Of a stretch of DNA of 28,474 nucleotides, positions 1 to 28,474 are shown piece after piece (positions within the stretch are counted from its first letter, which is position 1; every line of letters starts with the position of its first letter). This DNA is from a virus. The DNA is taken from the IMG/VR virus record IMGVR_UViG_3300048597_000176, positions 1-28,474 of that record. The stretch is one strand, 5' to 3'. The notes under the pieces were generated by a model that ran no database searches, had not been told where the DNA came from, and saw only the letters and a list, made by a program, of their open reading frames with translations. The position numbers and the translations under genes were made by a program.

Positions 1-106
1 GTCATAGCGCGCCATCCGGTCGGCGCTGCCGTAGCGCGCCTCTAATTCAGCGCTCCAGGCATCGTCAGCGGCCTGAAAGCGGCGCATGGCTTCAAGTGCG
101 GTCATC
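1..106 (-). CDS. Small hypothetical phage protein, N-terminal 35 residues (truncated by window edge)
   Basis: The frame opens with ATG at 106-104 and runs off the left edge. The visible protein begins MTALEAMRRFQAADDAWSAE and is rich in Ala and charged residues, as expected for one long amphipathic helix. A clear AAGGAG Shine-Dalgarno lies about 8 nt before the start, so the gene is real although short. It lies downstream of the DUF932 gene on the same strand, with 86 nt between them holding a hairpin and a 17-bp repeat. I recall similar short proteins from alphaproteobacterial phage and plasmid early regions, but I know of no function. Confidence 0.6.
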
Positions 107-124
107 GTGGTTGCTCCTTGTGTG

Positions 125-141
125 GCCCGGCTGTCATCCGG
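125..141 (-). repeat. 17-bp direct repeat, copy 1, in leader of the small gene
   Basis: The sequence GCCCGGCTGTCATCCGG is identical to positions 1090-1106. Each copy sits just upstream of the ribosome-binding site of a minus-strand gene. The ends CCCGG and CCGGG can pair around a 7-nt loop, so in RNA it would form a small hairpin ahead of the start codon. A regulatory role is inferred from this position. Confidence 0.6.
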
Positions 142-161
142 GGAAGCTGGCGCTTCGGATT

Positions 162-180
162 GCAGCCGGTGACCGGCTGC
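162..180 (-). terminator. Perfect 8-bp hairpin between the two leftward genes
   Basis: GCAGCCGG, a 3-nt loop and CCGGCTGC form a perfect stem just after the stop of the DUF932 gene. There is no T-tract after it on the minus strand, so it may be a processing or 3'-end stability element, or a weak attenuator, rather than a classic intrinsic terminator. Confidence 0.4.
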
Positions 181-192
181 AAGGTCGAAACG

Positions 193-1068
193 TCAGGCGG
201 CCTTCAGCTCCTGCATGCGCTGCGCCAGCGTCCAGAGCGCGCGGTTAAGGGTCACATTGCCGTCGATGTTCTGCACCGGGCGGGTGGAGCGGCGCGCAAC
301 GGGCCGGCCCCTGTCATCGCGCTGGGTGTAGTCAACCCCGCCTTGCACAAGGCTTTCCTGCACCCTGTTGAAGGTGCGCCACAGATCGCTGCCGACATCA
401 TCGCGCCGGCGCGGGCTGAGAAGCTGGCGCGGCTGCACCGGCGCGGCCTCATCCCAGCGCAGCTGGCTGGCGGCCTCTGCGAAGGCGTCAGCCTCGGAAG
501 GCCTCAATTCAATCTGGCGCATGTCCTGCGCAGCGATTGCGGCCTGCTTGGTGTCGTCAACGATGCGATAGGCACCCTCAATGACCTGGTGCACGATGTT
601 GCCCTTGTGCGGGATGCGCAGGCCCTGAAGCTCGCCAGCGCCGACAATCAGGCCATTGGAACAGACCAGCCGGAACATGCCGGCCATGAGCTGATAGCTG
701 CTGGTGCCGTCATGGCTGTTGATCAGGATGACCTCGCGGAAGCTGTCGCCCACCATGACATCACCCTGCTGGCGCAGCCTGATCATGTGCTTGGTGAAAG
801 CGCGCTTTTCTGCATCCCCGGACCCGCCCTGCCGGACCTCATAGGGCTGGAACCCTTCGCGCTGAAGGCCGGCCAGCACGTCGCGCGTGGGAATGTAGGT
901 GTAGCGATCGGAGCGGCTGGTGTGCTTGTCGATGGCCAGCACGGACGGCGCGGCGCGCTCGATCTGGTCAATCGTCAGCGGCTCGGCGGTGCGGCTGCGC
1001 AGGATTGCGCCACCACGGCCAAACTTGGCCATGCGGGTGGAATTGAAGGCGCGGATATCGTGAAACAT
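193..1068 (-). CDS. DUF932 family phage/plasmid protein
   Basis: A 291-residue protein with an AGGAG ribosome-binding site about 9 nt before the ATG. It resembles the DUF932 family: an early block with APSVLA and RYTYIPTRDVL, a central block with LINSHDGTSSYQLMAGMFRLVCSNGL, then a helical C-terminal third. Family members occur widely on phages and plasmids, and their biochemical role is not established. The gene is transcribed leftward, away from the late genes, together with the truncated gene at 1-106. It therefore probably belongs to an early or middle operon that continues outside the window. The upstream 645 nt are non-coding. Family assignment is by pattern recognition. Confidence 0.8.
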   Translation of the reverse strand: MFHDIRAFNSTRMAKFGRGGAILRSRTAEPLTIDQIERAAPSVLAIDKHTSRSDRYTYIPTRDVLAGLQREGFQPYEVRQGGSGDAEKRAFTKHMIRLRQQGDVMVGDSFREVILINSHDGTSSYQLMAGMFRLVCSNGLIVGAGELQGLRIPHKGNIVHQVIEGAYRIVDDTKQAAIAAQDMRQIELRPSEADAFAEAASQLRWDEAAPVQPRQLLSPRRRDDVGSDLWRTFNRVQESLVQGGVDYTQRDDRGRPVARRSTRPVQNIDGNVTLNRALWTLAQRMQELKAA

Positions 1069-1089
1069 GGTCTTGGCTCCTGGTTGGTT

Positions 1090-1106
1090 GCCCGGCTGTC
1101 ATCCGG
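1090..1106 (-). repeat. 17-bp direct repeat, copy 2, in leader of the DUF932 gene
   Basis: Exact copy of 125-141, lying 22 nt upstream of the DUF932 start and just upstream of its AGGAG ribosome-binding site. The shared position in two separate leaders suggests a common control element, such as an operator or RNA hairpin. The alternative is duplication of a leader together with its gene. Confidence 0.6.
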
Positions 1107-1172
1107 TGACCCTTACTTATGTGACCGGGAACGAAAGCGCAAGAGGCCAGCGGCAGACGCGCAAAGCTTCCG

Positions 1173-1192
1173 GCCCGATCCGGCGGGCTTTT
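1173..1192 (+). terminator. Short GC hairpin followed by four T
   Basis: GCCCG (1173-1177) pairs with CGGGC (1184-1188) around a 6-nt loop, and TTTT follows. It would stop rightward transcription, although the gene to its left runs the other way. It may therefore block antisense reads or form a structured part of the DUF932 leader. Looser outer complementarity between 1148-1172 and 1189-1219 could extend it. Confidence 0.35.
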
Positions 1193-1292
1193 GCGCCTGG
1201 CGCTGCCGTCTGGCTGGCATCGGAGCCGGGCTAAGTGCTTGAAATCGCGCGACCTGTGCGGCTCTGCTGTGACAGAGTGTCGCAAGCTGTAT

Positions 1293-1312
1293 CCGAACCC
1301 GAACCCGAACCC
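1293..1312. repeat. Three tandem copies of CCGAAC
   Basis: The hexamer CCGAAC occurs three times in a row, followed by CC, inside the non-coding region. It is too short for a CRISPR or minisatellite. It could be a protein-binding array, but this is not established. Confidence 0.5.
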
Positions 1313-1340
1313 TCCGGCATCAGGGAAGGTTAGGCCGCGC

Positions 1341-1373
1341 CAAAGCTTCCACCTTCCAGCCTGTGCCTATGGT
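1341..1373 (+). promoter_or_regulatory. Putative phage late promoter upstream of the terminase operon
   Basis: CAAAGCTTCCACC (1341-1353), 13 nt, then CTATGGT (1367-1373). The same arrangement with the same spacing occurs at 7605-7637 before the capsid gene, and a variant occurs at 20609-20640 before the tail fibre gene. TATGGT would serve as the -10 hexamer, with GCTTCC at the -35 position. The transcript would carry a leader of more than 300 nt into the small terminase gene. The match is seen in the sequence; promoter activity is inferred. Confidence 0.5.
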
Positions 1374-1416
1374 GGCTGATGGCCTTCGCGGCGCGAGGGG
1401 TCAGGGGAAGGGTGAT

Positions 1417-1675
1417 CTGTTACACGCTGTTACGGCAGCGGCCTCGCAAGTGTAACGCTGTAAGCCCTTGAATTAGCAGGCAAATTCCGGAAGTGTTCAC
1501 GATGTTACGATGTTACGGCATTTTGCCTCATATGTGTGTGCTCGCGTGTGCGCGCGCGTGCATCATGCAAGACGTAACAACGTAACAACGTAAACACTTT
1601 GAGAATTCAATATATAAATCAATATCTTAGGGCGTTACGCATAAAGGTCTGCAAGCGTAACGGGCCGTAACAGCG
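1417..1675. repeat. Array of GTTAC/GTAAC motifs in both orientations
   Basis: Copies lie near 1418, 1430, 1452, 1504, 1512, 1574, 1582, 1590 (variant GTAAA), 1634, 1656 and 1667. Two blocks are tandem with an exact 8-nt period: GATGTTAC twice at 1501-1516 and CGTAACAA twice, plus a CGTAAACA variant, at 1573-1596. The two blocks have opposite orientation and flank the alternating purine-pyrimidine tract. This looks like an iteron-type or multi-site protein-binding region. Confidence 0.6.
1529..1563. other. Alternating purine-pyrimidine tract (Z-DNA-prone)
   Basis: Positions 1529-1541 and 1543-1563 alternate pyrimidine and purine almost without break, first as TG steps and then as CG/TG steps. 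Such tracts can adopt left-handed DNA under negative supercoiling. It lies between the two opposing motif blocks and next to an AT-rich stretch. Confidence 0.55.
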
Positions 1676-1713
1676 CAGACCAATAAACAACCAAGGCTGA
1701 ACCCGTTTCGATC

Positions 1714-2406
1714 ATGGCAGACCGGCCCGGCATCAAGACAGAGCTTCGCGAACGGGCTGTTCACCTGAACAGCGGACCCGCCGGCCATGACGCGGCAGCC
1801 CCCCCTGTCCAGCTGCGGCTCGATGGTGGCGAGGACGTGCCGCCGGCGGTGCCGGCGCTGACCGGGGAAGGTGGCCGCAAGGGTGGCAGGCCGCCGGGCT
1901 CCAAGAACCTGCGCGCCGGCAAGCTGGCCGCGTTCATCCTGGAGACTGAGGGTGATCCGCTGGTCGATCTGACCCGGTTTGCCCGGCGCGATGTTGGCGA
2001 CCTGGTGCGCGAGCTTCAGGCCGTCAGCAAGGCGACCGGCATCAAGGTGCTGGGCAAGAACCAAAGCCTCTTGGACATCGTGAAGGAACAGCGCGCGGCA
2101 GCCGAAGCGGTGTTGCCCTATCTGCACCAGCGCATGCCGCTGCTGGTGGAAATGGACAAGACCAGCCGGCCCGTGCTCATCGTCGGCACGCCGACTGCCG
2201 ACCAGGTGGCCGTTGCGGCCTCGACCCTCGGCCTCGATCTGCGCCAGGCGCTGAAGCCGGCCAGCGCCAGCGCTCCGGAAATAGAGACGGAATATCAAGA
2301 CCTTAGCGAGGACATGGCCGCACCGTCGCCTAGTGGTGCGTCGCCTGATATGGCGCAAGTCATTGATAATGCGAGGGAAAGCGATGGCCAAGCCGATGAT
2401 CACTAA
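1714..2406 (+). CDS. terS: Putative terminase small subunit
   Basis: A 230-residue protein directly upstream of the large terminase, the usual place for the small subunit, which recognises phage DNA and starts packaging. The first ~55 residues are low-complexity. Then comes a basic patch GGRKGGRPPGSKNLRAGKLA (about residues 50-69), a motif common near the N-terminus of small terminase-like and DUF5681-like proteins. A helical middle follows (about 70-150) that could form the oligomerisation core, then an acidic tail. The start at 1714 has only a weak ribosome-binding site, and GTG or TTG alternatives are possible. The role rests mainly on gene order and the basic motif. Confidence 0.6.
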   Translation: MADRPGIKTELRERAVHLNSGPAGHDAAAPPVQLRLDGGEDVPPAVPALTGEGGRKGGRPPGSKNLRAGKLAAFILETEGDPLVDLTRFARRDVGDLVRELQAVSKATGIKVLGKNQSLLDIVKEQRAAAEAVLPYLHQRMPLLVEMDKTSRPVLIVGTPTADQVAVAASTLGLDLRQALKPASASAPEIETEYQDLSEDMAAPSPSGASPDMAQVIDNARESDGQADDH

Positions 2407-2639
2407 TCAGCTGCCGACATCGTGCCGGGTGATCGGCTGGCCGGCGCTGGCTGGTCTGCCGGCAAGGGGTGGGTGGCCTCTTGCTGGCTGCCGGCCAGAG
2501 GGTGGCCCCCGGAAATCGCACGCGCTCGCCTCATTCAGGGTGCCGTCCCTCACGGCAAGCCCTGTTCGGGGTGCTTTTCAAGGTAAGGGTCAGCGGCGGA
2601 ACAAGAAACCGCTGGCGGGGGTCGGGGGTGCGGCCAGCC
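2407..2639. other. Gap between the terminase genes, no clear gene
   Basis: These 233 nt are open in the frame of the large terminase from an ATG at 2469. The translation is Arg/Gly-rich with no family resemblance, so I treat them as non-coding. GC-rich partial repeats of GGCTGG and CCGGC occur near 2440-2510. A cos or pac site would fit here, but I see no diagnostic sequence. Confidence 0.4.
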
Positions 2640-4232
2640 ATGGTTGACAGTGCCGATGCCCTGATCCCGGCTCCGCTCGATCGTGATCTGGCTCCACCGG
2701 ACCAGCGCGGTTACGAGATTGCGCCGCCGGGCTCCTTCAACATCACGCAGTTTACGCCGCAGGGGCCTGTCGGTGCGGCCTTCCTGGCGGACAAGCATCA
2801 TCTGATGCGCGGGCTGATGGGGCCTTGGGGCTCCGGCAAGACGAACCTTGCGTTCATGGATATGTTCCAATGGGCGGTGACTGCGCCGGTCTGTGTCGGG
2901 GCCAAGGAAGGGCAGCGGCTGTTCTGCGCGTGCATCGTGCGCGACACCTACCGGAACCTCGAAACCACGATCAAAAGCTGGCACGCCTGGGCGACGCCGC
3001 AGGAAGGCAACTGGACCGGCGGCAGCGGGGACAGGCCGGCGACGCACCTGCTGGAGTATGACCTGATCGACGGCACGCGCCTGATGCTGCGCGTCGAGTT
3101 CCGCGCCATCGGCGACAAGAAGGTCGAGGACGCGATGCTGGGCGCGGAATTCAACTGGCTGTTCCCGAACGAGCTGACCACGCTGCCGATCGATATCATC
3201 ACCTACGGGCTTGGCCGGCTGGGGCGCTATCCGCACCCAAAGGAGCTGGGCTATGACCAGGCGAAGATCGCGGCGCGTCCGAACCGGATCGTTACGGACT
3301 TCAACGCGCCGGAAGTCGGCACGCCGGTCTACAAGTATTTCGAGGAAGAATTACCGGCGACGGCCAAGCTTTACCGGCAGCCGGGCGGGCGTTCTCCGAT
3401 GGCAGAGAATGTCAGGAACCTGCCGCCAAACTACTATGCCAACCAGATCACGGCCAATGCGTCGCGGCCATGGTGGATCAAGCGGTTCATCGACAACGAA
3501 TACGGGTTTTCGCGTGCGGGCCTTCCGGTGTTCCAGGAGGAATACAGGGATGAGCTGCATTGCGCGGATTTCGGCGTGGAGGATCTGCCGATCTATCTCG
3601 GGATTGACGGCGGCATGGGCCTGCACCCTGCCATGGTGGTGCTGCAATGGTCGCCGAATGGCTGGATCAAAATTCCGCTGAGCCACTTTGTCGGTCGTTG
3701 CGGGCCGGCGCGGTTTGCCGAAAGCGCCAAGGTCATGCTGGCGCAGCATTGCAAGGGTCTGCCGATCGTCGGGGCCTTTGTCGATCCGAGTGCCTTCCGG
3801 GGCTACGATGCGGAAAGCGGCGAAACGTCCTTCGTCGAAGTGCTGTCGCGGGCGATCAATGCGCCGATCCAGCCTTGCTGGACGAATGAAATCGGGCCGC
3901 GCCTGGATGGCTGGCGCAAGCCGCTGGGGCGCATGGTGGGCGGCGTGCCGATGCTGCGCGTGTCGAGCCGGTGCTTCTCGCTGCGTCGCGGCCTCAACAG
4001 CGAATATCGCTACAAGATCGACAACAACGGCGCGCTGACGCAGGATGTGAAGCCGGACAAGACCGAGGCCTCGCACGAAATGGATGCCGGCGGCTATGGG
4101 CTGCTCGGCATGCTGGGGCCGGAGTTCATCCTTCACGACAAGGATGCGAAGCCGCGCTACGTGGCGCTGGGGAACAAGGGCAGCAAGCGCGGCGGCGGCA
4201 GCGGCCAGATGCGAACGGATTTCAACCCATGA
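2640..4232 (+). CDS. terL: Terminase large subunit (packaging ATPase and nuclease)
   Basis: This motor protein pumps DNA into the prohead and cuts it. The ATPase half shows Walker A as GPWGSGKT at residues 61-68, and a Walker B-like segment in which a hydrophobic strand ends in NEL (GAEFNWLFPNEL). The nuclease half shows RNase H-like acidic residues: D323 in LGIDGG, D382 in FVDPSAF, and D482 in SHEMDAGGYGLLG. I chose the ATG at 2640 (530 residues) because the 57 codons before it look non-coding and the protein then starts at the usual distance from Walker A. No strong ribosome-binding site precedes it. The stop overlaps the next start (ATGA). Confidence 0.93.
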   Translation: MVDSADALIPAPLDRDLAPPDQRGYEIAPPGSFNITQFTPQGPVGAAFLADKHHLMRGLMGPWGSGKTNLAFMDMFQWAVTAPVCVGAKEGQRLFCACIVRDTYRNLETTIKSWHAWATPQEGNWTGGSGDRPATHLLEYDLIDGTRLMLRVEFRAIGDKKVEDAMLGAEFNWLFPNELTTLPIDIITYGLGRLGRYPHPKELGYDQAKIAARPNRIVTDFNAPEVGTPVYKYFEEELPATAKLYRQPGGRSPMAENVRNLPPNYYANQITANASRPWWIKRFIDNEYGFSRAGLPVFQEEYRDELHCADFGVEDLPIYLGIDGGMGLHPAMVVLQWSPNGWIKIPLSHFVGRCGPARFAESAKVMLAQHCKGLPIVGAFVDPSAFRGYDAESGETSFVEVLSRAINAPIQPCWTNEIGPRLDGWRKPLGRMVGGVPMLRVSSRCFSLRRGLNSEYRYKIDNNGALTQDVKPDKTEASHEMDAGGYGLLGMLGPEFILHDKDAKPRYVALGNKGSKRGGGSGQMRTDFNP

Positions 4233-4783
4233 TCGATCTTCCCAAGACCCGCAACAAGGTGGTGCTCGAACCTGTCACGGCAGGCCAGGCGCTCGATCTG
4301 GTGACCCGGTTTTTCGGCGACTATGCGCCAGAGGTGCACGCGCTGGCTCCGCAACTGGCCGTGTCGCGCAACCTGCGGGCGCTGGCGATCAACAATTACC
4401 GGGTCATGCTGGGCGGGGTGGTGCCGTTGTCGAACGGCTCGCACGAGGGCTGGTTGCTGATCGACCCGCACAAGACGTTCACGCCATGCCTGATGATCCT
4501 CGCCGTGCGGCGGCTGCGCTTCGCGCTCGATGAGGCGGCGCGTGGCCGCCATGTGATCGTCCACACAAGGACCGATGCTGGCCGCCGGCTGGCCCAATGC
4601 TTCCACATGCGCAGGTTGCGTATGATCCGCGTCCACGGACACGAGCTGGAGGTGTGGGATCATGAGCTTCATGAAGGGACTGATGCGCGCGTTCACGCCG
4701 CCGAAAAGCGGGGCGCAGAAGGCGGCGATCCAGCAGGCCGGCGCACAGAATGCGGCGGCGGTCGAGCGCCAGCGCCAGGCTGA
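4229..4783 (+). CDS. GNAT-fold protein resembling T7 gp13 (DUF2833)
   Basis: A 184-residue protein translationally coupled to the large terminase through ATGA. The first ~145 residues look like a small acetyltransferase fold: strands with NYRVMLGGVVPL and EGWLLIDPH, a long helix, then RHVIVHTRTDAGRRLAQCFHMRRL. This resembles phage T7 gp13-type proteins, which have a GNAT-like fold and are needed for virion morphogenesis. The last ~40 residues overlap the next gene in another frame. They use few G/C third bases (about half by hand count, against a much higher share in the overlapping gene), so they look like unconstrained read-through. Family call is by recognition, without a search. Confidence 0.6.
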   Translation: MIDLPKTRNKVVLEPVTAGQALDLVTRFFGDYAPEVHALAPQLAVSRNLRALAINNYRVMLGGVVPLSNGSHEGWLLIDPHKTFTPCLMILAVRRLRFALDEAARGRHVIVHTRTDAGRRLAQCFHMRRLRMIRVHGHELEVWDHELHEGTDARVHAAEKRGAEGGDPAGRRTECGGGRAPAPG

Positions 4784-4883
4784 GCGCGAGAATGTGAGCC
4801 TGCGCAAGGCGTCCAGCCGGGGCGGTTCACCCTTGCTGGGCTTCTTCAACGATCTTCTCCCCGGCAAGGCGAAGCTGGGCTGA
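4662..4883 (+). CDS. Small hypothetical virion-region protein
   Basis: A 73-residue protein starting MSFMKGLMRAFTPPKSGAQ, with a short amphipathic N-terminus, a Gln/Ala-rich helical centre and a C-terminus ending in LLPGKAKLG. GGAGGTG lies about 7 nt before the ATG. Its first 122 nt overlap the end of the GNAT-like gene in a different frame, and its stop overlaps the portal start (TGATG). Small proteins of this style often sit between terminase and portal in T7-like phages of Alphaproteobacteria; their role is unknown. Confidence 0.65.
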   Translation: MSFMKGLMRAFTPPKSGAQKAAIQQAGAQNAAAVERQRQAERENVSLRKASSRGGSPLLGFFNDLLPGKAKLG

Positions 4884-6481
4884 TGGCGAAGCCAGAGACA
4901 GTGCAGGTCGATGTGCGCCAGCTGCGCGAGCGCAGCAATGAGGCGTGGATGAAGCGCCGGCTATGGGACCCGATCCTGGCCGACATTCATCGCTACTGCA
5001 TGCCCTGGCTGCGGCAGGACGTGCTGCCGGGGCACACCGACCAGCTGTATGACAGCACGGCGGTTCATTCCTCGATCCGCTTCGGCAACAGGCTCCAGAA
5101 CGATGTGCTGCCACCGGGCCAGCGCTTCTGGGATTTGGGGGCCGGCCCGCTGATCACGGATGAAAACCAGCGCAGCGCAACCAATCTCGGGCTCCAGACC
5201 GTTTCCGGCATGGTGCATGCGCAGCTGAACGGCTCCAACTTCGAGGTGGCCAGCGGCGAAATGTGCCTTGCCCTCGGGCAGGGCACGGCGGCCATGCTGG
5301 GCCTGCAACGCAAGGACAAGCGCGGCATCGGCTGGATGACGGTTCCGATCCAGGAGCTGGCTCTGGCCGAAGGCCCGTTCGGCGATGTCGAGGGTGTTTA
5401 CTGGAAGCGCAAGTGGCAGGCCCGGCACCTGCCGCGCCTGCTCGAAGGCGCGACCTTCCCGAAGTATATCAAGGCGCTGATCGACGACGACAAGACCAGC
5501 CGGCAGCTGGTCGAAATCCGGCAGGATTGCGAATGGGATGCCGACCGGCGGCTGTGGGTGTTCACGGCCTACAGCGACATGGACGATGAACCGATCCGGG
5601 TGCGGACCTACCGCAAGACCCGCTGGATCACGCCGCGTTTCCTGAAGATGCCGGGTGAAGTCATGGGGCGCGGCCCCACCATGCTGGCGCTGCCATCGGC
5701 CAAGACGCTGCACACCACGATGGAGCTGATCCTGAAAAGCGCCGCGCTGGCGCTGTTCGGGGTTTACCTGTGGCGGGATGATGGCGTGTTCGATCCGGAC
5801 ATGGCGCATGCCCGGCCCGGTGCCATGTGGAAGGTGGCCTATACCGGCGGGCCGATGGGTGCGCCGATCGTGCCGCTCCAGGTGACGCGCAACTTCGATA
5901 TTTCCAACATCATCCTGGCCGACCAGCGCGAACAGGTGCGGCTGGCCCTGTTCGATGAAAACCTGCCCGATCTGCGCGAAAGCGTGCGCAGCCCGACCGA
6001 AATCACCGAACGGCTCAAGCGCAGCTATCGCGACCATGCCGCGTCCACGGGCCGGCTGATCCGCGAGCTGGTGACGCCGGTTGTGGAGCTGGTCATCGAT
6101 ATCATGGAGGAAAACGGCCAGCTGCCGACCAAGATCGATATCGATCAGCTGGGCGTCCAGCTTCAGCTAACATCGCCGCTGGCGCGGGCGCAATCGCTCG
6201 AAAACATCCAGCGCATTGTCGAGGGCCACCAGATCGTCACGGCGCTCGAAGGGCCGGAAATGGCCAAGCTTTACATCGAAAGCGAAAGGGTTGTGCCCGA
6301 TGTCCTGCGCAATCTCGGCTGGCAGGAAGATCACATCACGCCGGCGGCCAAGCGCAAGCAGGCGATGGACGGGCTGGGCCAGATGATGGGCGCACAGATG
6401 GGCGCACAGGTCGCCAGTGAAGCCGCGCCGGCACAGGCGGCAGCCAGCCAGCCGCGTGCGCCGCTGAGGGCTGTCGCGTGA
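4883..6481 (+). CDS. Portal protein (T7-like head-to-tail connector)
   Basis: A 532-residue protein of the podovirus head-tail connector family (Head-tail_con type). It would form the 12-subunit ring through which DNA enters and leaves the capsid and on which the tail assembles. Family signs are an N-terminal helical region (ERSNEAWMKRRLWDP), then LYDSTAVHSSIRFGNRLQNDVLPPGQRFWDL near residues 50-85, a central segment RTYRKTRWITPRFLKMPGEVMGRGP, and the long C-terminal helix region with SPTEITERLKR. The length is normal for the family. The C-terminal ~30 residues are Ala/Gln-rich. Start and stop both overlap neighbours by 1-4 nt, indicating one operon. Confidence 0.92.
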   Translation: MAKPETVQVDVRQLRERSNEAWMKRRLWDPILADIHRYCMPWLRQDVLPGHTDQLYDSTAVHSSIRFGNRLQNDVLPPGQRFWDLGAGPLITDENQRSATNLGLQTVSGMVHAQLNGSNFEVASGEMCLALGQGTAAMLGLQRKDKRGIGWMTVPIQELALAEGPFGDVEGVYWKRKWQARHLPRLLEGATFPKYIKALIDDDKTSRQLVEIRQDCEWDADRRLWVFTAYSDMDDEPIRVRTYRKTRWITPRFLKMPGEVMGRGPTMLALPSAKTLHTTMELILKSAALALFGVYLWRDDGVFDPDMAHARPGAMWKVAYTGGPMGAPIVPLQVTRNFDISNIILADQREQVRLALFDENLPDLRESVRSPTEITERLKRSYRDHAASTGRLIRELVTPVVELVIDIMEENGQLPTKIDIDQLGVQLQLTSPLARAQSLENIQRIVEGHQIVTALEGPEMAKLYIESERVVPDVLRNLGWQEDHITPAAKRKQAMDGLGQMMGAQMGAQVASEAAPAQAAASQPRAPLRAVA

Positions 6482-6936
6482 CCGATCTGCTTGATCAATT
6501 CATGAAGTCCAACGTCGCGCAATTCGACGCGGCGGTGAAGATGGAGCGGGAGACGCTGGCGCGCATGTGGCGTGCCGTGGCGGCGACCCCTGCGGGCCAT
6601 CATGTGCTCACGGCGCTGATGCGCGAGCACATCATGAAAGTGTCGTTCGACGTGAACCTGACCGGTCAGTCGCTCGAACAACTGGCCATGTTCGGCATCC
6701 ACCGCGATGCGCAGAAACAGCTGGTTGGCAATATCCTCGAATTGGCCGGCTTCGTGCCGGGTCCATCACCAACACCGGAGCAAGCCCATGACAGAAGCAG
6801 CAGCAACGACCCAGGCGACGCAGGAAGCGGCAACGCAGCAGGCGGCGGGGACGCAGGCAGGACAGGCAGCGACGACAACGCCGGCGGCGGGGACACAGGC
6901 GGCGACGGGGACACAGGCAGCCTCCTTCTCCCTTGA
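6478..6936 (+). CDS. Hypothetical protein with Gly/Asp-rich tail overlapping the scaffold gene
   Basis: A 152-residue protein that starts with GTG in a GTGA overlap with the portal stop. Residues 1-103 are helical (MTDLLDQFMKSNVAQFDAAVK...) and have no family I recognise. From about residue 104 the protein becomes a Gly/Asp/Ser/Asn-rich chain that overlaps the first 149 nt of the scaffold gene in another frame. Both frames keep a similar high share of G/C third bases (about 70% by hand count), because the DNA itself is built of repeated GGGGACRCAGGC-like units. It may be a head-assembly helper; function unknown. Confidence 0.65.
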   Translation: MTDLLDQFMKSNVAQFDAAVKMERETLARMWRAVAATPAGHHVLTALMREHIMKVSFDVNLTGQSLEQLAMFGIHRDAQKQLVGNILELAGFVPGPSPTPEQAHDRSSSNDPGDAGSGNAAGGGDAGRTGSDDNAGGGDTGGDGDTGSLLLP

Positions 6937-7597
6937 GGCCCTGCCGGAGCACTACCGGGCCAAGACGGCAGACGAGGCGCTGGCCAAGGTCTGGCCGGCG
7001 CTCGATGGCTTTATCAAGCAGCAGGCACAGATGGGGTCCAGTGTGGCCTCACCTGATGCCTACCAGTGGACGCCGCCGGAAGCGCTGGCGGCGCGGCTGG
7101 GCGACGTATCGAAAGACCCTGAAGTCGCTGTGATGCGGAAGGCGGCATTCGATGCCGGGATCACGGACAAGAAATTCGCCACGATGATGACCAGCGTGGT
7201 TGAGCAGCTGGGCGCGCGGGCTGATGCCAATGGCGACGCGGCGATCGTTCCGGAAACCAATGCCGAGATCAAGGCCGGCAACGTGGCCTGGATCGAGAAC
7301 ATGGCGCAGCAGGGCAAGCTGTCGGACGTGGCCAGGGCTGACCTCCAGATGCTGACCTTCTCGAAGGGCGGTTCGGAAATCATCGCCATGCTCCAGGCCA
7401 GCCTGACGCCGGGCTTCGCGGTCGCGCCAGCCGGCGGGCAGACAGCCGGATCGTTCGGCGTCACGGCTCCGATCGATGCCACATCGGCCAAGTCGCTGAT
7501 GAGCGACAAGCGCTACATGACGGATGGCCCGAAGTATGATCCGGCCTTCCGCAAATGGGCCGATGACCAGATGGACAAGTTCGCGCCGAAGGCCTGA
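6788..7597 (+). CDS. Putative capsid assembly scaffold protein
   Basis: A 269-residue protein directly before the major capsid gene, the standard position of the scaffold in T7-like phages. Residues 1-45 are a repetitive Ala/Thr/Gln/Gly chain. The middle (SLEALPEHYRAKTADEALAKVWPALDGF, then SPDAYQWTPPEALAARLGD) is the typical scaffold pattern of 'proline-acid' linker and helices. The C-terminus (KYDPAFRKWADDQMDKFAPKA) is a charged amphipathic helix, like the capsid-binding helices of scaffolds. A GGAG ribosome-binding site precedes the ATG at 6788. An in-frame opening from 6707 exists but overlaps the previous gene and lacks support. Confidence 0.75.
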   Translation: MTEAAATTQATQEAATQQAAGTQAGQAATTTPAAGTQAATGTQAASFSLEALPEHYRAKTADEALAKVWPALDGFIKQQAQMGSSVASPDAYQWTPPEALAARLGDVSKDPEVAVMRKAAFDAGITDKKFATMMTSVVEQLGARADANGDAAIVPETNAEIKAGNVAWIENMAQQGKLSDVARADLQMLTFSKGGSEIIAMLQASLTPGFAVAPAGGQTAGSFGVTAPIDATSAKSLMSDKRYMTDGPKYDPAFRKWADDQMDKFAPKA

Positions 7598-7604
7598 AAC
7601 CGGC

Positions 7605-7637
7605 CAAAGCATCCACCAGCGCCGCCTCGCTTATGGT
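7605..7637 (+). promoter_or_regulatory. Putative phage late promoter upstream of the major capsid gene
   Basis: CAAAGCATCCACC (7605-7617), 13 nt, then TTATGGT (7631-7637). It matches the site at 1341-1373 in 12 of 13 positions of the first block, with identical spacing. The predicted start near 7644 would give the capsid gene its own transcript with a leader of about 110 nt. It lies between stop and start codons, so coding constraint does not explain the match. Confidence 0.55.
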
Positions 7638-7655
7638 TCACACCACTGAGGCGGC
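7621..7655 (+). other. 8-bp inverted repeat overlapping the capsid promoter
   Basis: GCCGCCTC (7621-7628) and GAGGCGGC (7648-7655) are perfect inverse complements separated by 19 nt. The arms bracket the -10-like hexamer. It could act as a weak terminator for the upstream message or as a binding site at the promoter. No T-tract follows. Confidence 0.35.
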
Positions 7656-7754
7656 GATCCGCCGATGGCCGGGCGATCAAGGAAACGCGATCCCGGTGCA
7701 TCGGCGGCGATCAAAAACCTCGCTTTCACCGTTCATGAAACCGAGGATCACACC

Positions 7755-8657
7755 ATGCAGAACCCAGCACTCTGGTTCCAGACCAAGTTTGCACCCAACG
7801 TCACGCACCGCTTCAACGAGACGGGCTATGCCCTGAAGCAGGCCACGACTGGCGGCGAGCATCTTGGGGCTGACGCCTATCGCTTCTACCTTCAGGCCAA
7901 TGGCGAGGCGCAGCTGCGCGGCGGCAGCGGCAAGTATTCGTTCCAGTCCACCGCGCAGTCCAGCGTCGATATCAAGGCCCTGACCTATGACTTTGCGGTC
8001 AAGGTGCGTCAGGACGACATTCGCCGCATGAGCGTCAATGCCGTGGATGCGCAGGCCAAGGCTGCCGCCAATGGCTGCGCCATGCGTGCCAACCGGATTG
8101 TGCTCGAAACCCTGCAAAATGCGGCAATCGGCACAGGCAACGTCGTCGGGGCCTTCGCCAACGACTTCAAGATTTCCGATGCCGTGCGCGTCAAGGAAAT
8201 CATGGACGAGAACGGCGTGCCGGATGATGGCGGGCGCTTCTGCGCCATTCGCGCCAACTGGTGGAACATCATGTCGCTGGCGGAAATCTTCTCCAGCTCG
8301 GATTACACCGGGCCGGCGATGCCGCTGATGGGCAATGGCATGATGCGGACCTGGAACGGCATCCACTGGCTGTGCTTCCCCAACAAGCTGATGCCGACCA
8401 CGGGCGCTCCTGTCGGTGTCACCAAGCCGGGGGTCAATGTGGAAGGCCTGGGCTTTGCCTGGCACCGCGATGCTGTCGGATCGGGCACGATCAACAACGG
8501 CGAGCTTCGGACGGAAATGAACAAGATGTCCGACGAGCCCGTGCACACGCTGGTCACCGAGTTCGATATGGCCTCGGCAGCGCTCCAGCTGGAAGGCATC
8601 GTCCATATCCGTGCCAAGTCCGTGTCGGCCTACCCGACCGCGACCACGGCGCTCTGA
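7755..8657 (+). CDS. Major capsid protein
   Basis: A 300-residue protein with a GAGG ribosome-binding site before the ATG at 7755. It lies between the scaffold and tail tubular genes, as in T7-like phages. The sequence is that of an HK97-fold capsid protein: a beta-rich N-terminal arm (ALWFQTKFAPNVTHRF), a spine-helix region around AKAAANGCAMRANRIVLETLQ, a central domain with CAIRANWWNIMSLAEIFSSSDYTG, and a C-terminal strand region ending VHIRAKSVSAYPTATTAL. The exact capsid family is not certain from sequence alone. An in-frame upstream ATG-less extension to 7665 runs through the promoter region and is unlikely to be translated. A strong hairpin follows the stop. Confidence 0.85.
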   Translation: MQNPALWFQTKFAPNVTHRFNETGYALKQATTGGEHLGADAYRFYLQANGEAQLRGGSGKYSFQSTAQSSVDIKALTYDFAVKVRQDDIRRMSVNAVDAQAKAAANGCAMRANRIVLETLQNAAIGTGNVVGAFANDFKISDAVRVKEIMDENGVPDDGGRFCAIRANWWNIMSLAEIFSSSDYTGPAMPLMGNGMMRTWNGIHWLCFPNKLMPTTGAPVGVTKPGVNVEGLGFAWHRDAVGSGTINNGELRTEMNKMSDEPVHTLVTEFDMASAALQLEGIVHIRAKSVSAYPTATTAL

Positions 8658-8663
8658 TCATCA

Positions 8664-8685
8664 GGGCTGGCCTCCGGGCCGGCCC
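8664..8685 (+). terminator. Very stable hairpin with a UCCG tetraloop after the capsid gene
   Basis: GGGCTGGCC (8664-8672) pairs with GGCCGGCCC (8677-8685) over nine pairs with one G-U. The loop is C(TCCG)G, a member of the very stable UNCG tetraloop class. It begins 7 nt after the capsid stop. The following bases are mixed with only three T in a row, so it may partly terminate or cap and protect the 3' end of an abundant capsid message. Confidence 0.6.
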
Positions 8686-8716
8686 GCTCCCCTTTGTCAT
8701 CATCAGGAGACTGACC

Positions 8717-9004
8717 ATGCCCTTTGCCAACCGTTCCCTGCATCTTTCGGAAAGTGTCCCCAACGGCAGCGCCGGGACGGGCCGCGACGCGCTGACCTGC
8801 TTCTTCCGCTATGCCACGCCGGACGCGCTCGCGACCGTGGTGGCCGCCGGCTACTTCAACGATGCACGCCACCAGCTGCGCGTCGGCGATGTCATCGAGG
8901 TGGCTGCCGGCATCGGCGGCACCCCGGCGACGGACAGCTACACCGTCACGGCAGCGCCAGCGACTGGCAACGTGACGATCGGCGTTGAGGCCGGCACGGC
9001 CTGA
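8717..9004 (+). CDS. Small head protein (possible decoration/stabilising protein)
   Basis: A 95-residue protein with an AGGAGA ribosome-binding site. After a short N-terminus (MPFANRSLHLSESVPNGSAG) it appears to be all beta: FFRYATPDALATVVAAGYFND, then LRVGDVIEVAAGIGG, then DSYTVTAAPATGNVTIGVEAG. Small beta-barrel proteins of this size and position, just after the capsid gene, are often capsid decoration proteins. Here that is inferred from position and predicted fold. It is separated from both neighbours by strong hairpins, so its message level can be set independently. Confidence 0.7.
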   Translation: MPFANRSLHLSESVPNGSAGTGRDALTCFFRYATPDALATVVAAGYFNDARHQLRVGDVIEVAAGIGGTPATDSYTVTAAPATGNVTIGVEAGTA

Positions 9005-9010
9005 CGAGCT

Positions 9011-9043
9011 GGCGCAGGTGTTGTGATGGGCGGCACCTGCGCC
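9011..9043 (+). terminator. Perfect 10-bp hairpin after the small head protein gene
   Basis: GGCGCAGGTG (9011-9020) pairs perfectly with CACCTGCGCC (9034-9043) around a 13-nt loop, 7 nt after the stop codon. TTCC follows, a poor T-tract. It forms a tandem pair with the next hairpin. Confidence 0.6.
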
Positions 9044-9047
9044 TTCC

Positions 9048-9097
9048 GCCGACGCGGCAGCTTGCGACCCAATCCCCCCTGGGTTTGCCGCGTCGGC
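9048..9097 (+). terminator. 12-bp hairpin with an inner stem, second of a tandem pair
   Basis: GCCGACGCGGCA (9048-9059) pairs perfectly with TGCCGCGTCGGC (9086-9097). Inside the loop, ACCCA (9067-9071) and TGGGT (9080-9084) can form a second stem. The following run is C-rich with CCCCTT. Together with 9011-9043 it makes a double structured barrier between the capsid block and the tail block. Confidence 0.65.
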
Positions 9098-9138
9098 CCC
9101 CCTTCTCCATCCCCTCTTGATTGCGGCGGGCCAGGACC

Positions 9139-9795
9139 ATGGAAGCCAGTGTTGACTTTACCCATGTCACCGTTGCCAACCGGGCGCTGGTCGAAATCCG
9201 CGCGCGTCCGATCGAAAGCCTCGACGGCGAGGACGAGCGCAGCGTCCAGGTGAAATCAGCCTACTGGACGATGATCGATCACCTTCTGACCCTGCGCAAA
9301 TGGCATTTTGCGCGGCGGCTTAGCCGCCTGACGGCAGCGCCGGCCAGTGTGGACCGGCAGGGCTGGACCTTCGCGCACCTGATGCCGTCTGACCGGCTGG
9401 GGCCTCCGATCAAGCTTCTGGTCGATCCGCTGGATGCACAGGGCCTGCGCGTGTTCGAGCTGACAGAAACAGCGATCCTGAGTGACGCGGAAACCCTGTT
9501 CGGGCTGTTCCTGCGCCGGGCTGAGCCGGCCAACTGGCCGGGCTATTTCCGCTCGCTCGCTGTCACGGCGGTTGCCGCACGGCTGGCGGACACGATCCGC
9601 AACGATGACGCCATGGCGGCCAAGAAGCTGGCCGAAGCCTTCGGCACGCCGTCGATGCTGGGGCAGGGCGGCCTGCTGAAGCTGGCCGGCGATCTGGACC
9701 ATGCGGCCAGGCCGCCGGAAGAATTCAGCGCGGGCGAAGCCTTCGCCGGGCCGCGCGAGCGCAACGGCGACTATGGCTACGTGATGACATTCTGA
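9139..9795 (+). CDS. Tail tubular protein A (T7 gp11-like adaptor)
   Basis: A 218-residue protein that follows the head genes and precedes the nozzle protein, as T7 gp11 does. The N-terminal half is helical with VANRALVEIRARPIESLDGEDERS, then WTMIDHLLTLRKWHFARR, the arrangement of adaptor proteins that dock to the portal ring. A beta-rich middle (FELTETAILSDAETLFGLFLRR) is followed by a helical end. The ATG at 9139 has an AGGA-like signal about 6 nt upstream; a TTG at 9121 in frame is less likely. The stop overlaps the next start (TGATG). Confidence 0.78.
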   Translation: MEASVDFTHVTVANRALVEIRARPIESLDGEDERSVQVKSAYWTMIDHLLTLRKWHFARRLSRLTAAPASVDRQGWTFAHLMPSDRLGPPIKLLVDPLDAQGLRVFELTETAILSDAETLFGLFLRRAEPANWPGYFRSLAVTAVAARLADTIRNDDAMAAKKLAEAFGTPSMLGQGGLLKLAGDLDHAARPPEEFSAGEAFAGPRERNGDYGYVMTF

Positions 9796-11921
9796 TGGCG
9801 GTTCCCTTCCTCCAGAACAGCATGGCCAGCGGCGAAATCGACCCGCTTCTGCGGCGTCGCGCTGACGTGAAGGTCTATTACACCGGCCTCGACAAGGGCC
9901 GGAACGTGCTGCCGCTGCCGCAATCCGGCCTGAAGCTGCGCGGCGGCCTCAAGCACATGAGCCGGGGCCGGCGCAACCTGGTGCCGGTGGCGCTGACGGC
10001 GGGCATGTTCACCCTGCGGGCCGGCGCGACCGGAACGGCTGGCAACCTGATCGACGGCAACGACGCAACAAACGTCACCTTCGCGCTCCAGGCGGCGGCG
10101 GGCGATGTGCTGACGCTGGACATGGGTGTTTCGCGCAATCTGGTGGCGTTCGATCTGAGGCGCTTCAGCGCTCCCACGGGCGGGCTCAACTGGCTGATCA
10201 TCGAAACATCCCCGAACGGCACAGCCTGGACGGAATGGGTGCGCCGCGATCTGCGGCCTTCCGTCAACACGCGCCGGATCGCCACGGCTCCCGGCACTGT
10301 GCGGGCCTGCCGGTTCGTGCGCATCAGGACAGCGGGCGCGCATGGCGCAATCATCCTGACCGATGTCCAGGCCTTCGAGGAAGGCACAACCAAGCAGCCT
10401 TTCGCGCTGTTCCGCCACGCGACCGAAACCAGCCACTGGCTGGCCGTGATCACGCCGGGCCATGTCGATCTGTTCGAGAACGAAACCTTCGTGACGGCGG
10501 CGGCTGTGCCCTATGCCAGCGGCGATATCGCCGGGCTGTCCACGGCGCACGATCCCGGCGGCATCCTGGTGTTTTCGGTGAACCATCAGCCGGTGCTGCT
10601 CCAGCCGCGCGGCGTGGCCGCCGAATGGGACAGCGCGCCCTTCGTGTTCACGAACATTCCGACGCGGACCTTCCCCGATGGCGTGGCGGCGGAAGCGATC
10701 ATGTCGGCGACGCGCGGCTGGCCGTCCTGTGGCTGCTTCATCAACGAACGGCTGGTGATCGGCGGGCTGCGCTCGCTGCCGCAAACAGTCGTGTTCTCGG
10801 CGCAGGGCGTGCCGACCAGCCTCAACACGGTGCCGACGCTGGCAACCGATGCCTTCACGCTCGATCTGCGCGGCGATGAACAGGGCACGCCGAATATCCG
10901 GCGACTGAGGGCCGGCCCGCGTCTCGAAGTCTACACGCAGATGGGGTTCTTCTATGCGTCATCCGATATCATCGCCAAAGGCCAGGGCTTCGGCTTCGTG
11001 CTGGCTGAGCGCACCGCCATCGCGCCGGCGACGCGCGTGGTCGATGCCAGCAACCTGGCCTACTTCGTTGAAGATGGCGGGGCTGTGATCCGGCAGCTGA
11101 GCTATGAGGAACAGCAGCTGGAGCGCTACCGCACACAGGAAATTTCCGTGTTCTCCAGCCATCTGGTCAAGGGTGCGCGCGATATGTCGCGCCGGCCCGC
11201 GCGATCGGCGCAAGGCATGACGCTGCTCAACATCGTGACGGATGCCGGCCAGTGGGTGATCGCTTCGACGCTGCCGACGCAGGAATTGCTGGGTTACAAC
11301 CCGATGGACGCCGGCGGCCTTGTGCTGTCCGTGGCGGCCATGGGCGCGACCTATGACACGGTGCTGGCCGTGGACCGGGGCGGCGACGTGCATCTGGAAA
11401 TCGTCGATGACACGTTGCTGCTCGACATGTCGATCCGGGTGGCCGGGGCTCCGGTGATTAGCGGCCTTGGCCATCTGGAAGGGCGCAGCGATGTCTGGCT
11501 GCGCAGCAATGAAGGCCTGTTCGGCCCGTTCACGGTGACCGGCGGCCAGATCACCACGGGGCTGGCGACCACGGCCATGTGCGAAATCGGGGTGCCGTTC
11601 GGCTGGGAAATCCGGCAGCTGCGCCTGGCCGGCGACGCACAGCGCCAGATCGCCTGGAACCGCACGGTTGCCGTGTCCGTGGTCAAGATCGACCTTGAAG
11701 CCGCGTCCGTGTTCGAGATGTGCATGGATGATGGCCCGTGGCGCACGATCGAATTGCCGCCGATGCCTGCCACGCTGGACCCTGATCTGGCGCAGCGGGT
11801 CTATCGCGGCTCCTGGGAAGAAGATGGATTTTCCGGCCTGCCGGATGGCGCGACCGGCCTGCGCGGCACGTCGCTGCATCCGTTCCACATGGTCGGCATC
11901 CTGCGCGAAGCAACATGGTGA
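9795..11921 (+). CDS. Tail tubular protein B (T7 gp12-like nozzle) with a discoidin-like domain
   Basis: A 708-residue protein at the gp12 position that forms the tail nozzle. The N-terminus (FLQNSMASGEIDPLLRRRADVKVYYTGL) is typical of the family. Residues about 78-196 look like an F5/8 type C (discoidin, galactose-binding) domain: NLIDGNDATNVTF, LTLDMG, LIIETSPNGTAWTEW, and FVRIRTAGAHGAIILTDVQAFEE. This domain binds sugars or surfaces in other proteins and would be an insertion relative to T7 gp12. The rest is beta-propeller-like, with repeated strands such as WVIASTLPTQELLGYNPMDAGG. The domain call is by pattern and the sugar-binding role is inferred. Confidence 0.8.
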   Translation: MAVPFLQNSMASGEIDPLLRRRADVKVYYTGLDKGRNVLPLPQSGLKLRGGLKHMSRGRRNLVPVALTAGMFTLRAGATGTAGNLIDGNDATNVTFALQAAAGDVLTLDMGVSRNLVAFDLRRFSAPTGGLNWLIIETSPNGTAWTEWVRRDLRPSVNTRRIATAPGTVRACRFVRIRTAGAHGAIILTDVQAFEEGTTKQPFALFRHATETSHWLAVITPGHVDLFENETFVTAAAVPYASGDIAGLSTAHDPGGILVFSVNHQPVLLQPRGVAAEWDSAPFVFTNIPTRTFPDGVAAEAIMSATRGWPSCGCFINERLVIGGLRSLPQTVVFSAQGVPTSLNTVPTLATDAFTLDLRGDEQGTPNIRRLRAGPRLEVYTQMGFFYASSDIIAKGQGFGFVLAERTAIAPATRVVDASNLAYFVEDGGAVIRQLSYEEQQLERYRTQEISVFSSHLVKGARDMSRRPARSAQGMTLLNIVTDAGQWVIASTLPTQELLGYNPMDAGGLVLSVAAMGATYDTVLAVDRGGDVHLEIVDDTLLLDMSIRVAGAPVISGLGHLEGRSDVWLRSNEGLFGPFTVTGGQITTGLATTAMCEIGVPFGWEIRQLRLAGDAQRQIAWNRTVAVSVVKIDLEAASVFEMCMDDGPWRTIELPPMPATLDPDLAQRVYRGSWEEDGFSGLPDGATGLRGTSLHPFHMVGILREATW

Positions 11922-11929
11922 GGTGAGAC

Positions 11930-12508
11930 ATGGCTGAATTGGTGATTGCAGCAATGGCCACGGCGACCAGCGCGCTGGGCTCGCTGATGGGCGTAGGCGG
12001 CACGGTCGCGGGTGCAGCGGGCGCGGCGGGTGCGGCGGGTGCCGGTGCCAGCGCGCTGGGCAGCCTGTCGGGCGGCTTCAGCGCCTTCAGCGCGTTGGCC
12101 TCGCTGGGCAGCGGCATCATGGGCATGATGCAGGCCGGCCAGCAGGCACAGGGCAGCCGGCTCCAGGCCGCCTGGGAACAGGCCGGCGGGGCCGATGAAG
12201 TGGCGGACCTGATGGAAGCGCGCAACCGCACGATTGCCAACAACCTGACGATGGCGGCGGCATCCGGCATTGACAGTTCCGTGGGTGACCCTGCCGACGC
12301 GGCCCGCCAGGTGGAAGAAGATGCGAACCGGCAGATCGGCACGGCGGCGGCCAATGCCAACATGCGGCGCTACATGCGCCAGCAGCAGGCCAGCCAGAGC
12401 GAAATGACGGGCTTTGCCAGCCTGATCGGCGGGGTGGCCGGGGCGGCCAAGGAGCTGGCATCCAGCAGCATGTCATCAGCGCGGCGCGGTGCGCCGCAGG
12501 CGGCGTAG
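11930..12508 (+). CDS. Internal virion protein B (T7 gp14-like)
   Basis: A 192-residue protein with a GAGGTGAG ribosome-binding site. Residues 5-70 are an Ala/Gly/Ser-rich hydrophobic stretch with GxxxG-type spacing, able to enter membranes. Residues 70-160 are a polar helix with many Gln, Ala and Asn. This is the pattern of gp14, the ejected protein that forms a channel in the outer membrane during infection. The position after the nozzle gene and before two large internal proteins agrees with T7 gene order. Confidence 0.7.
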   Translation: MAELVIAAMATATSALGSLMGVGGTVAGAAGAAGAAGAGASALGSLSGGFSAFSALASLGSGIMGMMQAGQQAQGSRLQAAWEQAGGADEVADLMEARNRTIANNLTMAAASGIDSSVGDPADAARQVEEDANRQIGTAAANANMRRYMRQQQASQSEMTGFASLIGGVAGAAKELASSSMSSARRGAPQAA

Positions 12509-12509
12509 C

Positions 12510-14714
12510 ATGGTCAATTATTCGGGCGGCACCGGCAAGAAACCGCAGGCCTTCACGGCCAACACGGACGTTGACACACGGCTGCCGGCCTTCGAGGTCA
12601 GCAACGCGCCGGCGGCTGCGTTCAAGGGGCTGGCCGGCCAGCTGTCCAGCCTGGCCGGTGAAGCCGGGCAATGGGCCGATGCGGCGGCCAAGGCCGAAGG
12701 CGAGCGCGACGGCAGCATTGCCGGCACAACCGAGGGCTACCAGCCCACGCGCGCCAACACGATCTACGGCGCGGCGTTCGATGCCAGCGGCAACCGGGCA
12801 CTGGCGCTCCAGGTTGAGATGCGGGCGCGGCAAGAGCTGATGCAGGCGGCGGTCGCGTTCGGCGACAACCCGGCGGAAATGCAGGCGGCGACGGCCAAGA
12901 TCAACCAGAAATATGTCGGCGCGATCAACCGGGCTGTGCCGGAGCTGGCCGGCGATATCGGCGCGACGATCCAGCGCGCCGGCGATGGCTACACCTTCGC
13001 CGCTGCCAAGGAGCACCGGGCCAAGGTCGAGCGCGAGGACAAGGAGAATTTCGGCATCAACCTGAGCGGGCAGCTGGGCGACATCGCGCGGCTGGCTGTG
13101 GCCGGGTCTGGCGATCCGAAGCTGGGCGCGCGCCTTGAGGGCGAGTTGTCGCGCGTGGATGGGCAGATCGATGCAAGGGCCGATCTGTCGCCGCAACAGA
13201 AACAGCGGATGAAGGCTGCCGCGCGCAGCACGGCGGTTGGCGGACTGATCGAAGGCCAGATCGGCGACATTCAGGACATGGCGGCGCTCGATGCGTTCGG
13301 TAACCGGATGAAGGACGAATGGACGCAGAAAAAGGGTTTGCTGGGCAAGCTGGACCCTGACCAGTTCCAGGCGGCGCAGAATGCCGTGGAGCGGCGGCGG
13401 GCCGAGTTGACGCGCGTGGTGGCCGGCCAGCAGCGCCAGCTGAACGGCACGCTTCAGGAAATCGAGGGCGTGGTTCTGAGGGGCGAGGCCATCGGCCCGC
13501 AGGCGCTGGCCAATGCCACGGTGCGGCTGGCGCAGGCTGATCCGTCCGGCGAAATGGCGGCGCGGCTCCAGGAGCTGCAAGGCCTGCACGAATGGGGCCG
13601 GACCTTCCGCAGCGTGACGCCGCGCGAACAGGCGGCGACACTGGCCAGCATGGATGAGCGCGCGACACGCACCGGCCTTAACCCGATCGAGGAAAAGCGC
13701 CGCACGCTGGCGCGCAATGTGCTGGCGGACCGGGCCAAGGACGATGCCCGCGATATCCTGGGCACGGCCAACAAGAATTTCGGCGTGGCGATCGCCGACA
13801 TCGATTTCAGCGCGGCGGATTTCCCGCAGCAGGCCCGGCGGCGCACGGTCGAGGCGGAACAGTTTGCCAAGGAGCGCGGCATCCAGCCGATCTACCTCAA
13901 GGCCGCCGATCGCGAGCAACTGAAAAAGGCGATGGAGCAAGACCCGGCGGCGGCGCTCCAGTTCGGCCAGAAGATCATGGCCGGCTTCGGCACGGAGCGC
14001 GCGCCGCGCGTGCTGAAAGAGATCAGCGAGGATCTGCCGCAGCTGGCCTTTGCGCTGCGTCCGAACAACCCGAACCTGGCCAATGCCTGGCTGGTGTCGG
14101 AACAGATCGAGCGCAGCGGCCAGAAGCTGCCGGCGGTCAAGCTGGACCAGGTGCGCGACACGATGCGGACCATGGGGCTGGACCAGTTGTTTCAGGGCCG
14201 CGAAATCGAAATGGCCAAAATGGCCGATGCGGCCAGGCCGCTGGTCGGCGCGCGGCTGGGCGTGAATGCCGGCAAGTTCGAGCCGACTGACAGCAAGCAC
14301 AGGGCTGTGATGGCGGACGTGCTGAATGAGCTGGTCGGCAGGCAGCGCGATATCCGCACCGGCAAGGAGCTGGCCGGCCCGGTCAAGTTCAACGGCTTTA
14401 CCACGCTGGCGCCATCCAACATTGCGACCAACGATTTCCCGGCGCTGGTTCGCACGCTGGTTGACGGCGACCTGGCCGCTGCCGGCATCAAGGCCGTGGA
14501 TGCGGCTGGCCGGCCCCTGCCGATCGGCGATCTGCAAGGGGCGCGCTGGGTGCCTGTTGGCCGCGACCGCTACCGGATCGCGCTCGATGGCAAGCTGGCC
14601 GGCCCTAATCCATGGATCGGCGGCGGCGACGGCAAGCCGCTGGAAATCGACCTGTCGCCGGCGTCTCCGCTCATCAACCGGCTGCGCGAGCGCGCGCCGC
14701 GTCTGTTCAGGTGA
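12510..14714 (+). CDS. Internal virion protein C (T7 gp15-like)
   Basis: A 734-residue, almost entirely helical protein following the gp14-like gene. The N-terminus (MVNYSGGTGKKPQAFTANTDVDTRLPAFE) is disordered. Next comes AAFKGLAGQLSSLAGEAGQWADAAAKAEGERDG, the gp15-type pattern, then long Gln/Ala/Arg-rich helices. The C-terminal ~100 residues contain FTTLAPSNIATNDFPALVRTLVDGDLAAAGIKAVDAAG and a beta-rich WVPVGRDRYRIALDGK, again common in this family. It would be stored in the capsid core and ejected into the periplasm as part of the DNA-transfer tube. Start at 12510, just after the previous stop; an in-frame opening at 12489 gives only an Arg-rich leader. Confidence 0.72.
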   Translation: MVNYSGGTGKKPQAFTANTDVDTRLPAFEVSNAPAAAFKGLAGQLSSLAGEAGQWADAAAKAEGERDGSIAGTTEGYQPTRANTIYGAAFDASGNRALALQVEMRARQELMQAAVAFGDNPAEMQAATAKINQKYVGAINRAVPELAGDIGATIQRAGDGYTFAAAKEHRAKVEREDKENFGINLSGQLGDIARLAVAGSGDPKLGARLEGELSRVDGQIDARADLSPQQKQRMKAAARSTAVGGLIEGQIGDIQDMAALDAFGNRMKDEWTQKKGLLGKLDPDQFQAAQNAVERRRAELTRVVAGQQRQLNGTLQEIEGVVLRGEAIGPQALANATVRLAQADPSGEMAARLQELQGLHEWGRTFRSVTPREQAATLASMDERATRTGLNPIEEKRRTLARNVLADRAKDDARDILGTANKNFGVAIADIDFSAADFPQQARRRTVEAEQFAKERGIQPIYLKAADREQLKKAMEQDPAAALQFGQKIMAGFGTERAPRVLKEISEDLPQLAFALRPNNPNLANAWLVSEQIERSGQKLPAVKLDQVRDTMRTMGLDQLFQGREIEMAKMADAARPLVGARLGVNAGKFEPTDSKHRAVMADVLNELVGRQRDIRTGKELAGPVKFNGFTTLAPSNIATNDFPALVRTLVDGDLAAAGIKAVDAAGRPLPIGDLQGARWVPVGRDRYRIALDGKLAGPNPWIGGGDGKPLEIDLSPASPLINRLRERAPRLFR

Positions 14715-14717
14715 TCC

Positions 14718-17700
14718 ATGGAATTCTTTGACCCGTTCGATGGACCTGATGGCATCGTGCCCGGCGGCGTGCCGTCCTTCTCCGATCTGGCCGATGCCGC
14801 GTTCGACCAGACCTTGCTGGTCAGCAACGTGGGCGGTTCGTATCAGGCCAAGATCAGGGCCTATGCCGAGATCAACCGGAAGGTGAAAGAGACGTTCGGG
14901 CTGGACCTGCCCAACCCGGCGGCGGATTGGGACACGTTCGACCAGGTGACGGGCGAGCGCGGCGTGGCGCGCAACGGGCACCGGGAGACTGAAGCGGTCG
15001 AGGATATCGAAACCTACCATCAGCGCCGGCTGGCCGAATTGCAGGCGCAGGATGGCGAGCGGTTCAAGGCCGCCGGCCTGGACCAGCCGCTGGAAGATCG
15101 GATCACGGCTGTCATGCGTGGCGTGGTGCAGCGCAACCAGGAGCTGGGATCACGGGCGCAGGGCACGTTCAAGCCATTGCTGGCCTCGCTGTGGGGCGGC
15201 CTCCGGGCGCTGCCCTATGACCCGGTGCAAGTCGGCTCGCTGTTCGTGGGCGGCGGCGCGACCATTGCCGGACGCATTGCCATCGCGGGCGGTGTCAACG
15301 CGGGCGTTGAGGCGGTCAGCTATCCGTTCACCACGGGCCAGAAGGAACGGGCCGGCCTTGAAACCGGGCTGGGCGACCTGGCCAAGGACATGGCTGTTGC
15401 CGGCGTGTTCGGTGCCGGCCTGCAAGGCGCTGGCGAGGCCGTGGGGGCTGGCGCGCGCGCGCTGATGCGGAACATACCCGAAGCGCCGAAACCCGGCCAG
15501 AAGCCGGCGGCTGCCGATCCTGTTGCTGATCCTGTGGCCATGCCAGAGGCGCAGCCCGCACCGGTGCCGGACGCGCCGGCCATGCCAGCGCCAGACATGG
15601 ACCCGCTGGCAGCGCGCGGGGCTGATCTGGTGCGCGCGGCGGATGACGAGGCCTTGCGCGTGCGGCCGGAACCGGTGCTGCCCGATGACCATGCGCGCGC
15701 CCTGCGTGAGACGGTGCGCTTCCTGGACGAGCCCGGTGCTCCGGCACCCATCATGCCCGAAATCGTGCGGGATGGTGCGCCGGCCCTGCCGGCGGGGCTC
15801 GACGGGCCGGTGGCCAGCACGTTCGATTATCTCGGCAAGAGTGTGCAGCGCCGCAGCGTCGATCCGAGGGCGCTGACCTTCGATCCGGACCGCTTCCAAT
15901 ACAAGGGCGGCGGCGACGCGCGCGGTGTCACCGACCGGCTGTCCGGCGTGGACAAGTGGGACAACCTCGCGGCGCAGGCCGTGGTGGTGTTTGAACAGGC
16001 CGATGGCCGGCTGATCGTTGCCGATGGCCACCAGCGCACCGGGCTGGCGCAGCGGCTGCTGAAAGAAAACCTGGAGCCGTCTGTGTCGCTCGAAGCCTTT
16101 GTGCTGCGCGAAGCCGATGGCTGGACGGCGGACCAGGTGTTTGCGGTGGCGACCAAGCGCAACCTGCAACAGGGCACCGGCGATGTGACCGACACGGCGG
16201 TTGCGCTCCAGCGGCTGCCCGAAGTGCTGGACAAGAGCGTGGCGCGCGGCAATGCCCACATGCGGACGGCGCAGGGGCTTGCCCGGCTCGATCCGGACCT
16301 GCTGGCGCTGGTGCGCGCCGGCGGGCTGAGCCAGGAGGCTGGCAAGGTGATCGGCTACAAGCTGCCGGACCCGGCGCAACAGCGCGCGGCGGTGGCGGCG
16401 ATCCAGGCGCGCAACATCAAGGGCGAAGATGTGGTGTCCGGCTTCATCGACGAAATGAAGGCCAGCCAGATGCGCGTGGAAACCACGTTCGATCTGTTCG
16501 GCGAAGCTGAAATCACGCGCACGCTGGCCGTTGAAATGGCAGAGCTGAAGGTGAAGGTCGCGGAGCTGCTGAAGCAGAATGCCAAGGCCTTCAAGCGCGT
16601 GAACGAGGCTGCCGACATGCTCGAAGCGCGCTCGAACCGGATCGCGCGCGATGTGAATGCCTCGGTGTCAGAGGCCTCGAACACGGCAGCGGAATATGTG
16701 CGATCGCTGTCGATCGATCCCGGCCCGATGCGCGACATGATGATGGCCGGGGCGCAGCGCATGGCGGCGGGCGAAAAGCTGGCCAAGGTGGCGCGCGATG
16801 TGGCCAAACAGATTGCCGATGCGACGGAGCGCGACGGCATCGACGCCATGCTGCCGCGCCCTGTGACGCTCCAGGGCGTCAAGCAGATGACGCCGAAGAT
16901 CGACGATCCGACCGGGCCGGCGGCGAAGCAGCGGGCCGATGCGATGGAACGCAGCCTGCGCGGTGAAGTTGACGCCGCAAGGCAAAGGACAGATGCTGAA
17001 TTGCCGAAGGAGGGCAATGCCGGTGACATCGAAAAACGAGCCGAAGCCGCCGCAGCCGGCACCCTTGACACCGGAACGGGTGGAGCAGATCGGGGTGGAG
17101 CTGGCGCGGCGGATCAAGGCCTTCAAGCCTCGCCTGCGCGGACGGACGGACCCGCCGGCGGCCCGGCCCGATTAGTCGAAAAGCAAGGTCGCACGTTCGT
17201 TGATACGCGCGGCGCTGCCGTCCAGTATCATGGTTCGTCTGTTGCCGATCTGAAGCCAATCGACGAACACTACAGTTCGCTGAATTACTACGGCACTGGC
17301 TTTTACACGACTGATGCGGTCGATGTTGCCTGGGGCTACAGCAAGCGCGGCAGCGATCGCACGGGCGGGCGCGAGCTGTATCAGGTGGTTGAAAACAGGC
17401 CGCTGCGCATCCTTGACGGAGAAGCTGCATTTGAGGGCGACATCAAGCTGCTGGTCGATGATCTGCGCGGTCGCATGAATGACAACGGCGACCTTGGCGA
17501 TATTGTCCTTGCGGCGCTTGATGAAAACCCTCGCAACCTGCGCGAGCTTTACGACAATATCCGCGATATCGGCACCAATGATTACAACTGGAGCGCCGAT
17601 AGCATCCAGGAAGCCTTTGACGTGCTGCGCTATGGCTGGGAACAGGCCGGCTATGATGGCCTGGCGCATCTTGGCGGCTTGAGAACCAAAACCGAGCCGC

Positions 17701-18110
17701 ATCGCGTGGTTGTCTATTTTGCGCCGCAGCGCGACCTGACGGTTACCAAAGCCAGTTACAACCGTTTCGATCCACCGGCAGCGCCAGCGCCGGCTGCCGA
17801 ACCGGGTGCCGAAGGCATGCCGCAGCTGCTGCTGGATGGTGTCGCGCCGGTGCGGGATGCCGACCGGATGGCGCTGGAGGCGGCCAGGCCGCTGCGCGGG
17901 GGCGATGCCGCGCCGCCGGAGGGCGGGCTGTTCGACGACGCGGCGCGCGACCAGGGCGGGCTGTTCGACATGGTGCCGGGGCAGGATGCGGGCCGGATCA
18001 TCGACGGTGTGGCGGCGGCTGGCGAGCTGCGCACGCGCCAGCAAGTGCTGGATGATCTGGACCGGCTCGATGCCGAAAACACCTTGCTCGATGCCTGCCT
18101 GAAGGGCTGA
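14718..18110 (+). CDS. Polyvalent ejection-type protein with ParB-like and ADP-ribosyltransferase-like domains
   Basis: An 1130-residue protein in the ejection-protein block, with AGGTGA before the ATG. Residues 1-130 resemble N-termini of internal virion proteins. About 165-260 is Gly/Ala-rich and may contact membranes. About 260-330 is a Pro/Ala linker. About 355-570 looks like a ddrB-type ParB-like domain with the signature DGHQR at 436-440, followed by a helical region containing TTFDLFGE. About 760-820 is a flexible linker. About 820-1010 looks like an ADP-ribosyltransferase of the polyvalent-protein type: H838-G-S, GTGFYTTD near 859-866, LYQVVENRPL, and AGYDGL. The usual catalytic Glu near VVVYFAP is not clearly in place. 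The tail has GGLFD and QGGLFDM motifs. It could modify host proteins after ejection; that is inferred. Confidence 0.75.
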   Translation: MEFFDPFDGPDGIVPGGVPSFSDLADAAFDQTLLVSNVGGSYQAKIRAYAEINRKVKETFGLDLPNPAADWDTFDQVTGERGVARNGHRETEAVEDIETYHQRRLAELQAQDGERFKAAGLDQPLEDRITAVMRGVVQRNQELGSRAQGTFKPLLASLWGGLRALPYDPVQVGSLFVGGGATIAGRIAIAGGVNAGVEAVSYPFTTGQKERAGLETGLGDLAKDMAVAGVFGAGLQGAGEAVGAGARALMRNIPEAPKPGQKPAAADPVADPVAMPEAQPAPVPDAPAMPAPDMDPLAARGADLVRAADDEALRVRPEPVLPDDHARALRETVRFLDEPGAPAPIMPEIVRDGAPALPAGLDGPVASTFDYLGKSVQRRSVDPRALTFDPDRFQYKGGGDARGVTDRLSGVDKWDNLAAQAVVVFEQADGRLIVADGHQRTGLAQRLLKENLEPSVSLEAFVLREADGWTADQVFAVATKRNLQQGTGDVTDTAVALQRLPEVLDKSVARGNAHMRTAQGLARLDPDLLALVRAGGLSQEAGKVIGYKLPDPAQQRAAVAAIQARNIKGEDVVSGFIDEMKASQMRVETTFDLFGEAEITRTLAVEMAELKVKVAELLKQNAKAFKRVNEAADMLEARSNRIARDVNASVSEASNTAAEYVRSLSIDPGPMRDMMMAGAQRMAAGEKLAKVARDVAKQIADATERDGIDAMLPRPVTLQGVKQMTPKIDDPTGPAAKQRADAMERSLRGEVDAARQRTDAELPKEGNAGDIEKRAEAAAAGTLDTGTGGADRGGAGAADQGLQASPARTDGPAGGPARLVEKQGRTFVDTRGAAVQYHGSSVADLKPIDEHYSSLNYYGTGFYTTDAVDVAWGYSKRGSDRTGGRELYQVVENRPLRILDGEAAFEGDIKLLVDDLRGRMNDNGDLGDIVLAALDENPRNLRELYDNIRDIGTNDYNWSADSIQEAFDVLRYGWEQAGYDGLAHLGGLRTKTEPHRVVVYFAPQRDLTVTKASYNRFDPPAAPAPAAEPGAEGMPQLLLDGVAPVRDADRMALEAARPLRGGDAAPPEGGLFDDAARDQGGLFDMVPGQDAGRIIDGVAAAGELRTRQQVLDDLDRLDAENTLLDACLKG
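17017..17175 (+). CDS. Nested 52-codon open frame inside the polyvalent gene
   Basis: This frame lies in another reading frame within the linker before the ADP-ribosyltransferase-like domain. A full AAGGAGG sits at 17007-17013, three bases before the ATG, which is close but usable. The protein (MPVTSKNEPKPPQPAPLTPE, then RVEQIGVELARRIKAFKPR) reads like a real small protein with a proline-rich start and a basic amphipathic helix. By hand count about 85% of its third bases are G or C, against about 56% for the long frame over the same bases. It is either a real overlapping gene or the remnant of a gene that was overrun when the transferase domain was fused. Confidence 0.45.
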   Translation: MPVTSKNEPKPPQPAPLTPERVEQIGVELARRIKAFKPRLRGRTDPPAARPD

Positions 18111-18114
18111 CCCG

Positions 18115-20604
18115 ATGACCTTGCGAACCTGCATCCAGACCGCACTTGACGCCGGCGACATCGACAAGGCCAGCGCCTCGAAGCTGACGGAGCTTTACGA
18201 CGATCTGGCCGCCGATGCGGCGCGGCTGGGGCTGGTCGATGACGTGGCGATCACCAGGCAGGTGGTCGATACGATCAAGGCGGACAACCTGCTGCGCCGG
18301 CACCGGGAGCTGCTGACGATCAAGGCGCTCGATGCGATCAAGGTCGATCTGGTGAAGGCGCAAGGGGCCGGCAAGAGCGTGGCGGATGGCGCGGTGCTGC
18401 TGCTCGAAAACTTCGGTGAAGCGCCGTTCCGGTCCGTTGTGGAGATCCGCAAGTCGATTGCCAACATCGCGCGGGCCGAAATGGCCGATGTGCTCAACCG
18501 GTTCGAGCGGACCTGGACCACGGGCCGGACGCCGAACCGCGCCGATCTGGACAACATGCTGCGCGAAGTGCACGGGCAGGGCACCGGCGACGCGCGCGCC
18601 AAGGCCATGGCCGAGGCCTGGGCGTCTGTCTCGGAATACCTGCGCCAGCGCTTCAATGCGGCTGGCGGGGCGATCGGCAAGATCGACAACTATTTCCCGC
18701 ACAGCCACGACGCGGCGGCCTTGTGGCGCTCGGGCAAGGAAGCCTGGCAGAAGGTCGCAAACGAGCGGTTTGACCGCACCAAGATGCTGGACCCGCTGAC
18801 CAAGCAGCCTTTCACGGACACGGGCTGGCAGCGCCAGCTGGACCGGCTCTATGACCGGATCGTCACCGGCGGCGATGTGCACCTTCAGCCATCGTTTGCC
18901 GGCGGCGGCCAGGCGCTGGCCTCTCGCCATGCCGATCACCGGTTCATCCAGTTCAAGAGCGCGGATGACTGGCTGGCCTATGATGCCGAATTCGGCACCG
19001 GCAATCCGTTCGTGGCGATGCTCGACTATGTGGACACGATGGCGCGCGACATCGCGCTGATGGAGCGGCTGGGGCCAAACCCGGCATCCATGATCCGCTA
19101 CCTGCAAGACATGATTGCCAAGGAGCGCGCGACCGAGGCGGCGGCGCAAGGTGGCAAGGAAAGCGGCGGGGTCAACCCGTTCAACCGTTCGCCGGAGAAG
19201 CTGCTTCAGGATGTCTATGACGATGTGTCGGGCGCGGCCTACACCGTCAAGGGCAACATGGCGCTGGCCAATGCGTCCTCGAACCTGCGCAACCTGGTGT
19301 CGTCTGCCAAGCTGGGCGGGGCCGTGATCAGTTCGCTGACCGACCTGGGCAACCAGAGCTGGGCGCGCGCCTTTGCTGGCATGTCCGGCAGCCCGCTGAT
19401 CACGCCGCTGACGGACACGATCAACGCTTTCAGAGGATCGACGCGCGACGAGCTGCTGCGCGCCGGGCTGGCCACCGACCGGGTGCTGACCGTGATGCAG
19501 CGCGAGGCCAGCGCGCTGGGCGTGGCGGACGGGGCGGGCTGGAGCCAATGGATGGCTGACCGGACCATGACCTGGAGTGGCCTCACCGGGCTGACGCGGG
19601 CGCTGCGCGAGGGCTTCGGCCTGCGCTTCCTGTCCGACATCACCGAAATGCGCGGGCTGGATTGGGCCGCCATGAAAACGGAATGGCCGGGCTACCGGGC
19701 CATGTTCGAGCGCTACGGGCTGAATGAAGCCGACTGGAACGCGGTGCGCGCTGTTGCGCCTGCTGCCGGCGGCATCATCCGGCCAACGGACGTTGCGCGG
19801 GCCGGCCAGCGCGAGGCGGCAGAGCGGCTGCTGGGCATGATCGCACAGGAAACCGAGTTCGCCACCTTGCAGCGTGTCCACCGGGTCTATGCCGGGGAGA
19901 ACATGCTGTCGATCAACATGACCGGCGAGCGCGGCACCACGGCAGGCGAGCTGAAGCGCCACATGATGAGCCTGAAGGGCTATTCGTTGATGGTGTTCAA
20001 GATGCAAACCATACGCGCCGGCCAGGTGGCAGCTGGCAGCGGATCGCGGGCGGCAGGCGGGGCCTACTTCGCCGGCTGGTTCCTGACCATGACCCTGCTG
20101 GGTGGCATGGTGATCCAGCTGAAGGAAATGGCGCGCGGCAAAGACCCGCGCGATGTGACCGATCCGCAGTTTTGGGGCGAAGCGGCCTTTCAGGGCGGCG
20201 GGCTTGGCATCATGGGCGATTTCATCCGCTCCGAAACCAACCGTGTGGGCGGCGGCATGGCCGAAACCATCATGGGGCCAACGCTTGGTTCCGTGTCGCC
20301 GATCCTCGATCTGGCGATCACCACGCCGCTCCAGATGCTGAATGACAAGGAGCCGAACCCAGGCCGGCAGGTGCGGCGCTTCCTGTCCAACAACACGCCG
20401 ATGCTGCCGTTTTACCTGCGCCTGGGCTATGAACGCGCCATCCTCGACCGGTTGCAAGAGGCGCTGGACCCGAAGGCCAAGCAGGCCTTTCGCGACCAGA
20501 TCAGGAAAAGCCAGAACGATTACGGGCAAGACTGGTGGTGGCAGCCGGGCGACCGCGAACCGGAGCGCGGGCCGGACCTTGGCGCGGCGCTGGGCGGCAA
20601 CTGA
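18115..20604 (+). CDS. Internal virion protein D-like DNA ejection/channel protein (T7 gp16-like position)
   Basis: An 829-residue, mainly helical protein after the polyvalent gene, with AAGGG before the start. No lytic transglycosylase motif is visible, unlike T7 gp16. The middle contains SSNLRNLVSSAKLGGAVISSLTDLGNQSWARAF (about 395-425), a pattern seen in large phage ejection proteins. Near residue 640-665 a hydrophobic stretch YFAGWFLTMTLLGGMVIQL could span a membrane, followed by a Gly-rich QGGGLGIMGDFI segment. The C-terminus (NDYGQDWWWQPGDREPERGP) is a conserved-looking Trp-rich end. It would be stored in the capsid and form the inner-membrane part of the DNA conduit; this is inferred from position and features. 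Confidence 0.68.
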   Translation: MTLRTCIQTALDAGDIDKASASKLTELYDDLAADAARLGLVDDVAITRQVVDTIKADNLLRRHRELLTIKALDAIKVDLVKAQGAGKSVADGAVLLLENFGEAPFRSVVEIRKSIANIARAEMADVLNRFERTWTTGRTPNRADLDNMLREVHGQGTGDARAKAMAEAWASVSEYLRQRFNAAGGAIGKIDNYFPHSHDAAALWRSGKEAWQKVANERFDRTKMLDPLTKQPFTDTGWQRQLDRLYDRIVTGGDVHLQPSFAGGGQALASRHADHRFIQFKSADDWLAYDAEFGTGNPFVAMLDYVDTMARDIALMERLGPNPASMIRYLQDMIAKERATEAAAQGGKESGGVNPFNRSPEKLLQDVYDDVSGAAYTVKGNMALANASSNLRNLVSSAKLGGAVISSLTDLGNQSWARAFAGMSGSPLITPLTDTINAFRGSTRDELLRAGLATDRVLTVMQREASALGVADGAGWSQWMADRTMTWSGLTGLTRALREGFGLRFLSDITEMRGLDWAAMKTEWPGYRAMFERYGLNEADWNAVRAVAPAAGGIIRPTDVARAGQREAAERLLGMIAQETEFATLQRVHRVYAGENMLSINMTGERGTTAGELKRHMMSLKGYSLMVFKMQTIRAGQVAAGSGSRAAGGAYFAGWFLTMTLLGGMVIQLKEMARGKDPRDVTDPQFWGEAAFQGGGLGIMGDFIRSETNRVGGGMAETIMGPTLGSVSPILDLAITTPLQMLNDKEPNPGRQVRRFLSNNTPMLPFYLRLGYERAILDRLQEALDPKAKQAFRDQIRKSQNDYGQDWWWQPGDREPERGPDLGAALGGN

Positions 20605-20608
20605 GGCG

Positions 20609-20640
20609 CAAAGCATCCACTGGCGCGTGCGCGATAGAAT
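20609..20640 (+). promoter_or_regulatory. Putative late promoter directly before the tail fibre gene
   Basis: CAAAGCATCCACT (20609-20621) matches the elements at 1341 and 7605, and TAGAAT (20635-20640) follows at nearly the same distance (26 instead of 27 nt from the start of the first block). Transcription would begin close to 20647, the A of the fibre start codon, giving a leaderless or nearly leaderless message. This agrees with the lack of a ribosome-binding site there. Confidence 0.5.
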
Positions 20641-20646
20641 GCGCGC

Positions 20647-21894
20647 ATGTCGATCGCACCTTCAAACCGTCTGGCGAGCTTCGGCCCTGTCACCGTGGGC
20701 ACCGTGCTGCTGTCGCCTGTGCCGTTCCCGGTCAACGATCCGGCCACGGACCTGACCGTCACGCGCACGCGCGCCGGCACAACCACGGAGCTGATCGCCG
20801 GCGTTGACTGGAGCTGGACGCCAGCCACGCCGCCGACCGTGGGCGGCGACATCGTCCTGGTGGCCGGGGCCTTCGGCGGTGACACGTTCGAGGTTGCGGG
20901 CGATTATGAGCTGGCCCGCGCCAGCACGTTCACGCCGGGCAATGCCGGCAATTCGGCGGCGCTGAACCGCGAATTTGACCGCATCTGGATGAGCATGCAG
21001 GAGAAGCGGCGCGCGCTGGACGAGGCGCTGGCCCTGGCGCAATCCGCGCTCGATGCCGTGGATGAGTGGATCGCCACTGCTGTTCCTCCCGGCTCGCTGC
21101 TGGGCATTGCCACGCAGCCCGAGGCCATTGCCGGCACCGACAACACCAAGGGCATGACATCGCTGCGCACGCGGCAGACCATTGATGCCAATGCGATGCG
21201 GATCAACGCTGACGCCACGGCGCTGGCCAGCGCCGCCACGGTGGACCTGGGCAGCGCGTCCAACCTGCTGGTGGAGATCACCGGCGGGGTGACGATCCTC
21301 GATTTTGGCGCGGGTGGCGCGCTGGTGCGATTGGTGCGGCTGGAGAATGGGCTGACGATCAATCACAGCGCAGGCCTGATCCTGCCGGGTGCTGTGACCA
21401 CGGCCTTTGCTGCCGGCACCATGCTGCTGTGCGTGAGAAATGCCGCCGGCGTGTGGCGGGTGACCGAGTTGGTGCAAAGGGGCGATCTGAGTTCCTTGTT
21501 CCTCGCGCGAGACAATCCTTCTGCGACTGGTGGCTCTTTCAGCATTATCACGACCGGAGGCAATGTCGGCGTGAACCTGGTCGGCAACGATGCCGTCACC
21601 AGCTCATTCAGGCAGTTTGGAGCCTTTACGCAAGTGGAAACGAGCAGGGCGTTACTTGCCCTTGGTTCGCAAGGTAATGTGGAGGTTGTTGCGCCGCAAG
21701 GCCTGAAACTCCCGGCCTTCACCGTGGCCACGCTCCCCTCTGCTGTCGCCGGCACCATCGTCTGGTGCAGCAACGCTCGCGTCAACGGCCAGGCTGCTGC
21801 CGCCGGCACCGGCTGTTTTGTGCAGCGCAACGCCACGGCCTGGCAACAGATGGGCACTGCGGCTGCCGGCTCCCATCCCACTCCCCTGGCCTGA
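20647..21894 (+). CDS. Tail fibre/spike protein with T7 gp17-like N-terminus
   Basis: A 415-residue receptor-binding protein candidate. Residues 1-130 resemble the T7 gp17 N-terminal anchor (VLLSPVPFPVNDPATDLTVTRTRAG..., then FTPGNAGNSAALNREFDRIWMSMQEKRRALDEALALAQ), which attaches fibres to the tail, followed by a short coiled coil. Residues 170-280 are beta-rich repeats (ATVDLGSASNLLVEITGGVTILDFGAGGALV). The C-terminal part from about residue 280 has a more AT-rich composition and ends in a small beta domain (LPAFTVATLPSAVAGTIVWCSNARVNG), a common closing module of fibres. No chaperone-type autoproteolysis domain is seen. The start has no ribosome-binding site but sits at a predicted transcription start. 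Confidence 0.8.
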   Translation: MSIAPSNRLASFGPVTVGTVLLSPVPFPVNDPATDLTVTRTRAGTTTELIAGVDWSWTPATPPTVGGDIVLVAGAFGGDTFEVAGDYELARASTFTPGNAGNSAALNREFDRIWMSMQEKRRALDEALALAQSALDAVDEWIATAVPPGSLLGIATQPEAIAGTDNTKGMTSLRTRQTIDANAMRINADATALASAATVDLGSASNLLVEITGGVTILDFGAGGALVRLVRLENGLTINHSAGLILPGAVTTAFAAGTMLLCVRNAAGVWRVTELVQRGDLSSLFLARDNPSATGGSFSIITTGGNVGVNLVGNDAVTSSFRQFGAFTQVETSRALLALGSQGNVEVVAPQGLKLPAFTVATLPSAVAGTIVWCSNARVNGQAAAAGTGCFVQRNATAWQQMGTAAAGSHPTPLA

Positions 21895-21903
21895 GAGGCT
21901 GCC

Positions 21904-22212
21904 ATGATCAGCAAGCGCACCTATCTTTACGAAATCCTCGTGCGGGGCACGCCGGACGGCAGACTGGCCGGCGCGCATGTCAACCATCTGACCGAGATTT
22001 ACGACGGCGAAACCGGCGAAATCCTCGGCATGAAGCCGGACCTGAAGCCGCTCAACATTGCCGACATTGCCGGCGTGCTGGGCAAGGACATGGCCGGCCT
22101 GCTGATCGAGGTCGAGGAATTGCGCAGCGCCAAGGCCACGCTCGAAGCGCAGGTGGCCGGCCTCATGGGCGTGGTCGAGGCGCTGCAAGACAAGCCGGAC
22201 AACCTGGCATGA
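21904..22212 (+). CDS. Hypothetical protein after the tail fibre (possible fibre companion)
   Basis: A 102-residue protein with GAGAGG before the ATG, 9 nt after the fibre stop. The N-terminal half is beta-rich (RTYLYEILVRGTPDGRLAGAHVNH, then LTEIYDGETGEILGMKPDL). The second half is a coiled coil (LLIEVEELRSAKATLEAQVAGLMGVVEAL). A position after the fibre gene suggests a fibre assembly or chaperone role, but I do not recognise the family. Its stop overlaps the lipoprotein start (ATGA). Confidence 0.65.
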   Translation: MISKRTYLYEILVRGTPDGRLAGAHVNHLTEIYDGETGEILGMKPDLKPLNIADIAGVLGKDMAGLLIEVEELRSAKATLEAQVAGLMGVVEALQDKPDNLA

Positions 22213-22349
22213 AAGCGGCGGGCAGCGGCGTGCTGGTCGTGGTGCTGGCCGGCCTGCTGGCCGGCTGCGCTGCGCCGCACCGTCAACCGGATTGGGCCGG
22301 CGTCGCGCGCGGCGTCGCCATCGTCATCGAAAAGGAGGCTGGCAAATGA
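22209..22349 (+). CDS. Small lipoprotein, 46 residues
   Basis: Coupled to the preceding gene by ATGA and to the lysozyme by another ATGA. The N-terminus MKAAGSGVLVVVLAGLLAGC is a classic lipoprotein signal peptide with lipobox LLAGC, so the mature protein would be about 27 residues, anchored by lipid at Cys20. The rest (AAPHRQPDWAGVARGVAIVI) could lie on a membrane. Its place at the head of the lysis cassette suggests a lysis accessory role. A dedicated outer-membrane spanin is present further on, so this is a second, distinct lipoprotein. Confidence 0.7.
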   Translation: MKAAGSGVLVVVLAGLLAGCAAPHRQPDWAGVARGVAIVIEKEAGK

Positions 22350-23092
22350 TCACGAGCGACAAGGGCCGCGCCCTGATCAAGGCCCATGAAGGCAAGCGGC
22401 TGGTGGCCTATCGCTGCCCGGCTGGCGTCTGGACCATTGGCTACGGGCACACATCGGCGGCGGGTGCGCCAGAGGTCAAGCCCGGCATGCGGATCAGCCA
22501 GATCGAGGCGGACGCCATTCTAGCGCGTGATCTGGAAGCCTTCGAGAAGGGTGTGCGCTCGCTGGTCAAGGGGCCGCTGACGCAAGGCCAGTTCGACGCG
22601 CTGGTGTCGTTCACCTTCAATGTCGGGCTGGGCGCGCTGAAGCGCTCCACGCTGCTGAAGCGCCTGAATGCAGGCCAGCACAAGGCTGTGCCGGCTGAGC
22701 TGATGAAGTGGACGCGGGCCGGCGGGCGTGAGCTGCCCGGCCTTGTGCGCCGCCGGCGCGATGAGGCTGAGCTGTGGCGCTCGCTCGATCCGGCGGCGAC
22801 CGGGGGCCGCGCCGATGCCGGCAACGTCGATGTGCCGGCTGATATCGCCAACCCCAAGCCGCTGATGCAGTCGCGCACGGTGGCCGGCTCCAGCCTGGCT
22901 GCCATGGGCGGTGTCGGCAGCATCGGCCTTGTGATTGCCGAAGCGCGCACGACGCTGGAACAGGTGCAGGGCCAGCTGAGCACGGGCACGATCATCGGCC
23001 TGGTGATCGGCGGGCTGATTGTGGCCGGGGCGCTGCTGGCGCTCTATGCGCGCTGGGATGATGCGGGGCGGCCTCTGCCGTGGCGGTCGTGA
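22346..23092 (+). CDS. Phage lysozyme (GH24 muramidase) with C-terminal transmembrane anchor
   Basis: A 248-residue endolysin with a full AAGGAGG upstream. The T4-type catalytic arrangement is E15, C24 and T30, with exactly the T4 spacing (E11, D20, T26) and the signature TIGYGHT. Asp is replaced by Cys in YRCPAGVWT, a substitution known from other phage members of this family. The domain ends near residue 150. A linker follows (about 150-210), then a transmembrane segment TIIGLVIGGLIVAGALLALY at about 214-235 and a short basic tail. There is no N-terminal signal, so the anchor is at the C-terminus, which is unusual. It hydrolyses the peptidoglycan glycan strand at lysis. Start chosen at the ATGA overlap. 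Confidence 0.9.
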   Translation: MITSDKGRALIKAHEGKRLVAYRCPAGVWTIGYGHTSAAGAPEVKPGMRISQIEADAILARDLEAFEKGVRSLVKGPLTQGQFDALVSFTFNVGLGALKRSTLLKRLNAGQHKAVPAELMKWTRAGGRELPGLVRRRRDEAELWRSLDPAATGGRADAGNVDVPADIANPKPLMQSRTVAGSSLAAMGGVGSIGLVIAEARTTLEQVQGQLSTGTIIGLVIGGLIVAGALLALYARWDDAGRPLPWRS

Positions 23093-23337
23093 TCTGGTCG
23101 CTAAGCCTCAAGGCCCGGCTGCTGGTCATCGGCGGGCTGGTGCTGGGCATTGTCCTGGTGACCGGCGCGGTGGTCCACACCATTCGCAAACAGGGATATG
23201 AAGCCGCGTTGCGCGCTGTCGAGAAGGAGAACGCCAATGCTGTCAAATCTGCGACGGACGAGCGCAAGCGCCGTGAGCGTGAGTGCGCTCGCGATCCTGC
23301 TGTCTGCCTGTCAGACGCCTGGACCCGTGACGAGTGA
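23089..23337 (+). CDS. Inner-membrane spanin (Rz-like)
   Basis: An 82-residue protein starting with GTG in a GTGA overlap with the lysozyme stop; GTG at 23080 is a 3-codon longer option. One N-terminal transmembrane helix (ARLLVIGGLVLGIVLVTGAVV) is followed by a charged periplasmic coiled coil (AALRAVEKENANAVKSATDERKRRERE) and a short end with two Cys. This is the i-spanin layout. It fuses inner and outer membranes at the end of lysis together with the o-spanin encoded inside and beyond it in another frame. Confidence 0.82.
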   Translation: MIWSLSLKARLLVIGGLVLGIVLVTGAVVHTIRKQGYEAALRAVEKENANAVKSATDERKRRERECARDPAVCLSDAWTRDE

Positions 23338-23455
23338 AGCGGCCTGCCGGGTGTTCCGGCCTATCTCGTCGAGCAAGAATGACACTGTGCAGACCAGAAC
23401 CGAAGTCACCGGCCACAATGCCGTGGGCCGCAAGGTTTGTGGATGGACGCGATGA
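23237..23455 (+). CDS. Outer-membrane spanin lipoprotein (Rz1-like), overlapping the i-spanin gene
   Basis: A 72-residue lipoprotein with AAGGAG before the ATG at 23237. Its first 101 nt overlap the end of the i-spanin in another frame, the Rz/Rz1 type of arrangement. The signal peptide ends in lipobox LLSAC. The mature part has the pattern CRVFRPISSSKNDT, then TGHN and a closing Cys near the end (RKVCGW), which is common in o-spanin-like proteins of alphaproteobacterial phages and unlike the Pro-rich Rz1 of lambda. The frame is open further upstream to 23198, but without signal-peptide logic. Confidence 0.82.
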   Translation: MLSNLRRTSASAVSVSALAILLSACQTPGPVTSEAACRVFRPISSSKNDTVQTRTEVTGHNAVGRKVCGWTR

Positions 23456-23706
23456 ACATGCCGACCTTTGACCCGAAGATCAGCGCCGGCAACATTGTCA
23501 CCTGGATCATCGCCGGTTGCGGCCTGGTCGCAACCATCGTGTGGGTGCAGGCCGACATTCAGGCGCTGGCCAAGTTCGAGCAGGAAGCGCGATCCGACAT
23601 TCGCCAGCTGAAGGAACAGCGCGGTTCCGACCGCGAGGCTTTGCTGGAAATCAAGGGCGATATTCGCGTGATCCGCCAAATCCTCGAACCGCCTCGCGCG
23701 CGATAG
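23452..23706 (+). CDS. Small membrane protein with one TM helix and coiled coil (holin candidate)
   Basis: An 84-residue protein at the end of the lysis cassette. The start at 23452 overlaps the o-spanin stop (ATGA). An alternative ATG at 23443 has AAGG 7 nt upstream. The transmembrane helix is NIVTWIIAGCGLVATIVWV (about residues 12-30), followed by a charged helix (ALAKFEQEARSDIRQLKEQR). One TM helix with a cytoplasmic or periplasmic coiled coil is compatible with a class III-type holin or an accessory lysis protein. No other holin is evident in the cassette, so it is the main candidate. Confidence 0.6.
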   Translation: MNMPTFDPKISAGNIVTWIIAGCGLVATIVWVQADIQALAKFEQEARSDIRQLKEQRGSDREALLEIKGDIRVIRQILEPPRAR

Positions 23707-23709
23707 AAT
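23677..23709 (+). promoter_or_regulatory. Possible degenerate late promoter before the structured RNA
   Basis: TAGAAT (23704-23709) sits in a GCGCGATAGAAT context shared with the fibre promoter at 20629-20640. CAAATCCTCGAAC at 23677 matches the late-promoter upstream block in 9 of 13 positions, at the same 27-nt distance. It would start a transcript near 23716 that ends at the terminator 105 nt later. Confidence 0.35.
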
Positions 23710-23710
23710 T

Positions 23711-23823
23711 GGGCCTTGCGCCCTCAACCCGTCTGCCTCCGGGTGGGCTTAGCCGCGGCTCATGGTTGCGGCCCCTTGTGAGCCAACTGACCCGCCTGGT
23801 GCGTTCCGCCGGGCGGGTTTTTT
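23711..23823 (+). ncRNA. Candidate phage small structured RNA
   Basis: There is no open frame here. It contains serial hairpins: GGGC/GCCC (23711-23714 with 23720-23723), ACCCG/CGGGT (23727-23731 with 23740-23744), and GCCGC/GCGGC (23752-23756 with 23768-23772), the last extendable by GGG (23745-23747) with CCC (23773-23775). It ends in a T-tailed terminator at 23790-23823. With a -10-like box just before it, this has the form of a small RNA of about 105 nt between the lysis genes and attP. The alternative is simply the structured 3' end of the late message. Confidence 0.4.
23790..23823 (+). terminator. Intrinsic terminator of the late operon
   Basis: ACCCGCC (23790-23796) pairs perfectly with GGCGGGT (23812-23818), and six T follow (23818-23823). 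It ends rightward late transcription before the attachment site and the oppositely oriented integrase gene. It is the clearest rho-independent terminator in the window. Confidence 0.88.
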
Positions 23824-23884
23824 GCTGCTGATCACCATGGGCATGGATCGGTGCAGGATCGGTCAAAAATGATCATGTGGGAAC

Positions 23885-23993
<109 letters not shown>

Positions 23994-24019
23994 CTTCGGG
24001 GCGGCGCCTTGAAAAGGGC

Positions 24020-24053
24020 AGGCGACACCGGGCGACCGTCGCCTACGTCGCCT
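24020..24053 (-). terminator. Hairpin after the integrase gene
   Basis: Read on the minus strand, AGGCGAC and GTCGCCT (plus-strand 24047-24053 and 24020-24026) pair over 7 bp just beyond the integrase stop. Part of a tandem copy (GTCGCCT at 24038-24044) lies inside the loop. Three to four T follow (GCCCTTTTC). It probably terminates integrase transcription before attP. Confidence 0.5.
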
Positions 24054-24060
24054 AGTGTTC

Positions 24061-25296
24061 TCACGCTGTTCCAGCGCCGCCCTGTGCATCGAACCAGGCC
24101 ACCATCTTGGCAACCGCTGCGTCGGCCCGTTCGGGGTGATCGGCCAGATAATGTTTCAGGATCGCATGGATGCTGGCCAGCTCATGGCCGGTGATGCTGG
24201 CGACCTCAAACAGGTCGCAGCCGGCGCGGACCAGCCATGTCACAGCGGTATCACGCAAGTCCTGATCGCGCAGGCTGGCGACCGATGCCATGGGCCGGAT
24301 CAGCCAGCTGCCATCCTTGGCCGGGATGCCGTGCGCGGCGGCATGGCGGACCTCGGCGAACTCGTGCCGGTAGGTGTGTTCGTTGTAGGCCTGGCCGGTG
24401 CCGGGATGCACGACGATGGTGCCGGCGATGACCGGAACGGCAAAGGCCTGCTTGACGGCGCGGCTTTCCTCCAGCGCGGCCAGCAGGCGCGGGCTCTTGG
24501 GGATGGCAATCATCTTGCCGGTTTTCGACGTGCGCAGCGTGATCCGGGTTTCGGTGCGTCCGCCTTCGATCATGGCCAGCCGGTCGTTCTGGCGCTGCCC
24601 GGTCCATAGACCCAGCTCGATGGCAATCGCCATCATCGGCTTGCCCATGGCGCGCGCCGTGGCCAGCAGGTGCTCCATTTCCTCGGGGCTGCCGGCTCGC
24701 ACGCGCGGCGCAGGCTTCTTCATCCTGAGGCGCGAACAGGGGTTTTCCGGAAGGCGGACCGTGCCACGGTTCATGGCGTAGCCATAAGCGGCGCTCATGG
24801 TCCGGATCACGCCACAAGCCGTGGCCAGCCCTCGCTTGCGGCGCAGGCGCTCATACAGCTCGAACGCGATCTGCCGGGTGACGGCCTCTGCCGGTGCGCC
24901 ATACAATTCCGGATCGAAGGTCAGCAGGACGCGGGCCTTCTGCCGATAGTCGCGCACCGTGCGGGCCGGTTCGTTGTCGGCCTCCTTGGTCTGGCAATAG
25001 TCCTCGATCATCTTGCCAAGGCTGAGCCAGGCCTTGCGCGGCCTGATGCCGCCGGCGAGGCGCTTGCCGGCCTCGACGATGCCCCTGCGCCGGGCAATCT
25101 CCGGCTCGATGACATTGGTGATGAAGCTGCGGGCTTCCTCGGCGGTGAACCAGCGGCCATCCGGGTGGCGCAGTGCCTTGCCCTTCAGCTTCAGTTTTGT
25201 GTGGGCTGGCGAGGGACAATAGCGCGGCTGGTCGCCGGCCTTGCCGCCAAAGCGGATGAATTCGATCCTGATGGTGGCCACGGGCTTGCTCTCCAT
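24061..25296 (-). CDS. int: Tyrosine recombinase integrase
   Basis: A 411-residue integrase next to the tRNA-derived attP. The N-terminal ~90 residues are arm-binding type and 95-185 is a SAM-like core-binding domain (MIEDYCQTKEADNEPARTVRDYRQKARVLL). The catalytic domain has R235 (WTGQRQND), K258 (TSKTGK), R348 (QDLRDT), H371 (TGHE) and the nucleophile Y383 (KHYLADHP). The first histidine of the usual HxxR box is Q345, a known variant. It inserts the phage into, and with a directionality factor excises it from, the tRNA-Lys gene. No strong ribosome-binding site is seen. It is the last gene of a leftward operon with the two small genes upstream. Confidence 0.93.
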   Translation of the reverse strand: MESKPVATIRIEFIRFGGKAGDQPRYCPSPAHTKLKLKGKALRHPDGRWFTAEEARSFITNVIEPEIARRRGIVEAGKRLAGGIRPRKAWLSLGKMIEDYCQTKEADNEPARTVRDYRQKARVLLTFDPELYGAPAEAVTRQIAFELYERLRRKRGLATACGVIRTMSAAYGYAMNRGTVRLPENPCSRLRMKKPAPRVRAGSPEEMEHLLATARAMGKPMMAIAIELGLWTGQRQNDRLAMIEGGRTETRITLRTSKTGKMIAIPKSPRLLAALEESRAVKQAFAVPVIAGTIVVHPGTGQAYNEHTYRHEFAEVRHAAAHGIPAKDGSWLIRPMASVASLRDQDLRDTAVTWLVRAGCDLFEVASITGHELASIHAILKHYLADHPERADAAVAKMVAWFDAQGGAGTA

Positions 25297-25336
25297 GGTG
25301 ACGGGCTGGGAAAAAGCGGTGATCCGCGCCGGGCTG

Positions 25337-25579
25337 TCAAGCCGGCGGGCGGCAGCGCAGATGCTTGCGGCCAGCCTCGGTCAGCTGGACAATGGGTTCC
25401 TCCGGCCATTCGATCAGGCCAGCACGGTGCAGCGCATGGCCGACGCGATACTGGTAATGGCGCATGCGCGTCGGGCTGTGCAGCAGCAGCCGGCCACACC
25501 GACCGGTGTTGATCCGGAGCAGGCCGGCTGCCGCATCGTGGAGCACTTCCAGCTTGGTGGCATTGGCGACGCCGATCAT
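25337..25579 (-). CDS. Small hypothetical protein, possible winged-helix
   Basis: An 80-residue protein between the excisionase-like gene and the integrase. The start at 25579 is chosen for its ATGA overlap with the upstream stop and a GGAG signal. The sequence (KLEVLHDAAAGLLRINTGRC..., HRAGLIEWPEEPIVQLTEAGRKHL) has the helix-helix-wing look of a small winged-helix protein: the closing 'L-T-E-A-G-R' box is common in MarR/PadR-like DNA-binding folds. It could help control recombination direction. I do not recognise a specific family. Confidence 0.6.
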   Translation of the reverse strand: MIGVANATKLEVLHDAAAGLLRINTGRCGRLLLHSPTRMRHYQYRVGHALHRAGLIEWPEEPIVQLTEAGRKHLRCRPPA

Positions 25580-25842
25580 GGCGCGGCGCTCCGGCTTTCC
25601 AGATAGGCGGTCCACTGGCTGATCACGCCAGAGCCGCTGTTGTCATTGCCGGCCAGCACAGCGCCGGGCCGATCCAGCCAGGTCATCACGGCAGCGCGCG
25701 ACCAGAGCAGGCCCATGCCCGGCAGCGGCGGCGGGAAACCATTCTGCGCAGCCCATGCACGCCAGCGGCGGCGCACCGTGATGGGGCTGCGATGAAGCAG
25801 GGCGGCCAGTTCGGACAGGGGCAGGGTTGGCAGGGACTGCAT
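25576..25842 (-). CDS. Helix-turn-helix protein, excisionase/AlpA-like (candidate recombination directionality factor)
   Basis: An 88-residue protein, first gene of the integrase operon. Residues 8-60 (LSELAALLHRSPITVRRRWRAW..., GMGLLWSRAAVMTWLDR) show a MerR/excisionase-type winged helix: an N-terminal helix-turn-helix, then a wing with the phage-typical W and a closing helix. Such proteins bend DNA at att sites to favour excision. The start codon is only about 7 nt from an ATGCAT palindrome and lacks a ribosome-binding site, so translation is probably leaderless. The role is inferred from the fold and its linkage to int. Confidence 0.65.
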   Translation of the reverse strand: MQSLPTLPLSELAALLHRSPITVRRRWRAWAAQNGFPPPLPGMGLLWSRAAVMTWLDRPGAVLAGNDNSGSGVISQWTAYLESRSAAP

Positions 25843-25848
25843 AGGCGC

Positions 25849-25879
25849 AAATGCATATGCATTTCAGGCGGGTTGTCAA
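25849..25879 (-). promoter_or_regulatory. Integrase-operon promoter with overlapping operator
   Basis: On the minus strand TTGACA (25879-25874) and TATGCA (25857-25852) are 16 nt apart. A perfect 16-bp palindrome AAATGCATATGCATTT covers 25849-25864, across the -10 box. The same palindrome core lies in the early promoter at 26602-26615. The predicted start near 25845 leaves only a few bases before the ATG at 25842. Repression by the CI-like protein is the natural reading. Confidence 0.65.
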
Positions 25880-25897
25880 CAGCCTTGTGCGCCTGCC

Positions 25898-26563
25898 CTA
25901 ATGCATGGCGGCGCGGTGCCTGAACGTGCTGACGACAACACCCTTGACGATGATGTTCTGGTCATCGACCACGAGGGGCCGCGCCATCTGGCCATTGGCC
26001 GGCCCGGCCAGCAGGAACGGCGGTTGGAGGATGCGGAACAGGGTGTCAGCCCGGTTGCGCGGCCAGTCATAGAGCTGGGCGCAGACCAGATCGCCGGGCT
26101 GGGCACGCTCGTTCAGATCGACCAGAACGATGTCGCCGCTGCGCCAGCCAAGGGCTTCGAGCGCATGCGTGCGGAGCACGAACGGGGCCAGATGCGGGCG
26201 CGACACCTGCGCTGTGCGCAGGAAATCGGCAAAAACATCGTCCTTTTCGGCCATGTCGGGCTGCCAGTCCACGGCATCGGGCTCGTAAAAACCCGCAGCA
26301 GGCGGACGCGGCGCGGCGATCGGGCCGGACGCGACCAGGCCGACGACGCGCGCGATCGCATCACGGGTGCGCGCGCTCATGTCGTAGGGGTGATCGGGGT
26401 TGTGCAGGAACCGGGTGAGCGTGGTCTGGTTGACGCCGGCGCGGCGGGCAAGCTCCGTCGCTGTCCATCCGCGTTCGCTGAGGATGCCCTTCACCCACTC
26501 CCTGTCTGTGTCGCGCTGATCGCCCATGACGGGCAATGTGCGCCGGTAGGGCACATGAAGCAT
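25898..26563 (-). CDS. CI-like phage repressor with a LexA/S24-type C-terminal domain
   Basis: A 221-residue repressor with an XRE-type helix-turn-helix (WTATELARRAGVNQTTLTRFL) near residues 32-52. The C-terminal domain has the S24/LexA layout: an Ala-Gly pair in RPPAAGFY that could be the cleavage site, then RTHALEALGWRSGDIVLVDL, and an AQPGDLV strand. Where LexA-type proteins have the catalytic Ser-Met, this protein has Ala-Leu (THALEAL), so self-cleavage looks lost. I use ATG 26563, 10 nt after AAGGGA and inside the predicted transcript. An ATG at 26527 fits homologous N-termini equally well. It divergently faces the Cro-like gene across an operator region and would maintain lysogeny. Confidence 0.82.
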   Translation of the reverse strand: MLHVPYRRTLPVMGDQRDTDREWVKGILSERGWTATELARRAGVNQTTLTRFLHNPDHPYDMSARTRDAIARVVGLVASGPIAAPRPPAAGFYEPDAVDWQPDMAEKDDVFADFLRTAQVSRPHLAPFVLRTHALEALGWRSGDIVLVDLNERAQPGDLVCAQLYDWPRNRADTLFRILQPPFLLAGPANGQMARPLVVDDQNIIVKGVVVSTFRHRAAMH

Positions 26564-26585
26564 CAAGCAGTTGTCCCTTTGGCTC

Positions 26586-26622
26586 TTGACGACAATGCAT
26601 TAATGCATATGCATTCCATGCA
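26586..26622 (+). promoter_or_regulatory. Early promoter/operator region of the lysis-lysogeny switch
   Basis: Rightward: TTGACG (26586-26591), 16 nt, TATGCA (26608-26613), the same spacing as the integrase promoter. Leftward for the repressor: TTGTGC and TAATGC about 17 nt apart on the minus strand. Three overlapping palindromes fill the region: ATGCATTAATGCAT (26595-26608), AATGCATATGCATT (26602-26615) and TGCAT-TCC-ATGCA (26610-26622). They would serve as operators for the repressor and the Cro-like protein. Confidence 0.7.
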
Positions 26623-26646
26623 CAAGTGATTTGCAGGTGATTCGCC

Positions 26647-26880
26647 ATGGGCCATCAGGCCACCAGCCCGCCATGCGGGAAGCCGTATCTCGACGATCTG
26701 CTGGACCGTGCGCGCCGGCTGGGCGTGAGCCGTGCCAGGCTGTGCCGGCGGGCGGACGTTCACGAGGTCACGCTGGCGCGCACGATTGCCGGCAAGACCA
26801 AACCCAATGTCAGCACGCTCGAAAAGCTTTCGGGCGCGCTCGATGCCATCCAGGCCGAACGGAGCAAGGGCGATGAATGA
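26647..26880 (+). CDS. Cro-like XRE helix-turn-helix regulator
   Basis: A 77-residue protein, first gene of the rightward early operon, divergent from the repressor. Residues 14-65 form an XRE-type domain (LDDLLDRARRLGVSRARLCRRADVHEVTLARTIAGKTKP, then STLEKLSGAL). It is nearly all DNA-binding domain, as expected for a Cro-type antagonist acting at the same ATGCAT operators. GCAGG lies about 8 nt before the ATG. Its end overlaps the next gene by 8 nt. Confidence 0.78.
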   Translation: MGHQATSPPCGKPYLDDLLDRARRLGVSRARLCRRADVHEVTLARTIAGKTKPNVSTLEKLSGALDAIQAERSKGDE

Positions 26881-27145
26881 GACAGAAACGGTGCATGAAT
26901 GCGTGATCGACGGAAACCTGAAAGCCCTGATGGCCGAGGCGCTGATGCGGCGGCGGGCGCTGGATTACAGCATCGACCAGAACATCAGGGCGACGGCAGC
27001 GCTGTCTGATGCCGGGCTTGACGATGCCGAGGCGCTGATTGCGGCCATGGCCATGGTCGCGGATGGCCGGCTCGCCGATGTGGCCAAGCCGTTGCTGGAC
27101 CGGCTGATCGCGCTGGAGCTGATCACCGTCACGGTGAAGCTGTGA
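26873..27145 (+). CDS. Hypothetical early protein, helical
   Basis: A 90-residue protein whose start overlaps the end of the Cro-like gene; GGAGCAAGGG precedes the ATG. It is acidic and helical (NLKALMAEALMRRRALDYSIDQNIRATAALSDAGLDDAEALIAAM...). The C-terminal part (LADVAKPLLDRLIALELITVTVKL) is leucine-rich. No family recognised. Tight coupling to cro suggests an early regulatory or replication accessory role. Confidence 0.65.
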   Translation: MNETETVHECVIDGNLKALMAEALMRRRALDYSIDQNIRATAALSDAGLDDAEALIAAMAMVADGRLADVAKPLLDRLIALELITVTVKL

Positions 27146-27390
27146 CGGCGCGGCGCGGGCCGGGCTGGCCGTTCTGGTTCTTCGCCCTGATGACGCTGGG
27201 CCTGAGCGTGGAAACCACGTTCTGGCTGTGGCGCGGTGACTGGCTGATGGTCGCCTGCGGGTTTGTCCCGGCTGTCGCGGCTGCGGCTGTGAGCGTGTCG
27301 TATCTCGATGCGCCGTGTCCTGTGTTGTGTGTTGCGTGTGCGTCCGACCCTTCGCCGGAGAACCGCGATGCTGACCATCAGGACCGCTGA
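27142..27390 (+). CDS. Small membrane protein, two TM helices
   Basis: An 82-residue protein that starts with GTG in a GTGA overlap with the previous stop. Two hydrophobic helices are visible: WPFWFFALMTLGLSVETTFWLW and WLMVACGFVPAVAAAAVSVSYL. The C-terminal ~20 residues (CPVLCVACASDPSPENRDAD) contain three Cys and overlap the next gene by 23 nt. Function unknown; superinfection exclusion is one possibility for early phage membrane proteins, with no direct support. Confidence 0.6.
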   Translation: MTARRGPGWPFWFFALMTLGLSVETTFWLWRGDWLMVACGFVPAVAAAAVSVSYLDAPCPVLCVACASDPSPENRDADHQDR

Positions 27391-27595
27391 CGACTTCGCC
27401 ATGGCTGCCGAACAGGAGCAGCTGACCCGCAACCTTTCGATGCGCGCCGCGTTCGAGCGCATGCAGGTGGCCGATGCCAGCCGGCGTGTGATGGCCCGTT
27501 CGCTGGATGGGCGCATGCTCAAGGTGTCCGGCCTGACGCTGCACCTGCTTGGCACCACGGCGCTGATTGCACTGGCCTTCGGGGTGCCGGCATGA
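27368..27595 (+). CDS. Hypothetical protein with C-terminal hydrophobic helix
   Basis: A 75-residue protein with GGAG before the ATG at 27368. An acidic, helical N-terminal half (MLTIRTADDFAMAAEQEQLT, RNLSMRAAFERMQVADASRR) is followed by a hydrophobic end (VSGLTLHLLGTTALIALAFGVPA) able to cross a membrane. Its stop overlaps the next start (ATGA). No family recognised. With the preceding gene it makes a pair of early membrane proteins. Confidence 0.6.
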   Translation: MLTIRTADDFAMAAEQEQLTRNLSMRAAFERMQVADASRRVMARSLDGRMLKVSGLTLHLLGTTALIALAFGVPA

Positions 27596-27945
27596 GCGAA
27601 GATCAGGGCAGCGCGCCAGTGTTTCATGTCGGGCAGAAGGTGGTGTGCGTGGATGATCGCTGTCATGGGCGTTACTTGCCTCCCGGCTTTAGTTCAGTAC
27701 CCAATTTGCACGGGCTGACTGCGGGCCGCGTTTATACCGTGCGCCGCGTTGGATACATTGCTGGCAGTGACGTGTTCAGCATCTGGTTGCAGGAAATCAT
27801 ACGGCCAACGAAGCTGATATTTGGCATTACTCACGATGAGTTACCCTTTGCCGCCGCGCGCTTCCGCCCCCTCGTCGAGCGCAAGACCGACATCAGCATC
27901 TTCACGGCCATGCTCAACTCTTCGCGCAAGAAGGTGCCGGCATGA
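27592..27945 (+). CDS. Conserved-type hypothetical protein (SH3-like, RFRP...ERKTDISIFTAML ending)
   Basis: A 117-residue protein. The N-terminal part (FHVGQKVVCVDD, then LTAGRVYTVRRVGY) looks like a small SH3-like beta barrel. The C-terminus (RFRPLVERKTDISIFTAMLN) is a motif I recall as shared by many short alphaproteobacterial phage and chromosomal proteins of unknown function. The middle (about nt 27680-27840) is more AT-rich than its neighbours, perhaps recently acquired. Overlaps the next gene by 4 nt (ATGA). Confidence 0.72.
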   Translation: MSEDQGSAPVFHVGQKVVCVDDRCHGRYLPPGFSSVPNLHGLTAGRVYTVRRVGYIAGSDVFSIWLQEIIRPTKLIFGITHDELPFAAARFRPLVERKTDISIFTAMLNSSRKKVPA

Positions 27946-28265
27946 CCGGGCCGGATGACCTGGGCGCGGTGGCCTGGAGCGTGCCGGGCTTCGAGGGCAA
28001 TGACCGGGTGGTGCTGCGCTTCGAGGGCGAGCGCTTCCAGCTGCTGGAAGGCAAGCCGGGCCAGCTGAAACCGCTGTCGCCGCAACTGACCCTGCCCATG
28101 GCAATCGCACGGGCGCGCGAAATCTGCGCGGGCCGGCAGCCGGACAACCTGGGGCTGGCTGTCACGGCGCTGGCCGTGGCGCTGGTGGCGATGGCCGCAC
28201 CCTATGACGAGGACAAACCCCGGATGATGGCTGTGACGGGAGCGCCTGCCAATGTCAGCTTCTGA
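27942..28265 (+). CDS. Hypothetical early protein
   Basis: A 107-residue protein coupled by ATGA to the previous gene. A beta-rich N-terminal half (VAWSVPGFEGNDRVVLRFEGERFQLLEG) is followed by a helical part (LPMAIARAREICAGRQPDN) and a hydrophobic helix (LGLAVTALAVALVAMAAPY) near residues 70-88. Its last 14 nt overlap the next start. No family recognised. Confidence 0.6.
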   Translation: MTGPDDLGAVAWSVPGFEGNDRVVLRFEGERFQLLEGKPGQLKPLSPQLTLPMAIARAREICAGRQPDNLGLAVTALAVALVAMAAPYDEDKPRMMAVTGAPANVSF

Positions 28266-28474
28266 CCGTCACCAGGTTGTGGCCGGGCTGGTCAACGTCT
28301 CGATGGCGGCGGCCATGGCGGCCTTTGGCAGGCCGCGCCATCGCTCGCGGCCATGGTTAAAGGCACGGCGCGCGGCCATCTACATGGCGGTGTGCGGGTT
28401 CTCGCTGTCGCGGCGCAGCGTGGCGCGGGCCATCGGCGTGACGCACTACTGCTGCAACCAAGCCTGCCGGGCGA
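28252..28474 (+). CDS. Helix-turn-helix protein resembling DnaA domain IV (truncated by window edge)
   Basis: The frame starts with ATG at 28252 and runs off the right edge with 74 residues visible. The segment KARRAAIYMAVCGFSLSRRS followed by VARAIGVTHYCCNQAC resembles the DnaA C-terminal origin-binding helix-turn-helix ('igr..g.dh.tV..A'), which also occurs in stand-alone phage and chromosomal regulators of replication. It could act at a phage origin, such as the motif array near 1417-1675, but that link is inference. Ribosome-binding signal weak (GGGAG 8-12 nt upstream). Confidence 0.6.
   Translation, partial: MSASDRHQVVAGLVNVSMAAAMAAFGRPRHRSRPWLKARRAAIYMAVCGFSLSRRSVARAIGVTHYCCNQACRA

Follow-up and report, generated by a model that had tools for sequence, protein, structure and literature searches.

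The array of short repeats located between positions 1417 and 1675 of the viral record IMGVR_UViG_3300048597_000176 very probably serves a temperate podovirus-like phage as its origin of replication, at which a primase-helicase would act as initiator on GTTAC iterons. An iteron origin with an architecture resembling that of the SaPI/PICI elements is the best-supported reading of this stretch. The window, i.e., the whole stretch of DNA that was analysed, corresponds to the complete IMG/VR virus entry of 28,474 bp. An origin had been proposed at this place in the original prediction, made from the letters of the window, and the proposal is supported here by evidence that comes from comparison rather than from the record alone: arrays built on the same plan are mostly found, in phages and plasmids, at the 3' end of a primase-helicase gene, their motif follows the tree of the initiators, and the switches of motif coincide with a divergence of the initiator C-terminus.

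To our knowledge, the site where replication starts has yet to be mapped for most temperate and metagenomic phages. A characteristic layout near the initiator gene, together with a motif that tracks the C-terminal domain of the initiator, would let such origins be read directly from sequence. The same tracking would predict replicons that compete for initiators, and would supply ready-made orthogonal origin/initiator pairs.

Gene Content of the Viral Record

The left end of the record carries a DUF932 gene on the minus strand (193-1068), a TerS-like gene on the plus strand (1714-2406), which is assigned by position only and matches no family, and a TerL gene (2640-4232) which, like the portal and head genes also present in the record, matches phage homologues. 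Towards the right end, the integrase gene (24061-25296) and the CI-like repressor gene (25898-26566) both occupy the minus strand, and a Cro-like gene occurs at 26647-26880. The TerL and portal proteins are distantly related to those of BcepC6B and of the Pelagibacter phage EXVC031P (31% for TerL against the BcepC6B TerL). Possessing its own TerL, portal and head genes, the record does not correspond to a satellite of the PICI type that needs a helper phage for its virion proteins. No match to an initiator was obtained in the record by tblastn with 35 primase-helicases. Since the early genes head towards the right end and the DUF932 gene lies near the left end, the replication genes of this phage are probably located in the part missing from this incomplete record.

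No DNA relatives were found in the phage collection with positions 1-8000 of the record as a query, nor were any TerL or portal relatives found in viral contigs, or any TerL relatives in genome contigs. The search with DUF932 yielded seven relatives, three of which (L006-L008) carry arrays made of other motifs; in the remaining four, no array was judged convincing. Among named phages, the nearest relatives of the DUF932 gene include many jumbo phages of enterobacteria. Other features of the record include the 12-nt palindrome ATGCATATGCAT, which flanks the CI-like gene on both sides (about 25851-25862 and 26603-26614) and likely represents repressor operators, and a stretch at 23921-23963 that looks like the second (3') half of a tRNA gene, with a terminal CCA. 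As the latter lies beside the integrase gene, it is probably an attachment site; no complete tRNA is predicted there by ARAGORN. A GAACCC-like hexamer is repeated three times in tandem at 1295-1312, shortly before the array.

Structural Organization of the Array

The array is housed in a 645-bp gap separating the starts of the DUF932 (minus) and terS-like (plus) genes, so that, as had been anticipated, no gene accounts for it; neither an Rfam family nor a tRNA was detected in the array stretch. Ten exact GTTAC/GTAAC motifs start at positions 1419, 1429, 1452, 1504, 1512, 1574, 1582, 1634, 1657 and 1667, and two degenerate neighbours, GTTCAC (1495-1500) and GTAAAC (1590-1595), complete the set, in good agreement with the "about eleven" copies originally counted. 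Nine further copies are scattered over the rest of the record. The cluster exceeds chance expectation: when the whole record was shuffled 1000 times with a first-order Markov model, the maximum number of motifs per 260 bp was one (678 shuffles), two (313) or three (9).

The repeats are arranged in a mirrored layout, made of outer pairs followed by inner blocks with a period of 8 nt that face each other across a 57-bp core. On the left side, the site search identified two outer iterons TGTTAC on the plus strand (1418-1423 and 1428-1433), accompanied by a GTAAC in reversed orientation (1452-1456, minus). The left inner block (1495-1516, plus) associates the degenerate GTTCAC with two GTTAC (1504-1508 and 1512-1516), and the right inner block (1574-1595, minus) consists of two GTAAC (1574-1578 and 1582-1586) and the degenerate GTAAAC; the tandem blocks of 8-nt period and opposite orientations reported earlier are thus recovered on both sides (1504/1512 and 1574/1582). 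The right outer part comprises a GTTAC on the plus strand (1634-1638) and a minus-strand pair (1657-1672) made of GTAAC (1657-1661) and GTAACA (1667-1672). Two inverted repeats are nested around the core, a 35-nt imperfect one (83% complementary) with its arms at 1483-1517 and 1573-1607, and a 12-nt perfect one (100%) linking 1425-1436 to 1664-1675. Two oppositely oriented iteron sets accordingly surround a central region, as in the SaPI/PICI origins.

The core (1517-1573, orientation '+-'), which would be the first site to melt, contains an alternating purine-pyrimidine, Z-prone tract of 21 nt (1543-1563), the longest run of this kind in the record, preceded by a 13-nt run at 1529-1541. With 42% AT (p 0.14 against windows of the same length), the core is not AT-rich and departs in this respect from the SaPI/PICI central region. 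An easily melted AT-rich element does adjoin it, since, for window sizes of 30, 40 and 60 bp, the AT maximum of the record is always found at about 1570-1630, to the right of the core. The AT-rich block itself (1590-1630), which holds the 30- and 40-bp maxima, lies outside the inner iteron sets and inside the outer ones. The earlier claim that the motifs flank both the alternating tract and the AT-rich block therefore stands for the tract, which occupies the core, and has to be amended for the block, which, on the right side, separates the inner block from the outer repeats.

The cumulative GC skew of the record reaches its raw minimum at position 56 and peaks close to the right end, the array being at 1545, and a curve of this shape can also be produced by co-oriented genes. 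Among five other genomes, the detrended minimum falls at most about 1.2 kb from the array in two, MQ-4 and Acjo_20, and not in phi1422, S-H1 and BPP-1.

Distribution of the Arrays Among Phages and Plasmids

At least 120 stretches were pulled from viral contigs with the 14-base pattern TGTTACGNTGTTACG, derived from the array of the record, for which chance matches are expected at its length. At least eight sites within 260 bp occur in 73 of the 128 sequences examined, including the record and the 120 pulled by the pattern. Among these 73 array sequences, primase-helicases of three families are encoded at most 400 bp from the array: the Prim-Pol + AAA_25 family at 19 of 21 loci, the Zn-ribbon primase-helicase family at 19 of 19 and the Toprim + DUF5906 family at 4 of 4. 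The array usually starts at the 3' end of the primase-helicase gene. As a GTTAC pattern served to retrieve most loci, no special role is claimed for GTTAC itself; many other motifs occur in the sample based on the helicase, in which GTTAC nevertheless remains the most frequent label. For 28 of the 75 distinct arrays, the record included, the fetched stretch contained no helicase of the three families. Whole-record profile searches, covering 24 of these 28 array records and five DUF932 records, gave DUF5906 matches in 3 of the 29 and no match to the long-core or Toprim_3 profiles (0/29 for both); the AAA_25 profile gave only matches below the cutoff in 16 of those array records.

A second sample was assembled blind to the arrays. 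Helicases related to the AAA_25 type were collected with a protein profile alone, the best 80 of at least 585 confirmed relatives being retained, and an array was scored when the 420 bp at the end of the gene contained at least nine copies of one 5-mer, on both strands. Eleven of the 80 loci were devoid of flank; an array is present at 48 of the 69 testable gene ends, compared to 5.5% of 1149 control windows, and the other 21 fall under the threshold. The profile was partly seeded from array-bearing loci, and the rate of 48/69 applies to this AAA_25-type family and its near kin. The motifs of this sample include GTTAC, GGGAC(A), GGAAC and GGTAC, among others.

Among the named phages, the array directly follows the primase gene in the Bdellovibrio phage phi1422 (GTTAC), Caudoviricetes sp. 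MW202867 and Salicola phage CGphi29 (both GGGACA), Idiomarinaceae phage 1N2-2 (GGTACA) and Synechococcus phage S-H1 (GTTAGG/GTTCGG-like). It is located 5' of the primase gene in Acjo_20, about 1.6 kb downstream of it in the Serratia phage MQ-4 and further off in ZRG1 (CGTTAG); no array was detected near the primase-like gene of PY223 and Dolphis. Seven of the eight plasmids examined similarly possess an array at or near the end of the initiator gene, namely three Arsenophonus plasmids (L153, L154 and L155, with the motifs GGTTGTAA, GGTAACA and CATTACA) and plasmids from Atlantibacter, Proteus, Caenibius and Klebsiella; the Nitrosoglobus plasmid has none at its gene end. The three Arsenophonus plasmids encode sister initiators and carry three different iteron sequences at the same location, which may possibly let these related plasmids coexist.

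In BcepC6B and BPP-1, the genes are ordered primase, gap, terS, and the gap occupies relative to terS the position of the array in the record. Read by eye, both gaps show two short tandem repeats facing two others across an AT-rich core, where the detector gave only 4-6 copies. In BPP-1, this mirrored 2+2 repeat, of the TTTGCCTCG type, lies at 26607-26715 of locus L241, between the primase and terS genes.

Finally, four loci were retrieved from the species-genome collection with a four-block facing pattern modelled on the inner blocks of the record; in three of them, a gene matching DUF5906 ends beside or over the array. These are a Polaromonas locus (DUF5906 and FtsK_gamma), a contig binned as Nitrosopumilus (L245, 2833-3100), where a GTTAC array lies beside a gene for a 746-aa DUF5906 protein and a ParB_N/methylase gene, and a Spirochaetales locus with a weak DUF5906 match (E 0.009); no helicase was seen at the fourth, from Atopobiaceae. 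The helicase and ParB_N/methylase neighbours of L245 are those encountered in bacterial phages, and its archaeal assignment is that of a metagenome bin, so that either an archaeal virus or a mis-binned contig is possible.

Two Layout Plans

Of 75 distinct GTTAC arrays, originating from 114 loci, 58 could be parsed, and these follow two plans. The arrays associated with AAA_25-type helicases have cores of 13-27 bp (60 bp in one case), mostly a short palindrome; in 15 of 20, the core is preceded by GTAAC and followed by GTTAC. In contrast, those of the other two families have cores of 25-101 bp, preceded by GTTAC and followed by GTAAC in 16 of 20 (U test on core length, p 7e-7). The array of the record, with its 57-bp core, GTTAC before and GTAAC after, conforms to the long-core plan. 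From this core length and orientation, and from the DUF5906 matches at the four-block loci, we infer that the missing initiator of this phage belongs to the long-core class (Zn-ribbon/Toprim/Prim-Pol + AAA or DUF5906), more precisely of DUF5906 or Zn-ribbon type, and not to the AAA_25 type.

Twenty-four cores of the orientation seen in the record, its own included, reach at least 40 bp. An unusually long alternating tract occurs in 15 of them and an unusual AT-richness in 12, one or the other being found in 23 at an uncorrected p of 0.05 or less. The recurrence of the Z-prone core in these 15 arrays raises the question of whether left-handed DNA helps to open a natural origin.

Iteron Motif and C-Terminus of the Initiator

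On the tree of the initiators, on which 35 of the 43 labelled proteins were usable, the motif changes 8 times against 17.4 after shuffling, and none of 200 shuffles was as low. The C-terminal comparison was restricted to 52 initiators with a complete C-terminus and an array, after exclusion of 16 incomplete proteins and 12 devoid of array. It comprised 126 pairs with a body divergence of at most 15%, 10 differing in motif and 116 sharing it. All 10 motif-different pairs, drawn from three groups and not mutually independent, show a divergence of 19-44% over the last 120 residues against 2-13% over the body. Among the 116 same-motif pairs, the median divergence reaches 15% for the C-terminus and 11% for the body, and the C-terminus differs by more than 20% in 38 pairs, e.g., L230/L028 (29% against 10%). 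The tracking of motif switches by C-terminal divergence, read from sequence comparison, is thus suggestive rather than formal.

Hand-picked pairs illustrate the trend, with C-terminal and body divergences of 23% and 1% for L178/L179, whose motifs are GTTAC and GGTAC, respectively, and of 44% and 2% for L213/L201; none of five hand-picked same-motif controls displays a C-terminal excess. The DUF932 phages L006 and L008 differ by their iterons, TGGAA and TAGAA, respectively, and share an identical stretch of the AT-rich core; the last 62 residues of their Prim-Pol/DUF5906 initiators differ by 27%, compared to 6.9% elsewhere (p 4e-6). As presumed for the record, the initiator gene is located away from the array in both, at a circular distance of about 9 kb in L008 if this record closes. 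In the Arsenophonus trio, where the iterons also differ, only one pair out of three exhibits a C-terminal excess. Outside the DUF932 pair, joint swapping of a contiguous gene end and array could explain part of the C-terminal pattern.

The C-terminal region of the long-core family was modelled with a mean pLDDT of 86.5. The top structural match of the model is SaPIbov1 Rep (8tch, Z 4.6), which is too weak by itself, and it also matches PriRep1 (7pds) and the SCCmec Cch (5dgk), all three at a weak Z of 2.9-4.6; unrelated winged-helix proteins tie with them among the weak PDB matches, of which the best has a Z of 4.6. P4 alpha does not figure among these matches, an absence that carries no weight. 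By sequence, no PDB chain matched the long-core family profile at E 0.001 (best E 0.092).

Alternative Functions of the Array

The vicinity of the terminase genes makes a packaging (pac/cos) site, to which the small terminase encoded next to it would bind and start packaging, the main rival explanation. The terS-like gene (1714) and terL (2640) directly follow the array, and terminase genes occur a few kb or less from the array in many relatives. It is nevertheless an unlikely one, because the arrays do not occur only together with a terminase: arrays of the same plan exist on plasmids for which no terminase gene is listed, such as the 8.2-kb linear Arsenophonus plasmid L155 and the 9-kb Proteus plasmid (the plasmid gene tables being incomplete). 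In addition, the array of phi1422 abuts the primase gene, TerL being about 7.5 kb off, and the motif covaries with the C-terminus of the primase-helicase, which was the protein compared. In this particular phage, where the array separates DUF932 from terS and is not next to an initiator gene, it may all the same fulfil a terminase-linked role.

The position between divergent genes would also suit an operator, where a repressor or another regulator bound to the repeats would control the divergent DUF932 and terS promoters. A single weak sigma-70-like match occurs at 1599-1628, close to the shuffle mean (1 against 0.4). At most loci, however, the array comes after the 3' end of a gene, in L006 and L008 it is even located between the 3' ends of convergent genes, and the repressors of the latter two start almost identically in spite of their changed iterons, all of which leaves an operator very improbable. 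Least credible of all is a partition centromere or an incompatibility locus bound by a ParB-like protein: ParB_N/methylase genes accompany several arrays, but they are missing beside most of them, and the motif covaries with the helicase instead.

Proposed Mode of Action

If the array is an origin, its initiator would be a phage-encoded primase-helicase, acting in many copies, whose gene is absent from the incomplete record and whose C-terminal DNA-binding domain is predicted to contact the GTTAC iterons. Since the inner tandem blocks face each other, we propose that two helicase rings are loaded in head-to-head orientation, one at each side of the 57-bp core. The core would then melt, presumably at this very place, with the help of its alternating tract and of the AT-rich block next to it, and forks could depart in both directions. 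The outer pairs might raise the local concentration of the initiator or control its assembly.

On a broader and more tentative level, which we regard as rather less than an even chance, mirrored-iteron origins could constitute a general self-loading module, shared by phages, plasmids and perhaps archaeal elements and exchanged among unrelated classes of helicase, in which a swappable C-terminal domain would set the specificity and a Z-prone tract would replace the AT-rich element in the long-core members.

Comparison with Known Origins

No description of a mirrored array in phages was found in the literature searched, which covers few subscription journals. The initiators of the P4 alpha/pRN1 type resemble those associated with the arrays as fusions of a helicase and a primase with a C-terminal winged helix, and the pRN1 origin lies 3' of the gene; it consists, however, of a stem-loop without iterons (PMC4234260, available text). 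The same text relates that repeats were sought in BIP-1 and proposes a stem-loop rather than iterons as the origin. BIP-1 is nearly identical to BPP-1. BPP-1 and BcepC6B are kin to the record by their structural genes and share with it facing tandem pairs, within the order primase, array, terS; they differ from it by having only 2+2 repeats, different motifs and no outer pairs.

With respect to SCCmec, the C-terminal domain of the helicase Cch2 binds short direct repeats located 3' of its own gene, just three AAGTG repeats being reported and a mirrored array being absent in the available part of PMC7581432. According to the same part, the C-terminal domain of the SaPI/PICI and SCCmec initiators binds the repeats, and two hexamers are apparently involved.

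The closest parallel is offered by the SaPI/PICI origins, located 3' of the pri/rep gene, in which two sets of iterons surround an AT-rich site (PMC6092414, available sections). Two iteron sets likewise flank the presumed melting region in the array of the record, and in most other array-bearing replicons the presumed origin lies 3' of the initiator gene. The record differs in being a phage with its own virion genes and not a satellite, in the extra outer pairs of its array, in a core made of an alternating purine-pyrimidine tract where that of SaPI/PICI is described in these sections as AT-rich, and in an array that adjoins terS, with DUF932 as its other neighbour, and not directly the 3' end of an initiator gene. 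The PICI layout is stated, in the sections of PMC6092414 available, to occur in "no other known bacterial replicon"; against this statement, the arrays compared here suggest that the mirrored-iteron layout is common outside the PICIs.

What the first reader, a model, noticed from the sequence alone, without database searches (positions are those of the whole stretch)
17180..17760. ADP-ribosyltransferase-like domain in a virion ejection-type protein
Residues about 820-1010 of the 1130-residue protein carry the layout of polyvalent-protein ADP-ribosyltransferases (HGS, GTGFYTTD, LYQVVENRPL, AGYDGL). The gene sits among the T7-like internal virion protein genes, so the enzyme may be packed in the capsid and ejected with the DNA to modify host proteins at once, as T4 Alt does by a different virion route. 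The DNA of this domain is visibly more AT-rich than its flanks, suggesting later acquisition. The expected catalytic Glu near VVVYFAP is not clearly placed, so activity is uncertain.
Basis: partly seen in the sequence, partly recalled or inferred. Interest (0 to 1): 0.78.

Follow-up and report, generated by a model that had tools for sequence, protein, structure and literature searches.

The report
Swappable enzyme in phage ejection protein
A bacterial virus carries, inside a protein that it probably shoots into its host together with its DNA, an enzyme module that resembles ADP-ribosylating toxins, and related viruses carry other toxin-like enzymes, or none, in exactly the same place.

Summary
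Residues ~828-1010 of the 1130-aa protein (window 17199-17748) form an ADP-ribosyltransferase (ART) fold. With 14 aligned sequences AlphaFold2 gives pLDDT 87 and pTM 0.84; the leading structural matches are ART-superfamily proteins (RES and diphtheria-type toxins, NatT, tankyrase), and viral matches are polyvalent ARTs. The domain is the most AT-rich stretch of its length in the part of the window scanned. The feared missing glutamate is not the test: published polyvalent ARTs use His-Tyr-Asp, and H838, Y863 and D980 are present.

The protein occupies the gp16 position of an epsilon15/phiV10-type phage, between gp15- and gp17-like genes; it is not a T7 homolog. It has a cargo slot between a ParB-like core and a conserved C-terminal peptide. 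Related phages fill the slot with a Tas1-like pyrophosphokinase (23 of 71), a Zeta-toxin kinase (18), an ART, other domains, or nothing; none has both of the two common ones. The same ART subfamily occurs in unrelated ejection proteins of other podophages.

Unexpected: these giant proteins are almost cysteine-free. gp16 keeps one Cys near its C-terminus and gp17 one near its N-terminus, down to phiV10, suggesting a disulfide link. Polyvalent ARTs are known, so this is a new variant. Activity and ejection are inferred.

The parts
14718..18110 (+). Polyvalent gp16-like ejection protein, 1130 aa
   Evidence: intact ORF; family of 98 nonredundant homologs, mostly directly upstream of gp17-like genes (80 such pairs); same order as phiV10 p18-p19-p20
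14718..15851 (+). N-terminal scaffold (residues 1-378)
   Evidence: 45% identical to L003 over residues 21-762; shared by homologs without ParB-like core or cargo
15852..16988 (+). ParB/Srx-like and helical core (residues ~379-757), conserved ADGHQR at 16020-16037
   Evidence: alignment A3, invariant A-D-G-H-Q-R; ParB assignment by motif only: no Pfam ParB family passed in the window protein
17199..17748 (+). ART-fold cargo domain (residues 828-1010)
17229..17231 (+). H838, strand-1 His, invariant in 14/14
17304..17306 (+). Y863, strand-2 Tyr, invariant in 14/14
17655..17657 (+). D980, Asp at start of strand 5 (third residue of the published H-Y-D configuration), 7/14
17700..17702 (+). H995, invariant His of the last motif (PHxV) where a Glu was expected
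17955..18107 (+). Conserved C-terminal peptide with the only Cys of the protein (C1127, 18096-18098)
   Evidence: only nearly invariant column among 71 C-terminal regions; Cys in last 10 residues of 86/90 full-length relatives
18115..20604 (+). gp17-like virion structural protein, 829 aa, only Cys at position 6 (18130-18132)
   Evidence: phrog_684 E 1e-136; 112 phage records; lone N-terminal Cys
12489..14714 (+). gp15-like protein, 741 aa, no Cys
   Evidence: homolog in L003; position as phiV10 p18; Cys count
11930..12508 (+). Small protein (192 aa, no Cys) in the gp14 position, by gene order only

Best explanation
The domain is an H-Y-D type ADP-ribosyltransferase module (NAD-dependent effector) carried as interchangeable cargo inside the gp16-like ejection protein of an epsilon15/phiV10-type short-tailed phage. 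Proposed course: gp15, gp16 and gp17 are built into the virion core above the portal; on infection they leave the capsid, form the trans-envelope conduit, and gp16 brings its cargo to the cytoplasmic end, where the ART modifies a host macromolecule before phage genes are expressed. The C-terminal peptide of gp16 is the constant anchor, probably bound to the N-terminus of gp17, perhaps by a disulfide between the two lone cysteines once they reach the oxidising periplasm. Shown here by computation: predicted ART fold, slot, cargo exchange, cysteine pattern. Inferred: packaging, ejection, catalysis, target, disulfide.
For: Fold. Triad: with the H-Y-D rule in PMC5512222. Position: gp15-gp16-gp17 order as in phiV10; downstream phrog_684; epsilon15 core leaves the capsid and forms a tube according to the literature (PMC12391199; PMC5850374). 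Cargo exchange: L003, closest scaffold, without ART; L117 with ART 47-53% identical but core only 36%; L043 as L117 but empty; other occupants are Tas1-like, PDB 6ox6 E 1e-21, and Zeta_toxin E down to 8.5e-23. Same ART subfamily in unrelated proteins of other podophages: L202 (phrog_12003 'internal virion protein', E 3e-99); L197/L209 in the T7 gp16 position by gene order. Near absence of Cys in all of these, as in T7 gp15/gp16 and P22 gp7/gp20/gp16.
Against: No virion proteomics and no assay. Pfam scores are under the curated cut-offs. The third residue D980 is lost in half of the subfamily, so catalysis could be lost or altered in part of it. PDB fold matches are remote (TM-score about 0.4, no E below 0.001). 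One review states that the visible epsilon15 core is a single protein, gp17 (PMC5850374), so the place of gp16 in the virion is less sure.
Confidence: 0.7

Rival explanations
1. The module consumes NAD+ (glycohydrolase or phosphorolysis, as RES and NatT toxins do) rather than transferring ADP-ribose to a target: an ejected NAD+-depleting toxin or a counter to NAD-based defence.
For: The best solved-fold matches are RES toxins of Xre-RES systems, with NatT also on the list. Neighbouring slot occupants are small-molecule toxins: Tas1-like pyrophosphokinase and Zeta-type kinase.
Against: Sequence families that match are polyvalent ARTs. Fold similarity at TM about 0.4 does not separate transferase from hydrolase.
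Confidence: 0.25
2. The domain is a catalytically dead ART fold used for binding (structural or NAD/nucleic-acid sensing).
For: No acidic residue is invariant near the last motif, and the strand-5 Asp is replaced by H, Q, G or R in 7 of 14 relatives.
Against: The window protein itself keeps H838, Y863 and D980; the pocket motifs HG, GxGxYTTD and GG are invariant in 14 of 14. Exchange with active-looking enzymes in the same slot argues for enzymatic use.
Confidence: 0.15
3. The protein is a non-virion late protein or a passenger gene, and its position among structural genes is coincidental.
For: No proteomics available.
Against: The scaffold, with and without cargo, lies directly upstream of gp17 in 80 locus pairs; the lone-Cys partnership with gp17; the ART subfamily recurs in unrelated internal virion proteins.
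Confidence: 0.08

Closest known systems
Polyvalent proteins with ART-PolyVal / Tox-ART-HYD2 domains (Iyer et al. 2017, PMC5512222)
   Same: Large multidomain phage protein; ART with His, Tyr, Asp; company of ParB-like, RelA/SpoT-like, Zeta-like and zincin domains; predicted head packaging and injection.
   Different: This ART subfamily scores below Pfam's cut-offs, keeps an invariant His in the last motif and only half keeps the Asp; it sits in an epsilon15-type gp16 slot with a conserved C-terminal peptide. That paper's main text has no occurrence of epsilon15, internal virion, ejection or cysteine.
Epsilon15/phiV10 gp15-gp16-gp17 core proteins
   Same: Gene order, gp17 homology, single Cys near the C-terminus of gp16 and at position 5 of gp17.
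   Different: phiV10 gp16 is 600 aa with no recognised cargo and no phmmer similarity to this protein; here a ParB-like core and an ART are added.
Phage T4 Alt
   Same: Virion-borne ART delivered with the DNA (function by analogy).
   Different: Alt belongs to the R-S-E class and is a separate head protein (PMC5512222).
Tas1 (effector that makes (p)ppApp; function from my own knowledge)
   Same: Its catalytic domain type occupies the same slot in 23 relatives (E 1e-21 by profile).
   Different: Delivered by a phage ejection protein rather than a type VI secretion system; not in the window itself.

Membership tests
ART superfamily | ART fold in prediction | tested here: met
   pLDDT 86.9, pTM 0.84; PDB matches RES, diphtheria-type, NatT, tankyrase
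ART superfamily | NAD-dependent activity | not testable with these tools
   needs biochemistry
Pfam ART-PolyVal (PF18760) | score above the curated cut-off (31.2 bits) | tested here: not met
   19.1 bits, E 0.0024, profile 8-127/140
Pfam DUF3990 (PF13151) | score above the curated cut-off (32.2 bits) | tested here: not met
   21 bits, E 0.00028
Tox-ART-HYD2 / polyvalent ART clade | His in strand 1, Tyr in strand 2, Asp in strand 5 | tested here: met
   H838, Y863, D980 in the window protein; Asp kept in 7 of 14 relatives, so met for this protein and not for the whole subfamily
Polyvalent protein | unrelated enzymatic domains combined in one large phage protein | tested here: met
   ART plus ParB-like core (motif only); relatives with Tas1-like, Zeta, LPD23, zincin, M15 peptidase domains
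Epsilon15-type gp16 ejection protein | gene between gp15-like and gp17-like virion genes | tested here: met
Epsilon15-type gp16 ejection protein | sequence homology to phiV10 p19 | tested here: inconclusive
   no phmmer link; shared C-terminal peptide with single Cys and gene order
Epsilon15-type gp16 ejection protein | present in virion and ejected | not testable with these tools
   needs proteomics and ejection assay
T7 gp16-type internal virion protein | homology to T7 gp16 | tested here: not met
   no phmmer match
DdrB-like ParB domain | Pfam match or conserved active-site motif | tested here: inconclusive
   invariant ADGHQR but no ParB family match in the window protein

The most novel reading that the evidence does not exclude
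The ejection proteins of epsilon15-type phages are kept almost free of cysteine because they cross the oxidising periplasm, and exactly two cysteines are retained, one near the C-terminus of gp16 and one near the N-terminus of gp17, to form a specific inter-protein disulfide (or metal) link that holds the interchangeable enzyme cargo to the conduit. In other words, a standard toxin bay with a redox latch, loaded in turn with ART, Tas1-like, Zeta-like or other enzymes.
Probability: 0.4. Interest if true: 0.8.

Novelty: new variant of a known kind. Interest (0 to 1): 0.62.

Why it matters
Among head-delivered phage ARTs T4 Alt is the worked example (PMC5512222). Here the cargo site is defined precisely enough to test: the same scaffold exists empty, with ART, with a Tas1-like and with a Zeta-type enzyme, so the contribution of the cargo can be separated from that of the conduit. 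The cysteine pattern offers a simple sequence mark for proteins that pass through the periplasm during phage entry, and a single-residue test of how two ejection proteins are joined, a gap in the structure of podophage ejection.

Tried and rejected
Single-sequence fold of the domain: unreadable, pLDDT 38. Single-protein scans for relatives of the ART: none, and the A4 alignment scan found only L117's contig again; a DNA pattern for GxGxYTTDxxDVA found the subfamily. Sequence search of PDB with the domain or its profile: nothing significant; the best profile hit, Chelona toxin E 0.1, points the same way as the fold search. ART families in host genomes: no relative of this subfamily in 385 genomes of one class of bacteria (no positive control rang); PF18760 rare there, 3 of 289. 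Considered that the lone Cys of gp16 and gp17 is a by-product of overlapping genes or of a ribosome-binding site: rejected, because it persists when the genes lie apart (Dunaliella virus SI2, 6498 to 6632 in L102) and both TGC and TGT are used. Considered that the missing N-terminal Cys in 8 of 90 gp17 was real: six are misplaced start codons. Considered T7 homology of the scaffold: no match. The L003 segment in the slot stayed unidentified.

Full report
What is there. The window is a 28,474-base virus record. The ORF 14718-18110 (1130 aa) is intact. It lies between a 741-aa gp15-like gene and an 829-aa gene of phrog_684, virion structural protein, E 1e-136, whose relatives include phiV10 and many epsilon15-like podophages. 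In phiV10 the corresponding order is p18-p19-p20, the equivalents of epsilon15 gp15-gp16-gp17.

Is the ART real? The isolated domain hits DUF3990 (E 3e-4) and ART-PolyVal (E 3e-3) first among all Pfam models, below curated cut-offs. A pattern scan for its second motif found 15 viral loci, one of them the contig of L117; every one encodes the full set of motifs. In the alignment of 14 (A8) the invariant residues are H838, G839, N856, G859, G861, Y863, T864, T865, D866, D869, V870, A871, Y874, G978, G981, G986, G987, H995 and V997 (renumbered by adding 817; spot-checked). Twelve of the 14 match each of the two Pfam families at E<0.1. With this alignment AlphaFold2 gives pLDDT 86.9 and pTM 0.84. 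Fold matches in PDB are led by RES toxins, diphtheria-type toxins, NatT and tankyrase; in the viral library 28 matches have E<=0.001, several of them named polyvalent or ART-PolyVal.

Catalytic residues. Iyer and colleagues report that ARTs of polyvalent proteins use His in strand 1, Tyr in strand 2 and Asp in strand 5 (PMC5512222). In the model one strand is residues 19-23 of the fragment (holding H838), another 45-48 (Y863), and the strand at 164-169 begins just after D980. So the window protein has the published triad. The Asp is replaced by H, Q, G or R in 7 of 14 relatives, while H995 is invariant. I therefore think the window protein is probably active, but the subfamily as a whole is uncertain.

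Acquired module. GC of the domain is 57.3% against a mean of 65.9% (sd 2.5), the lowest of 874 windows; GC3 is 66% against 80% in the core. The closest scaffold relative, L003, is 45% identical over residues 21-762 and shares the C-terminal tail, but has a different, unidentified segment in place of the ART. L117 has a core only 36% identical and an ART 47-53% identical. L043 resembles L117 (59% over the alignment) and simply lacks the ART. The nearest ART of all, L208 (57%), sits in a protein with no detectable scaffold similarity. This is exchange of a module, not common descent of the whole protein.

The slot. The family has 98 nonredundant representatives. Of 71 C-terminal regions examined, 23 carry a domain whose profile matches Tas1, the (p)ppApp-making effector (PDB 6ox6, E 1e-21), and 18 carry a Zeta-toxin kinase by my local profile (19 by Pfam); 2 carry this ART, and none carries both of the two common ones. 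Independence would give no overlap with probability 2e-4, an overstatement because the sequences are related. The remaining 28 include a canonical ART-PolyVal above cut-off (L114) and LPD23 proteins with HExxH motifs. Another 24 representatives have short tails without cargo, some of them cut by contig ends. An M15 peptidase (L090) lies in a second insertion site before the ParB-like core.

The same ART elsewhere. Twelve of the 13 other host proteins (L197-L206, L208-L210) contain no cysteine at all, some over 1000 aa, and the thirteenth has one in the stop-to-stop reading (none from its likely start). They fall into about ten groups with no mutual similarity outside the ART, although several are cut by contig ends. 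L202's is an internal virion protein by PHROG (E 3e-99). L209 shows what look like portal, scaffold, capsid, two tail genes, then small, 578-aa and ART proteins in the T7 order, judged by gene order and sizes.

Lone cysteines. The window's gp15-, gp16- and gp17-like proteins (2700 aa) contain two cysteines: C1127 of gp16 and C6 of gp17. Among 90 full-length gp16 relatives 80 have exactly one Cys and 86 have a Cys within the last ten residues; that Cys is the only nearly invariant column of 71 C-terminal regions. Among 90 gp17 relatives 82 have a Cys in the first 12 residues, and six of the other eight are start-codon errors. In 80 gene pairs 77 have both, and the three exceptions are start errors. 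phiV10, BcepC6B, YA3, YeP5, an Acinetobacter phage and Dunaliella virus SI2 show the same. Neighbouring tail proteins have 0.42% Cys, gp15-like proteins none in 25 of 26. T7 gp15 and gp16 and P22 gp7, gp20 and gp16 have none. I read the absence as selection on proteins that cross the oxidising periplasm, and the two retained residues as a likely bond between gp16 and gp17. I found no mention in the papers searched, which cover open-access papers only.

How it works, most likely. The ejection proteins leave the head first and build the conduit (literature for epsilon15: PMC12391199, PMC5850374). gp16 brings an enzyme that acts on the host at once. Which target the ART modifies is unknown; NAD+ depletion is a serious rival because RES toxins are the best structural matches.

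Novelty. Polyvalent phage proteins with ART, ParB, RelA/SpoT and Zeta-like domains were described in 2017. New here, as far as I could check: the ART subfamily with invariant His in the last motif, the defined cargo slot in epsilon15-type gp16 with mutually exclusive Tas1-like and Zeta enzymes, its recurrence in unrelated ejection proteins, and the cysteine pair.

Noticed in passing
window 18096-18098 and 18130-18132; relatives: Lone conserved cysteine near the C-terminus of gp16 and near the N-terminus of gp17, in otherwise cysteine-free ejection proteins; conserved in phiV10, BcepC6B, YA3, YeP5 and SI2.
   Followed up: yes
L190 (T7 gp15, gp16) and L191 (P22 gp7, gp20, gp16): Classical ejection proteins of T7 and P22 contain no cysteine at all; cysteine absence may mark proteins ejected through the periplasm and could serve as a genome-mining signal.
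   Followed up: partly
L081:6000-6500, L047:5952-6500 and 21 others: Tas1-like pyrophosphokinase domain in the cargo slot of the same ejection protein (PDB 6ox6, E 1e-21).
   Followed up: partly
L039:3426-7001, L074:3747-7001, L038, L037, L033: Zeta-toxin kinase in the cargo slot, E 1e-13 to 1e-20.
   Followed up: partly
L110:4813-9552: A protein with Zeta kinase, zincin-like HEAIH and the start of an ART-PolyVal domain in one chain; lacks the C-terminal Cys peptide in this contig.
   Followed up: no
L003:9264-9770: Unidentified ~150-aa segment in the slot of the closest scaffold relative; no Pfam match, possibly GNAT-like by eye.
   Followed up: no
L203:1250-10867: 3206-aa cysteine-free protein with the same ART subfamily.
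   Followed up: no
L090:3151-6474: Peptidase M15 domain inserted before the ParB-like core: a second insertion site in the same scaffold.
   Followed up: no
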